This document shows, one piece after another, positions 1 through 64,000 of a stretch of DNA of 64,000 nt. The stretch lies in NCBI RefSeq assembly GCF_000327485.1, contig NC_019943.1:2728001-2792000 (forward strand), written 5' to 3'. Both the position numbers and the translations under genes were made by a program. Each line of letters starts with the position of its first letter. The stretch's first letter is position 1. This stretch comes from Methanoregula formicica SMSP. Its GTDB lineage: Archaea > Halobacteriota > Methanomicrobia > Methanomicrobiales > Methanospirillaceae. The notes beneath the pieces are model-generated. The model searched no databases. It was not told where the DNA came from and saw nothing but the letters and a program-made list of their open reading frames with translations.

Positions 1-1128
1 ATCCTTGTCTCAAAATCCGGGTACACCTCCTGGACAGGTGCACCCTCCCACATGCCCGCGGACGGCGAGCATGTGACAGTCAATGCAAACCTCCAGCCGG
101 TAACAACGCCCCCGACCACAACCCCGCCGGTGACCACCGGGACCATCTACGCCCAGTCAAGCCCGTCGGGCGCCGCGATCTACATGAACGGTAACTTCTA
201 CGGGTATTCTCCCGTGACCATTCCCGGTCTTGCACCCGGTTCCTATTCCATGAAAGCCTCCCTGAGCGGGTACACTCCCGACACCCGGGTCGTCACGATA
301 ACAGCCGGCCAGACCACCACCTATTACCCGACACTCCAGCCGTCACCGCCCCCGCCCCGCAGCACCGGGACGGTCTCGGTGTCTTCGAATCCCACGGGCG
401 CCCTTGTCTATGCCGACAACAACTACCAGGGGAAGGCACCCGTGACCGTCACCCTGTACCCGGGAAGCCACACCTTCCGGCTCACCCTTTCCGGCTACAG
501 CGACTATGTGACGACCGTATACGTCAATGCCGGCAGCAGCCAGAACATCAATGCCGTCATGCCGCCGGGATCCTTTGGCACCGTGAAGGTCCTCTCCCTC
601 CCGGGCGCCATGGTATCGATGGACAGCGCCGGGCAGGGGACGATCCCCTCGTCCGGCACCCTGACCCTGAACAATGTCGGTGGCGGAAACCATCTCTTCA
701 AGGTGACGGCATCCGGCTACAATGACTGGATGAACACCGTTTATGTCCAGCCGAACGTGGTCACCTCCATCAACGCGGCCCTGACACCGGTCGGCCCCTC
801 CCCGACACCGGTCCCGGCAACCGGTTCGATCCAGGTCACCACGACCCCGGACGGGGCCGAGATCTATGTCGACAACCTCTTCAAGGGCTACAGCCCGGCA
901 ACGCTCACCGGCATAACGGCAGGCCAGCACACGGTCCTGCTGAAATATACCGGGTACATAGATTCCACCCAGTCCGTCATCGTGGGATCCGGGCAGACCA
1001 CCCCGCTGACCGTGACGATGCAGCCGGCCCCGGCGCCGACCCCGGCGTCGCCGCTCTCACCTGCGGCAGTCCTTGGAGGGATCGCGCTTGCGGTTGTCGC
1101 GGGCGCCGCTCTCAGGAGGCGAACCTGA
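1..1128 (+). CDS. PEGA-domain repeat surface protein, 5'-truncated by window edge
   Basis: The reading frame is already open at base 1, so the N-terminus lies outside the window and 375 residues are visible. Four complete PEGA-type repeats follow one another, each opening with a G-T/S-(I/V) beta strand, then a P-x-G-A turn, a G(Y)SP segment and a closing SGY motif. Pro/Thr-rich linkers (TTPP, PSPPPP, PTPVP) separate some of them. The protein ends in a hydrophobic stretch of about 20 residues followed by RRR, a typical archaeal C-terminal membrane anchor. PEGA proteins are extracellular or surface-layer associated; the ligand is unknown. A Shine-Dalgarno AGGAGG at 1114-1119 inside its 3' end serves the next gene, so the two are probably co-transcribed. 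Confidence 0.85.
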   Translation: MLVSKSGYTSWTGAPSHMPADGEHVTVNANLQPVTTPPTTTPPVTTGTIYAQSSPSGAAIYMNGNFYGYSPVTIPGLAPGSYSMKASLSGYTPDTRVVTITAGQTTTYYPTLQPSPPPPRSTGTVSVSSNPTGALVYADNNYQGKAPVTVTLYPGSHTFRLTLSGYSDYVTTVYVNAGSSQNINAVMPPGSFGTVKVLSLPGAMVSMDSAGQGTIPSSGTLTLNNVGGGNHLFKVTASGYNDWMNTVYVQPNVVTSINAALTPVGPSPTPVPATGSIQVTTTPDGAEIYVDNLFKGYSPATLTGITAGQHTVLLKYTGYIDSTQSVIVGSGQTTPLTVTMQPAPAPTPASPLSPAAVLGGIALAVVAGAALRRRT

Positions 1129-1129
1129 A

Positions 1130-1807
1130 ATGAAGTGTTCATGCCAGAAATCCACTCACCAGTACCTTGCAGCGATCCTCGTGATCATTATCATCGGGGC
1201 GCTCACCCTGTATGCCTACAATGGCGAACAGGATGCGCTCAAGGGCGCGACCGACAGGGGAATGAAAGCGACCGCGGGCGTCATGGCCACGCAGGTCCAT
1301 GGATACGAACTTGCGAACATCACCCCGGGCAACGAGAACGCCCCGGAGTACCTGGCGCTCGTTGAGAGACTCAACACCATGCGGAGCATGGATGACCATA
1401 TCCTCAACGCCTATATCCTGAAGGTCTACCCGAACAAGACCGCAGTCTTCCTGGTGGACGACCTGATGGTACAGGACCCGCAGGGCTCGGCACGGATCGG
1501 CGAGGTGTCCACCGCGCCGGACCAGAACGTGATCTTCCTCGCACTCTCCGGCCCGACCGTCTCGAAGCAGCCGTACACCACAAAGTACGGTTCGTTCATC
1601 AGCGCGTACGCCCCCATCGATGATTCTGTGGCCGATTCAACCGGAAACACAGCTGCGGTCCTCGCGATCGATGTCTCGGCACAGGAGTATACGAAGTTTA
1701 CCTCGCAGGGGACGATCATCCTTGTCACGGGACTGGTGGCGATCGTCCTTGCACTCTGCGCCATCTCCTGGTTTGGCCGCAAGGATGATGAGACAAAGTC
1801 CGGATAA
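1130..1807 (+). CDS. Membrane protein with Cache-like extracytoplasmic domain (TM-sensor-TM)
   Basis: 225 residues. I chose the ATG at 1130 because AGGAGG lies 10 nt upstream; an earlier in-frame start would run into the PEGA gene. Residues about 12-31 form an N-terminal transmembrane helix, about 32-190 an extracytoplasmic domain resembling the Cache/PAS-fold sensor of chemoreceptors and sensor kinases (ending in a SAYAPI and VLAIDVSA-type strand pair), and about 197-217 a second helix followed by a short charged tail. There is no HAMP, kinase or methyl-accepting domain, so it is either an orphan sensor or a truncated receptor. Assignment to Cache is by pattern only. Confidence 0.7.
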
Positions 1808-1809
1808 TT

Positions 1810-1842
1810 CCTCCTGCACAGGAGGCCCAAAACTTCTTTTTT
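1810..1842 (+). terminator. Hairpin plus T-run terminator
   Basis: A perfect 7-bp stem, CCTCCTG/CAGGAGG (1810-1816 and 1819-1825) with a 2-nt loop, is followed by a T6 run at 1837-1842. It lies directly after the stop of the TM-sensor-TM gene and resembles a bacterial intrinsic terminator, though archaeal termination mainly needs the U-tract. Confidence 0.55.
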
Positions 1843-1865
1843 CCAAAACTTCCCACAGTACCGGG

Positions 1866-2522
1866 ATGTTATCGTTCAGAACGTTATCTGTCATCGGGCT
1901 CTTTCTGCTGGCCCTCGTCCTCTCAGCAGGATGCACGCAGTCCGCCCCCGTAGTGATCCCGGAGTCCACTCCTTCAGGTACCCCGGTACCGGTCGTGACA
2001 ACAGCGACTGCCACCCCCACCCCAGGAGAAACAGTTTCTCCGGCAGTGACTCTTGTTGCCGGAAAGAAAGTCCGGCTGGAGACATCGATGGGTGATATCG
2101 TTATCGCGCTCAGCCCGGAAAAACCGATTACCGCAGGAAACTTCGAGACGCTGGTGGAGAAAGGGTTCTACAATGGCGTCATCTTCCACCGGGTCATTGA
2201 CGGGTTCATGATCCAGGGGGGAGACCCCACCGGCACCGGCCGCGGCGGACCGGGGTACCTGATCGATGACGAGTTTACGGGCACCAACAAGAACAACCGC
2301 GGCACCGTTGCCATGGCCAACACCGGCCAGCCGAACACCGGCGGCTCCCAGTTCTTCATCAATACCGTTGACAACAACTACCTGGACACAAAACACCCGG
2401 TCTTCGGGACCGTGACCGAAGGCATGGATGTTGTCGATGCGATCACGAAGGTGGAGACAAATGGCTACCCGTACTACCGCCCGCTCCAGAACGTGACCAT
2501 CATCCGCGCCACGATGATCTGA
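1866..2522 (+). CDS. Lipoprotein cyclophilin-type peptidyl-prolyl cis-trans isomerase
   Basis: 218 residues from the ATG at 1866. Residues 1-24 are a lipoprotein signal peptide with lipobox LSAGC. A Pro/Thr-rich linker runs to about residue 58, then one cyclophilin domain to the end. The catalytic [14 protein letters not shown] segment, the GGSQFFI strand and the conserved HPVFG turn are all visible, so it should be active in proline isomerisation on the outer face of the membrane. It is followed by a paralogue without signal peptide; the two share nearly the same core, which points to tandem duplication with one copy exported. The longer open frame upstream of 1866 overlaps the preceding gene and is rejected as a start. 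Confidence 0.92.
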
Positions 2523-2537
2523 TCCCCTTCAATTCGT

Positions 2538-2556
2538 TTCTATTTTTTTCATGTTT
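2538..2556 (+). terminator. T-rich terminator after lipoprotein cyclophilin
   Basis: A T7 run and a following TTTT tract lie just after the stop codon. No stem is evident, as expected for archaeal U-tract termination. Confidence 0.4.
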
Positions 2557-2605
2557 TCCCGCGTATTTTCATATAACCGGAACCCCCATAGTACGGTACG
2601 ATACC

Positions 2606-3079
2606 ATGACATCGCCAGCACCATCCGGGAAAATTGCCCGGCTCGAAACGAATATGGGTACGATCCGGATCGATCTTGCAGCCGATCTGCCGATCACGGC
2701 CGGTAACTTCGAGACCCTCGTACAGAAAGGATACTACAATGGCGTGATCTTCCACCGGGTCATTGACGGGTTCATGATCCAGGGCGGGGACCCCACCGGG
2801 ACCGGTCGCGGCGGGCCGGGCTATGTGATCAAGGACGAGTTCCCGCCCGGCAACAGGAACGACCGCGGCACGATCTCCATGGCAAACGCCGGCCCGAACA
2901 CGGGCGGCAGCCAGTTCTTCATCAACCTGGTCAACAACAATTTCCTGGACGGCCGGCACCCGGCATTCGGAAAGGTCATTGAAGGCATGGACGTTGTCGA
3001 CAAGATCGGCAAGACCAAGACCCTTCGCGAGGACCGGCCGGCAAAAGATGTCGTGATTGTCAAGGCGACGATGGAGTAA
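2606..3079 (+). CDS. Cytosolic cyclophilin-type peptidyl-prolyl cis-trans isomerase
   Basis: 157 residues, a single cyclophilin domain and no signal peptide. It carries the same catalytic core as its upstream neighbour ([26 protein letters not shown]) and is typical in length for archaeal and bacterial PpiA/B proteins. A box-A-like element (CATATAACC near 2570) precedes it, suggesting its own promoter rather than read-through. It probably acts in the cytoplasm in protein folding. Confidence 0.92.
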
Positions 3080-3387
3080 ATCCGTCAGCAACGACCCTGC
3101 CCGGCAGCAGGGATCAGTATCTCTTTTTTGGGGGCCGGCAAACTCCACCGGACCTGATCCGGGGTCCTGTGCCATGAGCTAGTACCTGTTTTATCGTACG
3201 TTCGGCCAAAAGAATGTGTCCGTACGTGACCTCCCGTCTCCGATGATAAAACCGGATTTTTGCCGGATTTATTCCCCCATTTTCCGGAATTATTCCCTCT
3301 GGATCGATCCAAAGGGTCAATCGGAGCCCTGTACGGGCCCGGATTTCCCCATCCCAAAAACAGAAGTTTCTCCGATGGAGGAGTGCG
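3080..3387. other. Intergenic region without a recognised gene
   Basis: About 300 nt between the cyclophilin gene and the end of the reverse-strand hypothetical gene. A T6 tract near 3123-3128 may terminate cyclophilin transcription. CGTACG-containing segments near 3195 and 3221 are the only repeated motif I notice. I see no convincing coding sequence. Confidence 0.4.
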
Positions 3388-3693
3388 TCACGTGTCCGGC
3401 TTACCGGTTTTTGGGAGCATCTCTCCATTCCGGTCCAGCTCTACAAGTTCTTCCTTTGTCACGCGGAAGAACCGCCACGTTCCATGCTTGGAGCGGAGCC
3501 AGAGCTCGCGTGAGATCACACCGGCCTGCACGATCGCACTGAGCCGCTGGATCGCGTCGCGGAATTCGGCAACAATGTCAGCCGGCCCCGCAAGGATTCG
3601 CGGAATAAATTTCACGCGGACGAAGGCCACAAGGTCCGGGGAAATGATCGTGAAATGATACATATTCTCCGGGCCGGGCTCCGCCATCTGCAC
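3388..3693 (-). CDS. Conserved-looking hypothetical protein, N-terminus possibly frameshifted
   Basis: 101 residues from a GTG at 3693, or 99 from the ATG at 3686. The composition is protein-like: an amphipathic AEFRDAIQRL helix, a WLRSKHGTWRFF strand and a final VTKEELVELDRNG turn. I do not recognise a family. The same frame stays open upstream to about 3802 (basic, rich in Arg) but has no ATG, GTG or TTG there. A separate ATG at 3815, just downstream of a TATA-like element (3838-3850, minus strand), opens another frame that would join this one if one base were added in the G-run at 3770-3773. The full gene may therefore be about 140 residues. Confidence 0.5.
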   Translation of the reverse strand: MQMAEPGPENMYHFTIISPDLVAFVRVKFIPRILAGPADIVAEFRDAIQRLSAIVQAGVISRELWLRSKHGTWRFFRVTKEELVELDRNGEMLPKTGKPDT

Positions 3694-3966
3694 CTTCCCG
3701 CGCCGGTGCGCAATGGGAAGTGCATCGGGAAGCGCCCGGCGCGGGCGCCGGATATGGCTCAGCAGACCACCCCGCGGATCTTCGCAGGATACGATGAAGG
3801 ATTTTTATTTGGCATGTACCGGAAAACTTTGATGCAGCGATTAAATAATTGTATTATCTTTCGCATTATAGGATAGATCCTCCGGGTTATCCAATCCGGG
3901 TACGGGAGAATAAAAAACCGAGAAACCCGGAACGGACAGCCCCCGCTTTCGCTCACGAGGAAATTC

Positions 3967-3986
3967 AAAAAAAAACGTATAAAAAA
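3967..3986 (-). terminator. U-tract terminator of the str operon
   Basis: On the minus strand, a T6 run and then a T9 run lie 30-50 nt beyond the EF-2 stop codon. This is a typical archaeal poly-U terminator. Confidence 0.55.
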
Positions 3987-4017
3987 TGGGACTGGGTAAT
4001 GGGTGTTTTGGGATTGT

Positions 4018-6213
4018 TTATACAGCGAGGTAATCGTTGGGCTGGGGCATCTGGTCCTTTAAACCCTTCCGCTTGCGGATGCCGATGACGACTTCCTTGA
4101 CCATGTTGTTCGGGACGAGCTCGAAGCCTGCGAACTCGGTGTTCCACATCGCACGGCCTTCGGTTGCGGACCGGATGTCTCCAGCAAACCCGAAGAGCTC
4201 GGCGACCGGTGCCTTCCCGGCAACGGTGATGGTGTCGCCCTCGCTCTGCATGTCGAAGACCTGGCCGCGCCGGCCCTGGATCTGGGAAGTTGCCGCACCC
4301 ATCTGGTCCATCGGGACCGTGATCTGGATCTTCTGGACCGGCTCGAGGAGCGAGTCGCCTGCAAGGAGCATGCCGCCCTTGATGGCGCCACGGACTGCGG
4401 GGATGACCTGCGCGGGACCGCGGTGGATCGCGTCCTCGTGGAGCTTGACATCGGTTAAGACCATCTTGAGGTTCTGGACCGGCTCGTCCGCAAGAGGACC
4501 GCCTGCAAGGGCCTCGTGGATGCCCTCGATGATCAGTTCCATGGTCTCGTTGAGATACTGGATACCCTTGGTCATGTCGATGAGCATGCTCGTGCCCTTG
4601 ATGTCCTTGACGCTCTTTGCCTCGTCCTTGTCCATACCGGCCTTGATGAGCACGTCGCGGCGCTCGAGGGCCTGCTGGTTCATCGAGACATCGCCGGACT
4701 TGATCAGGGCGACGATCTCATCGGGCAGGGGAGAGAGGGTGAAGTAGAAACGGTTGTGCCGGTTCGGGGACTTGCCCTCGACATTCTCTACCTTACCGGT
4801 GACAGTCTCACGGTAGACCACAATCGGCGGGGAGGTGATGATCTCGACACCCTTGTCGCGCTTGATACGGCCGGTGATGATTTCGAGGTGCAGCTCACCC
4901 ATACCGGCAATCAGGTGCTCACCGGTCTCTTCGTTGATGGAGATGTTGAGGGTGGGGTCTTCCTTTGCAACCTGCCGGAGCACTTCAACTAACTTCGGCA
5001 GGTCCTTCATGTTCTTGGCCTCGACCGCAACGGTCATGACCGGTTCCGAATAGTGCTTGAGCGACTCGAACGGGGTCATCTCCATGAGACTGGAGATGGT
5101 TGAACCGACTATCGCGTCCTTGAGACCGGTGACTGCGGCGATGTTGCCGGCAACGATCTCCTCGACTTCGACACGCTTCGGGCCCATGAAGATACCAACC
5201 TGCTGGAGCCGGTTCTCTTTTTTGGCTGCGCCCATGACGTAGAGTCCGTCACCGCGCTTGAGGGAGCCGGAGAAGAGACGCCCGGTGGCGACTTCGCCCG
5301 CGTGGGGGTCAAACGAGATATCGGTGACCATCATCGCAACGGGTCCCTTCGGGTCGCAGGCAAGCATTGACTTGCCTTCCTTGGTCTCCTTGTCCCCGTG
5401 CCAGATGACGTTGACACGCCGGGGCTGGGCCTCGAGCGGGTTGGGGAGGTGGCGTACGACCATGTCGAGGACCACTTCAGAGAGCGGGCTGTTCTTGGCC
5501 AGATATTTCATGTCCCCTGCACGGCACTTTTCGTACACAACCTTGAACGAGATGCCGCTCTTCTGCATGAACGGGACCGAGACGGCCCAGTTGTAGAGCG
5601 CGGAGCCGAAGGCAACAGTACCCTTCGAGGCATCGAGTTTCCAGCCATTGTTGTAGGCTTCCTCGTTCATGCCCTTGATGAGCTTGTTGACCTTGTCGAT
5701 GACCTTGCCGAGCCGGATCTGCATCTCGGTATCGTCGACTTTCAGCTCGTTGATGAGCCGGTCGACCTTGTTGATGAAGAGGACCGGGCGGACCTGCTCT
5801 TTTAATGCCTGCCGGAGCACGGTCTCGGTCTGGGGCATGGTGCCCTCGACCGCGTCCACGAGGACGACTGCGCCGTCCACCGCACGCATGGCACGGGTGA
5901 CGTCGCCACCGAAGTCAACGTGGCCGGGCGTGTCGATCATGTTGACGAGGTAGTCGACGCCCTCGTACTCGTGGACCATCGAGACGTTCGATGCATCGAT
6001 GGTGATGCCGCGGGCCTGCTCTTCCTCGTCAGAGTCCATGAAGAGCTGCTTGCCGGCGAGTTCCTCAGAGATGATACCGGCACCTGAGAGCAGGTTGTCG
6101 GAGAGGGTGGTCTTGCCGTGGTCGATGTGCGCTACGATACCGATGTTCCGAATGTGCTTCGGATCCTTCATGAGCTCAGTGACGCGCTCAATGGATTTTT
6201 TGCCGCGGACCAT
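4018..6213 (-). CDS. fusA: Translation elongation factor 2 (aEF-2)
   Basis: 731 residues, the normal archaeal length. It catalyses GTP-driven ribosomal translocation. The G-domain shows AHIDHGKTT (P-loop, about residue 29), the TRGITID-like switch I, DTPGH and NKVD. The C-terminal part has the diphthamide loop with DAIHRGPAQ, where His597 is the expected diphthamide residue (ADP-ribosylation target in eukaryotic and archaeal EF-2). It is the last gene of a minus-strand S12-S7-EF2 operon, 26 nt after S7, and is followed by a U-tract terminator. Confidence 0.98.
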
Positions 6214-6239
6214 GAAAATGACCTCGAAAAAAGATGTGG

Positions 6240-6815
6240 TTACCGGGCGGACTTCGCGATCCGCTCGCGTTCTTCCTTTTTACCCACCGAGTAGCACTTC
6301 ATGTCTCCCTTGGAGGCGGCAATGATCTCGTCAGCGAGGACCGCGCTTGCACGCTTCTTGCCGGAGCTGGATCCCTTCAGGGTTGCCTCAGCGAGGAAGT
6401 GGATTGCCGTGTCGACCCGGCGCATGGGCGCGGTGTCGACCGACTTCGGGACATTGATGCCACCATATTTCAGGCGGACGGTCTCTTCGCGGGGACCGGA
6501 GTTGCCGATTGCTTCGACCAGCACCTCGATCGGGTTGCGCTTGGTCTTCTTGTGGATGATCTCGAATGCATCCCGCACGATCCGGATGGCCAGCTGCTTC
6601 TTTCCGGTATTATTCTCGGTCTGCATCAGGCGGTTGATGAGCCGCTCGACGATCATCATGTTGCTCTTGCCGAATTCCTGGCGGGAGAACTTGCCGCAGG
6701 AGTGGGGGATGATCTGCGCCGTGAGGTTCACGTAGCGCACGAGGCTGGGGTCGGTGACCTTGACTTCGGAGGCGTCATACAGGTTGAACAGGAGTTTCTT
6801 TCCGGCTTCTGACAT
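6240..6815 (-). CDS. rps7: 30S ribosomal protein uS7
   Basis: 191 residues, with the archaeal-type N-terminal extension relative to bacterial S7. It is a primary 16S rRNA binding protein of the small-subunit head. The characteristic basic C-terminal region, and the PIEVLVEAI and [12 protein letters not shown] segments, are visible. It lies 6 nt after S12 and 26 nt before EF-2 in the str operon. Confidence 0.97.
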
Positions 6816-6821
6816 CTAAAA

Positions 6822-7250
6822 TCACCTGCGCGGTTTCTCCTTCCTGCCAATCACCATCTCGTGGAGGCAGACATTGTTCACCTTGGTGACGACGAACCGG
6901 ACGCCCGGGATATCTCCCATGGAACGACCGAGACGGCCGCCGATGCCTTCGATCTCGACCTCATCGTGTTCGTCGATGAAGTTGATGGCACCGTCGCCAA
7001 CCGCGAATGCGCTGACCTGCCGTCCGTTCTTGATGAGCTGGACGCGAACGCACTTCCGGATGGCGGAGTTGGGCTGTTTTGCCTCGACACCGATCTTCTC
7101 AAGCACGATACCTCTCGCCTGCGGAGCGCCCTCGAGGGGGTCCGACTTTACATCGAGATTGAGTTCACGGCGGGCGTAGTTCTTGTCTGCCCACCGGAAC
7201 TTATTGGAGTCCCGAACCAGTTTTCTGGCTGCGAATTTACCCTGTCCCAT
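6822..7250 (-). CDS. rps12: 30S ribosomal protein uS12
   Basis: 142 residues, archaeal/eukaryotic S23-type. It forms part of the decoding centre. The [15 protein letters not shown] segment (decoding loop) and the conserved [10 protein letters not shown] tail are seen. It is the first gene of the operon here. The rpo and nusA genes that often precede it in archaea are absent, and a divergent promoter region and queD follow immediately. Confidence 0.97.
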
Positions 7251-7277
7251 TAAATAGCCTCTGTAAAGTGATTATGT

Positions 7278-7291
7278 GGTTATCGATAACC
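7278..7291. promoter_or_regulatory. Perfect 14-nt palindrome between divergent rps12 and queD
   Basis: GGTTATCGATAACC is a perfect palindrome, in the 166-nt divergent intergenic region. The related inverted pair GGATAA...TTATCC (7375-7380 and 7388-7393) lies in the presumed queD leader. It could be an operator for either gene; no regulator is identified. Confidence 0.35.
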
Positions 7292-7324
7292 CACACTGGG
7301 ATAATGTACTACGCGGGTGATCGA

Positions 7325-7333
7325 TTTATAAAT
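7325..7333 (+). promoter_or_regulatory. TATA box (box A) for queDEC operon
   Basis: TTTATAAAT matches the archaeal box A. A start about 26 nt downstream (near 7355) would give a leader of about 60 nt before the queD ATG at 7417. Confidence 0.5.
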
Positions 7334-7416
7334 TGTGGCATCCCACCTGCCTGTCTTACACTATTGGTTCTTGTGGATAATAACATTTTATCCCCATGAG
7401 CGCACCAAGCTGAGCA

Positions 7417-7818
7417 ATGAAGACCGGCATCTATAAAGAGGTGCAGATTGATACGAGCCATCGCCTGCTCCACTATCACGGCAAGTGCGCAAACCTCCAC
7501 GGGCACCGGTGGAAGATCGAGGTCTGGATGGAAGGCGAGCCCGCCCCGGATACGCAGATCGTTATCGATTATTCACTGATTAAGAAGGTTGTGGAAAAGT
7601 ACGACCACCAGATCATCCTCAATGAAGAAGACCCGATGGTCCCCCGCATTGCCGAATTCCACCCGGTGATCACGACCCCTGGTGATCCCACGAGCGAACT
7701 GATCGCTGTCCTCATCCGCGACGACATCCACAATACCTGCCACGAGATGGGGATCACGGCAAAGGTAACGAAGATCCGGGTCTGGGAATCCCCGACATCC
7801 TGCGCTGAGATCACGTAA
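7417..7818 (+). CDS. queD: 6-carboxy-tetrahydropterin synthase (QueD / PTPS-like)
   Basis: 133 residues. In archaea it supplies 6-carboxy-5,6,7,8-tetrahydropterin for the 7-deazaguanine (archaeosine) pathway. The zinc-binding histidines (SHRL and HGH) and the catalytic cysteine in C-x3-HGH are present, as is the C-terminal WESPTSCAEIT segment that binds the pterin. The C-x3-HGH spacing favours QueD over eukaryotic PTPS. It is immediately followed by queE and queC, which fixes the pathway. Confidence 0.93.
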   Translation: MKTGIYKEVQIDTSHRLLHYHGKCANLHGHRWKIEVWMEGEPAPDTQIVIDYSLIKKVVEKYDHQIILNEEDPMVPRIAEFHPVITTPGDPTSELIAVLIRDDIHNTCHEMGITAKVTKIRVWESPTSCAEIT

Positions 7819-8427
7819 ATGAAGGTAGCAGAGATCTTCCGGAGCCTGCAGGGCGAGGGGAAGAACCAGGGAAAGCCCTGCTTATTCATCCGGCTTGCCG
7901 GCTGCAACCTGAACTGCCGGTGGTGCGATACGCCCGAATCGCGGACCGGCGGCAGGGAGATGAGCAGGGACACGGTTCTCGAACATCTCTGGCGCATCAA
8001 CCCGCCCTATGTCTGTGTCACCGGAGGAGAGCCGCTCCTCCAGGCAGAGGAACTGGAGCCACTCCTTGCCTCGCTCGTCAAGCGGGGATCCGTGATTGAT
8101 ATCGAGACCAACGGGACGGTTGACTTCTCCCGGCTCCAGCCATATGCATCGGTCTGCATGGACGTGAAGTGCCCGTCATCTGGCGAGAAGAGCGACCCCT
8201 CTCTCTTATCGAAGATCCGGCCGCAGGACAGCGTGAAGTTCGTTGTGAAGGATGAGGCGGACTGCCGGTATGCTGCAGAGGTCATCGCCTCGCATCCGGT
8301 TGCCGGTGAGATCTTCTTCTCACCGGTCTTCGGCACGGACTACAAGGTCATCTCAAAATTCATCTTGACAAACAACCTGCCGGTCCGGATGCAGGTCCAG
8401 CTCCACAAGATCATCGGAGTGAAATAA
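7819..8427 (+). CDS. queE: 7-carboxy-7-deazaguanine synthase (radical SAM, QueE)
   Basis: 202 residues. It is a radical SAM enzyme that rearranges carboxy-tetrahydropterin into 7-carboxy-7-deazaguanine. The N-terminal SLQGEG substrate loop and the CNLNCRWC cluster motif (C-x3-C-x2-C) are intact, followed by VTGGEPLLQ (SAM-binding GGE) and IETNGT. Its ATG starts directly after the queD stop, and it overlaps queC by 1 nt, so the three genes are translationally coupled. Confidence 0.95.
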
Positions 8428-9092
8428 TGAAGGCCGTCTGTTTACTGTCAGGAGGCATGGACTCCTCCACGCTTGCGTACGTTGCAAAAAGCGAAGGCTA
8501 CGATATCTGCGCCCTGCACCTGAACTACGGTCAGAGAACCCAGAGTAAAGAGCTGGCCTGTGCGAAGAAGATCGCGTCCCTGCTGGATGCAAAGGAGTTC
8601 ATCGAGGTTGATGTCGGGTACTTCTCACAGTTCGGCGCAAGCAGCCTTACGGACAGGGAGCTCCCTGTCGAGAAATTTGACCCGGCCCGTGCGCACGTTC
8701 CCAACACCTATGTACCGTTTCGGAACGCCAACCTGCTCTCGATCGCCACGAGCTTTGCCGAGGCAATGGGGGCGGACGCGATCTTCATCGGGGTTCAGTC
8801 GCTGGACTACAGCGGGTACCCGGACTGCCGGCCGCAGTTCATCGAGGCGTTCCAGAAGGTCATCGACCTCGGGACAAAGGACACGACAAAGATCACGCTC
8901 AAAACTCCGTTCATCAAGATGACCAAGACCGACATCCTCCGCGTGGGCATGAAACTCGGCGTGCCGTACGAGCATACGTGGTCCTGCTACCGGAATGAGG
9001 GAAAAGCCTGCGGCACCTGCGGTTCGTGCCACTTCCGGCAGGAGGCGTTTGCTGCTCTCGGCATGAAAGACCCCATCGAGTACGAGGGATGA
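8427..9092 (+). CDS. queC: 7-cyano-7-deazaguanine (preQ0) synthase
   Basis: 221 residues. It is an ATP-dependent PP-loop enzyme that converts 7-carboxy-7-deazaguanine and ammonia to preQ0, which archaeal TGT then inserts at G15 of tRNA. The [11 protein letters not shown]-loop is at residues 7-15. The C-terminal four-cysteine zinc site ([15 protein letters not shown]) is complete. It is the last of the que trio, and a Nudix gene starts 1 nt after its stop. Confidence 0.96.
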
Positions 9093-9093
9093 G

Positions 9094-9594
9094 ATGACTG
9101 AGATCTTCCGCGGCAGGCGCCTCTGGATCGAGACTAAGAAGATCCGGCTCCCCACCGGGGTTGAACGCGAGAAGGTGATCGTCCACCCATCAAACGCGGT
9201 GGCCATCTTCCCGGTTGACGGCGACCGGTGCAAGCTCCTGAAACAGTACCGCTATGCCATCGACCAGTACATCATCGAGGCCCCGGCCGGGACCATGGAG
9301 CAGGGGGAAGAGCCCCTTGCCACGGCAGGACGCGAGCTGATCGAAGAGACGGGATTCACGGCAAAAACAATCGAGCCGAAAGGATTCATCTACACGACAC
9401 CGGGATTCACGGATGAGAAGATCTTCCTTTTTGAGGCACGCGGCCTCTCGCCATCACAGCAGTACGGGAAGGACGAGGACGAAGTGATCGAAGTCATCGA
9501 TGTTGCGGTAAAATACCTGCCGGAGATGATCCGTGACGGCAGGATCGTTGACGGGAAGACCATATGCCTGATCCAGCGCTGCCTGGGGTGCTGA
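9094..9594 (+). CDS. Nudix hydrolase, ADP-ribose pyrophosphatase-like
   Basis: 166 residues. A complete Nudix box (G-x5-E-x7-REL-x-EETGF) occupies about residues 67-89, with the upstream EAPAGTMEQGEE stretch typical of the ADP-ribose/NDP-sugar pyrophosphatase branch. The N-terminal strands and the VHPSNAVAIFP segment also fit NudF-like enzymes. The substrate is not determined by sequence. It is linked to the que operon and to the next gene by 1-4 nt spacings, so it is likely co-transcribed. Confidence 0.9.
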   Translation: MTEIFRGRRLWIETKKIRLPTGVEREKVIVHPSNAVAIFPVDGDRCKLLKQYRYAIDQYIIEAPAGTMEQGEEPLATAGRELIEETGFTAKTIEPKGFIYTTPGFTDEKIFLFEARGLSPSQQYGKDEDEVIEVIDVAVKYLPEMIRDGRIVDGKTICLIQRCLGC

Positions 9595-9597
9595 ACC

Positions 9598-10500
9598 ATG
9601 CGGATCGTTCCTGCTCTCGTCCTTGCAGCGATCCTCGTCGCATCGGCAGCATTTGCCGGGTGTTCAGGGACTGGTACGAAGCCCTCGTATTCCGTGGACA
9701 GCAACGGTGTCCTCTCGGTAAGCTGCGCTCCCGTAACTACGAGCGAGCAGGTGCTCCTCTCCAACGAGACATACACGAAATCGCGGATCGTCATGCACAC
9801 CCAGAGTGGGGACGTGGTAGCGTACCTGTCTGCACCGAAGCGGCCGAAGGCCGCGATTGTCTATGTCCCCGGCGCCGGTGAAACGCTGGCGGCACACGAC
9901 GGGCGCATGCTGCAGTATGCGGAGGCCGGGTACGCATTCCTCTTTGTTGATACGCGGGGCCGGGGTGGGGAGACGGAAGGCGTCCCGTTCGGCCAGGCAC
10001 TAATCCAGCAGGACTTTACCAAGTTCAAATCCGGCGAATGGCCGCAGTACTACCTGATCATCTGCGATCTTGTCAATGCACAAAAACTGCTCTCGGACCG
10101 GTTCTCCGTGCCGGTATATGCAGTCGGATCCAGCAACGGGGGCCGGTACGCGGCGATAGCAGCAGGCGTTGACTCAGGATATGCCGGGTATGTTGGCATT
10201 TCAACATCGGACTGGGGCATCCTCGACGCTTTCACATCGCAGGGCTATACAGGCGATCCTGTCCGGTTCGCTGCATCGCTCGAGCCCAGTACCTACCTTA
10301 CGAAGATCCCGCCCCGCCCGGTCTGGATCTTCCATAATGCAACCGACCCGATCATCCCCTTTGAAAGCGGGGAGGCATTCTATGACAAGGCGGGAGAACC
10401 AAAAACATTGACAGAATTCCAGGGAGACCACGGCATCAACCCGGATGTCGATTCCCGGCTCCTTGTGCAATGGGCGCAAATTTATGCCACCAGCAGGTGA
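9598..10500 (+). CDS. Lipoprotein alpha/beta hydrolase
   Basis: 300 residues. The signal peptide ends in an AFAGC lipobox near residue 20, so the protein should be lipid-anchored outside the cell. The fold is an alpha/beta hydrolase: an oxyanion VYVPGAGE strand, the nucleophile elbow GSSNGG (Ser about residue 181), an acid in HNATDPIIPF and a His in GDHGIN near the C-terminus. The likely role is an esterase or peptidase; the substrate is unknown. It is last in the run beginning with queD. Confidence 0.87.
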   Translation: MRIVPALVLAAILVASAAFAGCSGTGTKPSYSVDSNGVLSVSCAPVTTSEQVLLSNETYTKSRIVMHTQSGDVVAYLSAPKRPKAAIVYVPGAGETLAAHDGRMLQYAEAGYAFLFVDTRGRGGETEGVPFGQALIQQDFTKFKSGEWPQYYLIICDLVNAQKLLSDRFSVPVYAVGSSNGGRYAAIAAGVDSGYAGYVGISTSDWGILDAFTSQGYTGDPVRFAASLEPSTYLTKIPPRPVWIFHNATDPIIPFESGEAFYDKAGEPKTLTEFQGDHGINPDVDSRLLVQWAQIYATSR

Positions 10501-10535
10501 ATAGCTATAAGCTTTAACGAGGTTTGAGTCCGGCA

Positions 10536-11807
10536 ATGGCAGAAGAAGTGGAGATGGACGACGCGCGAAAGCGCTACGAGTTCAAGAAGACCCTGGAGAT
10601 GCTCCAGTCGCAGCAGGGAGACGGGACGGAGCTCATCACGCTCTACATCCCGCCCGACAAGCAGATCTACGACGTGACCGGCCAGCTCAAGGACGAGTTC
10701 GGCCAGTGTGCAAACATCAAAAGCAAGCAGACAAGAACGAACGTCCAGAGCGCCATCTCCTCGATCCTCTCCCGGCTCAAGTACTACAAGCGGCCGCCCG
10801 AGAAAGGCATGGCCGTTTTCTGCGGTACCGTAAAGACCTACGGCGACCGGACCGACCTCCAGTGCACCATCATCGAACCGCCCGAGCCCATCAACCTCTA
10901 CATGTACCGGTGCAGCTCGAACTTCGAGCTGGCCCCGCTTCTCCAGATGCTCGAGGAGAAGTACGTGTACGGCCTCCTCGTCCTCGACAAGCGCGAGGCC
11001 TACTGGGGCTTTTTGCGCGGCAACCGGATCGAGCCCATTGGCGGGGCGAACTCCACTGTTCCCGGCAAGATGAGGAAAGGCGGTCAGTCGGCGGCCCGGT
11101 TCGGCCGGCTCAGGGAGATCGCCATCGACGAGTTCTACACCAAGATCGGCGAACGGTCAAGCGCCATCTTCCTTGCCGAGAAAGATTACTTCGAGCGGTT
11201 CAAGGGCGTCCTGATTGGAGGGCCGAGCCCGACCAAAGAGGAGTTCGAGAAAGGCAACTATCTCCACCACGAGGTCCAGAAGCGGATTATCGGGCTCTTC
11301 GATGTTGCTTACACGAACGAGGACGGGCTCGCGGAGCTCGTGGACGCGGCAAAGGACGCACTTAAGGGCATGACCGTCATCAAGGAGAAGGCGATCATGG
11401 AGAAGTTCTTAAAAGAACTTGTCAAGGACGACGGCCTTGCTGCGTACGGCGAGGAGAGCATCCGCCATAACCTCATGATCGGTGCGGTCGACACCCTCCT
11501 CCTCTCCTCAAAACTCCGGAAATCGCGGCTGAAGATCAAGTGTCAGACCTGCGATTACACCACGGAAAAGACGATCAATATCGAGCCGGGCAAGACCGTA
11601 GCCGACATCGCCCTGGGCAACTGCCCCAAGTGCTCGGCACCCCTCATCATCGAAGAAGAGATCGATATTGTCGACGAACTGACCAAGATCGCCGACCAGA
11701 GCAGCTCCAAGGTCGAGCTCATCTCGGATGATTTCGAAGAAGGATCGATCCTCTTTTCCGCATTCGGAGGGATTGCAGCCATCCTCCGCTACAGGACGGG
11801 ATACTAG
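10536..11807 (+). CDS. prf1: Peptide chain release factor aRF1
   Basis: 423 residues from the ATG at 10536; a TTG four codons earlier is possible. It recognises all three stop codons and triggers peptide release. Domain 1 has the NIKS stop-codon loop (IKSKQTR). Domain 2 has the KGGQSAARF GGQ loop for hydrolysis. Domain 3 carries a CxxC...CPKC mini zinc ribbon as in many archaeal eRF1 proteins. A GAGGT sequence at 10519-10523 may be the ribosome binding site. The argS gene starts directly after the stop. Confidence 0.97.
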   Translation: MAEEVEMDDARKRYEFKKTLEMLQSQQGDGTELITLYIPPDKQIYDVTGQLKDEFGQCANIKSKQTRTNVQSAISSILSRLKYYKRPPEKGMAVFCGTVKTYGDRTDLQCTIIEPPEPINLYMYRCSSNFELAPLLQMLEEKYVYGLLVLDKREAYWGFLRGNRIEPIGGANSTVPGKMRKGGQSAARFGRLREIAIDEFYTKIGERSSAIFLAEKDYFERFKGVLIGGPSPTKEEFEKGNYLHHEVQKRIIGLFDVAYTNEDGLAELVDAAKDALKGMTVIKEKAIMEKFLKELVKDDGLAAYGEESIRHNLMIGAVDTLLLSSKLRKSRLKIKCQTCDYTTEKTINIEPGKTVADIALGNCPKCSAPLIIEEEIDIVDELTKIADQSSSKVELISDDFEEGSILFSAFGGIAAILRYRTGY

Positions 11808-13472
11808 ATGCCAGACGATATGTTTGCAATAATTGATACTGCTATCCGGGAGACTGCCGGTGTGACAGATGCGCTCCTTGTCGAGGGAGGAGAGCATGCC
11901 GACCTCGCCTCAACTGTGGCATTCTCCCTGGCCAAACAGCGGAGGCAGGCGCCGGTGAAGATTGCGCAGGACCTGGTCGCGGAACTGAAGAAGCGGCCGG
12001 AATTATCCGCGATCACCATCGAGGCAAAAGGGCCGTACATCAATTTCATCTTCGGGAATGCGTATGTCAGCGACGTGATCCGGGCAGCGGTGAAACCGGG
12101 ATACGGAAGCCTCGAAAAGAAAACCCAGCGGGTTGTTCTCGAACACACCAGCGCCAACCCGAACGGCCCCCTCCACGTCGGCCATATCCGGAACTCGATC
12201 ATCGGCGACACGCTCGCCCGGGCGTTCCGGAAGGCCGGCTACCCGCTGGAAGTCGAGTATTATGTCAATGACATGGGCCGGCAGATCGCCATCGTGGTCT
12301 GGGGATTCAACAACCTGGACAACACGCAGCTGCCGGGGGAGAAGGAGGATGCCCATATCGCTAGGATCTACATTGCGGCAAACCGCGAGATCGAGAAGGA
12401 CGAAGGGATCACTCAGCAGGTCAATGTCCTGATGCAGCGCGTGGAGAGCGGCGATCCCGCTACCGTGGAGAAGTTCAAAAAGGAAGTCTCGCGCTGCCTT
12501 GACGGGTTCCGGGTCACGATGAAGGACCTGAACGTTGCCCACGACAAGTTCGTCTGGGAGAGCGACTTCATCCGGAACGGGAGCACGGAAGAGATCATCG
12601 GCAGGCTCAAAGAGAAGCCGCAGGCGCGACAGGACGAGACGCTTTACCTTGACCTTTCGGAGTTCGGGTTCGAGAACAAGTACGTCATCCGCCGGAGCGA
12701 CGGCACCTCAGTGTACGCAGCCCGGGACCTTGCCTTCCATGCGTGGAAAGGGAAAAACTTCGACCGGGTCATCGATGTGCTCGGCGCCGACCACAAGCTC
12801 ATCGGGGCGCAGCTCCAGTGCACGATGAAGGTCCTTGGTGAGAAGGTCCCGGAGATCGTCTTCTTCGAGTTCGTCTCGCTTCCCGAGGGTTCGATGAGCA
12901 CGCGGGCCGGCAAGTTCATCTCGGCTGACGACCTCATCACGGAGGTACGGAAGCGCGCCTTCGATGAGGTGACAGTGCGAAGGCCGGAACTTCCCGAGGA
13001 CGAGCGCAGGAAGATCGCCGCTTCGGTCGGGCTTGCCGCCATCCGCTACGACATCGTCAAGGTCTCGCCCGAGAAGAGCACGGTCTTTGACTGGAAGGAG
13101 GCGCTGGACTTCGAGCGGCAGAGCGGGCCCTATATCCAGTACGCCCATGCCCGGGCCTGCAGCATCCTCGAAAAGGCCGGGGACTTTAGCGAGTGCTTCG
13201 ATCTTGAGACCGAGCAGGAGATAGCGCTCGCCAAGCAGATCGCCCGCTTCCCCGGCATCATCGAGAGGGTTGTTGCGGAGCTCCGCCCGAACCTCCTTGC
13301 CATCTATGCCCGCGAACTTGCTGATACCTTCAACTCGTTCTACCACTTCGAGCAGGTACTGAAGAGCGAGGGGAAGGTCCGTGACCGGCGCCTGACGCTC
13401 GTGAAAGCGGTGCAGAATACCCTCAAAGAAGCGCTCGAAACGCTTGGGATCGATGCCATCCGATCCATGTGA
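11808..13472 (+). CDS. argS: Arginyl-tRNA synthetase
   Basis: 554 residues, class I. The HTSANPNGPLHVGH signature with the HIGH-type HVGH box is near residue 120. The KMSKS-like loop is the reduced SMSTRAG, common in ArgRS. The C-terminal anticodon-binding DALR domain ends in [13 protein letters not shown]. It overlaps the start of taw1 by 20 nt. Confidence 0.97.
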   Translation: MPDDMFAIIDTAIRETAGVTDALLVEGGEHADLASTVAFSLAKQRRQAPVKIAQDLVAELKKRPELSAITIEAKGPYINFIFGNAYVSDVIRAAVKPGYGSLEKKTQRVVLEHTSANPNGPLHVGHIRNSIIGDTLARAFRKAGYPLEVEYYVNDMGRQIAIVVWGFNNLDNTQLPGEKEDAHIARIYIAANREIEKDEGITQQVNVLMQRVESGDPATVEKFKKEVSRCLDGFRVTMKDLNVAHDKFVWESDFIRNGSTEEIIGRLKEKPQARQDETLYLDLSEFGFENKYVIRRSDGTSVYAARDLAFHAWKGKNFDRVIDVLGADHKLIGAQLQCTMKVLGEKVPEIVFFEFVSLPEGSMSTRAGKFISADDLITEVRKRAFDEVTVRRPELPEDERRKIAASVGLAAIRYDIVKVSPEKSTVFDWKEALDFERQSGPYIQYAHARACSILEKAGDFSECFDLETEQEIALAKQIARFPGIIERVVAELRPNLLAIYARELADTFNSFYHFEQVLKSEGKVRDRRLTLVKAVQNTLKEALETLGIDAIRSM

Positions 13473-14352
13473 GCCCCTGAGAAAACAGGGGTACCAGTTT
13501 TTTTCAAAGACTTCTACCGCGGCCCTCAAGCCCTGCATGTGGTGCAAGCGGGCGCTTGCCGGCGGCGACATGTGCTACAAGCACCAGTTCTACGGGATCG
13601 ACAGCCACCGCTGCGTCCAGCTCACCCCGACGCTCCGCTGCAACCAGCGCTGCCTCTTCTGCTGGCGCTCGTTTGAGCACGAGCCGGTGGAGAGCGAAGA
13701 GTGCTCTCCCGAAACCATCCTAGCCGGTATCCACCGGTTCCAGAAGAAGGCGCTCGCGGGCTACAACGCGGTGCTCGACAACACGGTCACGGAGGAACGG
13801 TGGAAAGAAGCGCTCGACCCAAAACACGTTGCGATATCGCTCTCCGGTGAGCCGACACTCTACTCCCAACTTCCGGAACTCATCGACCTGTTCAACAAAA
13901 CCGGGTACACAACATTCGTTGTCAGCAATGGCACAAACCCGGATATGCTGAAGCGGTGCAACCCGTTCCAGATGTACGTCTCACTCGACGCTCCTGACCG
14001 GGAGACATACGAGCGCGTCTGCCGGCCGCTCGGGGACTACTGGGACCGTGTGCAGGAGAGCCTCCGTCTCCTTGGCTCGCGGAGGTCGGCGGTCCGGATC
14101 ACGCTCGTGAAGGGGCTCAACGACATTGCCCCGGAGCGGTATGCCGCAATCCTGCAGGACTCGGGAGCCACGTATGTGGAAATAAAGGGATACATGTATC
14201 TGGGATACAGTAGAAACCGTTTGGTCAGAGAGAACATGCCGGACCATGCGGATGTGCGCGCCTTTGCGGAGAAGGTCGCGACCGCGTGCGATTACCGGTT
14301 CAAGGACGAGAACGAACTGAGCAGAGTGGTTGTTCTGGAGCGGAAGAGATGA
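13453..14352 (+). CDS. taw1: tRNA 4-demethylwyosine synthase Taw1 (radical SAM)
   Basis: 299 residues from the ATG at 13453, inside the end of argS; the frame also has an upstream TTG at 13444. It makes the tricyclic base imG-14 from m1G37 of tRNA-Phe using pyruvate. The radical SAM motif [10 protein letters not shown] and the N-terminal cysteines ([14 protein letters not shown]) that hold the second Fe-S cluster are present, along with SLSGEPT and the [11 protein letters not shown] segment typical of Taw1/TYW1. The flavodoxin domain of eukaryotic TYW1 is absent, as usual in archaea. Its stop overlaps sepS by 4 nt. Confidence 0.94.
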
Positions 14353-15932
14353 GATTCAATCCCGAGGACTGGAAAAAGAAAGCGCACGAGAACTTCGAAG
14401 GGGCATGGCACGAGGGGCCATCGGTCCTGACCCCGGCATCGCACGCGGAAACCTATCCGTGTAAGGGGTACAAGCGGGCACAGGCGCACCCGGTCTTTGC
14501 CACCATCAACAAGCTCCGCGAGACCTACCTCTCGATGGGCTTTGACGAGGCCGAAGTGCCGGTCATCATTGACGAGAAGGACATCTACCGGCAGTTCGGG
14601 CCTGAAGCCATGGCCGTGCTCGACCGGGTCTTCTACCTTGGCGGCCTCCCGCGTCCGAACGTGGGGATCGCAAGGGACCGGCTCGATAAGATCAACGGGA
14701 TTCTCGGCAAGACGATGGCTCCTGCGATTGAGGAGAAACTCCGCGAGACGCTCCACGCGTACAAGAAGTCCGAGATCGATGGCGACGAACTGACCTTCGA
14801 ACTCTCCAAGGTGCTGGAGACTGACGACGGGGTCGTTGTCCATATCCTCGACGACGTCTTCCCCGAGTTCCGCGAGCTCGCCCCCGAGTCTTCGCGCTCC
14901 ACGCTCCGGAGCCACATGACGAGCGGCTGGTTCTTAACGCTCGGCTCAATCTGGGACAAGAGCCCGCTGCCCATCCGGATGTTCTCGGTCGACCGGTGCT
15001 TCCGGCGCGAACAGGCCGAGGGGCCGACCCGGCTGATGACCTACCACTCGGCATCCTGTATCATTGCCGGGGATGACGTGACGATCGAGGACGGGAAAGC
15101 GGTCAGTGAAGCGCTCCTCTCAGCGTTCGGGTATACCGACTTCCGGTTCCAGCCGGACGAGAAGCGCTCGAAATACTACATGCCAGATACCCAGACGGAA
15201 GTGTATGCCCGGCACCCGGTCCACGGCTGGGTCGAGGTGGCGACGTTCGGCATGTACTCACCCTCGGCGCTCGCGGAATACGGCGTCGGTGTCCCGGTCA
15301 TGAACCTGGGGCTTGGCGTCGAGAGGCTCGCGATGATCGCGTACGGGGCAAACGATGTCCGGCAGCTCGTGTACCCGCAGTTCTTCCCCCGGCCGCTCTC
15401 CGACCGGGAGATCGCACGGGCAGTTCACCTCCGCGAGGAGCCGTCATCCCCTGAAGGGAAATTGCTCGCAACAGCGATCGCGAAAGTTGCGGCAGCGAAC
15501 GGTTCGGCACAGGGCCCCTGCTCCTTCGATGCCTGGGAAGGAACTCTTGGCGGTACCCGCGTGAAGGTAGTGGTTGAAGAGACCGAGTCCAATGCAAAGC
15601 TCTGCGGGCCGGCCTGCGCAAACGAGATCTTCGTCCACGACGGATCCGTGCTTGGGGTACCGGATGCCGAGAAGTGGAAGCAGGTGCGGATCGAGGGGGT
15701 GCCAATTGGCCTTTCCTACCTTTCCGCGGTCTCCGCCCTTGCCGCGGCGCGGATCGAGGAAGCGGCCCGAACCGGTAAGGAGACGACCGTCCAGGTCAAG
15801 ATGGCAAAGCTCCCCAGCGACATCAACCTGAAGATCGATGAGTACGCGATGCGCTTTGTCACGGACAGCAAAAAGAAAGTGGATGTCCGGGGACCGGTCT
15901 TCCTCTCGGTCCGTTCCGCGATCCTTCCCTGA
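14349..15932 (+). CDS. sepS: O-phosphoseryl-tRNA(Cys) synthetase (SepRS)
   Basis: 527 residues. It charges tRNA-Cys with O-phosphoserine, the first step of tRNA-dependent cysteine formation in methanogens; SepCysS, not in this window, completes it. It is a class II synthetase similar to the PheRS alpha chain. The RSHMTSGWF motif, [10 protein letters not shown] (motif 2), the phosphoserine pocket residues in LMTYHSASC and the [12 protein letters not shown] motif 3 are clear along the known SepRS layout. The start at 14349 overlaps the taw1 stop and gives the canonical MRFNPE N-terminus. Confidence 0.98.
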
Positions 15933-15943
15933 TCTTTTTTTAC
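15933..15943. terminator. T-run between convergent sepS and histidine kinase genes
   Basis: Only 7 nt separate the two converging stop codons, and a T7 run fills this space. It can terminate sepS transcription; the kinase transcript must end inside sepS. Confidence 0.35.
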
Positions 15944-17385
15944 CCGTCCTGTAACAGGACGTCTCTTTCTGTCCTGAACCCGTAATTCCCGTGCGGGACT
16001 TTCATCTCGAACCGGGCGCCCTCTCCTTCAATACCGCATTCCCGTATCCGGATGCCGGTGATTGAGAGGATCTCGCGGATCAGGTACAGGCCAAGGCCGG
16101 TGTTCTGGAAATATTCCCGCCGGAAGATCTTCTCCTTGACTCCTTCCGGGACACCCACGCCATTGTCCTCGTATACGATCACGAGGCCATCCGGCTCTTC
16201 CCGCCAGGAGAGCCGGATCTTGGTGACCGTCTTCCCGTGGCGGAGGGAGTTCTCCATCAGGTTGTAGAAGACCTTCTCGATGAGCGGGTCGGCAAAGACA
16301 CCGAGGTTCTCCAGCGAGTACTCTACCGTTATACCGGTAAGGTTCAGCGATGCAACTGCTTTTTTGACCAGCGCTTCCACGCTCTGCCACTGGGCGGCAT
16401 TGCTCCCAATCTCCTGGTACTCCTTTGTAAAGGTGATCTGCCCGCGGATGGTCTCAGCTGCGTGGTACGCCTTGTCCAGGCACTCGCTGACCCCGGTATC
16501 CGTGCTGGCCTCCCGGGCGATCTCAAGGTAGCCGAATACCGCAGTGAGCTGGTTTAAGATGTCATGCCGGGTGATGGTGTTCATGACGCCAAGGTTCCGG
16601 TGGGCCTGCACGAGAGCGGCCTCGGCATTCTTCTGTGCCGTGATGTCCCGGCCGACTGCCTGGTATCCCGAGGGCTCCGGCAGATCGGAGAAGATGGCCC
16701 GGTAACTCCACTGCTGCCAGAGCGTGGAACCGTCGGCTGCAAGCATGCGGGAGTCCATGGAACGCACCGGGTTCTCGCGGGTGAGTTCCTCTAACTGGGA
16801 GAAAAAGGTCTCCCGGTAATCCGGTGAGATACTGTCACGGATGTTCCGGCCCAGGATCACATCGCGCGGTTTTTTGAAATAGGTACAGTACGCCTCGTTG
16901 ACAAAGACGATGGTGCCGTCCGGCAGGAACCGGAAGATGAACTCCGATTGGTCCTCGACAACATTCCGGTACTGCGTCTCCTGCTCCCGCAGGGCTTCGG
17001 CAAGCCGGCTCTGCTGGATGGCCTGGCTGATGAAATGCTTTAAGACCATGAACTCTTTTCTTGGGTCGCGTCCCTTGAGCACGAAATGCGTTGCGCCGGT
17101 GTTCAGGGCATTGATGACCGCCTTGTTGTCGGCCTTCTTTGCAAAGAAGATAAAGGGCGTTGAATTTTTCCGGCTGCGCCGCAGGGCTTCAAGAAATGCC
17201 TGCCCGTTCGTCACCGGGAGACGGTATTCCGCGATGATGATATCGAACCGCTGCGAACGGAGCAGGCTGTACGCTTCGTGTGCCGATGCAACCGACGTGA
17301 CGGAGATCTCTCCCGAACTCCCGAAGTAGTCCTTGAGGGCCTTCTGGAGCGTGGTATCGGGATCGACGTGCAGGAGCGAGATCAT
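15940..17385 (-). CDS. Hybrid sensor: receiver-like domain, PAS, histidine kinase
   Basis: 481 residues, soluble. Residues 1-120 form a response-regulator receiver fold (acid pocket D8/D10, KG at the end of strand 5), but the phospho-acceptor position reads A-E53-Y-R-L-P, that is Glu in place of Asp. Residues about 140-255 form a PAS domain, and about 265-285 the dimerisation helix with the phospho-histidine in TRHDILNQ. The ATPase domain has YNLMENSLRHG (N box), EDNGVGV (G1) and NTGLGLYLI (G2). No transmembrane helix is present, so the signal is cytoplasmic. No partner regulator is adjacent. Confidence 0.9.
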   Translation of the reverse strand: MISLLHVDPDTTLQKALKDYFGSSGEISVTSVASAHEAYSLLRSQRFDIIIAEYRLPVTNGQAFLEALRRSRKNSTPFIFFAKKADNKAVINALNTGATHFVLKGRDPRKEFMVLKHFISQAIQQSRLAEALREQETQYRNVVEDQSEFIFRFLPDGTIVFVNEAYCTYFKKPRDVILGRNIRDSISPDYRETFFSQLEELTRENPVRSMDSRMLAADGSTLWQQWSYRAIFSDLPEPSGYQAVGRDITAQKNAEAALVQAHRNLGVMNTITRHDILNQLTAVFGYLEIAREASTDTGVSECLDKAYHAAETIRGQITFTKEYQEIGSNAAQWQSVEALVKKAVASLNLTGITVEYSLENLGVFADPLIEKVFYNLMENSLRHGKTVTKIRLSWREEPDGLVIVYEDNGVGVPEGVKEKIFRREYFQNTGLGLYLIREILSITGIRIRECGIEGEGARFEMKVPHGNYGFRTERDVLLQDG

Positions 17386-17479
17386 GGGTGGATTTTAAAG
17401 AAGTTTGTTTCTGGATCAGAACAACGTTTTGATGGTTTTTTGTTTTCCGGTTGCCGAGCAGGAGAAACGACTCTCGTAT

Positions 17480-18445
17480 TCAGGCCCGTTCACGGATAAA
17501 GATCCGGCGGTGGATGATCCGCCACGAAAGGATGAGCTGGACGATATCGGTGGGGGTGACCGTCTCCCTTCCCTCGAACATGGCAATCGGGTGGACACCG
17601 GTCTGGTACTCGATGGTCTTTTCCAGTTTATGGATTGTCTCGTAATTCATCTCGCCGTCAAAGGTCAGGGCCCGCATCCGCGCACAGTCGACAAACTGCG
17701 TGGTGAACTCGATTAGGAAGTCCCGCTCGTGGAAGGAGAGGAGAGAGTACAGGTCGATGCTCAGGTCGATATCCGAGATAGTCTTTCTCATCCGGTTCTG
17801 CATGAGGGAGATGTTGTACACGTTCCGCTCCGGGCCGAGGTCTTTCCCGTACTTTGAGTGGGCGATGCGGATCACGGCATCAGCTTCACACCGCTGGGGC
17901 GCGATGAATTCCGCGTAATCTTTTTCACGCCTGCGTATCTCCTCGGATACCTGCTCATCGGTATAGCCCCGACGCTCCTTGTCGCGAAGACGTTTCCAGG
18001 CATATTTCACCTCGTTCTCCGGGTCGACAAAAATCGAGAAGTCCATGAGTTCGCGGAGGCGCGGGGAAAAGAGCGTGTGCAGGCCTTCGAGGATAAGGAT
18101 CTTCCGGGGCGCAAACGGTATAGGGGGATCGAACGTCCCGGTCTCGTGATTATACACCGGTTTTTGGATGGTATGCCCCTGCCTGAGCTGGGCAATATGA
18201 TCCTCCAGCAGGCCGATGTTGTTGGCATCAGGATGGAGTGGCGTGATATCCCGCTGCTTCCGCTCTTCCCGGTCGTATTTGTGGTAGTCATCCAGCGTGA
18301 TGGTGGAGACCAGAGCCGGGCCGAATATCTGCCGTATCGCGTTCGTGAACGTGGTCTTCCCCGATCCGCTGTCACCGGCAACACCGATGGTGAAGACAAT
18401 GGGAGAGTGGGCAATTGTTTCCTTGAAGTTGATCTCGTGATCCAT
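17480..18445 (-). CDS. prk: Archaeal phosphoribulokinase
   Basis: 321 residues from the ATG at 18445; the longer open frame above it crosses the promoter region. It phosphorylates ribulose-5-phosphate to RuBP. In methanogens such as Methanospirillum this enzyme is part of the reductive hexulose-phosphate pathway with archaeal RubisCO. The Walker A (GVAGDSGSGKTT) is at about residues 20-31. The TLDDYHKYDREERK and YNHETGTFD motifs, and the LEGLHTLFSP segment with its Glu, match the PRK family rather than uridine kinase. No RubisCO gene is in the window. Confidence 0.9.
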   Translation of the reverse strand: MDHEINFKETIAHSPIVFTIGVAGDSGSGKTTFTNAIRQIFGPALVSTITLDDYHKYDREERKQRDITPLHPDANNIGLLEDHIAQLRQGHTIQKPVYNHETGTFDPPIPFAPRKILILEGLHTLFSPRLRELMDFSIFVDPENEVKYAWKRLRDKERRGYTDEQVSEEIRRREKDYAEFIAPQRCEADAVIRIAHSKYGKDLGPERNVYNISLMQNRMRKTISDIDLSIDLYSLLSFHERDFLIEFTTQFVDCARMRALTFDGEMNYETIHKLEKTIEYQTGVHPIAMFEGRETVTPTDIVQLILSWRIIHRRIFIRERA

Positions 18446-18520
18446 AGGCCTGAGTACCCTTGACGTGAGGTATGGTATAAAGGGTTGGAACCCAGCCCCG
18501 GGGCGTCTGTTCGAAAAACC

Positions 18521-18600
18521 TAACATTGTATTGTGGAGGTTTCGTTTAATGTTAGATTTAAATAACATTAATAAACAATAATGTTAGAAATAGATAACAA
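18521..18600. promoter_or_regulatory. Inverted-repeat operator array around the DUF2178/XRE promoter
   Basis: The 7-mer TAACATT and its complement AATGTTA occur four times: TAACATT at 18521-18527, AATGTTA at 18548-18554, TAACATT at 18563-18569 and AATGTTA at 18580-18586. A partial copy (TAACAAA) starts near 18596. The second and third flank a box A, TTTAAATA (18557-18564). The layout fits autorepression by the downstream XRE protein, and it may also affect prk, which is divergently transcribed. Confidence 0.6.
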
Positions 18601-18613
18601 ATGAGTTGAGAAG

Positions 18614-19000
18614 ATGAAACCGAGAAACATGTACCGGATTATTATCGGGGCGTTGAGTATCGTAAGCGGCCTTGTTCTTGCACTGGCAAGCCAGGGTGAA
18701 GCAATTGCCGGCACCATCCTGCTCTGTGCCGGGCTGGCATTCCTGATCACCGGGATTATCCGCCACCGGAAATATGGCGATGACACGGAATCGGACGAAC
18801 GGTCGAAGAGGATCGGGGCGTACGGACTATCCTATGCCTGGCTGACCGGTCTCTTCTTCATGACCGCGCTCTTCTGGCTGGACTATACCGCGCTTCTTAC
18901 ACTTACAACCCAGATCGCACTGGGCCTATCCGTTGTAGTCCTTACCCTTTCGGCAGTGGTCTACCAAGCATGGCTTTTCCGGAAAGGAGATGTTGATTAA
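18614..19000 (+). CDS. Four-helix membrane protein, DUF2178-like
   Basis: 128 residues with four hydrophobic segments (about 9-25, 30-48, 73-90 and 96-118) separated by a charged loop (HRKYGDDTESDERSKR). The E-S-D-E-R-S-K-R loop is typical of the DUF2178 family, which is usually encoded next to a small XRE regulator. That arrangement is seen here, with 27 nt to the next start. Function is unknown; it is possibly a membrane stress or signalling component controlled by its partner. Confidence 0.75.
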   Translation: MKPRNMYRIIIGALSIVSGLVLALASQGEAIAGTILLCAGLAFLITGIIRHRKYGDDTESDERSKRIGAYGLSYAWLTGLFFMTALFWLDYTALLTLTTQIALGLSVVVLTLSAVVYQAWLFRKGDVD

Positions 19001-19027
19001 GGTATTTGACAGAATGTGGGAGCATGC

Positions 19028-19261
19028 ATGAGGACAAGGATCAAAGAGTACCGGTCTCAGCTTTCCCTGACACAGGATGATCTTGCAAAAAAGGTCGGCG
19101 TGCGGAGGGAGACAATTGTCTTTCTGGAACAGGGGAAGTACAATCCCTCCTTAAAACTTGCCCACGAGGTTGCAAAAGCCCTGAATGCAACGATCGATGA
19201 GCTCTTCATCTTCGATGACGAATCCGAGACGCCTGAGAGCCGGGTCGTGCTGGTGGACTAA
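19028..19261 (+). CDS. XRE-family transcriptional regulator
   Basis: 77 residues from the ATG at 19028; an in-frame GTG lies at 19016. It is a single helix-turn-helix domain of the Cro/CI type ([28 protein letters not shown]), with a short acidic tail. It belongs to the YozG/HTH_3 group typically paired with DUF2178 membrane proteins. It probably binds the AATGTTA/TAACATT array upstream of its operon. Its stop lies 3 nt from the convergent helicase gene. Confidence 0.88.
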
Positions 19262-19264
19262 ACA

Positions 19265-21586
19265 CTATCCTGATTGTGTTGCCCGAATCTCACTTTTCAC
19301 CGGAGCAGGGGGAGCATGATCTGCTTCCCCCGGCCCGTGGCTGAGCTCGCGGAGGATGAGCACCGTGGCATCCTTCTCCAGCGGCTGGTTGTCATTCCCG
19401 CACTTGGGCGAGTAGATACACGACGGGCACCCGCTCTCGCACCGGCAATCGCGGACCAGTTCGTGCGCTGCGGTGAAGAGCTCTGGGATCAACCCGAAAG
19501 CCTTCTCGGCAAGCCCGATTCCCCCCTCGTATCCATCATAGACAAAGACCACGGGCTCACCTTTCTCCCCAAACGATGGTGAGGAGAGTCCCCCGATATC
19601 CCAGCGGTCGCACATGACATAGAGGGGCATCAGAGCGATGATCGCATGCTCAACGCCATGCAGGCCGCCTCCAAGATCGCCACCAGATTTTGTAATAGTC
19701 TGTTCAACGGATTCCTGCGGAATGAACCAGAAGGCTTTTGTCCGGAAGGTCAGGGGCGGGAGCGTGAGCGGCTCAAGGCCGATGATCGTGTCGCCGCGTT
19801 TGATCTTGTAACCGGTATACTGCTCTGTCACTTCCACTTCGCCAAAGAAGCACGGGGTGTTGTTGACCGTCCGGGTCTCCAGCGTCCCGATGATGGAGAT
19901 ATCCACTTCTTTTTGCGGTTGCGTGTAGTAGTCGACATCTGTCTCGGTGACCCGGATAGTATGCGTCTCGAGGTCCATCTCGCTGACCACGTACGTCTCG
20001 CCCTGGTGGAGCATGATGGCGCCCTTGTGCGCTTCGCGATAGGCCTGCCCGCGGTCCATGGTTTCGAGGAGCCTGCCATGGCACATGACCCGAAAGGACT
20101 CCCCGGGTACCCCGTCCAACCGGACGGCATCGGCTGCCCTCCCGCGGCCGGCATAGACCCACCCGCGGATCGTTTTCCGGAGGAGCCCTGCCGCCCCGAG
20201 GTCCGGCAGGAGGCATGACAGGGTTTCACCAAAAAACGCGCTGTCGCGGTCCTCGAGCAGGGGAATCTCGGCAGCCGCACAGAGCAGATGCCCGGAGACG
20301 ATATAGGGATTATTGGTATCGATGATCGCCAGTTCATGCGAGCGGGAGAAGAACTGGTCCGGGTGGTGCATGAAGTACTGGTCGAGCGGGTTCGCTTGCG
20401 CGATGAGGACGGCAAGGGATTCGCCACCTTTCCTGCCGGCACGCCCTGCCTGCTGGCGGGTGGACATCATGGTGCCGGGATACCCGGAGATGATGACGGC
20501 GTCGAGGGATCCGACATCAATCCCCAGCTCAAGGGCATTCGTCGAGACCACGCCACGGAGTCTTCCTTCCTTGAGCTGCTGCTCGATAGCCCGCCGTTCT
20601 TCCGGCAGGTAGCCCGCGCGATAGACGGAAATTGTGTCGGCAAGTTTCTGGGAGATGCGCCGGACATCGTCCCGCGACCAGACCGTCACCAGCTCCGCCA
20701 TCTTGCGCGACCCGGTGAAACAGAGGGTCTGGAGGTCCTCTTCGACGCAGGAGACCAGGAGATCCTTGGTTTCCTGGTGGAGGGAGCGTTCACTAATCCC
20801 ATCGTAAAACGGGTTGAAGAGGACAAAATTCCGCCTGCCATGGGGTGCCCCGTCAGTATCGACCAGTACAAAATCCTGCCCGGTAAGGGCTTTTGCAAAC
20901 TCCAAAGGGTTTGCCAGCGTCGCTGTCGACAGGATAAACTGCGGGCTTGCACCGTAGTGCCGGCAGAGGCGGAGAAGGCGGCGTATCACGAATGCGATGT
21001 GCGACCCGAAAACACCACGGTACCGGTGCGCCTCATCGATGACGATATAGTCAAGGTTCGAGAGAAACGGCTGCCACTTGGCATGCCATGAGAGAACGTG
21101 GTGCATCTCGTGGGGATTGGAAATGATCACCCGGGAATGTTCGCGGATCGCAGCCCTCTTTGACTGGGGGGTGTCGCCATCGTAGACTGCTGGTCTTGCC
21201 GCAATTCCCGTGTACTGCGCCATCTCTTCTAGTGACAGGAGCTGGTCGTTTGCGAGCGCTTTTGTTGGGTACAGGTACAGGGCGCGGGCATCCGGATCCT
21301 GTTCAAGATGGCAGAAGACCGGGACATTGAACGCAAGGGTCTTGCCGCTGGCTGTTGCGGTCGTAAGGATGACATTCTGTCCGGCCCGGGCATGGTTTAT
21401 CGTCTCGCACTGGTGCGAGTAGAGCCGGATCCCGCGCTGATCAAGGTACGAAGTAAGAGCCGGGGAAAGTTGTACATCAAGGGTGCCATACCGGGGGGGC
21501 TCCGGTAAGGTGACCTCGTGGTGGACACAGCGTGCACGAAAAACCGGGTTCGTATCAAGGAGCCGGAGGATATCAGCAACCGCCAT
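19265..21586 (-). CDS. DEAH-type helicase with C-terminal four-cysteine/DUF1998 region (MrfA/YprA-like)
   Basis: 773 residues from the ATG at 21586. It is a superfamily 2 helicase: Walker A TATASGKT near residue 72, DEAH box with IDEAHRYRG, the STATLANP motif, and motif VI QQAGRAGRKGGES. The C-terminus has the DUF1998 metal site CRCESGCPSCIYSPKCGN. This architecture matches Bacillus MrfA (YprA) and yeast Hrq1. The upstream gene, which overlaps it by 14 nt, is an RNase-H-fold exonuclease like MrfB, so I infer a DNA-repair helicase/nuclease pair. Confidence 0.88.
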   Translation of the reverse strand: MAVADILRLLDTNPVFRARCVHHEVTLPEPPRYGTLDVQLSPALTSYLDQRGIRLYSHQCETINHARAGQNVILTTATASGKTLAFNVPVFCHLEQDPDARALYLYPTKALANDQLLSLEEMAQYTGIAARPAVYDGDTPQSKRAAIREHSRVIISNPHEMHHVLSWHAKWQPFLSNLDYIVIDEAHRYRGVFGSHIAFVIRRLLRLCRHYGASPQFILSTATLANPLEFAKALTGQDFVLVDTDGAPHGRRNFVLFNPFYDGISERSLHQETKDLLVSCVEEDLQTLCFTGSRKMAELVTVWSRDDVRRISQKLADTISVYRAGYLPEERRAIEQQLKEGRLRGVVSTNALELGIDVGSLDAVIISGYPGTMMSTRQQAGRAGRKGGESLAVLIAQANPLDQYFMHHPDQFFSRSHELAIIDTNNPYIVSGHLLCAAAEIPLLEDRDSAFFGETLSCLLPDLGAAGLLRKTIRGWVYAGRGRAADAVRLDGVPGESFRVMCHGRLLETMDRGQAYREAHKGAIMLHQGETYVVSEMDLETHTIRVTETDVDYYTQPQKEVDISIIGTLETRTVNNTPCFFGEVEVTEQYTGYKIKRGDTIIGLEPLTLPPLTFRTKAFWFIPQESVEQTITKSGGDLGGGLHGVEHAIIALMPLYVMCDRWDIGGLSSPSFGEKGEPVVFVYDGYEGGIGLAEKAFGLIPELFTAAHELVRDCRCESGCPSCIYSPKCGNDNQPLEKDATVLILRELSHGPGEADHAPPAPVKSEIRATQSG

Positions 21587-22682
21587 GTGCCTCCTCCAGC
21601 AGGTATGAGAAGAGGCGGGCCAGCGAAACCACGTCCTGGCGGTTGTGTTCCACGATGGGGACAAGGGGGCCGGGATTGCCGGACCGGAGATACTGCTCGT
21701 AGAATTCCGGGACCATCTGGCCGGGGACATCGTCTTCCCTGGTGACATTCAGGACCTCGCGTTCAAGAGCCGCAAGCCGCAGGGAGGGAAACCGGCCTTT
21801 CCACCGGCGCCGGCTGAAATGGAGGACATCGAAGTGGGGGATTTTTGCCGGACATCCCAGACCATAGTACGCCAGGCGATCCGCGAGATAGGGGAAGTCA
21901 AAGGATTTGCCATTGAACGTGACAAGGGCCGGCCGGTCTCCGGACACGTGATCCATCGTGGCGATTAGCGCTGCCTGCTCTTCAGCAATATCGCGCAGGA
22001 GGTACTGGTAGACGATGAGGTTCCCGCGTTCGATAACACCGATACCGAAGAGGATGATGGGACGGGAGAAAAGACCGAGCGTCTCGATATCCAGGAATAC
22101 AAAATCTTCCGGCTCGTGGAGAGTTGCTGCACCCAGGACCGATGGATGGGACCGTGAATGCCGGCTGCCGGCAAGGTCCATGATGGATGAACTGTCACCC
22201 CCTGAGATACAGGAAAGGACCGTTTTTGCCTGCTGCCGGAAACAGGGATGCTCCAGGAGGTCGGGGATGGAGTGATATCCCCGTGTATTGAGCCGTTTCC
22301 GGATCGCGGGACCGATGCCATGAACAAGAGTCAGGTCTCCAAGAAGGCGGGCTCTCAACTGTTCGCTGTCCAGCGAAGGGAAAGAATACCCCTGGCGGGA
22401 TTCCAGGGCAAAACAGGTACCCCCCTCGTTTGCAATTTCCCTGCCGCGGAAGACTGTGTCGAATGCCACACCACCATACCGGTCCAGGAGCGTGTCGAGA
22501 AATCCGCGGGCCCGGTCATATTCCGATGAAAAGATCACGGAGTCCGAGAAACCGGCCTCAAACGCATTCCCGTCGCGGACAACGGAATATTCCCGCATCG
22601 ATTGCATCCGCTGCTGCCAGAGTGCGCCGATTCGAGAGGAGGCCGGTATGACAGACATCTTCCGGATACTCCCTCGTGACAT
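21573..22682 (-). CDS. RNase H-fold exonuclease (MrfB/YprB-like)
   Basis: 369 residues from 22682, but a minus-strand TTTAAA at 22687-22692 would place transcription start near 22662. The M at 22658, or the MREYSVV methionine further in, is therefore more likely the true start. A helix-hairpin-helix motif (VHGIGPAIRKRLNTRG) sits mid-protein. The nuclease domain has the DEDD residues in FLDIETLG, FNGKSFDFPYL and HNRQDVVSL. It overlaps the helicase gene and precedes it in one transcript. Family assignment rests on these motifs plus the neighbour. Confidence 0.83.
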   Translation of the reverse strand: MSRGSIRKMSVIPASSRIGALWQQRMQSMREYSVVRDGNAFEAGFSDSVIFSSEYDRARGFLDTLLDRYGGVAFDTVFRGREIANEGGTCFALESRQGYSFPSLDSEQLRARLLGDLTLVHGIGPAIRKRLNTRGYHSIPDLLEHPCFRQQAKTVLSCISGGDSSSIMDLAGSRHSRSHPSVLGAATLHEPEDFVFLDIETLGLFSRPIILFGIGVIERGNLIVYQYLLRDIAEEQAALIATMDHVSGDRPALVTFNGKSFDFPYLADRLAYYGLGCPAKIPHFDVLHFSRRRWKGRFPSLRLAALEREVLNVTREDDVPGQMVPEFYEQYLRSGNPGPLVPIVEHNRQDVVSLARLFSYLLEEAHGGC

Positions 22683-22816
22683 GACGGTTTAAAGATCCGG
22701 GCGGGCGGTGTGAAAGTGACAGGGGATCCCATGGGTCCTAGAGGGACGTTTAATCTGCCGGGCGATTCAACACACAACTACCAATGACAGGCCGGGCCTC
22801 TTCCGGCCATGATAAG

Positions 22817-23587
22817 ATGAACATAGAGGGTCTGTTGATCGATCTCGATGGCGTGATTTACCAGGGAGGAAAAGCAATCCCCGGGGCCCGTACGACACTG
22901 GAATTCCTGGGAAAACATGATATTCCATTTCGCTGTATCTCGAATACCACGCGGAAATGCCGGCAGACAATCTGCACACAGTTGTCGGGTATGGGCATTG
23001 ATATCCCACAAGATCATATCGTTACCCCTCCGCTGACAGCCATCGCGTACATGAGACAGAAGAGAAAAACACGGTTCCACCTTCTCGTGACAGGTGATGT
23101 GAGCCTGGACTTTGCCGGTATTGGCGGTCACGTCCCGGGATCGACGGACTATGTGATTGTCGGCGATGTCGGGGAGGAAGCTACCTATAATAACCTCAAT
23201 ACTGCATTCCGGCTCCTCATGGAAGGGGCAGAACTGATTGCTCTTGAGAAAGACCGGTACTGGATGGCACAGGACGGCCTTGCACTCTCCGCGGGGCCGT
23301 TTGTCTCTGCCCTTGAATACGCAACAGGAAAGACCGCGATCCTGATGGGAAAGCCGTCGAAAACGTTCTTTGATCTCGCGCTTAAGGATATGGCTCTTCC
23401 CCCGGAACGGGTCGCGATGATCGGCGATGATCTCCTTACGGATGTGGGAGGCGCGAAGCAGGCAGGCATGAAGGGGATTCTTGTAAGGACCGGGAAATAC
23501 CGGGAAGATCTTCTGCACAAATCTGCAGTTGCACCGGATGTGATTATCGGGTCAGTTGCTGATGTACCGGATATCCTTGAAGGGTAA
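22817..23587 (+). CDS. HAD-superfamily sugar-phosphatase-like hydrolase (subfamily IIA)
   Basis: 256 residues from the ATG at 22817; an ATG at 22784 is also in frame. Motif I is DLDGVIYQGG at the N-terminus, motif II SNTT, a conserved Lys in MGKPSK, and motif IV MIGDDLLTDVGGAKQAG. The IIA cap between motifs II and III fits the NagD/HDHD2/PGP group, so it is probably a phosphatase for small phosphometabolites. A TTTAAT near 22750 may be its promoter. It is 2 nt from the next gene. Confidence 0.85.
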   Translation: MNIEGLLIDLDGVIYQGGKAIPGARTTLEFLGKHDIPFRCISNTTRKCRQTICTQLSGMGIDIPQDHIVTPPLTAIAYMRQKRKTRFHLLVTGDVSLDFAGIGGHVPGSTDYVIVGDVGEEATYNNLNTAFRLLMEGAELIALEKDRYWMAQDGLALSAGPFVSALEYATGKTAILMGKPSKTFFDLALKDMALPPERVAMIGDDLLTDVGGAKQAGMKGILVRTGKYREDLLHKSAVAPDVIIGSVADVPDILEG

Positions 23588-23589
23588 TC

Positions 23590-24624
23590 ATGGCTTCCCA
23601 GGGCAAGATAGCGAGATATCTCATCCCTCTTCTCCTCATTTTCCTGATTATTGCCATTGGTATTACCCTCATTGTCAATCGCGACGGTGTTGTCCCCCCG
23701 CATATCGAAGTACAGGAGACTTCCCTGCCACTTCCCTCATCCGATTACTCGTTTCCTTTCGGAAATGTCACCATATCCCTTTCGGGTTCCGTTGATCCTG
23801 CGGTCTATTACGGGGCAAAAGCTGCCAAGAAAGAGACCGTTGTCCGGGGGAACATCTCGGATTCCACCTGGATCCGGGAGACCTACCTGGCGATGATCAA
23901 CGATCCCGCACAGGACTCCTTTTACTCCTCCCTCATTGCAACATTCCGCTCAATACGAAGCCAGCAGCACCTTGATGATGACGAGTACCTTGAACTCATG
24001 GCAGTCTTCGTCCAGTCAATGCCGTATGAATTCTTAAGCGAGAACCCGCCCAAATTCCCCATCGAGACCTATGTGGACAAATCCGGGGACTGCGACGATA
24101 AGAGCCTGCTCCTGGCCGGCCTCCTCTCACGGGAAGGGTACAACGTGTCACTGCTTTCGTTTACGCCGGAAGCGCATATGGCGGTTGGGGTGGCCTGTCC
24201 CGGGGGGGAGTACAAGAGAACGGGGTATGCATTCATCGAGACCACAAACCTCTCCTTTGTCGGGGTGCCAACGGACATCTTTGGAGACGATACGCGGCTT
24301 TTCTCGGACCCGCTCGTTATCAGGATCGGGGAGGGGAATACACCCTACCAACGCTGCAGCGAGTCCCTGTATCTGAACTCAGTGGTCGATCTGTCTGAAC
24401 AGAGAGTGACCGAACTTACCGGCTCAATCGATGCCCTGAAGGTCGAGATGGACCAGTATTACCTAAGCCGCGATGCGGGGAATTACAACCAGCGGGTTCC
24501 GGTATACAACAATCTGCTGAGGATCCGCCAGATGTATGCAGAAGTGCACAACTACATCCTTGAGCACCAGTATGACCGCAAGGGAACCTGGGTGTATGTG
24601 AAGAAGAATCTGCCCGGAGGGTAA
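23590..24624 (+). CDS. Membrane-anchored transglutaminase-like protein
   Basis: 344 residues. An N-terminal transmembrane helix (about residues 11-33) anchors a large extracytoplasmic domain. The transglutaminase/cysteine-protease-like core is visible as KSGDCDDKSLLLAGLL (candidate catalytic Cys about residue 167) and PEAHMAVGV (candidate His), followed by a FIETT strand at the acid position. The C-terminal 90 residues are helical and Tyr/Gln-rich. It could be a protease or cross-linking enzyme of the cell surface. It converges with the methyltransferase gene 11 nt away. Confidence 0.75.
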   Translation: MASQGKIARYLIPLLLIFLIIAIGITLIVNRDGVVPPHIEVQETSLPLPSSDYSFPFGNVTISLSGSVDPAVYYGAKAAKKETVVRGNISDSTWIRETYLAMINDPAQDSFYSSLIATFRSIRSQQHLDDDEYLELMAVFVQSMPYEFLSENPPKFPIETYVDKSGDCDDKSLLLAGLLSREGYNVSLLSFTPEAHMAVGVACPGGEYKRTGYAFIETTNLSFVGVPTDIFGDDTRLFSDPLVIRIGEGNTPYQRCSESLYLNSVVDLSEQRVTELTGSIDALKVEMDQYYLSRDAGNYNQRVPVYNNLLRIRQMYAEVHNYILEHQYDRKGTWVYVKKNLPGG

Positions 24625-24635
24625 TTCCAGAGCGG

Positions 24636-25553
24636 TTATCCGGGCAGATCTTTCAGGCGCAAAAGACGGGGGAAGGGGTATGCCGGAGGCTCACCCATCG
24701 TTACACCAGCCGTGGCCAGACGCTCCATTGCTGTGCGGGAATACTGCTCGGAAACATCAATCCCGATAAACCGGCGCCCCAGTTTCCAGGCTGCAAGAGA
24801 GGTTGTCCCGGCCCCGTTGAACGGGTCCAGGACAATATCGTTTTTGTAGGAAAACAGTTTCATGAGCCGGCGGGGCAGTTCCTCCGGGAACATGGCCGGA
24901 TGATCGTAGTCCTTCATCCGTGTCTCCGGAGGAAATGTCCACCTGCCGATAACCCACTCCTTGAATTCTTCAGCAGATATGTCAATGTCTGATTTCTGGC
25001 CGGTTTTTTTATGCGATTCTTTGTCAAAGATCTCGATATATTCCCAGGTGTACTTGATGTAGGGCATCGAGGGGGACTTCCAGCTCCCCCATGCGGTATA
25101 TTTTGCATTGTAATTATTCTTCTCCCAGAGGAGCTCAGCTCTCCAGAGCAAACCAAGACCTGAAAGCTGCTGCGAGATGATGTGGTGAGTGGGGACGTAG
25201 TCCGAGAATAAGGGCTGGATATTCACTGCAATCCTTCCGCCGGGTTTAAGGATCCTCTCACATTCTTTCCAGACTCCGTGAAGACTATCGAAAAATTCAT
25301 TCCATTCGTGGGTATCGTCATGGGGGTCCTGTGCATAGGAATGCCCGAAATTATAGGGTGGAGAAGTGATGATGAGATCGATACTCCGGTCGGGAATACA
25401 GGAAAGAACAGCGAGCGCATCACCGCAGATGATGCTGTTGATAAGCGGCTGTATGCCACAGGGTTCGGAAGAATGAAGTGCCCCCTGAGCATCCTTTGAT
25501 CCTTTGCGGATCTTCGCCTTACCGGCTTTATCCCTGACTTTCTCCCGTCGCAT
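24636..25553 (-). CDS. Solitary site-specific DNA methyltransferase (TSPPY type)
   Basis: 305 residues from the ATG at 25553; the open frame upstream runs antisense through sufC and is not credible. Motif IV is TSPPYNF, near residue 70, and motif I is DPFNGAGTTSLAAWKLGRRFIGID near the C-terminus. The order IV-target-I is that of beta-class methylases. TSPPY is typical of N4-cytosine methylases but also found in some N6-adenine ones. No restriction endonuclease or specificity subunit is adjacent, so it may be an orphan with an epigenetic role. Confidence 0.87.
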   Translation of the reverse strand: MRREKVRDKAGKAKIRKGSKDAQGALHSSEPCGIQPLINSIICGDALAVLSCIPDRSIDLIITSPPYNFGHSYAQDPHDDTHEWNEFFDSLHGVWKECERILKPGGRIAVNIQPLFSDYVPTHHIISQQLSGLGLLWRAELLWEKNNYNAKYTAWGSWKSPSMPYIKYTWEYIEIFDKESHKKTGQKSDIDISAEEFKEWVIGRWTFPPETRMKDYDHPAMFPEELPRRLMKLFSYKNDIVLDPFNGAGTTSLAAWKLGRRFIGIDVSEQYSRTAMERLATAGVTMGEPPAYPFPRLLRLKDLPG

Positions 25554-25673
25554 TAATGGTATCCCTATGGATGTATCATCCCGTGATGAGTAAAATATAC
25601 CGAATCCCTCCAACGAAATGACAAGGTGAAAAGCGTTTAATGCAGCAATGGACATATTGTCTACGATTACCTT

Positions 25674-26405
25674 ATGCTGGATATCGAAGACCTGCATGTG
25701 AAGGTCGGCGACAAGGAAGTGTTGCACGACATCAACCTCCATATCGGAGAGGGTGAAACCCATGTGCTCCTTGGACCCAATGGTTCGGGAAAAACTACCC
25801 TCCTGATGACGATCATGGGGTATTCCCAGTACACGATCACGGAGGGTAAGATCATCTTCAAAGGGGAGGATGTGACAAAGATGAAAGCCCATGAGAGGGC
25901 AAAGCGCGGAATTGGTATGCTCTTCCAGCGTCCTCCGACCATTTCCGGCCTGAAACTGGGTAAACTCCTCACGGCAATCTCCCAGACCAAAAGCGAGAAT
26001 ATCCCGGAACTTGCCCAGTCCCTGCACATGGACAAGTTCCTTGATCGCGACATCAACAAGGGATTCTCCGGTGGGGAGATCAAGCGCAGCGAAGTGCTGC
26101 AGCTGACTATCCAGAACCCGGACTTCATCATGCTCGACGAACCGGAAAGCGGTGTCGATATCGAGAACATCTCATTGATCGGCAATGCAATCGGTTCCCT
26201 TCTGGAGAAAGACAAGCGTATTGTCAAGCGCCAGAAGAGCGGACTTGTCATCACCCATACCGGGTATATCCTCGATTACCTGGAAACCGACCGCGGTCAC
26301 GTGATGTGCGACGGGCAGATCAAGTGCCACGGGAACCCCCGCGAGATCATGAAAGACATCAAGGAAAGAGGATACAGGGAGTGCCTCGAATGCCGCAACC
26401 CGTAA
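25674..26405 (+). CDS. sufC: Fe-S cluster assembly ATPase SufC
   Basis: 243 residues, ABC ATPase without membrane domain. Walker A is GPNGSGKTT, the signature is FSGGEIKRSE and Walker B is FIMLDEPESGVD; all three are intact, and the FSGGE-K-R signature and VDIEN helix are characteristic of SufC. It powers the SufBC scaffold, the minimal and probably ancestral Suf system of methanogens. It overlaps sufB by 16 nt. A TTTAAT element at about 25637 fits a promoter with start near 25663. Confidence 0.95.
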   Translation: MLDIEDLHVKVGDKEVLHDINLHIGEGETHVLLGPNGSGKTTLLMTIMGYSQYTITEGKIIFKGEDVTKMKAHERAKRGIGMLFQRPPTISGLKLGKLLTAISQTKSENIPELAQSLHMDKFLDRDINKGFSGGEIKRSEVLQLTIQNPDFIMLDEPESGVDIENISLIGNAIGSLLEKDKRIVKRQKSGLVITHTGYILDYLETDRGHVMCDGQIKCHGNPREIMKDIKERGYRECLECRNP

Positions 26406-27505
26406 AAGTACCCGAGATCTCAAAGGCCGACCGTGACAGGCTTGCACAGACCGGAATCGATCTTTCCCTGCAGAACCGGTGCGGCAGTTATCTCCAGATG
26501 GACCAGGAGATCGTCCACTCGGAATGCACCGAACAGGGCATCGAGGTTCTTTCCTACAAGAAAGCAATGGAGAAGTACGACTGGCTGAAGGAGTATGCCT
26601 GGAAAGTCGTCTCTCCTGAAAAGGACGACATTACAAAACATGTCGCAGCCCAGAAGGATCCGAAGGGTTACGTGATAATCGCCCACAAGGGATCCAGCAA
26701 CATCTTCCCGATCCAGGCCTGTCTCTTCCTCGGAAAGGAACAGATCCAGCATGTCCATAATATCATCATAGCCGAGGAAGGCGCCGAGCTCCATATCATC
26801 TCCGGTTGCTCAAGCGGAGAAAAGGTCGGCCACGGTGCCGCTCACTACGGGATCTCGGAATTCTATGTCGGTAAAAACGCCAAGATCAGTTTCACGATGA
26901 TCCACAACTGGAGCGAGCATATCGAGGTCTACCCGCGCAGTGCGTCCGTTGTCGAGGAGAACGGGGTCTTCCTCTCCAACTACGTCTGCATGCAGCCGGT
27001 AAAGAAGATCCAGATGTACCCGACGGCAACGCTCAAAGGTGAGAACTCGGTCGCTCGTTTCAGCAGTGTTGTCATATGTCCGAAAGGCTCGTACATGGAT
27101 CTTGGGTCCAGGGCAATCCTTGAAGGCAAGGGTGCCAGCGCAGAACTGGTGACCCGTGCTATCACCAAGGGTGGAACCATCATCTCCCGCGGCCACATTG
27201 CGGGAAAGACTGCGGGTACCCGCGGGCATCTTGAATGCAAGGGTCTCATCCTTAAAGACGGGGTTATCTACGCGATACCCGAGATTGAAGGATCCATTGT
27301 CGGGACAGAACTCTCGCACGAGGCCGCTGTCGGAAAGCTCGCCCGCGAGGAGATTGAATACCTCATGTCCCGTGGTCTTGACGAGGATGAAGCTACAGCG
27401 ACAATTATCCGCGGATTCCTTGATGTCAAGATCTCCGGACTTCCCGAAGCCCTGCAAAAACAGATCGATGCCTCGATCGATGAGGCAGAAAAATCGGGAT
27501 TCTAA
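26390..27505 (+). CDS. sufB: Fe-S cluster scaffold SufB (SufB/SufD family)
   Basis: 371 residues from the ATG at 26390. The right-handed beta-helix core typical of SufB/D runs over residues 110-330, with the ISRGHIAGKTAGTRGHLECKG-type strand repeats (long motif at about 27184-27243) and the final HEAAVGKLAREEIEYLMSRG helix. It forms the scaffold complex with SufC, on which Fe-S clusters are built. Archaeal proteins of this size lack the long SufB N-terminus and combine SufB and SufD roles. Confidence 0.94.
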   Translation: MPQPVKVPEISKADRDRLAQTGIDLSLQNRCGSYLQMDQEIVHSECTEQGIEVLSYKKAMEKYDWLKEYAWKVVSPEKDDITKHVAAQKDPKGYVIIAHKGSSNIFPIQACLFLGKEQIQHVHNIIIAEEGAELHIISGCSSGEKVGHGAAHYGISEFYVGKNAKISFTMIHNWSEHIEVYPRSASVVEENGVFLSNYVCMQPVKKIQMYPTATLKGENSVARFSSVVICPKGSYMDLGSRAILEGKGASAELVTRAITKGGTIISRGHIAGKTAGTRGHLECKGLILKDGVIYAIPEIEGSIVGTELSHEAAVGKLAREEIEYLMSRGLDEDEATATIIRGFLDVKISGLPEALQKQIDASIDEAEKSGF

Positions 27506-27517
27506 AAACCATTCCCT

Positions 27518-28171
27518 ATGGAAACCTTCCCCCGAGCTGACGAGCGTTCAAGGATGGTGGAGCAGCAGATCCGGGCCCGGGGGATCACGAATCCCCGGGT
27601 CCTGGATGCGATGCGGGAGATTCCCCGCCACCTTTTCGTTCCCCCGCCGCATACGTCATCTGCATACATTGACGCTCCGCTCCCTATAGGAAACGGGCAG
27701 ACTATCTCCCAGCCCTATATCGTTGCCCTCATGACCGATCTTCTCGAACCACGACCTGAAGACCGGGTTTTGGAGATTGGCGCCGGCAGCGGATACCAGG
27801 CTGCAATCCTCGCGCGTCTCGTCCGCCAGGTCACAACGATCGAGCGTATTCACACCGTCGCGGATCTCGCGAGGAAAAACATTGCCAGCCTCGGGCTGAA
27901 AAACGTCAGTATTATTGTGGGGGACGGAACAGAAGGATACCGAGAGAGTGCTCCCTATGACGGGATTATCATCACTGCGGCCACCCCGCAAATCCCCCCT
28001 CCCCTTATCGATCAGCTGGATGAAGGTGGGATCCTGGTAGCACCAGTTGGCGGGAGGGATATCCAGGAACTCATAGCCCTGAAAAAACACCATGGCAAAA
28101 CCGTTCAGTCATCCCATGGAGGGGTCCGGTTCGTCCCCCTTATAGGGGAATATGGATGGACTGATACCTGA
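27518..28171 (+). CDS. pcm: Protein-L-isoaspartate O-methyltransferase
   Basis: 217 residues. It repairs damaged Asp/Asn sites in proteins using SAM. The SAM-binding motif LEIGAGSGYQAAILA, the active-site loop with PLPIGNGQTISQPYIVALM, and the C-terminal GGILVAPVG strand are diagnostic. Twelve nt separate it from sufB, and its stop overlaps the next ATG by 1 nt. Confidence 0.95.
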   Translation: METFPRADERSRMVEQQIRARGITNPRVLDAMREIPRHLFVPPPHTSSAYIDAPLPIGNGQTISQPYIVALMTDLLEPRPEDRVLEIGAGSGYQAAILARLVRQVTTIERIHTVADLARKNIASLGLKNVSIIVGDGTEGYRESAPYDGIIITAATPQIPPPLIDQLDEGGILVAPVGGRDIQELIALKKHHGKTVQSSHGGVRFVPLIGEYGWTDT

Positions 28172-28785
28172 TGACCATCATTGATATCACCCGATCGCTC
28201 GCTGGAGATGCCCTCGTTTATCCGGGTGACACGCCCCCCCGGTTCTCCCAAAGGGATGCCGGCCTGTACCTGATCTCAGAACTCCGGATGAGCAGCCATT
28301 CCGGTACGCATATCGATGCTCCCATCCATTACCTGAAAACGGGTGCGACCGTTGATGAGCTGCCCCTTTCGCACCTGGTAGGACCCTGCCGGGTACTGGA
28401 TGTGTCAGGTGCAGGATCCCTTATCGACGCAACAGATCTCGAGGGCAGAATCGATGGCTGCAAACGGATCCTGCTCAAGACAGGATTCTCGCAGTGTTAT
28501 GCATTCCGGGAGGATTATCCCTCCCTAACTCCGGGTGCAGCACACTATCTTATCTCTCAGGGCTCGCTTTGCGTTGGTATCGATTCCTTCTCCATTGAGC
28601 GGTTCGATTGCGACGGTTCGGTTCACCGTAAGCTCCTGGGTTCGGGCTGCCTTATCATCGAACTGCTCGATCTCTCCCGCGTACCCGAAGGAGATTACAC
28701 CCTTGTTGCTCTGCCACTGAAACTTTCGGGTATCGATGGGGCACCGGCTCGTGTTGTCCTTCTGGATGAGGATGGAGTTGAATGA
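28171..28785 (+). CDS. Cyclase-family hydrolase (kynurenine formamidase-like fold)
   Basis: 204 residues. The metal-binding HSGTHIDAPIHY motif (HxGTHxDxPxH) defines the cyclase family, which includes bacterial kynurenine formamidases and polyketide cyclases. The CVGIDSFSIE and HRKLLG segments provide the other conserved residues. The physiological substrate is not predictable. It lies in a tightly spaced run from sufC to the next gene. Confidence 0.86.
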   Translation: MTIIDITRSLAGDALVYPGDTPPRFSQRDAGLYLISELRMSSHSGTHIDAPIHYLKTGATVDELPLSHLVGPCRVLDVSGAGSLIDATDLEGRIDGCKRILLKTGFSQCYAFREDYPSLTPGAAHYLISQGSLCVGIDSFSIERFDCDGSVHRKLLGSGCLIIELLDLSRVPEGDYTLVALPLKLSGIDGAPARVVLLDEDGVE

Positions 28786-29402
28786 TGGATATTGTTGTTG
28801 ATGCAGTAAAAAGAATCCAGGACCTTTCGGAACATGGTGGATGCGCGGATGCGGGCGTCGTCCTTGATGTCAATCCCAATGCAAAGATCTGCCAGTTCGA
28901 GCAGGGGGCCCCGATGTCTGCCACGTTCGGCGGAAGAAGCGCTGTTTTTACTACTTTCGACCCGATACGGGCGCCAACGAAGATCGCCTTTATGTTCGGG
29001 GCACCGCTGGATTCAGTGGCTGTCCGGGGTGCTGCTGTTGCCATTATCAACGTTATCCTCGGGTTTCTCTGCATGTCACGGGTCCTTCATCCCTGTCGTG
29101 AGTCGTCCCACGCTGCCTGCCATGACGAAATCCGTCGGGAGCTTGCCGGCAAAAGCCTGTATTGTATCGGGGCAATGGGAAAGAGCGGGCCTTCTGCGTT
29201 CGGGCATGTGACGCAGAACCTTTCCGATGCCGATGTGATTATCATCAACGGAGAAGGACTTGTCGCTCAGGATACCGGAGATCTAATTGAAGCAAACCGG
29301 CAGCGTTGCAGGGTCATCTGTATCGGGCCTTCGACTGCAGGCATTGCCCGTCTCTATGAACTGGAGCATTGGTGTCCCTACGGGCGCAACTGCCAGGACT
29401 GA
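28782..29402 (+). CDS. Conserved protein of unknown function
   Basis: 206 residues, starting 4 nt before the cyclase stop. I do not recognise the family with confidence. The N-terminal half (to about 95) has a hydrophobic strand-rich core ending in a possible membrane-associated helix (AAVAIINVILGFL). The C-terminal half has a Rossmann-like pattern (SLYCIGAMGKSGPSA, DVIIINGEGLV, VICIGPSTAGI) and ends with HWCPYGRNCQD containing two Cys. The C-terminal pattern is reminiscent of heavy-metal-chelation DUF364-like or corrinoid-associated folds, but this is a weak guess. Confidence 0.6.
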   Translation: MMDIVVDAVKRIQDLSEHGGCADAGVVLDVNPNAKICQFEQGAPMSATFGGRSAVFTTFDPIRAPTKIAFMFGAPLDSVAVRGAAVAIINVILGFLCMSRVLHPCRESSHAACHDEIRRELAGKSLYCIGAMGKSGPSAFGHVTQNLSDADVIIINGEGLVAQDTGDLIEANRQRCRVICIGPSTAGIARLYELEHWCPYGRNCQD

Positions 29403-29447
29403 TCATGACGGGTGGGCAGGAATGATTGAACAGGCAAATCCTTTTGG

Positions 29448-30719
29448 ATGAAACCCCTATCTGGTAGTATGCTCTTTGGGTCTTCCGGAATACGGAGACG
29501 GTTTGATCAGGCTCTCATAGATACTGCATTCAGGGTCGGGAATGTTCTCGCGGCAGGATCGTCTGAGGTTCTTCTGGGGATGGACACGAGGACAACAAGC
29601 TCCCTCCTCTCCCATCTCGTCATATCAGGAATCGTGAGCAATGGGGGCACTGCCCGGATTGCCGGGATCGTCCCGACACCTACTGTCGCGTTCAGTTCCC
29701 GTTTTGCCACCTCGGGCTGCATGATAACTGCATCGCATAATCCCGAAGAATATAACGGGATAAAACTTTTCAACCCGGACGGATCGTCATTCACCAGGGC
29801 GCAGCAGCAGGGGACAGAGGATGCACTTTCTTCCCTTATGTATGCAGACTGGCAGCATCTCGGAAAGGAGTATGCCGTCGATGCCGGTACGCCACATAAG
29901 AAAGCAATCCTTGACAAGATAACCATCGAAAGGCAGGCATCAGTAATTGTCGATTGCGGTAACGGGGCCGGATCAACCTTTACACCCTCTCTCCTGACAG
30001 ACGCGGGAGTCAGGACCGTTCTCATCAACTGTAATCCATCCGGCAACTTCGCCCGGCCTTCGGAACCCCTTATGGACTATCTTGGGTATCTTGGCGGGAT
30101 TGTATTGAAAAATAAGGCCTCCTGTGCAGTTGTCCATGACGGGGACGCCGACCGCATGATGGCATTCGACAACGAGGGGAGGTATATCGGGGGAGACCAC
30201 CTCCTCATGCTCTTTGCCAGATACCTTGATGCTAAACGGGTTGTTACAACAAGCGACGCTTCGATGATCATCGATGAGATTGCTGAAGTCCATAGAACTC
30301 CGGTTGGGGATGCATTTGTTTCCGAGGAATTGATCTCCTGGGGAGATTTCGGCGGCGAGCCTTCCGGGGCATGGATCTTCCCGCAGATATCCTTGTGCCC
30401 GGATGGCCCGTTTGCGGCGGCCCTTCTTTGCCAGATTGCATCGGAGTGGGACATTGCAGAAGAGATCGATGCGATGCCCCATTACCCGGTCCTGCGTGAA
30501 TCATTCAAGACCGATGCTGCAAGGGAGATCATGTCCTCCCTTGGGGCACCGAATCCGACTGATGGCATACGGCTCTCTGACGATGACGGGTGGTGCCTTG
30601 TCCGTGCAAGCGGTACCGAACCAAAAATACGGGTCACCGCTGAAGGCAGAACCCGGGAGAATGCAAAGGCCATGCTCGAAAAAGGGAAAACACTCATCCG
30701 GCAAGGGAAAACTGCTTAA
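29448..30719 (+). CDS. glmM: Phosphoglucosamine mutase-type phosphohexomutase
   Basis: 423 residues from the ATG at 29448; the ATG at 29469 (MLFGSSGIRR) is an equally good start. It interconverts glucosamine-6-P and glucosamine-1-P, or another hexose phosphate. The active serine loop TASHNPEEYNGIK, the metal loop DGDADRMM, the sugar loop GEPSGAWIF and the phosphate loop RASGTEPKIRV are all present. Glutamate before SGAW supports a glucosamine or related specificity. It is followed at 23 nt by a GlmU-type gene. Confidence 0.88.
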   Translation: MKPLSGSMLFGSSGIRRRFDQALIDTAFRVGNVLAAGSSEVLLGMDTRTTSSLLSHLVISGIVSNGGTARIAGIVPTPTVAFSSRFATSGCMITASHNPEEYNGIKLFNPDGSSFTRAQQQGTEDALSSLMYADWQHLGKEYAVDAGTPHKKAILDKITIERQASVIVDCGNGAGSTFTPSLLTDAGVRTVLINCNPSGNFARPSEPLMDYLGYLGGIVLKNKASCAVVHDGDADRMMAFDNEGRYIGGDHLLMLFARYLDAKRVVTTSDASMIIDEIAEVHRTPVGDAFVSEELISWGDFGGEPSGAWIFPQISLCPDGPFAAALLCQIASEWDIAEEIDAMPHYPVLRESFKTDAAREIMSSLGAPNPTDGIRLSDDDGWCLVRASGTEPKIRVTAEGRTRENAKAMLEKGKTLIRQGKTA

Positions 30720-30742
30720 ACATTGTAAGAAGAGCTGTACCT

Positions 30743-31942
30743 ATGGAATGCGTTATCCTCGCTGCAGGGGAAGGAAAACGGATGCGCCCCCTGACGGCGA
30801 AACGCCCGAAAGTCATGCTCCCCATCGCAAACCGCCCGATGATGGAGCATCTTGTTATGGCAGCACGGGAGGCCGGGATAACTGATTTTGTCTTTATCGT
30901 GGGATATGGCGAGAGGGAGATACGCAGGTATTTTGGTGACGGGACAACACTGGGGATCCATATCGAATATGCCACCCAGCGGCAGCAACGGGGGACCGCG
31001 GATGCCGTTGGTGTTGCCCGGAACCATGTAACCGGACCATTCATCGTCCTGAACGGGGACATGGTCCTGAAAAAAGAGGACATCACTGCACTCTGCCACA
31101 GGAAACCCACCTGTATGTGCACGACGACTACGGATCATGCTGAAGACTACGGGGTAGTCATGGTCGAGAACGGGCATATTACCTCTCTTGAAGAGAAGTC
31201 CAGGCACCCGAAATCGAACCTGATCAACGCAGGGGCGTATCTTTTTTCCCCAGAGATTTTCGATCTTATCGATGCAGTCCGACCCTCGCCACGCGGGGAA
31301 CTTGAACTGACTGATGCGCTGGCGGTGCTGATTGCTCGAAAGCAGTTGTACTCCCACTCGCTCACCTACTGGATGGATGTCGGCCATCCTTGGGATCTGC
31401 TGGAAGCAAACACCTCGTTTCTGGAAACTATCCCGTCAACGAATGAAGGTATCATCGAAGATGGTGTGACCCTGAAAAACACGGTCTTGGTTGGCGAAGG
31501 CTCGGTGATAAAAGCCGGCACCTATATCGAGGGGCCCTGCACAATTGGAAAGAACTGCCGGATCGGACCTCATGCCTATATCCGGGGCGCAACCAGTATC
31601 GGAGATGATTGTCATATCGGCCATTGTTCCGAACTCAAGAATTCTATCATCATGAACGGAACAAAAATCCCTCACTTCAATTATATCGGTGACTCTATTG
31701 TCGGGTCCGGGTGCAATTTTGGTGCCGGCACAAAAATCGCCAATCTTCGTCATGATCATGCAAACGTCCAAGTCTGCGGGAAGGATACCCGCAGGAAAAA
31801 ATTTGGTGCCGTTATCGGAGACGGGGTGCAATTCGGGATAAACTGTTCTGTCAATGTCGGGACAATGATCGGCAGTGAGGCGCAGTTTGCACCAAATACC
31901 GTGATAGAAGGATGTATCGGAGAAAAAACGATTATTCGATAG
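30743..31942 (+). CDS. glmU: Bifunctional GlmU-type acetyltransferase / sugar-1-P nucleotidyltransferase
   Basis: 399 residues. The N-terminal nucleotidyltransferase domain opens with AAGEGKRMRPLT and has the LNGDMV metal motif. From about residue 240 a left-handed beta-helix carries the GlmU acetyltransferase signatures PHFNYIGDS (catalytic His) and NFGAGT, followed by a GAVIGDG coil. It would convert glucosamine-1-P to GlcNAc-1-P and then UDP-GlcNAc. It lies 4 nt before a paralogue and in series with glmM and glmS. Confidence 0.9.
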   Translation: MECVILAAGEGKRMRPLTAKRPKVMLPIANRPMMEHLVMAAREAGITDFVFIVGYGEREIRRYFGDGTTLGIHIEYATQRQQRGTADAVGVARNHVTGPFIVLNGDMVLKKEDITALCHRKPTCMCTTTTDHAEDYGVVMVENGHITSLEEKSRHPKSNLINAGAYLFSPEIFDLIDAVRPSPRGELELTDALAVLIARKQLYSHSLTYWMDVGHPWDLLEANTSFLETIPSTNEGIIEDGVTLKNTVLVGEGSVIKAGTYIEGPCTIGKNCRIGPHAYIRGATSIGDDCHIGHCSELKNSIIMNGTKIPHFNYIGDSIVGSGCNFGAGTKIANLRHDHANVQVCGKDTRRKKFGAVIGDGVQFGINCSVNVGTMIGSEAQFAPNTVIEGCIGEKTIIR

Positions 31943-31946
31943 GTGA

Positions 31947-33104
31947 ATGATGCAGGCAGTAATTCTGGCAGCAGGGGAAGGGAGGCGCGTCCGCCCTTTG
32001 ACGAAGAACCGGCCAAAGGCGATGATCCCGGTGGCCAACCGGCCGATCATTGAGTACGTCATCGATGCCCTGATAAAAAATGGCATCCGCGATATCATTG
32101 TCGTTGTCGGGTACCGTAAAGAGCTGGTGACAAGGTATCTTAATACCCTGGACATTCCTGTTGAAGTTGTTGTCCAGAATAAACAACTGGGAACAGGACA
32201 TGCGCTCTTGGCCGCTGAACCAAAGATCCAAGACAACTTTATCGTTCTGCCGGGGGACAATTACATCGACCCCGCCTCCATTGCCCGCATCAGGGACCAC
32301 TCCAATGCAATGCTGGTCAAGGAACATCCCAGTCCCTCGAACTTCGGTGTGGTGATGCTCAGCAACAGTCATGTGACCCAGATCATCGAGAAACCGGCAC
32401 ACGCTCCCAGTTTCCTGGTCAGCACGGGGATCTATTCGCTGACAAAAAAAAATTTTTCCCATATCCGCGAAAACAACCTGACCGATGCTGTTTCCTCGCT
32501 GATTGCCAGTGGTGTGAAGATACAGGGGATTCCGGCTGATGACTGGCAGGATGCTATATATCCCTGGGACCTGCTCAAGATGAACCGTCGTTTCCTCCAG
32601 AATATTCCGCCGACTCATGATGGATCTATCAGCCGCCATGCGAGCATCCATGGGGCAGTCCAGATTGGGAAAGGGACTACAATCGGTCCCAATACCGTTA
32701 TCAATGGGCCCGTAGTAATCGGGAATGACTGCAGGATCGGCCCCAATTGTTGCATCCAGCCCAATACCAGCATCGGATCCCGAGTAACTATTGAACCGTT
32801 CACTATCGTTGGCGACGCCATTGTCATGGACGATACCACGATAGGGTCTCACTCCCGGGTTATCGATACGATCCTGGGAGAACGGTGCAAGCTTGCCGAT
32901 CATCTCTCGATCTCAACCATCACCGGGATCCATGATATTGAGGGCAGTCCTACGAGGTCTGAGTTCGGTGCAGTGCTTGGTGACTCTGTTACCAGCGGTC
33001 CCTTCACAATCCTGAAAAATACCCTTGTCGGAAATAATGCTATTATTGAAGGCAATAGCAGCCTCTCGTCCAGACAGGTCCAGGATAATTCTCTGGTGAT
33101 CTGA
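31947..33104 (+). CDS. Sugar-1-phosphate nucleotidyltransferase with beta-helix tail (GlmU paralogue)
   Basis: 385 residues; ATG at 31947, with a second ATG at the next codon. The N-terminal domain (AAGEGRRVRPLTKNRPK, LPGDNYID) is a nucleotidyltransferase like the gene before it. The C-terminal hexapeptide repeats are present, but the HFNYIGD acetyltransferase motif of GlmU is lacking; a TITGIHDIEG segment occupies that place. It probably makes NDP-glucose or another activated sugar rather than GlcNAc. It is tandem with glmU and 1 nt before glmS. Confidence 0.87.
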   Translation: MMQAVILAAGEGRRVRPLTKNRPKAMIPVANRPIIEYVIDALIKNGIRDIIVVVGYRKELVTRYLNTLDIPVEVVVQNKQLGTGHALLAAEPKIQDNFIVLPGDNYIDPASIARIRDHSNAMLVKEHPSPSNFGVVMLSNSHVTQIIEKPAHAPSFLVSTGIYSLTKKNFSHIRENNLTDAVSSLIASGVKIQGIPADDWQDAIYPWDLLKMNRRFLQNIPPTHDGSISRHASIHGAVQIGKGTTIGPNTVINGPVVIGNDCRIGPNCCIQPNTSIGSRVTIEPFTIVGDAIVMDDTTIGSHSRVIDTILGERCKLADHLSISTITGIHDIEGSPTRSEFGAVLGDSVTSGPFTILKNTLVGNNAIIEGNSSLSSRQVQDNSLVI

Positions 33105-33105
33105 C

Positions 33106-34851
33106 GTGTGCGGCATTATCGGATATACCGGGAAGAGGGATGCAGCACCGATACTTGTAGAAGGGTTAAAGAAACTCGAATACAGGGGATATGATTCATT
33201 CGGGATAGCCACCGCGGATGAGGCTATCTCTGTGGTAAAAAAAGAGGGGCGGATATCGAATCATGCCGGCACTGCCGGAAACCTGAAGGGCAAACGGGGT
33301 ATCGGGCATACCCGGTGGGCAACCCACGGGGTTCCGAATGATCAAAACGCCCATCCGCACACTGATTGCACAAATCGTATTGCCCTGGTCCATAACGGTA
33401 TCATTGAAAATTATGCCGAGCTGAAGCGCGAACTGATCCAGCGTGATCACGTGTTCAGATCTGAAACAGATACCGAGGCCATTGTCCACCTTGTTGAAGA
33501 GGAGTATGCAAAGAAAAACCACCTCCTGGATGCCGTCAGGACCGCTGTGTCCCGTTTGAAAGGATCCTATGCACTTTTGGTCCTCGCATCCGACAACGAA
33601 GAGATTGTTGCCGCAAGGAACGCAAGTCCGCTTGTTATTGGGATCGGAGATGGTGAAACATTCATTGCATCCGATATAACCCCGATGCTTGAGTATACCG
33701 AGAGGGTGCTCTTTCTTGAAGATGGCGATATCGCGACCGTGACCCGTGAAAATGTCAGCATCTACCAGAATGGCAAACAAGTCAACCGCCCTGTTGAGTT
33801 AATAGACTGGAGTGTCGAGGATGGGAAAAAGGGAGGTTTTGCCCACTACATGCTCAAGGAAATCTTTGAACAGCCACAGGTCTTTTACAACACGATCCGT
33901 GGAATCAACGATGCTCCTCTGCCCGATTGTAACCGACTCAGGGATCCTGTCACCGTTGTAGCATGCGGAACATCCTACCATGCGGGCCTCATCTTCAAGT
34001 ATCTCCTGGAGGAGTGTTGCCAGATCCCGGCCCGCCTGGACTATGCGTCAGAGTTCAGGTATTATCCCCCTCCAGCAAGCGGGCTTGTCATCGGGATCAC
34101 CCAGTCGGGTGAGACGGCAGATACCCTGATGGCACTACGGCTCGCAAAAGCGCACAACTGCCATACCCTTGCGATCACTAATGTGCTCGGAAGCACGGTG
34201 ACAAGACTTGCTGATACGACACTCTATATGCGTGCAGGGCCGGAGATCAGCGTTGCTGCAACGAAGTCTTTTATTGCCCAACTGGCAGTATTGATGCAAA
34301 TCGTCAACAGGTTCCGTGGGAACAGCCAGACCGAAACACTTCTCGAAGCGCATAAGGCAATTGAAGATGCCCTCCTGATGGACTTCTCGGAGACTGTGGG
34401 ATTATGCGAGAACGCCCAGAGTATCTTTTATGTTGGCAGGGGCCCTTTTTATCCAGTCTCCCTTGAGGGCGCCCTGAAGATGAAAGAGATCTCCTACATT
34501 CATGCAGAGGGGTATGCTGCAGGTGAAATCAAGCACGGGCCATTCGCCCTCCTGTCGGAAAAGACACCGGTCATTGCGATTTGTATGCCGGGAGAGACAT
34601 ATGATGTTATGATCTCGAACATCAAGGAGATGAAAGCACGGGGATCACCGGTTATAGGCATAGGCAGATCAGGAGACACGGATCTTCCAGAGATCTGTGA
34701 TTTGTTTATTCCCCTTAATGTGGCAACCCTCTTTACCCAGATCCTGACTGCAACAGTAGTGCTCCAACTGATTGCCTATCATACTGCAGAAAAACTTGGC
34801 CGGGATATCGACCGGCCACGAAACCTGGCGAAGAGCGTGACTGTTGAATGA
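33106..34851 (+). CDS. glmS: Glutamine-fructose-6-phosphate aminotransferase (isomerizing)
   Basis: 581 residues from a GTG start, which gives the N-terminal nucleophile Cys after Met removal (CGIIGYTG). The glutaminase domain has RGYDSFGIA and TRWATHG. Two SIS domains follow (SQSGETADTLMALR, KSFIAQL), and the C-terminal NLAKSVTVE tail completes the synthase site. It produces glucosamine-6-P for the glmM and glmU products. Its stop overlaps the start of a degraded acetyltransferase. Confidence 0.97.
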   Translation: MCGIIGYTGKRDAAPILVEGLKKLEYRGYDSFGIATADEAISVVKKEGRISNHAGTAGNLKGKRGIGHTRWATHGVPNDQNAHPHTDCTNRIALVHNGIIENYAELKRELIQRDHVFRSETDTEAIVHLVEEEYAKKNHLLDAVRTAVSRLKGSYALLVLASDNEEIVAARNASPLVIGIGDGETFIASDITPMLEYTERVLFLEDGDIATVTRENVSIYQNGKQVNRPVELIDWSVEDGKKGGFAHYMLKEIFEQPQVFYNTIRGINDAPLPDCNRLRDPVTVVACGTSYHAGLIFKYLLEECCQIPARLDYASEFRYYPPPASGLVIGITQSGETADTLMALRLAKAHNCHTLAITNVLGSTVTRLADTTLYMRAGPEISVAATKSFIAQLAVLMQIVNRFRGNSQTETLLEAHKAIEDALLMDFSETVGLCENAQSIFYVGRGPFYPVSLEGALKMKEISYIHAEGYAAGEIKHGPFALLSEKTPVIAICMPGETYDVMISNIKEMKARGSPVIGIGRSGDTDLPEICDLFIPLNVATLFTQILTATVVLQLIAYHTAEKLGRDIDRPRNLAKSVTVE

Positions 34852-35090
34852 TCGAATACGGAAGAAATATTGTAGGGGAACATGCCCGGATCTTCGAGCC
34901 GGTTACCTTGGGTTTTCCATCTTGCCGTTGGCACGGGCACAGTGATTGAAAGACATACGGTCATCGGAGCGATGTCAGTATCCAAAGCATGGTCTTCATT
35001 CCCACGAATACCCAGATAGGAGATCATGTTTTCATTGGTCCGAATGCAGTTCTTACTAACGATCACTATCCGCCAATGGGTATCGGAGGC
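34848..35090 (+). pseudogene. Degraded hexapeptide-repeat acetyltransferase remnant
   Basis: The ATG at 34848 overlaps the glmS stop as in an intact operon and reads MIEYGRNIVGEHARIFEPVTLGFPS, but the frame closes at about 34950. From about 34921 the +1 frame gives [15 protein letters not shown], and after one apparent missing base near 34970 the first frame gives [19 protein letters not shown], then [16 protein letters not shown]. These are left-handed beta-helix repeats of a sugar N-acetyltransferase (WbpD/WlbB-like). With two frameshifts and no 3' end it is a pseudogene. Confidence 0.75.
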
Positions 35091-35326
35091 CTTCCCAACA
35101 AGTTTTTGAATACTCGGCCTGTGGAAAGCCGATTGTCATGAGACCCATGCAGGATGTCGAGAAGATCGGTGGCCCCCATATCAGCGTTTACCGGACCCAG
35201 GAGGAGTTCATCAGTATTATAAAAGAACTGATGGAAAGCCCCCGCACATTCTCTCTCGATCTTGAAAACCACAGCGGGAAAAAGAAATCCCGTCAGTTTG
35301 AAGAAACTCTTAAGGCAATCTCCTGA
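35091..35326 (+). pseudogene. C-terminal remnant of a group 1 glycosyltransferase
   Basis: Directly after the acetyltransferase repeats the DNA reads LPNK, and after a one-base slip near 35104, [19 protein letters not shown], then a helical tail ending SRQFEETLKAIS and a stop at 35326. LPNK-VFEY-ACGKP is the nucleotide-sugar-binding segment of GT4-type glycosyltransferases, so only the last quarter of such a gene survives. The fusion to the upstream remnant suggests a deletion joined two decayed glycan genes. Confidence 0.7.
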
Positions 35327-35337
35327 TGCATTCAACC

Positions 35338-35348
35338 AAATTTATTAA
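35338..35348 (+). promoter_or_regulatory. Box A promoter of aglB
   Basis: AAATTTATTAA lies 42-52 nt before the aglB ATG at 35390. A transcript start near 35370 would exclude the in-frame ATG at 35348 and supports the later start. Confidence 0.5.
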
Positions 35349-35389
35349 TGGTCTCTCCCGAAACCAAGTACGGAAGAAAGGTTGATTCT

Positions 35390-37984
35390 ATGCTCTCCGT
35401 TGATCTAAAAAACCGTCTGACCTGGACGATTCTCGCCCTTGTTGCATTTTTTTCCCTTTTTGCCCTCTGGCTTCGCCTCCTTCCCATGCTGAATATGGGA
35501 AATGCAGATATCCTTTCCTTGGTAGCCAGCGATGACCCCCTTTATAACCTCCGCCAGATTGAGTTTCTCCTGGCGAATAATCTCCACTACGGGTGGTTTG
35601 AGCCATTGACAAACTACCCGTTCGGGACATCGATTTACTGGGGCCCACTCTTCCCGCTCGCCGTGGCCATCGGCTGCCTTATAACAGGTGCATCCACCCG
35701 CCCCGAGATCATCCACATCCTTCTCATCGTCCCGCCGCTCATGGGTGCAGCTACCGTTGCCGTCATGTATTATGTCGGCAAGGTGTGTGGCACATGGAAA
35801 ACGGGGGTGCTTGCATCCGGCTTTACTGCGATTGTTGCCGGTCAGTTTTTTTACCGGTCCATGTACGGGTACGCCGATCACCATATCGCTGAAGTCCTTT
35901 TTTCCGTGATATTCTGCCTGTTTTACATGTATTCGATACTTTCCGAGAAGAATACCAGCGTGGATATTCGTGATATTCACTCGTATAAAAGTACCATACT
36001 CATCGCAGCGCTTACGGGCATTGCCTATCTGCTCGGCCTCTTTGTGATGCCAACAATGATTCTTTTTGCGATGATCGTCGGTATTTTTATTGTCGTTCAG
36101 TTCATCATCGATTCGATCCGCCAGAGAACCAGCGAATACCTGGTTATCATCAATACAGTAGTCTTCAGCATCGCAATCATCGGCCTCCTTCTCTTTGGTT
36201 TAAAGGATCCAAGTCTTGGATTATCGACGTATTCACTCGGACATGTTCTGGCGTATCTTGCCCTTATTGGAGGGTCAGTTTTTCTGTACGCACTCCAGAA
36301 ATACCTGAAATCGCGCCCGTATTACTACTATATCTCTGCTGTTGTTGTTTCTGCAGCACTGGTTGCCATCGTATTGCTCTTTGCCAGCCCGCAGCTCTAT
36401 TCGCTATTCATCTCTGCGCTGTATGCTTTCTTTGGTCAGGCTGCGGTGACAGAAACAGTACAGGAAGCCCGTGGCTGGAGTGTCGATGGGGCGTGGCTGA
36501 CGTTCAGTTACGGACTTCTCCTCATGGCCGGCGGGATCCTCGTCATGCTCTACAATAATTTCCGCAATGAGCGTCCCGAGCAGGTCTTTGCGATCGTCTG
36601 GTCGATCGTGATGCTCTTCTCCACGTGGCAGCACATCCGGTATGAATACTATCTCGCAGTTAACGTGGCGCTGATGTCAGCGGTTTGTGCAGGATTCGTG
36701 TTCGAGAAGAGCTGGCCGGACATCAGGAAACGTTTATCAGGCACTGTCCCTCCCGGCTTCACGGATCAGAAATCCAGTGGAGCGGATAGTGAGACACCGG
36801 GCAAGCAGAAAAAGCACAAAAAGGCCGGTAAAGTTCCGGCCGCCAGCTCCGGCATACACTTCCTTCCCCTTGCTGCAGCGGTCCTGGTTGTTGGGGCGGC
36901 ACTCCTCTTCATCTACTCGTCGGTTTCGATTAGTTACACGAATGGATCAAGCCATGGGACAGACATGACTCCTGACTGGAAGGAGTCCGCAGAATGGTTG
37001 GTGAACAACACACCAGATACCGGAGTTGGGTATCTTACTGCATATGACAGAGAGACATTCAGTTATCCCGACGAATCATACGGTATCATGTCGTGGTGGG
37101 ATTACGGGCATATCATCACAACCGTTGGAAAGCGTATCCCCAATGCCAACCCGTTCCAGCAGGGGGTGGCAGGAGGCAATGGTTCTGCTGCCTATTTCAT
37201 GTCCCAGTCAGAAGACAATGCGAACAGAATCGCTGACTATCTCGGGACACGCTACATTATCACGGATATCGAGATGGACCAGGGAAAATTCTGGGCCATG
37301 GCCACCTGGTACAATGCAACAGATGCTGCCGGCCCGTATTACGACATGGTATTTGCGCCCAGCCAGAACGGCGGGTACAACTCGGTCCTCCTCAATAAGC
37401 AGCCCTATTACCTCACCATGGTCTCCCGGCTTCACAACTTTGATGGATCGATGTCCGCTCCTTCAGATAAGGTCTATTACATCGTGTATGCGGACTCCAG
37501 CATTACCGGACAAAGTATTCCGGTTGTCACTGAAGGCACCTTGATGGATCCTGCATCTGCAGCGCAGAAGGCCGAACAGTACAACAAAAACCCCATGCCG
37601 GGGTATCATGCCAAAGTCTACAGTGCCGATCTCCTCGCCCCAATCGATACGGTGCCTGCACTACGCCACTATCGTCTTGTCCATGAATCATCCACCGACG
37701 TGGCACCATCAGAAACAATTGACCTGAGATATGTGAAAGTCTTCGAGTACGTTAAAGGTGCTCACATCAAAGGTGAAGGAATTATCGAACTCCCGCTCGT
37801 TACCAATACCGGCAGGAGCTTCACCTACCGTCAGGAGAGCGTGAACGGGGAGTTCATTGTTCCCTACTCAACGACCGATAGTCCTTATGACGTGAAAGCC
37901 GCAGGAAAGTACAAGATCTCCGGATCCGCACGGGAATTTGATGTTCCGGAATCTGCAGTCATGCAGGGTCTGACCATACTATAA
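35390..37984 (+). CDS. aglB: Dolichyl-phosphooligosaccharide-protein glycotransferase AglB (STT3)
   Basis: 864 residues from the ATG at 35390. It is the catalytic oligosaccharyltransferase of archaeal N-glycosylation. The N-terminal half has about 13 hydrophobic helices, with the first external loop containing the DDPLYNLRQ acidic motif (D-x-D-type metal site). A Lys-rich linker near residue 475 (KQKKHKKAGK) precedes the last helix. The soluble domain has the SWWDYGH catalytic/sequon-binding motif near residue 568. It sits after the sugar-nucleotide genes and decayed glycan genes. Confidence 0.95.
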   Translation: MLSVDLKNRLTWTILALVAFFSLFALWLRLLPMLNMGNADILSLVASDDPLYNLRQIEFLLANNLHYGWFEPLTNYPFGTSIYWGPLFPLAVAIGCLITGASTRPEIIHILLIVPPLMGAATVAVMYYVGKVCGTWKTGVLASGFTAIVAGQFFYRSMYGYADHHIAEVLFSVIFCLFYMYSILSEKNTSVDIRDIHSYKSTILIAALTGIAYLLGLFVMPTMILFAMIVGIFIVVQFIIDSIRQRTSEYLVIINTVVFSIAIIGLLLFGLKDPSLGLSTYSLGHVLAYLALIGGSVFLYALQKYLKSRPYYYYISAVVVSAALVAIVLLFASPQLYSLFISALYAFFGQAAVTETVQEARGWSVDGAWLTFSYGLLLMAGGILVMLYNNFRNERPEQVFAIVWSIVMLFSTWQHIRYEYYLAVNVALMSAVCAGFVFEKSWPDIRKRLSGTVPPGFTDQKSSGADSETPGKQKKHKKAGKVPAASSGIHFLPLAAAVLVVGAALLFIYSSVSISYTNGSSHGTDMTPDWKESAEWLVNNTPDTGVGYLTAYDRETFSYPDESYGIMSWWDYGHIITTVGKRIPNANPFQQGVAGGNGSAAYFMSQSEDNANRIADYLGTRYIITDIEMDQGKFWAMATWYNATDAAGPYYDMVFAPSQNGGYNSVLLNKQPYYLTMVSRLHNFDGSMSAPSDKVYYIVYADSSITGQSIPVVTEGTLMDPASAAQKAEQYNKNPMPGYHAKVYSADLLAPIDTVPALRHYRLVHESSTDVAPSETIDLRYVKVFEYVKGAHIKGEGIIELPLVTNTGRSFTYRQESVNGEFIVPYSTTDSPYDVKAAGKYKISGSAREFDVPESAVMQGLTIL

Positions 37985-38078
37985 CTTCTTTTCTGACCAT
38001 TCAGCAACTCACGGTCTTGTTAGTATTTCCCAAACTAGGTGCAAAAAACCTTATATCCCACAATACACATTTTCTCGT

Positions 38079-38372
38079 ATGCTTGCAGAAGAGATGGCAC
38101 TGGGAATGCGGGTACGGTACCCGCGGACCGGCACGGCCGGAAAGGTTCTCCGCATCGAAGAGATCAGGGGTGTCACCTTTGCCGAGCTGGATTCCACGAA
38201 CCTCCTGTACCGTGTCGATCAACTGATACCGGCAACAGCCACGAACAAGACAGGCACTGCGATCCGTGAGGATGCGAAGAATATCATTGCCCGCGAGCGT
38301 GAATACGCGGCAGGCAGCGAATTTCAGGATGCACTCAAGAACATCGACCAGAGTTGTGAGGGCGGGGGATAA
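38079..38372 (+). CDS. DUF2098-like small methanogen protein
   Basis: 97 residues. The first 55 resemble a small beta-barrel (GMRVRYPRTGTAGKVLRIEEI, FAELDSTNLLYRVDQL) as in the DUF2098 family of methanogen proteins; the rest is helical. Function is unknown. It is probably monocistronic, with a TATA-like TTATATCC near 38050. Confidence 0.75.
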   Translation: MLAEEMALGMRVRYPRTGTAGKVLRIEEIRGVTFAELDSTNLLYRVDQLIPATATNKTGTAIREDAKNIIAREREYAAGSEFQDALKNIDQSCEGGG

Positions 38373-38635
38373 TACCGTTCATCGCTTTTTCCGGTAAGCA
38401 ACAAAAACGACAGGTATCGGAATTTTTCGGATCATTCAGGTAATCCATTCTTCCGCTGATGTAATCCTTCAGACTACTTTTTGGAAAAGAGAAACAGGGT
38501 GTAATTATTACAATTTGCACGAATCAAGAGAATACGGGTAAAAATCCTCTTAAAATGCACCGGATATCTGCCTTGACTCCACTGGTTACGTATAAGTAGG
38601 TTTGGCCTATATACAATAAGGAGGTTCGATTTCAT
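38373..38635. other. Intergenic region upstream of eIF2-gamma
   Basis: 263 nt. It contains a perfect 13-nt palindrome, TGTAATTATTACA (38500-38512), and a TATA-like CCTATATACAA near 38607-38617, followed by the strong ribosome binding site GGAGG at 38620-38624. No gene is evident. Confidence 0.5.
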
Positions 38636-39871
38636 TTGCACGATGTGACAGTTCCCAGTGTGAATATCGGGGTTGTCGGCCATGTTGACCATGGTAAGAC
38701 AACGCTCGTCAATGCGCTCACCGGGACGTGGACAGATCGCCACAGTGAGGAGGTGAAGCGGGGAATCTCTATCCGGCTTGGGTATGCTGATGCCACATTC
38801 TATCGCTGTGAGCGGTGCGAAGGTACCGATGCTTTCTCCATCCGTCCCGAGTGCCCGGTCTGCGGAGGCACGGGGACTCCTTTCCGTTCCATCTCGTTCG
38901 TCGATGCACCGGGCCACGAGACCCTCATGGCAACCATGCTCTCGGGTTCCGCGCTGATGGATGGGGCGATGCTTGTCATTGCGGCGAGCGAGAAGTGCCC
39001 ACAGCCCCAGACCAAGGAGCACCTGATGGCGCTGGAACTGGTCGGGATTAAGAGAATTGTCATCGTCCAGAGCAAGATCGATGTCGTAAGCCAGAAAGAG
39101 GCCGTTGATAACTATAACGAGATCAAGAAATTCGTTAAGGGAACCATTGCGGAAGATGCTCCCATCATACCAGTCTCCTCACAGAAAGGGATCAACATGG
39201 GAGCTCTCGTGCAGGCGCTTGATGAAGTAATTCCGGAGCCTGAACGCGATCCCGAAGCTGAACCGGTGATGCTGATTGCCCGTTCATTCGATGTGAACAA
39301 GCCCGGGTGTAACTGGAAGGACGTGAAAGGCGGTGTTGTCGGGGGGTCTCTTATCCGGGGCATCCTCCGCGCCGATGAGAAAATCGAGATCCGTCCAGGC
39401 AGGCAGACGCAGGTCGAAAACCGGATCAAGTGGATCCCCATCACGACGACCGTCACATCAATCAATGCCGGATCGAAGATCGTCGAGACGGCAACCCCCG
39501 GCGGACTGCTCGGTGTGGGCACCAGGCTTGACCCTGCACTGACAAAAAGCGATACCCTTGCCGGGCAGGTGCTCGGACGTGAGGGAAAACTCCCCCCGGT
39601 CTGGGATAAGATCCGGTGCAGGGTAACCCTCATGGAACGGGTCGTCGGTGCAACGAGCGAGCTTGTCATTGAGCCGCTGAAGCATTCCGAACCTTTGATG
39701 CTGTCCGTAGGGACCGCGGTCACTGTCGGTGTTGTTACGAGTACCAAGAAAGACAGTGTCGAAATACAGCTGAAACGACCCGTCTGTGCTGAAATCGGCT
39801 CAAGGATCGCTATCAGCCGGCAGGTGGGGGCACGCTGGCGCCTGATCGGGATGGGCATTCTGGGAGAGTAA
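38636..39871 (+). CDS. eif2g: Translation initiation factor aIF2 gamma subunit
   Basis: 411 residues. I use the TTG at 38636 because GGAGG lies 11 nt upstream and the product begins at the usual point. It delivers initiator Met-tRNA to the 30S subunit. The GTPase motifs [15 protein letters not shown] and QSKID are intact. A four-cysteine zinc knuckle (CERCEG...CPVCGG) sits in the G-domain, as in archaeal aIF2-gamma. The stop TAA overlaps the start region of the PIN gene. Confidence 0.97.
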
Positions 39872-40251
39872 AGGTTCTCCTTGACGCCAATGCACTGATG
39901 ATGCCGGCCCAGTTCCAGATCGATCTCTTCGATGAGATCAGGAACCTTCTTGGAGGGTTCGAACCCATCGTACTCGCATCCGTGATGCATGAACTGGACG
40001 GGCTTGCACGGGCAAAAGGCCGCAATGGGGCTGCTGCACGCATGGGACTCGTGCTCGGTGAGCGGTGCACGATCGCGGAAAACGCTACCATGCAACCGGT
40101 GCCGGTTGATGAGCAGATCATTGATTATGCTGTCCGGAATAACAGTACCGTGGTCACGAATGACCGGGGATTGAGAGAGAAGCTGCTTGAGCGTGGGATT
40201 GGTGTGATATCTATGAGAAAACAGAAGAAACTGGAATTATTGCGGAGATGA
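39868..40251 (+). CDS. PIN-domain ribonuclease (Fcf1/VapC-fold), non-standard start
   Basis: 127 residues if read from 39868. PIN catalytic acids are seen in VLLDANALMMP (Asp about residue 6), MHELDGL and TNDRGLR. The first standard ATG (39898) falls after the first catalytic Asp and would destroy the site. In-frame codons before it are GTA-AAG-GTT, and the next upstream GTG is at 39823 inside eIF2-gamma. The family is associated with rRNA or tRNA processing (Fcf1/Utp24-like) or toxins. No antitoxin is present, and the information-processing operon favours a housekeeping role. Confidence 0.8.
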   Translation, partial: VKVLLDANALMMPAQFQIDLFDEIRNLLGGFEPIVLASVMHELDGLARAKGRNGAAARMGLVLGERCTIAENATMQPVPVDEQIIDYAVRNNSTVVTNDRGLREKLLERGIGVISMRKQKKLELLRR

Positions 40252-40257
40252 TGAAGG

Positions 40258-40899
40258 ATGTATCACAAACTGATGCTTGAAGACAAGGTCCGGGTCCCTC
40301 CCCAGAGACTGGGGGAGAATCTCGAAAAGGTAATCCTTGATGTTCTCCAGGAACAACTTGAGGGAAGCATTGACAAAGAGATCGGGATCTTTATCTGCGT
40401 CACGAAAGTGACGGATGTCGGGGAAGGGGAACTCGTCCCTGGTGACGGCGGAGTCTACTACGATGTCAAGTTCGAGGCGCTTGTGCTTCGGCTCGCCCTC
40501 CAGGAAGTGATCGAAGGGGTTGTCGTGGAGACCACCAGTTTTGGCGCGTTCGTCAGCCTTGGCCCTATCGATGCCATGCTGCACGTTAGCCAAATCTCTG
40601 ATGAATACATCAACTACGATGAGAAGAACGCCCGGCTGATCTGCCAGGAGTCAAAGCGCTTTATTGGCGTCGGCGATGTCGTCCGCGTCCGCGTCGTGAC
40701 ATTATCCTTAAACGAGCGCGAGCCCCGTGACAGCAAGATCGGGCTGACGATGCGCCAGGCAGGCCTTGGCACTGCTCTCTGGCTGGAAGAGGAGATGGAG
40801 AAAGAAAAGGAAAAGTCCGGACAGTCTTCCGGCTCCGGTAAGGAGAAACCCGCCGAAAAGGTGAAGGGCAGGAGGAAGGAGCATGCCGCCGGCGAATAA
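40258..40899 (+). CDS. rpo7: DNA-directed RNA polymerase subunit Rpo7 (RpoE')
   Basis: 213 residues. It forms the stalk of archaeal RNA polymerase with Rpo4. The N-terminal RNP-like domain (MYHKLMLEDKVRVPPQRLG, GDGGVYYDVKFEALVL) and the S1 domain (GVVVETTSFGAFVSLGPIDAMLHVSQI) are clear. The C-terminus has a long charged extension (EEEMEKEKEKSG onward, about 35 residues) beyond the usual length. It overlaps spt4 by 17 nt. Confidence 0.96.
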   Translation: MYHKLMLEDKVRVPPQRLGENLEKVILDVLQEQLEGSIDKEIGIFICVTKVTDVGEGELVPGDGGVYYDVKFEALVLRLALQEVIEGVVVETTSFGAFVSLGPIDAMLHVSQISDEYINYDEKNARLICQESKRFIGVGDVVRVRVVTLSLNEREPRDSKIGLTMRQAGLGTALWLEEEMEKEKEKSGQSSGSGKEKPAEKVKGRRKEHAAGE

Positions 40900-41089
40900 G
40901 AAGAAGCAGGGAAAAGTCTGTCGTGACTGCCACCGCGTTGTCGATGGCGAGAGCTGCGTTGTCTGTGGCACATCGAACTTAAGCGAAGACTGGTCCGGGT
41001 ATCTGGTCATCATCGACCCGGAGAATTCCGAAGTGGCAAAGCGCATGAACATCAAACTCCCCGGCCGGTACGCGCTGAAGGTCCGCTGA
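40883..41089 (+). CDS. spt4: Transcription elongation factor Spt4 (RpoE'')
   Basis: 68 residues. A zinc ribbon with CRDCHRVV...CVVCGT is followed by the WSGYLVIIDPENSEVAK core, which binds the Spt5 NGN domain. It raises polymerase processivity with Spt5. Its start lies in the 3' end of rpo7 and its stop shares a base with the next ATG, so the genes are coupled. Confidence 0.95.
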   Translation: MPPANKKKQGKVCRDCHRVVDGESCVVCGTSNLSEDWSGYLVIIDPENSEVAKRMNIKLPGRYALKVR

Positions 41090-41580
41090 TGCTCACCCTC
41101 CCGGAAGAGCACCGTAAGCTCTTCAAGGACCCCTTTGGCGAACTGTATCCCGAGATTACGGATATCCTTCCCCTTCTCTCTCAAAAAACTGTTTTTACTG
41201 TCGGGGACGTGGTAACCTATACCCTTCGGAAAGCCGGGATACTACCTGCAGTCGGCATTATTGACGGGTACACGATGCGTTCACCCTGTAACCGGGCGCC
41301 TGAAGTACCGGGTGAATCCCTGCGGGTGAAAAATCCGGCAGGTACACTTACCGACGAGCTGGTTGCGGCGATACGGTATGCCGTGGAACACCCTCCCCTC
41401 ACGATACTTGTTGACGGGGAAGAAGATCTCGCTGTTATTCCGATGGTAATTGCCGCACCGCTCGGATCCATCGTTCTCTACGGACAGCCCGGTGAAGGTG
41501 TTGTCCTCCGCACGGTTACACCCGGTGCGCAGGATACGGCACGGGCGTTTCTTGAACGGTTTATCCGTTCAGAGGAATAA
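41089..41580 (+). CDS. GTP-dependent dephospho-CoA kinase (DUF359)
   Basis: 163 residues. It carries out the last step of archaeal coenzyme A synthesis, unrelated to bacterial CoaE. The family's core is seen as FTVGDVVTYTL, IIDGYTMRSPC, VKNPAGTL, LVDGEEDLAVIPMV and YGQPGEGVV, with the Asp residues that coordinate GTP-Mg. The position after spt4 and before S24e is the usual archaeal order. Confidence 0.94.
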   Translation: MLTLPEEHRKLFKDPFGELYPEITDILPLLSQKTVFTVGDVVTYTLRKAGILPAVGIIDGYTMRSPCNRAPEVPGESLRVKNPAGTLTDELVAAIRYAVEHPPLTILVDGEEDLAVIPMVIAAPLGSIVLYGQPGEGVVLRTVTPGAQDTARAFLERFIRSEE

Positions 41581-41641
41581 TCCTGCAACCGTGCAATTCA
41601 GGGAGCGGGCACCGCTTTTCAGGAGACTGGCAAAGGTCATG

Positions 41642-41650
41642 TTTTAAATA
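41642..41650 (+). promoter_or_regulatory. Box A promoter of rps24e operon
   Basis: TTTTAAATA at 41642-41650 predicts a start near 41672, a few bases before the ATG at 41680. Confidence 0.5.
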
Positions 41651-41679
41651 ACCCGGTTCCCAATAATTACAGGATATCG

Positions 41680-41976
41680 ATGGACTTTGAGATCACCAGC
41701 GATAAAAGGAATGAACTTTTATCCAGAAGAGAGGTTCAGTTTACCCTCAAATACGACGGAGCTACCCCCTCCCGTATGCAGATTATCGGGAAACTCTGCG
41801 CCCTGCTCAATGTAAAAGAGCATCAGGTCACCCTTGACACCCTGCACAGCAGCTTTGGCAAGACAGAACTCACCGGCTCCGCCCGGGTATACGAGAGCGA
41901 GGAGAGCCGGAACAAGACCGAGCGCCCGCACCTTGCAGCGCGCGGCATGCCCAAGCCCAAGGAAGAGGCGGCATAA
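41680..41976 (+). CDS. rps24e: 30S ribosomal protein eS24
   Basis: 98 residues, archaeal/eukaryotic-specific. The N-terminal strand pair with [19 protein letters not shown] and the [14 protein letters not shown] segment match S24e. It precedes S27ae by 2 nt. Confidence 0.95.
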
Positions 41977-41978
41977 TC

Positions 41979-42161
41979 ATGGCAGCAAAGAAGGCGGCAG
42001 CCTCAAAAGCCCCCAAGAGAGGCGCATACTTCAAGGTCGAGGGTGCGAAGGTCACCACCGAAAAGAAATACTGCCCGCGCTGCGGACCCGGTGTCATGAT
42101 GGCGGACCACAAGGACCGGACCACCTGCGGAAAGTGCGGATATACCGAATTCAGAAAGTAA
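41979..42161 (+). CDS. rps27ae: 30S ribosomal protein eS31 (S27ae)
   Basis: 60 residues. It has a basic Lys/Ala-rich N-terminus and a zinc ribbon (CPRCG...CGKCGYTEF). In archaea it lacks the ubiquitin fusion of the eukaryotic protein. It lies between S24e and Kae1. Confidence 0.96.
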
Positions 42162-42170
42162 GCATCATCA

Positions 42171-43751
42171 ATGCCTGTTTTTGGGCAGATACTGGGGATT
42201 GAAGGCACGGCCTGGAACCTCAGTGCCGCTCTTTTTAATCGCGATCTCGTATCTCTTGTTTCACGGCCATACCATCCTGTTCAGGGGGGTATCCACCCGC
42301 GTGAGGCTGCGCAGCACCATGCCTCTGCGATGAATGAACTGATCGGCACGATCCTTACGGATCCGGAGAAGGTTGAGGGGATAGCGTTCTCGCAGGGACC
42401 CGGTCTTGGCCCCTGCCTCCGTACGGTTGCCACCGCTGCCCGCTCTCTCGCCCTTGCCCTTGACGTCCCGCTCGTGGGGGTAAACCACTGCGTCGCCCAT
42501 GTAGAGATTGGGTGCTTTGCCACCGGCTGTAAGGATCCCATTGTTCTCTATGCCAGCGGTGCGAACACCCAGGTCATCGGGTACCTGAACGGGAGATACC
42601 GGATATTCGGGGAAACGCTGGATGTCGGGATTGGCAATGCCCTCGATAAATTTGCCCGGGCAAAGAATTTCCCGCACCCGGGCGGCCCGCATATCGAGGC
42701 GCAGGCACGGGAAGGGACGTATGTCGACCTCCCCTATACCGTGAAGGGTATGGACCTTGCGTTCTCCGGCCTTGTCTCGGCTGCAAAGGATCATAAGGCC
42801 CCGCTGCCCGATGTCTGTTACAGCCTGCAGGAGACCGCCTTTGCGATGTGCGTGGAAGTAACTGAACGGGCACTCTCCCTCACGGGAAAAAACGAGGTGC
42901 TTCTTGTCGGGGGCGTCGGTGCGAACTGCCGGCTGCAGGAGATGCTCCGCGTCATGTGCGAGGACCGGGGAGCGGCGTTCTTCGTTCCCGAGCAGAAATA
43001 TCTCGGGGACAATGGCGCGATGATCGCCTACACGGGAAAACTGATGCTGGAGAGCGGAGTGTCATGCCCTGTTGAGTCTTCCCGGATCAATCCTTCGTTC
43101 CGCTCGGACGAGGTTGAGGTCACCTGGAAAAAGGATCCCCCGGCAAACGATATCCCCGCCAACGATGCGGGTGCCCGTCGACGCGGTGCAGAAGCGGTCA
43201 TCACCTTCCATGAGGGAAAAGCAGAGAAGCACCGGGTCTCCAAACGGTACCGTGTGCCGGCGCTGGACAGGCGCCTGATAACGGAGCGGACCCGCGCAGA
43301 GGCACGGCTCATCCATACCGCACGCAGGGGTGGCGTATTGACACCCATAATTTCCGATATCACCCCCGATACGATTGTCATGGAGGAGGTTATGGGAACC
43401 CTGCTGACAGAGGATCTCTCAGAGAAAAACCTTCAGGAAGCCGGCCGCGTCATCGGCCTGCTCCACCGTGCAGAGATCATGCATGGAGACCTCACAACCA
43501 GCAACCTGATCCTGCGCGAGAGCGACAAAAAATGCGTGCTCATCGATTTCGGCCTTGCGCAGGCAACCAGCGAGATCGAGCAGCGGGGCGTGGATATCCA
43601 TGTTCTCTTCCAGACGATCGAGAGCACCGCGCCTGAACGCGCAGAATCACTGAAGGCTGCATTCATCACAGGGTACAGCGGGACGTTTGCCGGGGCCCGT
43701 GAGGTCATTGCCCGCGAGCACGAGATTGAATTGCGGGGGAGATATCTCTGA
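42171..43751 (+). CDS. KEOPS subunits Kae1-Bud32 fusion
   Basis: 526 residues. The N-terminal 325 residues are Kae1 (ILGIEGTAWNLSAALF, the metal-binding HCVAH, GGVGANCRLQ), which installs threonylcarbamoyl on A37 of ANN-decoding tRNAs. The C-terminal 200 residues are Bud32, a small P-loop kinase/ATPase (MEEVMG, HGDLTTSNLIL, LIDFGLA). The fusion is common in methanogens. A linker of Asp/Asn/Ala-rich sequence joins the two. The stop TGA overlaps the start of the next gene. Confidence 0.97.
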   Translation: MPVFGQILGIEGTAWNLSAALFNRDLVSLVSRPYHPVQGGIHPREAAQHHASAMNELIGTILTDPEKVEGIAFSQGPGLGPCLRTVATAARSLALALDVPLVGVNHCVAHVEIGCFATGCKDPIVLYASGANTQVIGYLNGRYRIFGETLDVGIGNALDKFARAKNFPHPGGPHIEAQAREGTYVDLPYTVKGMDLAFSGLVSAAKDHKAPLPDVCYSLQETAFAMCVEVTERALSLTGKNEVLLVGGVGANCRLQEMLRVMCEDRGAAFFVPEQKYLGDNGAMIAYTGKLMLESGVSCPVESSRINPSFRSDEVEVTWKKDPPANDIPANDAGARRRGAEAVITFHEGKAEKHRVSKRYRVPALDRRLITERTRAEARLIHTARRGGVLTPIISDITPDTIVMEEVMGTLLTEDLSEKNLQEAGRVIGLLHRAEIMHGDLTTSNLILRESDKKCVLIDFGLAQATSEIEQRGVDIHVLFQTIESTAPERAESLKAAFITGYSGTFAGAREVIAREHEIELRGRYL

Positions 43752-44302
43752 AGATTACGGTCGTTACGGGGAATGCGCACAAGGCCGCAGAGGTTGCCGC
43801 GTTCTTCCATGGCACTGCGGAGATCACCCACATCTTTCTCGATTTGCCCGAGCATCGTTCCGATGACGTGGGTGAGATCGCCAGGGGCAAGGCCGGGTAT
43901 GCATTCGAACAGCTGAAGAGACCCCTCATCGTGGATGACACGGGATTTTTCATCGATGCACTGAATGGTTTCCCCGGCCCGTATGCGGCCTACGTTCTGA
44001 ACACGATCGGGAACAGTGGTATCCTGAAACTGATGGAGGGGCGTGAGAACCGCAGCGCACGGTTTGTCACGGCCATTGCATTTGCCGATGAGAACGGCGT
44101 CCGTGTCTTTAAAGGGACCATCAAGGGATGGGTAGCACAAGCCCCGCGGGGAGAGGGGGGGTTCGGCTACGATCCCATCTTCGAGACGGGAGAAAAGACC
44201 CTTGCGGAGATCCCCCTTGAAGAGAAAAGCCGGATATCCCACCGGGCGCGGGCGCTCGCTGCGTTTCATGACTGGTTTGTAGAGAAATATCGTACCCCCT
44301 GA
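43748..44302 (+). CDS. rdgB: XTP/dITP pyrophosphatase (RdgB/Ham1), apparent CTG start
   Basis: 184 residues from a CTG at 43748. It removes non-canonical purine triphosphates. The essential VTGNAHKAAEV N-terminal motif (T/S-x-N-x-x-K) lies upstream of the first ATG (43844), so a start there cannot be right. No ATG, GTG or TTG exists between the preceding in-frame stop (43727) and that motif; CTG overlapping the Kae1-Bud32 TGA is the natural candidate. The rest matches Ham1: DDTGFFIDAL, GPYAAYV, GEGGFGYDPIF and SHRARAL. Confidence 0.85.
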   Translation: MKITVVTGNAHKAAEVAAFFHGTAEITHIFLDLPEHRSDDVGEIARGKAGYAFEQLKRPLIVDDTGFFIDALNGFPGPYAAYVLNTIGNSGILKLMEGRENRSARFVTAIAFADENGVRVFKGTIKGWVAQAPRGEGGFGYDPIFETGEKTLAEIPLEEKSRISHRARALAAFHDWFVEKYRTP

Positions 44303-44362
44303 AACGCAAATGGTTAATATGTCTTACAGCTTTGTTATAAGGGCAGACAGGAGTGTTCAATA

Positions 44363-44509
44363 ATGGTCAAGTTCCCTGAAGCCGAGTCACGGCTCCTCAA
44401 CGTGAAAATATGCATGCACTGTAACGCACGCAATGCGATCCGCGCAACCACCTGCCGCAAGTGCGGCTATGCAAACCTGCGCCCCAAGAACAAAGAGCGC
44501 AAGGCGTAA
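44363..44509 (+). CDS. rpl40e: 50S ribosomal protein eL40
   Basis: 48 residues. A zinc ribbon with CMHCNARN and [15 protein letters not shown] identifies archaeal L40e. As usual it has no ubiquitin fusion. It sits 60 nt after rdgB in the same orientation and closes the information-processing cluster. Confidence 0.95.
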
Positions 44510-44524
44510 CCGTTCGGCCCGATA

Positions 44525-44540
44525 TTTTATTTCCCTTTTT
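44525..44540 (+). terminator. T-rich terminator after rpl40e
   Basis: TTTTATTTCCCTTTTT follows 15 nt after the stop codon. Confidence 0.4.
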
Positions 44541-44579
44541 CGCAGCTATCGTTACTGGTGCAGGTGCATCATTGCACCT

Positions 44580-44930
44580 TTTTTCACTATCCCCCGGTTG
44601 TTCAGGGAGAGGCTCCGGCAAAATCCGGGCGATGGGGGGTACCTACCCCCCACAGCACGAGGCACCCCCCTGCCCGCCATTTTAAAAATGGAGACGGGGA
44701 CCCCTACCCACCCCTCCATACCCGGGAGGAGAGACTACCCCCCCCTCCCTTGCACTGGCAGTGACAGGTATTCGCCTGAACTTGCCGACGGAGACCTGTT
44801 ATCCGGACAATCCAAGAAAAGAAAAAAGGGAGGGGGCCCCTCCCCTCATGGGCGGGGGATCCCTGGCACCGGTTCCGGCCCGAAAGAAGAGGAGGGGTGG
44901 GTACCCCTCTCTCATTCATTACCCGGATCT
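44580..44930. repeat. Intergenic G/C-homopolymer region with several palindromes
   Basis: In the 472 nt between convergent rpl40e and the DUF1917-like gene there are many C and G runs: G6 and C6 flanking TACCTA (44634-44651), C6 at 44665-44670, C8 at 44738-44745 and GGGAGGGGG/CCCCTCCCC (44828-44845). The segment CCCTACCCACCCCTCC (about 44702-44717) recurs inverted at about 44891-44906. These can form strong stems or, on either strand, G-quadruplex-like structures. No gene is supported here. Confidence 0.6.
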
Positions 44931-44981
44931 GATCGCGGGCATGACTATCTTATGAGACCCCGTTCTGGGAGGGAAAACTGG

Positions 44982-45632
44982 TCATGCGGAATAATATGTG
45001 ACCCTTTTACCCTTCGATGCGTACTCCCCGGCAAAGGTCTCGATATTGCGCTTGTACCCGATGCGGTCGACAAATCCCAGTTCCCGGAGATTCTCCCGGA
45101 CCCGCATCACATCGGCCTCGTCCGCCCAGTCTTTCGTATACACGTAAATAACCTTCCGGTTGTCCCGCGAATCGGGATTGGGCTTTGCCGTGCTGACCTT
45201 GGCCGATATCCCGAGCTCATGGGCTACCGTTGCATCTCTTACTTTCTTCCATGCCGCATCAACGGCATCCGGATCCTGGAAGATCAGCCATTTGCCGGCA
45301 TTCTCGTCCTCGATCGCTTCAGGAGCACTGCCGGGGGCGTCCAGCACAATCCAGTACATCTGCGTGGTTTTCGTGGGGATTACCCCTTCCCCTTCGCAGA
45401 GCATCCGGTATACCGTGCCGACATCGGAGAACCGGGCAAGCATCGCTTCGGCCAGCTGCGGGTATTCCTCCCGGAATTTCGAGAAGATATCACCAAGGTC
45501 CGCAGTAAAATTGGTTCCGTTCTCGACCAGTGCATAGAGGTACTTCCCCTGTTCCTGCAGCCCGCGGTTCAGCAGGTGCTCGAAGATACCATATGCCACA
45601 TCAGCCAGTGCTTCGGGATCTGCTTCAGCCAT
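44982..45632 (-). CDS. BLES03/DUF1917-like protein (putative phosphothreonine-lyase-domain family)
   Basis: 216 residues from the ATG at 45632; the longer open frame runs antisense to htpX. The core has TQMYWIVLDAP, KWLIFQDPDAVDAAWKKV, GISAKVSTAKPNPDSRDNRKVIYVYTKD (positions about 45127-45210) and a basic C-terminus. I recall this pattern from the Bles03 (DUF1917) family of archaea and metazoa; I place it with moderate confidence. Biochemical function is unestablished. It is monocistronic and convergent with rpl40e. Confidence 0.68.
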   Translation of the reverse strand: MAEADPEALADVAYGIFEHLLNRGLQEQGKYLYALVENGTNFTADLGDIFSKFREEYPQLAEAMLARFSDVGTVYRMLCEGEGVIPTKTTQMYWIVLDAPGSAPEAIEDENAGKWLIFQDPDAVDAAWKKVRDATVAHELGISAKVSTAKPNPDSRDNRKVIYVYTKDWADEADVMRVRENLRELGFVDRIGYKRNIETFAGEYASKGKRVTYYSA

Positions 45633-45756
45633 TGGTACCACAAACGATGTTGGCAAAAAAATAGGTTTCTGTATTTCACCTGCACCAGATGTATACCGCC
45701 CGTGGATTGCACCTGTCGATTGATTTATGAGTGCGCGATAGAAACATGTACCAACT

Positions 45757-46641
45757 ATGGAATGGAAACGCGACTGGGGCTTAACTGCCAGGGTCTGGTT
45801 CACGGGACTGCTTTTACTCCTGCTGTACCTTGTATTCATAACCATCCTCCTCGCATTCGGTGTGAGTGCCTGGTTCATAGTCCTGATTGCCGTTGGTATG
45901 GGACTGGTCCAGTACTTCTTCTCCGACAAGTTGGTGCTCTGGAGCACCGGCGCTAAAATCGTTGAGGCAGATGAGCGCCCCGAACTGCACATGATGGTCC
46001 AGAAACTCTGCAGGGAGGCCGACCTGCCGATGCCGAAGATCGCCATCATGCAGAGCCCGGTACCCAATGCTTTTGCCACAGGCAGGAGCCCGAAGCACGC
46101 GGTCGTTGCCTGCACGGACTCGATCATGCGCCTCCTGAACAAGGACGAACTGGAGGCCGTACTCGCCCACGAGCTCTCGCATGTCAAGAACCGCGATATC
46201 TTAACGATGACCCTCGCCAGTTTCATCGCCATGATCGCTTCGATGATCATGCAGAGCTTCTTCTTCTCTGCACTGTTCGGTGGCAATAACCGGGAGAATG
46301 GCGGGGCATGGATTGTCATCTGGATCGTCTCGATCATCGTATACGCCATCAGCACACTCCTAATCCTTGCACTCTCGCGGTACCGCGAATTCGCCGCAGA
46401 CCGGGGAAGTGCCCAGATCACCCGGAACCCACGGGCGCTCATCTCTGCACTGAACAAAATCAGCGGGAGGATGGATGTTGTCCCACCGGAAGTCAAGGCA
46501 AAGGTCGAGGGGGCAAACGCATTCTACATCATCCCGGCACTCTCCGGAAATGCAATCATGGAGCTCCTCTCCACCCACCCACCCCTCGAGAAACGGATCG
46601 CCAACCTCCAGAAGGTCGAGGCAGAGCTCCGTGGGTACTGA
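45757..46641 (+). CDS. htpX: HtpX-type zinc metalloprotease
   Basis: 294 residues. It is an integral membrane M48 protease that degrades damaged membrane proteins. Two N-terminal helices (about residues 14-52), the zinc motif LAHELSHVKNRD near residue 130, two further helices and the third ligand Glu in YREFAADRGSA are visible. The C-terminal THPPLEKRIANL motif is standard. It is divergent from the DUF1917-like gene with 124 nt between. Confidence 0.95.
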   Translation: MEWKRDWGLTARVWFTGLLLLLLYLVFITILLAFGVSAWFIVLIAVGMGLVQYFFSDKLVLWSTGAKIVEADERPELHMMVQKLCREADLPMPKIAIMQSPVPNAFATGRSPKHAVVACTDSIMRLLNKDELEAVLAHELSHVKNRDILTMTLASFIAMIASMIMQSFFFSALFGGNNRENGGAWIVIWIVSIIVYAISTLLILALSRYREFAADRGSAQITRNPRALISALNKISGRMDVVPPEVKAKVEGANAFYIIPALSGNAIMELLSTHPPLEKRIANLQKVEAELRGY

Positions 46642-46651
46642 CCATTCCCTC

Positions 46652-46658
46652 TTTTTTT
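46652..46658 (+). terminator. T7 terminator after htpX
   Basis: A T7 run lies 11 nt after the htpX stop. Confidence 0.4.
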
Positions 46659-46815
46659 CCATGGGATTGTGAATTTGTCTTCTTCAGGAAGATCCCTTAT
46701 CAGCGGGTGCAGAGTATCCTCTTCCCGAGAGAACACCGCTCTCCCATCCATTGCTCCGGGCAACAGGCAGTGACAATCCTTAATACGCCTCCCCGCCAAA
46801 ATTGTAGAGCACAGT

Positions 46816-46886
46816 GCATCGATGGTCTAGAGGCATGACTTAGGCCTTCCAAGCCTATAGCCCGGGTTCGATTCCCGGTCGATGCA
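46816..46886 (+). tRNA. tRNA-Gly (anticodon TCC)
   Basis: A 7-bp acceptor stem GCATCGA/TCGATGC, a D-arm, an anticodon stem TAGGC/GCCTA with loop CTTCCAA giving anticodon TCC, and a T-arm CCCGG-GTTCGAT-CCGG are all found. The CCA is not encoded. No intron is needed. Confidence 0.93.
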
Positions 46887-46890
46887 TTTT

Positions 46891-46964
46891 GGGCTCGTGG
46901 TCTAGTTGGCTATGACGTCGCCTTCACACGGCGAAGATCTCGTGTTCGAATCACGACGGGCCCA
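46891..46964 (+). tRNA. tRNA-Val (anticodon CAC)
   Basis: It starts 4 nt after tRNA-Gly. The acceptor GGGCTCG pairs with CGGGCCC (one G-U). The anticodon stem TCGCC/GGCGA encloses TTCACAC with anticodon CAC. The T-arm is CGTG-TTCGAAT-CACG. The two tRNAs are probably transcribed together. Confidence 0.93.
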
Positions 46965-47192
46965 TCATCTGTTTTCCGGATTTTCAGGTCTGCTGGCAGC
47001 ATAGCCAGACGTTCGGGGGTGTCTCCCGAAGATGCATAATATCCTGGTATGCGGCCCCATCTGCGATTGAAGCCTGTGGATATCCCGAGAAAAAAACCGT
47101 GGACCGGCACTTTCGGGACACCCCAGCGACACCGACCTTCCCATCTTACTTTACAATGTGAAAACAGGTGAATATGTAAAACCGGAACAGAT

Positions 47193-47456
47193 ATGGCCGA
47201 GCGGACACAAAAGGATTCCTTGAGAAGTTCGGGTCAGCAACAAGGAGATGCTTTTCTCATGCGTGGATATTGGTCATTTCATGTAAACAAAGGCGTGATC
47301 CGTTATCTTCTTGCATACTTTTCGGCACTTGTGACTTTTGTAGCAGTCATGATTACCACCGAGGAGTTCCCGTATGCCCTTGTTTCTTCCGCAGCTGTAT
47401 ACATAGCTGTCCGGGTTGTGATCTATCTCAGGTTTGGACCGGAACAGAGCGAATAG
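47193..47456 (+). CDS. Small membrane protein of unknown function
   Basis: 87 residues. The N-terminal 28 residues are polar; two hydrophobic helices follow (about 36-55 and 61-79), joined by an acidic turn (TTEEFPYA), and the tail is charged. I do not recognise a family. It stands alone after the tRNAs. About 230 nt upstream hold no clear gene. Confidence 0.55.
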   Translation: MAERTQKDSLRSSGQQQGDAFLMRGYWSFHVNKGVIRYLLAYFSALVTFVAVMITTEEFPYALVSSAAVYIAVRVVIYLRFGPEQSE

Positions 47457-47589
47457 CCCGGCCTGCAACGGCATCGTTTCTCATCAGCCAACACCTGCAG
47501 GCTCGCGAGAAACTCCCCCACAGGGTAAAAGTATGAGCAGGATTGCCGGCGTTTGCCGGCATTCCTGCGTGCAAAAGGAAAAAGTGAGA

Positions 47590-47805
47590 TTATGCGTTCT
47601 TCATCTTGGCCTTGGCGACGAAGCCGTCCTTGCCAATGTAGTACATGTAGCCCTTTTCCTTGGCTACCTTCTCAGTTCCGACTTTCTTCTTCTTGCCGGA
47701 CTTGTTGTGCTTCATCGGGGCTGCCCAGACATACCCGTCCTTGCCAATGAAGTAGAGGTATCCCTTTTCGCGCTGAATCTTTTCTTTTCCAATTTTCGTT
47801 CCCAT
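47590..47805 (-). CDS. Small basic protein with two YIGKDG repeats
   Basis: 71 residues, Lys-rich. It consists of two copies of a unit of about 30 residues: GYLYFIGKDGYVWAAPMK and GYMYYIGKDGFVAKAKMK, each preceded by a Lys/Glu-rich stretch. A GAGGTG ribosome binding site lies just upstream of the ATG, and TTTTTATATTA (about 47858-47868, minus strand) fits a promoter. The aromatic-Gly-Lys-Asp-Gly core looks like a beta hairpin. The basic charge suggests nucleic-acid binding, but this is inference. Confidence 0.75.
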   Translation of the reverse strand: MGTKIGKEKIQREKGYLYFIGKDGYVWAAPMKHNKSGKKKKVGTEKVAKEKGYMYYIGKDGFVAKAKMKNA

Positions 47806-47816
47806 TTAAACACCTC

Positions 47817-47835
47817 AAAACCGCAATCGGGTTTT
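47817..47835 (-). promoter_or_regulatory. Leader hairpin of the YIGKDG-repeat gene
   Basis: AAAACC at 47817-47822 pairs with GGTTTT at 47830-47835 around a 7-nt loop. On the minus strand it sits directly upstream of the GAGGTG ribosome binding site, so it could affect translation. Confidence 0.3.
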
Positions 47836-48017
47836 GATAATGAGAGTTGACGCCTGATAATATAAAAAGTTTCCGTCGAAAGCCCGTCGAAGCTTGGATT
47901 TTAGCCACGTATTTAAGGCGTTTTTGGTCATTCTGGCGCAGTATTTCCTCCGTTTTAAAACCTTCAATATAACGTCCGTTTCGCCTAAATCTCCCTATAT
48001 CTTTGCAGAATGCCTGT

Positions 48018-48046
48018 TTCTGCACCCGGATTAACCGGATGCAGAA
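48018..48046. other. Strong hairpin downstream of the archaellin-like gene
   Basis: TTCTGCA pairs with TGCAGAA, and after one mismatch CCGG with CCGG, around loop ATTAA. It lies 54-82 nt beyond the minus-strand archaellin-like gene's stop and may be an RNA 3' end structure. No T-run follows. Confidence 0.35.
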
Positions 48047-48099
48047 GCGCGGCGCGGAGGGGGGATTGTTTGAAGGGTTTGCCGGGGGGTGCGGCAGGA

Positions 48100-48741
48100 T
48101 CAGCCAAGGTTCATGACCGGCTGGATTCGGGCCGGGGTCATACGGGGGATTGTCAGGGGGGCCGCAACACCTTCAGGCCAGAGCGTGATCGTAAACTGCC
48201 CGTATGACGGGGTACCTGTTGTGGGGCAGAGGGTAATCTCAAACTGTTCGCCCGGTTCCAGCCATTCATCGGCATCTGCAATCCGGCCGGGGAGCATGTT
48301 GTACTTATTGGAGATTGTCCAGTTCGGGCAAATGAGCACCGTCGGTGGTGTTTTACGGATTATTTCAAATTCATTATTCCGGCTCCACAATACCCGGACC
48401 TTATCCATATCGATTGCCCCGGTGTCTCCGATAAAGAGAGATACCGTGAAACGCACTACCCCCAGCTGCATCGGGTCTTCCTTTACCGTTATGACACGGA
48501 GAAGGCCTTTTGTCCTGCTGGTCATCGGGAACCCATACACGTTCCCGACGGTCTGGACATTATCGCCGGATATGTAGGCGCTCTCGGCAACAAGCCCTCC
48601 GGGAAATGTACGTAATGGATCAGGAGCACAGCCACTCAAAAACACCAGCAGGAAGGCAGCACCTGCAACCAGAACGCTGACGAGAATAATCAGTTCCAGA
48701 CCGGTGACCGCCTTCTCTGTGTCCCGTGGATCCTGCATCAT
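48100..48741 (-). CDS. Archaellin/type IV pilin-like protein with lipobox-like cysteine
   Basis: 213 residues from the ATG at 48741, or one codon later. The N-terminus has a class III prepilin-like signal: charged residues, then EKAVTGLELIILVSVLVAG, resembling archaellins processed by the FlaK/PibD peptidase. At the end of the same hydrophobic segment is FLSGC (Cys38), a lipobox-like motif. The rest is beta-rich and resembles flagellin-domain proteins (LWSRNNEFEII, GEQFEITLCPTTGTP). No archaellum genes are nearby. It is divergent from the radical SAM gene. Confidence 0.72.
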   Translation of the reverse strand: MMQDPRDTEKAVTGLELIILVSVLVAGAAFLLVFLSGCAPDPLRTFPGGLVAESAYISGDNVQTVGNVYGFPMTSRTKGLLRVITVKEDPMQLGVVRFTVSLFIGDTGAIDMDKVRVLWSRNNEFEIIRKTPPTVLICPNWTISNKYNMLPGRIADADEWLEPGEQFEITLCPTTGTPSYGQFTITLWPEGVAAPLTIPRMTPARIQPVMNLG

Positions 48742-48842
48742 ATGAGTGGGTTGCCGGAGTGATTGTATATAGATTCCTCTGTTATCAGAAGATCTGTCCC
48801 CTGAGTTTATCGTCCTGAAACACCCATAGGTACAGGAATTTC

Positions 48843-49967
48843 ATGTACTTCCATCTCATCCTGACCGACAACTGCAACCTCTGCTGCAGTTACTGCCGGG
48901 CAAAGGCATTCCTTGACCTGGATGAGAGCGAGAGCGAACGGGCAGTGGAGATTGACGAGCAGATTCCCATTGATCTGGAATATGATCTGGATACTCTCTA
49001 CGCATTTCTCAGAAAGGATCCATCCCCCACGGTGACATTTTACGGGGGGGAGCCGCTCCTCCGTGCCGATCTCATCGAGACGATCGTTCGGGAGGCCCCG
49101 GTACAGCGGTTCATGATGCAGACAAACGGGCTCCTGCTGGACCGCCTTTCCCCAGCGATAACCAACCGGTTCACTACCATTCTTGTTTCCCTTGACGGGA
49201 GGAAGGCTCTTACCGATGCAAACAGGGGTGACGGGGTGTATGATCGGGTAATGAAGAATGTCCGGGAGATCTGTGCCAACGGTTACCAGGGAGAACTCAT
49301 CGCACGGATGACCGTAACGGAGAAGACAGATATCGTGGATGCCGTCCACTGGCTGGCAGAGAACCCTGACTTCCCGTTCAGGTCCATTCATTGGCAGTTG
49401 GACGCAAACTTTGCCGGGGACTTTTCCTACCGCCAGTTTGCCGCATGGGTTGCCGGATCGTATAATCCGGGGATCCGGACCCTGGTGAACGACTGGGTCG
49501 ACCACATGGAGGCACACGGGGAAGTGCTCTGCTGGTACCCGTTCCTAGACTGCATGGAGGACCTTCTTCTCGGGCGCCCCTCCCTGCTCCGGTGTGGATC
49601 CGGGCATACCAATTATACCATCTTGACCGATGGCCACATCGCACCCTGCCCGGTGATGATCGGCATGAAACAGTACTATGTCGGCCATATCAGGGATGCG
49701 GACCCGAAAATGCTCGATCATATTTACGTAGGAGAGGAGTGCCTGAAATGTCCAATCCGGTCATTCTGCGGAGGCCGCTGCCTCTATTCCAACATCACCC
49801 GTCCCTGGGGCGAACCCGAACGACATCTTGTCTGCAGGACCGTGGAGAACCTCCATGCCGCACTGAATGAGACCCTACCCCATGTCAGGAAACTCCTTGC
49901 AGAAGGCACAATTACTCGCGAACAGTTCCATCATGAGAAGTTCAACGGGTGTGAGATCATCCCGTAG
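48843..49967 (+). CDS. Radical SAM/SPASM enzyme, AF1577-like putative peptide-modifying
   Basis: 374 residues. The radical SAM cluster motif DNCNLCCSYC (C-x3-C-x2-C) lies at residues 10-17, followed by VTFYGGEPLL. The C-terminal cysteine-rich SPASM-type region (RCGSGHTN, APCPVMIG, CLKCPIRSFCGGRCLY) binds auxiliary clusters. SPASM enzymes usually modify peptides. From memory it resembles the archaeal AF1577 family annotated as putative peptide-modifying; substrate unknown. It faces the archaellin-like gene across 101 nt and precedes a small CxxC protein. Confidence 0.88.
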   Translation: MYFHLILTDNCNLCCSYCRAKAFLDLDESESERAVEIDEQIPIDLEYDLDTLYAFLRKDPSPTVTFYGGEPLLRADLIETIVREAPVQRFMMQTNGLLLDRLSPAITNRFTTILVSLDGRKALTDANRGDGVYDRVMKNVREICANGYQGELIARMTVTEKTDIVDAVHWLAENPDFPFRSIHWQLDANFAGDFSYRQFAAWVAGSYNPGIRTLVNDWVDHMEAHGEVLCWYPFLDCMEDLLLGRPSLLRCGSGHTNYTILTDGHIAPCPVMIGMKQYYVGHIRDADPKMLDHIYVGEECLKCPIRSFCGGRCLYSNITRPWGEPERHLVCRTVENLHAALNETLPHVRKLLAEGTITREQFHHEKFNGCEIIP

Positions 49968-49983
49968 TCCACGCATCAGGATA

Positions 49984-49994
49984 TTTATATAAAA
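49984..49994 (+). promoter_or_regulatory. Box A, first of two before the CxxC gene
   Basis: TTTATATAAAA at 49984-49994 is a strong box A. A second TATTTATAC lies at 50016-50024. The second predicts a start near 50046, about 28 nt ahead of the ATG at 50074. Confidence 0.5.
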
Positions 49995-50073
49995 GTATCT
50001 TTGTTGAGGGAGATGTATTTATACTGGACAGGTAATTGTATACTTGCAGATAACCACTGCATGAGTAAAAACA

Positions 50074-50241
50074 ATGGAGAGAAAGAGTTTTGGTGGCCCG
50101 AGAAATTTCGGTCCCAGGGAAATGACAAAGACAGTCTGCTCTGACTGTGGAAAGGAATGCGAAGTCCCGTTCAAGCCCACGGAAGGAAGGCCGGTCTACT
50201 GCAGGGACTGCCTGCCCAAGCACCGGAAACCCCGGTTCTAA
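50074..50241 (+). CDS. Small zinc-finger protein, CxxC-x(~17)-CxxC type
   Basis: 55 residues. The N-terminus is basic and Gly-rich (FGGPRNFGPREM). Then come CSDCGKEC and, about 17 residues later, CRDC in RPVYCRDCLPKH, forming one four-Cys zinc site, with PFKPTEGRP between. This compact type is common in Methanomicrobia and thought to bind nucleic acid. It is preceded by two strong TATA boxes and followed by a U-rich terminator, so it is likely an abundant monocistronic transcript. Confidence 0.85.
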   Translation: MERKSFGGPRNFGPREMTKTVCSDCGKECEVPFKPTEGRPVYCRDCLPKHRKPRF

Positions 50242-50247
50242 GATCTT

Positions 50248-50263
50248 ATTTTTCTCTTTTTTT
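50248..50263 (+). terminator. T-rich terminator of the CxxC gene
   Basis: TTTTTCTCTTTTTTT-like tract starts 7 nt past the stop. Confidence 0.5.
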
Positions 50264-50340
50264 GCTGGTGCAATGTACCGCAATCGAAACAGCGGACCCG
50301 ATCATGGTCGTGCATTAACCACACTACCTGACTAGTTTTC

Positions 50341-50952
50341 CTATTGGTTTTTACGAATCTCCTGCCGGAACCGGTGGATAATATCGTAGAGCATCAGGCG
50401 GAATTCTGCCCCAATCTCCTCCCAGGTTTTTGCATCCGTGACTCCCGTAGGGTTCGGCCCCGTTCCCGTGGAGGGGGTTCCATGGAGAACCTGCCCTTCA
50501 GCAGGCACCTCCCCGGCGCGGGACTGGAGCCAGAGCTGGCGCAGGATCGCATAATACCCGCTGACGAGGACGATGAGAAATACCATGGTCGCGATAATCG
50601 GCGCCAGAAACGAGAACAGGGGAGAGAGTGTTGTCGAAGTGACCGTGTCTGTCCACTGAAAGATCCTGAGCAGGAACATGATGCAGAAAACACTCCCAAA
50701 TGCCGTTATGATCGGTGCGGGGAGATTGAAGGGAAACGGGAATGCCGCAAAAACGTCACCGACCATGAGGATCAGCGCAATGAGAATGAGAAGCCAGAAG
50801 TTCCCGTTGATGAACGTTACGGCGGAGATGAAGACGGGGTTTTCCACATAATGCGTCAGGATGTTTGCAAGGACGATAGCGATCAGAAGGCAGATGATCC
50901 CGATCATCCGGGTTGCAAACACCCACCCTAAGGAATGTGAACGACAGCGCAT
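50341..50952 (-). CDS. Multi-pass membrane protein of unknown function
   Basis: 203 residues. Four hydrophobic segments (about residues 14-35, 40-65, 78-98 and 112-134) are followed by a soluble, Pro/Gly/Thr-rich linker and a helical C-terminus (TWEEIGAEFRLMLYDIIHRFRQEI). The early MRCRSHS... residues may precede the true start, since ATG codons at residue 16 (MIGII) also fit. No family is recognised. It is monocistronic and convergent with the CxxC gene. Confidence 0.68.
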   Translation of the reverse strand: MRCRSHSLGWVFATRMIGIICLLIAIVLANILTHYVENPVFISAVTFINGNFWLLILIALILMVGDVFAAFPFPFNLPAPIITAFGSVFCIMFLLRIFQWTDTVTSTTLSPLFSFLAPIIATMVFLIVLVSGYYAILRQLWLQSRAGEVPAEGQVLHGTPSTGTGPNPTGVTDAKTWEEIGAEFRLMLYDIIHRFRQEIRKNQ

Positions 50953-51181
50953 CAGGGAACCTCCCGGAATTTCGTATCAGTGTTGGAGGGCAGGCTATAA
51001 GAGTATTGGACATCCGTTCAGGAAACTTTTAAGACGGGCAAGGGCAGGTGTCCAGTATTGTGATGCATGTGATCCGGAGATTGCCCCGGACCAGGAGTTC
51101 GCGCGCGATCTCACAGAACGTTCCGTTTCACCTAAAAAATGTAATATAAAATGCTACAATAACCAAAAAATTACAATAATG

Positions 51182-51189
51182 TATAAATA
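51182..51189 (+). promoter_or_regulatory. Box A of the trp operon
   Basis: TATAAATA lies 114 nt before the trpE ATG. It predicts a transcript start near 51205-51211. Confidence 0.55.
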
Positions 51190-51195
51190 TGTACA
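51190..51195 (+). promoter_or_regulatory. TGTACA box, possible TrpY-type operator
   Basis: TGTACA directly abuts the box A on its downstream side. In Methanothermobacter the regulator TrpY binds TGTACA boxes in the trp promoter, and occupancy here would block transcription. A trpY gene is not in the window, so the assignment is by motif and place only. Confidence 0.4.
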
Positions 51196-51204
51196 AAGTT
51201 GACC

Positions 51205-51279
51205 ATGTATTCACACTCTGCGGGAATGCTTCCGCACGAAAAACCAGGAATTCTCACTGAAAGAACAACCGGCCCCTGA
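51205..51279 (+). CDS. Short ORF in the trp leader
   Basis: A 24-codon frame starts with ATG at 51205 and ends with TGA at 51277-51279, in the loop of the hairpin before trpE. A second ATG in frame is at 51226. It encodes no tryptophan, so it is not a classical attenuator peptide. It starts at or near the predicted transcript start, so it could be read leaderless. Coding is unproven. Confidence 0.25.
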   Translation: MYSHSAGMLPHEKPGILTERTTGP

Positions 51280-51287
51280 CTGGCCGG
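51269..51287 (+). promoter_or_regulatory. Perfect hairpin upstream of trpE
   Basis: CCGGCC and GGCCGG form a 6-bp stem around a 7-nt loop, ending 15 nt before the trpE ATG. A second hairpin, TGCGG/CCGCA, is at 51219-51236. They may modulate translation or early termination. Confidence 0.4.
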
Positions 51288-51302
51288 ATCGGTTACCAGA
51301 AA

Positions 51303-52829
51303 ATGACACAAAAACTGATACTCAATCTCGGATTGGATGAGTTCATTACCGCGGTAAAGACCCAGCCCAAACCGCTCATCATCCCCCTTTGTGCGGAACT
51401 GCCGCTCCCGGATATCTCACCGCTTGTCCTGTATGAGGGCACGACGACAGGATGCGGATTCCTGCTGGAATCAATGGAGGGGAGTGAGAAACTTGCCCGG
51501 TATTCCTTTATCGGGATAGAGCCGGAGATGATCGTCACGGTACAGGACACCGTTGAGATTGCCGGGAATGAGCCTTTTACCTCTATTGCCCAGGACCCTG
51601 ACGGCACAAACCCGGTTGACCGGATACAATCGATCCTCTCGCGGTTCCATTACATGAATGTCAAGGCTCCCCGGTTTTTCGGGGGCATGGTCGGGTATTT
51701 CGCGTATGACTGCGTGTACTCGCTCTTTGATAACGTAAAACGGACCACAAAAAAAGCGACAGGTCTACCAGACAGTTATCACGATGCCCGGTTCATGCTC
51801 ACAAAAGACTGTATCGTGATCGATCACCGGGATAAACGGATGTACCTCTTCTCCAGCCCGTTCCTCACCTATGACTCCGATCTCAGGATGGAATATGAAC
51901 AATGCACACGGAAGATCCAAGCCCTTGCTGACAGGATCGCGGGACTGGTTCCCAGACAATCGGGCGTTTTCCCCCCCTCGACGAAGGTAACCCCCTCTTC
52001 ATTTGGCACCTCTGTTTCTCAGCAAACATTCGAGCAGGCGGTGACCGATGTCAAGAGTCATATCGTTGCCGGGGACATCTTCCAGGCAGTACTCTCACGA
52101 AGGCTGGACTTTCCCGTTCCGGATGATCCCTTCGCGGTCTATGCTGCCCTGCGCGAGATCAATCCGAGCCCGTACATGTACTATCTCGATTTTGGTGAGG
52201 AGAAGATCATCGGGGCAAGTCCCGAGATGCTGGTACGGGTCGAGAGACGCCAGGTGACAACGGTCCCGATTGCCGGAACTCGCCCGCGGGGCCGTACGGC
52301 AGAGGAGGACACCCGGCTGGAAAAAGAACTGCTCATGGACAAGAAGGAGCGTGCAGAGCATACCATGCTCGTCGATCTTGCACGAAATGATCTTGGCCGC
52401 GTCTGCCGCTTTGGGTCGGTGCAGGTCAGCGAGTTCATGGGCATCGAGAAGTTCTCCCACGTCCAGCATATCGTGTCAACGGTCAGCGGCACACTCCGCG
52501 ACAACTTGGACTGCTATGACGCCTTCAAGTCCTGTTTCCCAGCAGGGACCGTATCGGGCGCCCCCAAGATCCGGGCAATGCAGATCATTGACGAGCAGGA
52601 GCCGGAGAAACGGGGGCTGTATGCCGGCGCTGTCGGGTATATCGGATTTGACCGGAACCTGGATTTCGCCATCGCCATACGGACAATACAGGTGATAAAT
52701 GGCCGGGCATATGTCCAGGTCGGTGCGGGAATCGTTGCTGATTCGGTTCCGGAAAACGAGTGGAAAGAGACCGAAAACAAAGCGGCGGCAATGATCCGGG
52801 CAATCGAACGTTCTGGAGCCTGTTCATGA
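51303..52829 (+). CDS. trpE: Anthranilate synthase component I
   Basis: 508 residues. It converts chorismate and ammonia to anthranilate. The feedback tryptophan site is seen in LLESMEG. The catalytic chorismate-binding domain carries AVLSRRLDFPV, SPEMLVRVE, PIAGTRPRGRT, HTMLVDLARNDLGRV and the FPAGTVSGAPK motif. It is the first gene of trpEGDCFBA and overlaps trpG by 4 nt. Confidence 0.97.
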   Translation: MTQKLILNLGLDEFITAVKTQPKPLIIPLCAELPLPDISPLVLYEGTTTGCGFLLESMEGSEKLARYSFIGIEPEMIVTVQDTVEIAGNEPFTSIAQDPDGTNPVDRIQSILSRFHYMNVKAPRFFGGMVGYFAYDCVYSLFDNVKRTTKKATGLPDSYHDARFMLTKDCIVIDHRDKRMYLFSSPFLTYDSDLRMEYEQCTRKIQALADRIAGLVPRQSGVFPPSTKVTPSSFGTSVSQQTFEQAVTDVKSHIVAGDIFQAVLSRRLDFPVPDDPFAVYAALREINPSPYMYYLDFGEEKIIGASPEMLVRVERRQVTTVPIAGTRPRGRTAEEDTRLEKELLMDKKERAEHTMLVDLARNDLGRVCRFGSVQVSEFMGIEKFSHVQHIVSTVSGTLRDNLDCYDAFKSCFPAGTVSGAPKIRAMQIIDEQEPEKRGLYAGAVGYIGFDRNLDFAIAIRTIQVINGRAYVQVGAGIVADSVPENEWKETENKAAAMIRAIERSGACS

Positions 52830-53407
52830 AAGTACTGATTGTAGACTGTTACGACAGTTTCACCTATAACCTGTACCAGCAGGTGGGAAAGCTTGGAGCC
52901 GAACCGGTTGTCCTGTCCTGCGACACACCTGTAGACGTGGTGAAGCGGACACCATGCGAGCGTATCATCCTCTCGCCGGGCCCGGGAACCCCGGATGACG
53001 CTGGCGTTTGTCCTGATGTACTGGAAACGATGAGCCGGAAGATCCCAACGCTCGGGGTCTGTCTTGGCCACCAGGTAATCTGCACAGCATTTGGCGGGGA
53101 GGTTGTCCGCGCACCGCACCTGATGCACGGGAAAACCTCGGCCATCCAGCACACCGGGACAGGGATCTTCAGCAGGGTCCCGACGCCCTTTGTCGCCACC
53201 CGCTACCATTCCCTTATCGCAAGGGATGCATCCCTGCCTGATGATCTGGAGATCACGGCAACCAGTACCGATGACGGATATGTCATGGGGGTGCGTCACC
53301 GGTCCTACCCGATTGACGGGGTGCAGTTCCACCCGGAGAGTGTCCTCTCAACGGAGGGCGACCACATCATCAGGAACTTCCTTTTCGGAGCGGGGGTAGG
53401 ATCGTGA
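52826..53407 (+). CDS. trpG: Anthranilate synthase component II (glutamine amidotransferase)
   Basis: 193 residues from the ATG at 52826. It is a class I amidotransferase that supplies ammonia to TrpE. The catalytic Cys is in LGVCLGHQ and the His-Glu pair in QFHPES. It overlaps trpD by 4 nt. The start gives the standard [16 protein letters not shown]-terminus. Confidence 0.97.
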
Positions 53408-54423
53408 TCTTCAGGGAGATCATCCAGCGGTTGATGGACCAGCAGGATCTTACCGAAGCCGAGGCGGCCGGAGCCATGGACACCATCATGGAGGGCAAAG
53501 CAACCCCGGCACAGATTGGTGCTTTCCTTACTGCGCTCCGGATGAAAGGAGAACGACCGTATGAGATTGCCGCGTTTGCCCGCATCATGCGACAGCACGC
53601 GGTCTCCATCAGGCCGGTAACGACACGGCTGCTGGTCGACACCTGCGGCACCGGGGGCGACAGCATGCGTACATTCAATATCAGTACGGCATCGGCATTC
53701 GTTGCCGCGGGCGCGGGAATCCCGGTTGTCAAGCATGGCAACCGGAGCGTCAGCAGCCTCTGCGGTTCTGCGGACGTCCTTTCAGCCCTCGGGGTGAACA
53801 TCGCCCTTGGGCCTGATTCCCAGGCTGGCATTCTCGAGAGGGCGGGTATCGCGTTCCTCTTCGCACCAATGCACCACCCGGCCATGCGCCACGTGATGGC
53901 CGCCCGGCAGGAGATCGGGTGCAGGACGGTCTTCAACATCCTTGGCCCGCTGGCAAACCCGGCAGGCGCCCAGGCACAGGTGCTGGGAGTGTACCACCCA
54001 GACCTGACTCCCACGATGGCGGAGGTCTTAAGGCTCCTTGGGATCTCCCGTGCCATGGTGGTTCACGGGAGCGGACTGGATGAGATCACCACAACAGGGG
54101 AAACGGTAGTCTCGGAGCTTAAGGAGGACGTAATCCATAACTATTCCCTGGATTGCAGGGACTATGGCATTGCACCGGCACAGGTCCCTGATCTGTCTGG
54201 CGGAGATGCTGCTACCAATGCACGCATTATCCGGGACATCCTCCATGGTGAGCGGGGACCGGGGCGGGACATCGTGCTCATGAATGCCGGCGCCGCCATC
54301 TATGTTGGGGGCATGGCTCGCGACCTGCACGAGGGAGTACTCCTGGCCGGAACTGCGATCGATTCAGGAAATGCCCTTGCACGGCTCAATGCGCTGGTGG
54401 ATACCACACGGGGTGCCGCATGA
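53404..54423 (+). CDS. trpD: Anthranilate phosphoribosyltransferase
   Basis: 339 residues from GTG. It joins anthranilate and PRPP. The PRPP-binding [25 protein letters not shown] and [10 protein letters not shown] motifs are intact. It overlaps both neighbours by 4 nt. Confidence 0.97.
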
Positions 54424-55175
54424 TCCTTGATGATATTGTCAGGCGTACGGAAAAACGGGTGGCGCTGCTTCCCGAAACGTTTCCGGAACCTCCCTGGGAC
54501 AACCATGCCAGCCTAATCAAGGCCATACGGGAGCGGGAGGGCAAAAACGCTGTGATCGCAGAGATCAAGTGTGCATCACCCTCACGCGGTATCATCCGGC
54601 GTAACGTCGACATGGCCCAGATGGCCGGCGTACTTGCAGGAGCGGGATGCGTTGCCCTCTCGGTGCTGACCGAACCCTACTTCTTCGGGGGGACCGGGCA
54701 GGACATCCCTCTTGTCAAATCAACAGTGAATATTCCGGTGCTCCGGAAGGATTTCATCATTGATGAACGCCAGATCGCGGAATCGCGTGCTCTCGGTGCA
54801 GATGCCGTGCTCCTGATAGCCTCAGTGCTGGGGAAGCGCCTGCCGGCATTCGTCGATATGGCAATGGATTATCATCTCGAACCGCTGGTGGAAGTCCACA
54901 ATGCTGATGAAGCCGAATCCGCGCTCGGTACGCAGGCAACCCTGATCGGCATCAACAACCGTAATCTTGCCACCATGACCATCGACCGTTCAACCACACG
55001 TATCCTTTCCGGAAATATCAGAGGAAAAGGGAAGCTGATCGTATCGGAGAGCGGGATGCGATCTGCCGATGATGTCCGCGAGATGAGGGGATACTGCGAT
55101 GCGTTCCTCATCGGTTCATCTATCATGTCCGACAAGCAACCGGGAAAGAAGCTGGAGGAGTTCGTATGCGCATAA
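54420..55175 (+). CDS. trpC: Indole-3-glycerol phosphate synthase
   Basis: 251 residues, TIM barrel. The [12 protein letters not shown] lysine strand, [33 protein letters not shown] and VSESGM motifs are present. It overlaps trpF by 10 nt. Confidence 0.97.
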
Positions 55176-55756
55176 AGATCTGCGGCATCACACGGCCGGA
55201 AGATGCACGCTTTGCCGAAGAAGCCGGCGCTGATGCAATCGGCGTTGTTGTCTGTTCAGGAAACGTTTCCCGCAGGAATGTCCCGCTGGAGCAGGCAAAA
55301 AAGATCTTTCGCGCCGTCGGTCCTTTCACCACAACGGTTGCCGTGTCGCACACAACCTCGGAAGATGAACTCCGGAAGATGATCGCGCTCAGCCCTGACG
55401 CGATCCAGATATCTCGTCCCTTCAAATTTGACAACCATCCGGGAGTGAAACTCATCCGGGTTGCCGGCAGAGGAGAGCCCCTGCCTGTTGATTGCGATGC
55501 CATCATCGTTGATGACAGCCACGGCACGGGAAGAACGTTTGACCGTTCATATGCCAGGGATGCTGTCAGGACTGCCAGAATTCCGGTCATCCTCGCCGGA
55601 GGGCTTACACCAGAAAATGTCGGGGCTGCGATCCGCGAAGTCCGACCCTATGCCGTGGACGTAGCAAGCGGAGTCGAGGTCTCCCCGGGGATCAAGGACC
55701 ATAAGAAAATCAAGGCGTTTATCGCCGCCTGTCGTATGCAGGAGCAGATACCATGA
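55166..55756 (+). CDS. trpF: Phosphoribosylanthranilate isomerase
   Basis: 196 residues, TIM barrel. The N-terminal [11 protein letters not shown] with the catalytic Cys, the Asp in [10 protein letters not shown], and the [10 protein letters not shown] and DVASGVE phosphate loops match TrpF. It is a separate gene, not fused with trpC, and overlaps trpB by 4 nt. Confidence 0.96.
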
Positions 55757-56928
55757 CACTGGAAAAACGATACGGGGATTATGGCGGACAATACGTCTCG
55801 GAAACCCTGATGAGCGCGCTGCTGGAACTGGAAGCAGCATACGAGAAGATCGGGGAGGACAAAACGTTTGCAGCGGATCTGGCAGCCCTCCAGAAAGAGT
55901 ACGCCGGCCGGGAAACCCCCCTTACGTTCTGCCCGAACGCATCAAAGGAACTCGGGTGCAGGATCTATCTCAAACGCGAGGACCTCGTGCACGGCGGCTC
56001 GCACAAACTGAATAATACGCTCGGGCAGGCCCTCCTTGCAAAGCGCATGGGCAAAAAACGGCTCATCGCCGAGACCGGTGCCGGCCAGCATGGTGTCGCA
56101 ACAGCAATCGTGGGTGCTGCCTTTGGTATGCCGGTAGAAGTCTACATGGGAGAAGTTGATACGAAGCGTCAGGCGCTCAATGTCTTCCGGATGGAACTGA
56201 TGGGGGCAAAAGTCATCCCGGTAACATCCGGGACCCGAACCCTCAAGGATGCAACGAACGAGGCGCTCCGTGACTGGGCTGCCAATGTCCGGGACACCTA
56301 TTACCTGATCGGCTCGGTTGTCGGCCCGCACCCGTATCCCCGGATTGTCCGCGATTTCCAGGCAGTGATCGGCCATGAGACCAGACAACAGGTCCTGGAA
56401 AAAGAGGGGCGGCTGCCGGACACGATCGTTGCCTGCGTGGGTGGCGGCTCGAATGCCATGGGAATCTTCTACCCCTTCGTAAAGGACGATGTCGAACTCG
56501 TAGGTGTTGAGGCTGGAGGTAAAGGGATCGAGACCGGCGAGCACTCGGCAACGCTCTGTGCCGGCGAGCCGGGCGTGCTGCACGGCGCATTCTCGTACCT
56601 GCTCCAGGATCCGGACGGTCAGGTGCTGCCCACCCACAGCATCTCTGCCGGGCTCGACTACCCGGGCGTTGGCCCCGAGCACGCAATGTTGAAGGACAGC
56701 CAAAGGGTTACCTATGCCGCAGCCAATGATGCAGACGTACTCGATGCATTCCGGTTCCTCTCGCGTTCCGAAGGGATCATCCCGGCACTCGAGTCAGCCC
56801 ACGCAGTTGCTTATGTCATGGCGAACCGTGAACGATTCGACCGCGACGACATCGTGGTCATTAACCTCTCCGGCCGGGGCGACAAGGACGTAGCTGAGGT
56901 GGCGCGGATGCAGGGGTGTGTTATATGA
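55753..56928 (+). CDS. trpB: Tryptophan synthase beta chain
   Basis: 391 residues. PLP-dependent: the Lys is in GGSHKLNN, the phosphate loop in GGGSNAMG, and the AETGAGQHG and GLDYPGVGP segments are conserved. Being TrpB1-type and next to trpA, it forms the alpha2-beta2 complex with indole channelling. It overlaps trpA by 4 nt. Confidence 0.97.
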
Positions 56929-57716
56929 GCCGGATCGACCGGGTATTCGAGAAACGCGGAAAGACTGCGTTCATAGGGTTCACTGTTGCCGGGGACCCGG
57001 ACGAGGTCACGTCCCTCCGGATTGCAAAGGCACTCATCGACGGAGGGACAGACATCCTTGAATTCGGGGTGCCCTTTTCGGATCCGGTTGCCGACGGCCC
57101 CGTGATCCAGCGCGCTGATGAACGGGCTTTGGCTGCCGGCACGAATCCGGATACCATCTTCAGGCTTGTGAAAGCGGTCCGGGAATACTCCGATATCCCC
57201 ATTGTCTTCCTGACCTACTATAACGTAGTCCACAAAAGAGGCATTGACCGGTTTTACCGCGAAGCCCACGAAGCCGGTGTTGATGGCATCCTTGTCGCAG
57301 ATATGCCGGTGGAAGAGTCCGCCGGGGTCACCGAGGCGGCTGCACAGTACGGGATCGACCCCATCTTTCTGGTCACGCAGACGACATCCGATGAAAGGAT
57401 AGACAGGATCGTAAAAAAGGCGCGGGGGTACCTCTACCTTGTCGCAGTTCTGGGAGTGACCGGTATGCGGGACCAGGTATCATCAGAAGCGCTTGCGCTG
57501 ATCGGCCGTGTCCGAAAGCATACCGACATCCCGCTGGCCCTTGGTTTTGGCATCTCATCACCGGAACATGCAAAGACCTGTGCCGCGGCGGGAGCCGATG
57601 GCGTTATCGTGGGCAGCGCGATTGTCAGTATTGTTGAACGGAATCTGGGCAACCCCAAGGTAATGGAACGGAAGCTTAAGGATTATGGAATGCGGATGAA
57701 AGAGGCTATCCATTGA
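56925..57716 (+). CDS. trpA: Tryptophan synthase alpha chain
   Basis: 263 residues from the ATG at 56925. The catalytic Glu is in [11 protein letters not shown] and the Asp in [15 protein letters not shown] and GFGISSPEH complete the phosphate site. It is last in the operon and is followed 34 nt later by a separate promoter. Confidence 0.96.
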
Positions 57717-57750
57717 GTAATCGGGAAATAGCGCCATTAAAACACTCTCT

Positions 57751-57758
57751 TTTTATAT
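57751..57758 (+). promoter_or_regulatory. Box A of the DUF333 lipoprotein gene
   Basis: TTTTATAT lies 31-38 nt before the ATG at 57789, with a start predicted near 57780. Confidence 0.5.
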
Positions 57759-57788
57759 CGCGCCCGCGAATGATACCGGGGAATTATC

Positions 57789-58199
57789 ATGATTTCCAGA
57801 ACGGGTATTTTTGTACTTCTTGGTGCATGCGTCATCGCAGGCATGCTCATCGCGGGCTGTACCCAGCCCCAGACAACGACAGCAGTGACGACCACCACGA
57901 CTGTTGCACCGGTAGCAACCTCCGCGGCAGAGACCCCGGCAGCGGTTACCGGTATCGCTAACCCCGCATCCGTGAACTGCGGGACCCTTGGCGGCCAGAC
58001 CGAGATCAAGACCGCAACCGATGGTGGCCAGTACGGCATGTGCACGTTCACCAACGGAACCACCTGCGAAGAGTGGGCACTCTTCCGCGGAGAAGGCTGC
58101 AAGCCTTACACAGCACCGACTGCAACAGCGACAACTGCGGCTGCTACGAACGTCACCACGGAAACCACCGCTACCGTAACGGCTACTGCATCGGAGTAA
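57789..58199 (+). CDS. DUF333-domain lipoprotein
   Basis: 136 residues. The signal peptide ends in the lipobox LIAGC (Cys24). A Thr/Ala-rich linker follows, then a DUF333 domain (residues about 57-107: NPASVNCGTLGGQTEIKT, GMCTFTNGTTCEEWALFRGEGC), then a second Thr-rich tail. DUF333 occurs in bacterial putative haemolysins and archaeal surface proteins, with disulphide-prone cysteines. The function is unknown, and the Thr-rich stretches could be glycosylated. Confidence 0.87.
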   Translation: MISRTGIFVLLGACVIAGMLIAGCTQPQTTTAVTTTTTVAPVATSAAETPAAVTGIANPASVNCGTLGGQTEIKTATDGGQYGMCTFTNGTTCEEWALFRGEGCKPYTAPTATATTAAATNVTTETTATVTATASE

Positions 58200-58217
58200 G
58201 GCCACTCGATTAACAGA

Positions 58218-58742
58218 TCATTCCACTGCATCCCCGCGAAACGCGTGTGCCGCGAGGATGGCGGTGACCTTTTTTACCCAGGCGGGATCGTTCCCTCCTG
58301 GTGGGTGTGCATGGGGAAGCGGAGCTAGCTCTTCCCTCCAGAGCCGGGCCAGCGTATCATCAGATGTGCCGATCTCGCCTGCACCAATCACCTTCCCGAT
58401 GAGCTGGTTCTCCCTGTCGTACACGAGCATCCGGTAGCAACGGAAATCACGGCAGGCGGGAGGTCGACTGTCATAGATGGCACAGTCAAAACCATCGCCG
58501 CCAGATTTACGGCAGAGAAATGGGCATGGCTTTTTTCCAGGAGATGCGGAAGTTCCGGATTGAGCAGAGTACCGATCAGAGACCTCGCCAGCATATTCCC
58601 GGTTTACATGGACCGGAAACAGGTCGCGGGTAAGAGAGTACCGGCAATAGTAATCACGGTCATTCAGCTGCCGCTCGATGGAAATGAACGATCCAAAGCT
58701 GGAACAGCACTTGCCACAGGAGTCGCAGGTGAATTTTGCCAT
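58218..58742 (-). CDS. YkgJ-family cysteine cluster protein
   Basis: 174 residues from the ATG at 58742; ATG codons at 58757 and 58805 are in frame. The first residues carry CDSCGKCC, and later CPFLCRK, FDCAIYDSRPPACRDFRC complete the cysteine cluster, which probably binds zinc or an Fe-S cluster (UPF0153/YkgJ). The protein is cytosolic. Function is unknown. It is convergent with the lipoprotein gene 18 nt away. Confidence 0.83.
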   Translation of the reverse strand: MAKFTCDSCGKCCSSFGSFISIERQLNDRDYYCRYSLTRDLFPVHVNREYAGEVSDRYSAQSGTSASPGKKPCPFLCRKSGGDGFDCAIYDSRPPACRDFRCYRMLVYDRENQLIGKVIGAGEIGTSDDTLARLWREELAPLPHAHPPGGNDPAWVKKVTAILAAHAFRGDAVE

Positions 58743-58872
58743 ACGGTAATCGTTCATAAGACCGCTGTAATGATAAAGACAGATAATCCGGCATAATCCT
58801 CCCAATGCTTTTCAACCAGCGTGCAGACATACCACGCAACCAACAAGGGATAGTATCCCGGGAGATGATCGC

Positions 58873-59289
58873 ATGGCCAAAACGAAGGTCCTCTTTATCT
58901 GTACTGCGAACGCTGCCCGCTCCCAGATGGCGGAGGGGTTGCTCCGCGCCCGGCATGGTGATCGTTACGAGGCATATAGCGCCGGTACACGCCAGTCAAG
59001 GATCAGCACACGGACCATAGCAGTGATGCAGGAGATCGGGATCGATATCTCGCATCACCAGTCAAAAACCCTTGATGCGGTGTCCGGATCTTCCTTTGAT
59101 GTTGCCGTAACGCTCTGCGACAATGCGCATGCAGTCTGCCCGACCGTACGCAATGCCGCGAGGACACTACACTATGGATTTACCGATCCCCACCTGACAC
59201 CGGGAACGGAGGACGAGATCCTTGACGGTTACCGGCGGGTCAGGGATGAGATAGCAGCGTGGATCGATGCCACGTTCGGTCCTGAATGA
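58873..59289 (+). CDS. Arsenate reductase/low-molecular-weight phosphatase (ArsC-like)
   Basis: 138 residues. The P-loop CTANAARSQMAE carries the catalytic Cys-x5-Arg motif at residues 11-17, and a second pair of cysteines lies in TLCDNAHAVCP, the redox pair of thioredoxin-coupled ArsC. The C-terminal acid is in FTDPH. No ars operon partner is adjacent, so arsenate detoxification is likely but not certain. Confidence 0.87.
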   Translation: MAKTKVLFICTANAARSQMAEGLLRARHGDRYEAYSAGTRQSRISTRTIAVMQEIGIDISHHQSKTLDAVSGSSFDVAVTLCDNAHAVCPTVRNAARTLHYGFTDPHLTPGTEDEILDGYRRVRDEIAAWIDATFGPE

Positions 59290-59379
59290 TAACAACTTTA
59301 CCGAAACCTCCCGACACCCAGAACCCGACAACAAGATTGATGAAATGCCATTGCCTTCATTGAAGTAGGACCGGTACTG

Positions 59380-60594
59380 ATGAAACGGACAAAGAAGGCG
59401 GACATTTACACGGAATCCCTTGAACTTCACCGGAAGCACAAGGGCAAGATAGAGGTCTATTCGAAAGTCCCGGTGAAGAACCGGAAGGATCTCTCCCTTG
59501 CCTATACCCCCGGCGTTGCAGAGGTCTGCCGGGAGATCCACAGGAACAAGGATCTCGCTTACAAGTATACCCTCAAGGCCAACACGATTGCCATCGTGAC
59601 CGACGGCTCCCGTGTCCTCTCGCTCGGGAATATCGGGGGATACGCGGCGATTCCCGTTATGGAAGGGAAGGCACTCCTCTTCAAGAAGCTTGCCGGTATC
59701 GATGCCTTCCCGCTCTGTTTCGAACGCTACCACCTGGAATTTGCCGATGACATCAGGAATATCGCCCCGGTCTTTGGCGGGATCGCGCTGGAGGATATTG
59801 CGGCGCCACGGTGCTTCGAGCTCGAGGAGTCATTGCAGGATATCGGTATCCCGGTGATGCACGACGACCAGCACGGTACAGCAGTCGTTGTCCTCGCAGC
59901 ACTCATCAATGCCTGTAAAGTGACAAACAAGAAGTTCGAGGACTTAAACATCGTTGTCTCCGGGGCCGGGGCGGCAGGATACGCGATCACCCGGATGCTC
60001 AAGTGCATCGGTTACAAACCCGGCCTCTGCAGCAGTGTCAACGACATCATTGTCTGCGACAGGAACGGGATCATCCACCGGCGCCGTGATGGCCTGTACG
60101 CAAACAAGTATAAGTTCATCATCAGCGAGGAGACCAACAAGACCGGCAGGACGGGATCCCTGGCCGATGCCCTGAGAGAGGCCGATGTCTGTATCGGCGT
60201 CTCTGTGCCCGGGATTATCACCCCCTCGATGATCCGTTCCATGAACAAGGACCCGATCATCTTTGCCCTTGCCCATCCGACACCGGAGATCCTTCCCGGG
60301 GACGCACTCCAGGCGGGTGCAGCAATTGTCGGGACCGGCCGGAATGATTATCCCAACCAGATCAATTATGCACTCGCATTTCCCGGGATCTTCCGGGGCG
60401 CACTCGATGCCCGGGCAACCCGGATCTCAGATGAGATGAAAGTCGCGGCGGCCCACGCACTTGCAGACTTTGTCAAGCGCCCCCGCCATGACCGGATCCT
60501 CCCGGCCATTCTGAACCGTCGCGTTGTCTCTGCGGTAGCAGAGGCGGTCCGGAACGCTGCCGTGGAAAGCGGCTGCGCACGGGATATCGGTTAA
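59380..60594 (+). CDS. NAD(P)-dependent malic enzyme
   Basis: 404 residues. It decarboxylates malate to pyruvate. The N-terminal YTPGVAEVCREI Tyr, the catalytic Lys in the VMEGKALLFKKL region, the metal site DDQHGTAVVV and the NAD(P) loop VVSGAGAAGYAI are present. Bacterial/archaeal small type. Its gene converges with truA 4 nt away. Confidence 0.93.
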   Translation: MKRTKKADIYTESLELHRKHKGKIEVYSKVPVKNRKDLSLAYTPGVAEVCREIHRNKDLAYKYTLKANTIAIVTDGSRVLSLGNIGGYAAIPVMEGKALLFKKLAGIDAFPLCFERYHLEFADDIRNIAPVFGGIALEDIAAPRCFELEESLQDIGIPVMHDDQHGTAVVVLAALINACKVTNKKFEDLNIVVSGAGAAGYAITRMLKCIGYKPGLCSSVNDIIVCDRNGIIHRRRDGLYANKYKFIISEETNKTGRTGSLADALREADVCIGVSVPGIITPSMIRSMNKDPIIFALAHPTPEILPGDALQAGAAIVGTGRNDYPNQINYALAFPGIFRGALDARATRISDEMKVAAAHALADFVKRPRHDRILPAILNRRVVSAVAEAVRNAAVESGCARDIG

Positions 60595-60598
60595 ACGA

Positions 60599-61441
60599 TC
60601 AGGAAGAGGGCCGGTCCTGCTGCAATACCTGGCACACATTTCCCATGAGAAAATGATGCCGCAGGAGATCGTCAATAAAACGGGCACTCCGCTCACGCGC
60701 GACAATCGGTTTCCAGCAGATACCACAATCAGTATCCCACAGGACAAGCCCTTCAGCCGGAGCAGGTGAGAGGGCTTTTTCCGGCTCCGCAGTAAGGAGA
60801 TGGTCAATGAGATCCACGTCCTCCTCTCCTTCACCGATGCGGAGCAAAGCAGTTGCCATGCAGCGCACCTGGTGCCAGAGGAAACTTTCTGCAGTTACCT
60901 CAAGGCAGACAAAACCTCCTTCTTCCAGCACCCGTGCAGAATAGACCGTCCGGCACGGGTTCCTCCCGTCCATTCGGGCAAAGCTGGAGAAGTTGTGGCT
61001 ACCGACAAACCGCGCCGCTGCGTGTGCCATTGCATCAATGCAGGGTGGGGCACGGGAAAAGAAATACCGGTATGTGCGTTTCTTTGCATCATACCGCGGG
61101 TGGAAGGTTGGGGACACTTCCGCATATGCCGTGCACCAGCAGTCGGGAGGCAGTTGCAGGTTGATCGTGGCGACTGCCCGCTCCGGTACATCCGTTGAAA
61201 ACGCCGCTACCTGCCCGATTGCGTGAACCCCCCGATCGGTTCTGCCGGCGAACAGGAAGCCGGCATCCCGCCAATCCGAGAAGAGGCTGAGCCGCTGGCA
61301 GGCGGCAACGAACTCTCCCTCAACAGTCCGCTCGGAGACCTGCATCTGCGATCCGAAGAACCGGCTGCCAAGATAGGAGACCCGGAACGCAAGCCTTACC
61401 GGAGCTGGATGTGACGGGTGATCCGCTTGATCTTTCTCCAT
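60599..61441 (-). CDS. truA: tRNA pseudouridine synthase A
   Basis: 280 residues. It modifies positions 38-40 of tRNA anticodon stems. The catalytic Asp is in AGRTDRGVHAIGQ near residue 68, and the RYFFSRAPP and FLWHQVRCMATALL segments are standard. The start at 61441 overlaps the upstream PHP gene by 46 nt; no shorter standard start precedes the conserved LAFRVSYLG strand. Confidence 0.93.
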   Translation of the reverse strand: MEKDQADHPSHPAPVRLAFRVSYLGSRFFGSQMQVSERTVEGEFVAACQRLSLFSDWRDAGFLFAGRTDRGVHAIGQVAAFSTDVPERAVATINLQLPPDCWCTAYAEVSPTFHPRYDAKKRTYRYFFSRAPPCIDAMAHAAARFVGSHNFSSFARMDGRNPCRTVYSARVLEEGGFVCLEVTAESFLWHQVRCMATALLRIGEGEEDVDLIDHLLTAEPEKALSPAPAEGLVLWDTDCGICWKPIVARERSARFIDDLLRHHFLMGNVCQVLQQDRPSS

Positions 61442-62073
61442 GTGTTGTTGATTGACTGGCGCGTGTACGTGCGCAGCGGCGTTTTCCTGCCGCCATAGGA
61501 TACTCTTCCGGCCCGGATTGCATCGAGGATGGCAGGGACATTCTTTTCCGCGTCAACATAGGTCCGGCCAAACCCGACGAACTTTGCGTTGTGGGCATCG
61601 CTGCCTCCGACACACGGCTTGCCGAGACGCTTTGCAATCCTGGCCGCCTTTTTGTTTGCCGAGCCCACAATATACCGGCTGTTGAAGACCTCGACAGCAT
61701 CGACAACGTTCATCCCCACTTTCTTCCGGCGGGCAACCCCGTGGCGCCAGACATGGTACGGGTGGGGGAGGATGGCAAGAGCGTTCATCTCCCGTGCAAT
61801 CCGCACCGTTGTCACAACATCAAGACCTGCGGGGATGACCTCGGTGACACCCAGCACGAGAAGATGGCCCTGTTTTGTGGAGACCTCGATACCGGGAATG
61901 ACAAGAACGGGAGACGGGATCGTGAGGGCTTTCTTCGCCCCTTCGACAGAGTCATGGTCCGTGATGGCGATCGCGTCGAGCCCCTCTGCTGCTGCCTGCC
62001 GGAGGATCTCCTCGACACTGCTCTCCCCGTCCCTGGAATAACTGGTATGCACGTGCAGATCGCAGGCTAGCAT
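61396..62073 (-). CDS. PHP-domain phosphoesterase
   Basis: 225 residues. The metal-binding PHP motifs are visible: DLHVHTSYSRDG (residues 4-15), AITDHDSVEG, VIPGIEVST, HPYHVWRH and GGSDAHN. The short stand-alone type resembles RNase AM/AMP-phosphatase-like PHP proteins, whose substrates range from nucleotides to 3',5'-bisphosphates. Substrate is not predictable. It precedes truA, likely in one transcript. Confidence 0.88.
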   Translation of the reverse strand: MLACDLHVHTSYSRDGESSVEEILRQAAAEGLDAIAITDHDSVEGAKKALTIPSPVLVIPGIEVSTKQGHLLVLGVTEVIPAGLDVVTTVRIAREMNALAILPHPYHVWRHGVARRKKVGMNVVDAVEVFNSRYIVGSANKKAARIAKRLGKPCVGGSDAHNAKFVGFGRTYVDAEKNVPAILDAIRAGRVSYGGRKTPLRTYTRQSINNTWRKIKRITRHIQLR

Positions 62074-62114
62074 CTGATCATAGTGTTTTTATCTCTCTGG
62101 TATTAAGGGAACTT

Positions 62115-63527
62115 ATGCGCATCCTCCTCCCTACCGGCTCCGCCACCGAAGAGATGGTCCGCCAGGCAGCCGCCGGGTGTGACGCAGACGTCATCGTTAC
62201 CGGGGAGATCGCGTCCTTTCTGACACCGCACCAGATTAAGGTGATCCTGCAAAAGAAAAAATACGATATGGTGATCGTTTCCGGGATGAGTACGGCTTCA
62301 TTCGAGCAGGTCGAGCGTGAAACCGGGGTCCCGGTATACCGTGGGCCGCGTCATGCGGCAGACCTTTCGCTGATCCTCCCCCTCATCGAAAAAAACTCCC
62401 TTTCAAAGACTGTTCCCGCAGACGATTTCCTTGCTTCGCAGAAGGCAAACGAGGCAAAGGCCCATGTTGAAGCAAGTGAGCGGGAGGCTGAATGCGATTT
62501 CATCATCCGAGGCGTGAAAATTGGCGGTGAATCGCGGATGAAGGTCCTTGCCGAGATCATGGACGCCCACCGATGCGATACTATATGTGAGCGGGTTGGG
62601 CAGTTCTTTGAATCAGGGGCGGATATTGTTGACCTGGGATTCGGATTCGATGCAACACCGGAAGATGTCACCCGGGTCTTCTCAGAACTCGACGGGATCG
62701 ATCGTCCTCTTGCAGCGGACACGCAGATCCCCGCGTTAATAAGGGCGGCTCTTATCCGGGCCGATCTCATTCTCAGCCTGCAGGAGGAGAACATCCCAAA
62801 GGTCGGCAGGGAGGTGGCAGAGGCCGGGGCAGCAGCAGTGATTGTTCCGGGGGCGAGCACGCTAACAAAGAACATCACACTGGCAAAACGGGAGGGAGTC
62901 CGGTGCATCATTGCCGATCCCCTTCTCCAGCCGGCCGGGTCCGGGCTGGTCTCCTCGCTGAAGAATTTCCAGAGGGGGTGTCATCCCCTTTTCTTCGGTG
63001 CCGGCAATGTCGCCGAGCTCATCGACGCCGACTCCCCCGGTATCAATGCCCTCCTCGCGGGGATGGCGATGGAGGTGGGGACAGCAGTGATCTTCACCAG
63101 CGAGCACTCAGATAAAACCCGGGGATCCGTTCGCGAAATGCGCAGGGCAACGGAGATGATGGCCCTTGCCCGCGAACGGCCCTACCCGAAGGATCTCGGC
63201 ATCGACCTCCTCCTCTTAAAGGAGAAGCGGCGCCGGCGCGAGCCCCCCTTGAACTATGAAACTATCACCAGCGCTCAGAGCATGCCGGATGAGATCGAGT
63301 ACGATCCGAACGGGAATTTCCGGATCGGCATCGAGGGTGACCGGATTGTTGCAGTTATCCATGGGAAGGCGGTGCAGGGCACGCGCTGGCAGGATGTTTT
63401 GCACACCATCCTTTCGCAGGGAGATGTCTCTCTTCTCGATCATGCCGGTTACCTGGGCCGGGAACTCTACAAGGCGGAACTGGCAATACGGTACGGGCGC
63501 AGTTTCGAGCAGGACGGGGAATTCTGA
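62115..63527 (+). CDS. Dihydropteroate synthase-like protein (methanopterin-related)
   Basis: 470 residues. An N-terminal Rossmann-like domain (residues 1-100: RILLPTGSATEEMV, VIVTGEIASFL) precedes a pterin-binding TIM barrel (about 135-330: GGESRMKVLAEIMDA, IVDLGFGFDA) and a C-terminal domain of about 120 residues. It matches the long archaeal DHPS-related family thought to act in tetrahydromethanopterin synthesis. Residues needed for true DHPS are only partly kept, so its activity is inferred. Confidence 0.87.
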   Translation: MRILLPTGSATEEMVRQAAAGCDADVIVTGEIASFLTPHQIKVILQKKKYDMVIVSGMSTASFEQVERETGVPVYRGPRHAADLSLILPLIEKNSLSKTVPADDFLASQKANEAKAHVEASEREAECDFIIRGVKIGGESRMKVLAEIMDAHRCDTICERVGQFFESGADIVDLGFGFDATPEDVTRVFSELDGIDRPLAADTQIPALIRAALIRADLILSLQEENIPKVGREVAEAGAAAVIVPGASTLTKNITLAKREGVRCIIADPLLQPAGSGLVSSLKNFQRGCHPLFFGAGNVAELIDADSPGINALLAGMAMEVGTAVIFTSEHSDKTRGSVREMRRATEMMALARERPYPKDLGIDLLLLKEKRRRREPPLNYETITSAQSMPDEIEYDPNGNFRIGIEGDRIVAVIHGKAVQGTRWQDVLHTILSQGDVSLLDHAGYLGRELYKAELAIRYGRSFEQDGEF

Positions 63528-63572
63528 TCAAGGATCCAACGCTTTATCTCCCGAAAAGGGCACCTGTACAGC

Positions 63573-63854
63573 ATGGCAGCACAGGCTCGCGCATCCCACA
63601 TTCTTGTCAAGACGGAAGAACAGGCAAAACAGATCATGAAACGCCTCTCTGATGGAGAGGAGTTCGACAAGGTCGCCCGCAGGTTCTCTTCCTGCCCTTC
63701 GGGTAAGAAAGGTGGAGACCTTGGCTGGTTTGGCAAGGGCATGATGGTCCCTGAGTTCGAGAAGGTCGCATTCGAGGAAGAGGTCGGCAAGGTCGTCGGG
63801 CCGATCAAGACCCAGTTCGGGTTCCATGTCATCAAGGTGACCGGGAAGAAGTAA
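63573..63854 (+). CDS. Parvulin-type peptidyl-prolyl cis-trans isomerase
   Basis: 93 residues, a lone PpiC/rotamase domain: ASHILVKTEEQAKQIM, GEEFDKVARRFSSCPSGKKGGDLGWFGKGMMVPEFEKVAF (at about 63658-63777) and the final TQFGFHVIKV. It is cytosolic and in the size range of E. coli PpiC. It is the third prolyl isomerase in the window, unrelated in fold to the two cyclophilins. Confidence 0.94.
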   Translation: MAAQARASHILVKTEEQAKQIMKRLSDGEEFDKVARRFSSCPSGKKGGDLGWFGKGMMVPEFEKVAFEEEVGKVVGPIKTQFGFHVIKVTGKK

Positions 63855-63876
63855 TCCCCGAAGGGGAAATCCATCT

Positions 63877-64000
63877 ATGGATACTGTAAAATTTTTTTTA
63901 GGCATCGGACTCGCTGTCGTGATCGTCTTTGCCGGCGTATCTGCATACTCCCATTTTATCAGGTCCGTTCCGGCTCCGGTTCCAGCTGACCATGACACCC
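63877..64000 (+). CDS. Membrane-anchored protein, 3'-truncated by window edge
   Basis: 41 codons are visible from the ATG at 63877, 22 nt after the parvulin stop, with a GGGGA sequence upstream as a possible ribosome binding site. The first about 24 residues form one hydrophobic helix (FFLGIGLAVVIVFAGVSAY), followed by a Pro/Ala-rich start of an external domain. Nothing more can be said. Confidence 0.6.
   Translation, partial: MDTVKFFLGIGLAVVIVFAGVSAYSHFIRSVPAPVPADHDT

Follow-up and report, generated by a model that had tools for sequence, protein, structure and literature searches.

In Bacillus, MrfAB is an excision pathway that is independent of UvrABC, and the sole model of its complex is a prediction, made with AlphaFold-Multimer, in which the N-terminal helix of the nuclease MrfB is docked onto the helicase MrfA (PMC11194089). 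The same study described the C-terminal TPR of the bacterial MrfB, and the roles of its Exo II Phe-Asp and Leu wedge. YprA helicases associated with MrfB homologues have already been published, and in the part of that paper available here this MrfAB/YprAB branch is assigned to DNA repair (Bell et al. 2025, PMC12458937).

Here, an archaeal locus is compared with this system. It lies in the window, meaning the whole 64,000-nt stretch of Methanoregula formicica SMSP DNA that was analysed, and consists of a nuclease gene and a helicase gene, both on the minus strand. The pair resembles B. subtilis MrfA/MrfB (YprA/YprB) in having an SF2 helicase of the MrfA family that carries a WHD and an MZB zinc domain, a DEDDh nuclease core that shares the Leu wedge position and the Exo II Phe-Asp, an N-terminal helix preceding this core, and adjacent genes. 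Unlike in B. subtilis, the archaeal nuclease gene comes first and its product has a helix-hairpin-helix (HhH) and no C-terminal TPR, while motif II of the helicase is DEAH instead of the DELH of the aligned B. subtilis sequence. The archaeal pair is known from its sequence, whereas B. subtilis MrfAB protects against mitomycin C, its two genes being epistatic. No description of the HhH nuclease, the reversed order or the loss of the helicase was found in the available part of PMC12458937.

The two proteins are of the MrfA and MrfB types

The helicase gene (19265..21586, minus strand), identified from its ORF, Pfam profiles, and PDB sequence and structure matches, encodes 773 aa starting with MAVADILR. 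This start is supported by relatives; a version of 827 aa in the ORF list begins at an upstream ATG. In Pfam, DEAD (117.9 bits) and Helicase_C (57.2 bits) both exceeded the cut-off, and WHD_HRQ1 scored 39.0 bits. The initial annotation had described a DEAH helicase with a C-terminal cysteine cluster of the DUF1998 type, which was borne out by the family alignment: D184, E185 and H187 of motif II (residues 184-187; 21026..21037, minus strand) are invariant (35/35), as are the four zinc cysteines, Cys714/716/720/723, of the MZB (DUF1998) domain (residues 645-724; 19415..19654, minus strand; PF09369, 91.3 bits with a cut-off of 24.2). The closest PDB sequence match was MrfA (1.2e-151). The helicase also groups with MrfA rather than with another SF2 family by structure, as the model matched MrfA 6znp with a Z of 39.7 (689 residues aligned, rmsd 6.7), whereas the first non-MrfA family in the ranking, Lhr, reached 26.9. 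It is an MrfA/YprA-type helicase and, by homology, would be a 3'-5' translocase.

The nuclease gene (21573..22682, minus strand) encodes a DEDDh 3'-5' exonuclease of 369 aa (MrfB/COG3359-like, HhH type), identified from its ORF, Pfam, and PDB and structure matches. Its start may be Met9 (22658) rather than Met1, as the alignments of several relatives begin only there. The RNase_H_2/DEDDh catalytic domain (131.5 bits; residues ~190-362; 21597..22115, minus strand) carries D198, E200, D262, H346 and D350, and the DEDDh site is retained by 115 of the 116 aligned family sequences, the exception (L071) being a distant DEDDy protein. The Exo II Phe, F261, is present in all 116, and the wedge position, 204, is Leu in 88/116 and otherwise I, F, V or M. 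The closest solved relative by sequence was MrfB (4.7e-22, PDB), which also came first by Foldseek (1.2e-07) and, as 8un9, by VIA (Z 18.5, 205 residues aligned, model 73-367 on MrfB 37-279); the structural library lists were obtained with the catalytic part of the model, residues 166-369, as the query. The match to 8un9 covers the MrfB core fold and part of its N-terminal insertion. The nuclease is of the MrfB type. Neither of the outcomes that would have refuted the initial annotation, a helicase of another SF2 family or a nuclease without the DEDD site in a structural model, was obtained.

The HhH region (residues ~105-165; 22188..22370, minus strand) was recognised from Pfam, alignment and model. 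HHH_5 is sub-threshold in the single sequence (15.9 bits, cut-off 27). As HHH_5 was matched by 23 and DNA_pol_lambd_f by 20 of 38 family members (E<=0.1), Gly122 is invariant (38/38) and the region is modelled with a pLDDT above 90, the HhH looks real, and the proposed RNase-H-fold exonuclease with an HhH holds. The COG2251/TM0106 RecB-like nucleases (TIGR03491), which also carry an HhH, have the RNase_H_2 fold in common with it, with a weak match of 11 bits (cut-off 97). According to the part of the source available here, they carry a RecB-like nuclease domain, unlike the archaeal nuclease (PMC3985635).

Overlap and linkage are conserved but not obligate

The nuclease stop and the helicase start overlap by 14 nt (21573..21586, minus strand), as originally noted, and a Shine-Dalgarno-like run for the helicase, GGAGGAGG (21590..21597, minus strand), lies within the nuclease gene just upstream of the helicase ATG. 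Overlap was scored in archaeal-type pairs at 43 loci including the window's own, or 42 after removal of one without a scorable start; 37/42 overlapped, which exceeds chance, and nine did so by exactly 14 nt.

In a sample of 196 genomes of the phylum, the helicase is directly downstream of the nuclease in 33/42 nuclease-bearing genomes, a tally that was 43 before G185/L071 was excluded as the distant DEDDy protein. At least 76 of the 111 helicase-bearing sampled genomes have the helicase, in a more distant form, without the nuclease. The helicases of YprA-only archaea (group f8 of the sample) are ~40% identical, and no HhH nuclease was found in those genomes. Besides Methanoculleus, a nuclease without helicase also occurs in G025 and G082. 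In keeping with co-inheritance, helicase and nuclease distances correlated with r 0.85 (84 genomes), and 0.89 in the 23 unlinked ones, with 0/2000 permutations as high, a correlation that is confounded by species relatedness. No helicase-nuclease fusion was found in 80 named loci; in a further search of 151 genomes from a single bacterial phylum, of which 75 carry the nuclease, the sole candidate, a frame of 1182 aa in G299, was rejected as it proved on inspection to be two overlapping frames.

The suggestion that tight coupling reflects a shared unit therefore stands in part: coupling is conserved in linkage and overlap, but it is not obligate, given the solitary nuclease of Methanoculleus and the solitary helicase of many archaea. 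A conserved, non-obligate MrfAB-type partnership is likely.

Helicase loss and the nuclease N-terminus in Methanoculleus

A helix motif at the N-terminus of the nuclease (residues ~14-36; 22575..22643, minus strand), recognised by alignment, model and motif scan, is proposed to be a helicase-docking element. Within Methanoculleus, where the linked helicase was lost at least twice independently, the motif is present in 9/9 helicase-linked nucleases (eight by score and one, L210/G381, by eye) and in 0/15 unlinked ones; 15 of the 17 unlinked nucleases were scored, with G385 and G391, which have partial matches, left out. One of the 15, that of G379, has an unlinked helicase, 48% identical, elsewhere in the genome. 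The loss of the helix together with the helicase fits the published docking prediction (PMC11194089), and the two independent losses hint that this helix may dock the helicase.

Not all linked pairs have the motif, which reaches at least 11.9 bits in 10/23 held-out linked nucleases. It also scores in L086, whose contig ends at the nuclease. In keeping with a docking role, the region has low confidence (pLDDT 45-74) in the nuclease monomer model. A bacterial N-terminal helix pattern, found in 16/20 sequences with 1.3 expected from shuffles, is suggestive, having been picked after the sequences had been viewed. No helicase remnants were found by tblastn (E 0.01) beside the orphan nucleases of Methanoculleus L062-L066 or in L229-L231. 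A helicase fragment of 110 aa adjoins a transposase-like ORF in G160.

The helix could instead have been lost independently of the helicase, for example by start-codon drift or by general relaxation in the clade. There are just two independent losses, and the solo nucleases are slightly less constrained (median dN/dS 0.25 vs 0.18). However, the helix is encoded at the 5' end of the nuclease gene, far from the deleted helicase on the 3' side, and the catalytic residues of the orphans are intact. In addition, in G398, the second independent loss, the motif carries an internal deletion, whereas the paired sister G096 retains it. Unrelated loss is, therefore, rather unlikely, although it is the strongest of the alternatives.

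A slightly less probable explanation is that the nuclease serves mainly in general 3'-end processing, with the helicase as an occasional partner. This would account for the 16 of 35 Methanoculleus genomes that keep the nuclease, under purifying selection, without the helicase. Against this, the overlap is kept across distant archaea and one bacterial lineage, and in 15 of the 17 genomes whose HhH nuclease is unlinked, a helicase is present at another site.

Relationship to the bacterial pair

The initial annotation credited Bacillus MrfA/MrfB with the same domain combination, which was not the case: MrfB lacks an HhH and carries a TPR instead, and in bacteria the helicase gene comes first. TPR is also present in three bacterial nuclease relatives (L110, L121 and L146), while the window's nuclease has no Pfam match to TPR and a tail of ~7 residues after the catalytic domain. 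It was still classed as an MrfB variant because TPR was taken as typical of the family, not as defining it. Architecture and gene order switch together, so that pairs have either the HhH nuclease first, as in the window and the HhH-type linked pairs, or the helicase first with a DEDDh-TPR nuclease. In architecture, the archaeal pair is a variant of the bacterial one, with an HhH instead of the TPR and the two genes in the opposite order.

These differences could also result from convergence, in which an MrfA-like helicase was independently joined with another DEDDh/HhH nuclease and the pair may act otherwise. Standalone HhH nucleases in Lokiarchaeota, Methanobrevibacter and Bacillota are in keeping with this. 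However, no solved structure is closer than MrfB across the core and a portion of the N-terminal region. In the trees (thinned to 84/112 helicase and 89/116 nuclease rows), the HhH, short and TPR nucleases are one family, for which the nuclease tree needs a minimum of only two changes of architecture, and the Bacillota HhH and short types fall on the bacterial side of both trees, alongside the TPR types. Convergence is thus improbable.

An antiviral defence role is unlikely, and the least probable reading, for although the defence systems DISARM, Dpd, Druantia and ARMADA are built around YprA helicases (PMC12458937, available part) and PADLOC helicase models match the helicase through shared motor domains (top BrxHI, 1.3e-39), these matches are partial and weaker than that to MrfA, the nuclease has no PADLOC match, no relatives in viral contigs were confirmed, the locus lies in the same chromosomal neighbourhood in Methanoculleus and not in an island, and MrfB-associated helicases fall in the repair branch in the same source. 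A YprA-type system of these four kinds was also rejected for the window, as there was no full-length match to a system-specific helicase and the neighbouring genes examined were not such partners.

Discussion

The two genes probably encode a functionally coupled DNA-processing unit of the MrfAB type. In such a unit, the MrfA-like helicase would open the damaged duplex, the N-terminal helix would tether the DEDDh nuclease to it and the HhH would grip the DNA, allowing the nuclease to digest the unwound strand from its 3' end and to excise the lesion-bearing stretch. The overlap and the internal ribosome-binding site could ensure that both proteins are made together. The physical complex, the docking role of the helix, the direction of action and the DNA-damage substrate are what we infer, and repair of mitomycin-type lesions in archaea would be an extrapolation from Bacillus.

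A further reading, for and against which we see an even balance, is that the docking helix is dedicated, and that the helicase-nuclease core is kept while the accessory module that binds DNA or protein, an HhH in archaea and a TPR in bacteria, is exchanged along with the gene order. Methanoculleus would then be a natural knock-out, in which the orphan nuclease has lost only the docking helix and may work alone or with another helicase. The accessory domain would be replaceable, so neither HhH nor TPR could be what links helicase and nuclease.

Neither the HhH/TPR switch nor the evidence on docking was found in the literature accessible here, some of it available in part. The natural presence of the helicase in some archaeal species and its absence from others offers an independent, experiment-like check on the MrfB docking model, and the Methanoculleus comparison names the segment of the nuclease to mutate. 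If the proposed coupling is true, the MrfAB pathway would reach methanogens and Asgard archaea.

A helicase and nuclease of the MrfA and MrfB families

The helicase gene (19265-21586, - strand) encodes a protein in which DEAD, Helicase_C, WHD_HRQ1 and MZB (DUF1998 zinc domain) all scored above their Pfam cut-offs, and its top NCBIfam model, TIGR03817, fell below the cut-off (802.7 bits vs 874.1). Its best solved relative by sequence was MrfA (1.2e-151), and the AlphaFold2 model (pLDDT 88.3, 35 sequences) aligned with MrfA 6znp over 689 residues (Z 39.7, rmsd 6.7), compared with Z 26.9 for Lhr. As cysteines 714, 716, 720 and 723 were also invariant (35/35 sequences), grouping with a different SF2 family can be ruled out, and the helicase is of the MrfA/YprA type, as the initial annotation proposed.

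For the nuclease (gene at 21573-22682, - strand), the RNase_H_2 match in Pfam reached 131.5 bits, and the MrfB core was the best solved relative by sequence (4.7e-22). MrfB also ranked first when the nuclease model (pLDDT 88.8, 38 sequences) was searched with Foldseek (1.2e-07) and VIA (Z 18.5, 205 aligned, rmsd 2.8), with B-family polymerases next in VIA at Z 16.4 and lower. D198, E200, D262, H346 and D350 were invariant in 38/38 sequences and the DEDDh set was retained in 115/116 of a wider nuclease set, giving a DEDDh active site like that of MrfB (PMC11194089). The proposed helix-hairpin-helix (HhH) also appears to be borne out, with an HhH-like helical region at residues 105-165 and matches (E<=0.1) to HHH_5 in 23/38 and to DNA_pol_lambd_f in 20/38 family members. 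The TPR domain of bacterial MrfB was not found in the window's nuclease. The suggested resemblance to the Bacillus combination therefore stands for the two protein families and not for the accessory domain, which is HhH rather than TPR, or for the gene order, which is reversed.

The nuclease gene is the first of the pair and shares 14 nt with the helicase gene downstream; GGAGGAGG, within the nuclease gene, precedes the helicase ATG. The upstream neighbour, a HAD-type hydrolase gene, is divergent (101 nt gap), and beyond the helicase an HTH regulator gene is convergent (3 nt gap). As the pair stands alone between them, the two genes look like one bicistronic unit. Each gene is present as a single copy in the 2,820,858-base genome (nuclease E<=1e-8, helicase E<=1e-40), and the closest named relatives are in Methanoregula.

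Several other features were observed nearby. Next to the helicase end, at 18614-19261 (+ strand), lie two genes, one for a small membrane protein and one for an HTH_3 regulator, and the same set lies beside the nuclease in two other loci (L062 and L063). An apparently solitary N6_N4_Mtase DNA methylase (24636-25607, - strand; 139.1 bits) lies near the pair, and similar ORFs occur in Methanoculleus neighbourhoods (L072, L229). Further along, at 30743-33104 (+ strand), two tandem ORFs are followed by a third; from their translations we take these to be sugar-nucleotidyltransferase-like and GlmS-like, respectively.

Conservation of the pairing

Among 196 genomes sampled from the phylum, a nuclease match (E<=1e-8) was found in 43 and a helicase match (E<=1e-40) in 111. 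The match in G185 was a distant DEDDy protein and was left out, leaving 42 nucleases, 33 of which were directly upstream of a helicase on the same strand. Start-stop overlaps were present in 37/42 scored pairs, with 4 nt and 14 nt common, confirming the tight archaeal coupling that had been noticed; among these pairs, that of a Bipolaricaulota bacterium overlaps by exactly 14 nt. The remaining nine genomes were five of the Methanoculleus group, G025, G082, G159 and G160. The idea of a shared unit is thus supported as linkage and not as obligate pairing, since Methanoculleus includes nucleases without any helicase match.

In G160 the helicase is broken and was apparently inactivated recently; a helicase fragment of 110 aa and a transposase-like ORF come after its nuclease (L070, 2858-5656). 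In one linked pair (L078, G001:C18:60098-62340), the helicase is split across two frames, by sequencing error or as a pseudogene.

Where an HhH nuclease was unlinked (Methanobrevibacter and relatives, Lokiarchaeota, Bacillota and one Bacteroidetes), a helicase was present elsewhere in the genome in 15/17. Helicase and nuclease distances correlated across 84 genomes (r 0.85) and in the 23 unlinked genomes alone (r 0.89), with 0/2000 permutations as high; these values are uncorrected for species relatedness, which accounts for part of the correlation.

Probable helicase losses in Methanoculleus

Of 35 Methanoculleus genomes, 26 carry the nuclease and 12 the helicase, nine having the linked pair. 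Sixteen genomes had a nuclease and no helicase match; of these, 13 are >=90% complete and <=5% contaminated. One more, G379, has an orphan-type nuclease (L227, G379:C8:11000-16500) and an unlinked helicase, 48% identical and unlike the genus's own, which was possibly acquired again.

Five genomes have the nuclease in the same neighbourhood as in the window with the helicase gone, and no helicase remnant was found beside the nuclease in these Methanoculleus-group loci. In G398, the nuclease adjoins the gene, presumably archaemetzincin-like, that comes after the helicase in its sister G096. Two changes in helicase presence are required on the Methanoculleus tree: G398 joins the paired G096 (support 99/97) and the other 14 orphan nucleases form one group (89/78), which, given an ancestral helicase, would mean no fewer than two losses. 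Median dN/dS was 0.25 for orphan nucleases (105 comparisons) and 0.18 for paired ones (36 comparisons), values that place the orphans under purifying selection.

An N-terminal helix that may dock on the helicase

Most Methanomicrobiales nucleases carry a recognisable motif of about 22 residues close to their N-terminus, W-R-x-R-I followed by E/D-Y-x-V. A profile made without Methanoculleus sequences matched 8/9 linked Methanoculleus nucleases (>=16.6 bits), the motif being plain by eye in the ninth, and 0/15 of those without a linked helicase (top score 1.0 bit). Fisher's p was 8e-7, with rows that are not independent and an effective support of two losses. In G398 and G397 the motif can still be seen in decayed form. 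A single deletion cannot account for the loss of both helix and helicase, because the two lay at opposite ends of the nuclease gene, the helix 5' and the helicase 3'.

In the AlphaFold-Multimer model of MrfA/MrfB (ipTM 0.807), which its authors say warrants further testing, the MrfB N-terminus wraps the MrfA winged helix and its N-terminal helix docks in a cleft (Manthei et al. 2024, PMC11194089). The Methanoculleus comparison agrees with this model. The motif segment has low confidence in our monomer model (45-74 per ten residues), as might be expected of a segment folding on a partner. A short N-terminal helix pattern, picked after seeing the sequences, occurs in 16/20 helicase-adjacent bacterial MrfB-like nucleases (1.3 expected from shuffles). 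The archaeal motif becomes patchy beyond Methanomicrobiales, reaching >=11.9 bits in 10/23 held-out linked nucleases and in 1/21 unlinked or unresolved ones. Also outside this order, the HhH nucleases of G025 and G082 (L067, L068) keep all catalytic residues in genomes without a helicase match; these are candidates for further helicase loss and would be informative for the docking idea.

In B. subtilis, 3'-5' DNA opening by MrfA and 3'-end digestion by MrfB are established (PMC11194089; summarised in PMC12458937). By homology, the archaeal helicase would open DNA 3'-5' and the nuclease would digest from the 3' end, with the N-terminal helix holding the nuclease and the HhH steadying it on DNA.

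Two architectures

Across 80 named loci, HhH nucleases have no long C-terminal region and precede the helicase where linked. The nucleases that do carry such a region, some 110 to 165 residues in length (TPR by Pfam in all three examined: L110, L121, L146), have no HhH and, if linked, follow the helicase. A few bacterial nucleases have neither, with the helicase first in L112 and L144 and the nuclease first in L115 and L120.

MrfB-associated YprA repair helicases are already known, the MrfB-associated (or fused) forms being a broad repair-helicase branch (Bell et al. 2025, PMC12458937), and TPR often follows in COG3359 nucleases (Majorek et al. 2014, PMC3985635). The HhH type, reversed order and helicase loss were not described in the parts of these two papers that were covered or in literature searches, and absence from the literature is not claimed.

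The three architectures require a minimum of two changes on the nuclease tree. On the helicase tree, linked HhH types fall in one large group (87% support) and a separate bacterial group (support 99) contains TPR, short and Bacillota HhH types; both trees have no outgroup root and weak deep nodes, and gain and loss are indistinguishable. On the simplest reading, a single old partnership of helicase and nuclease has exchanged its accessory module.
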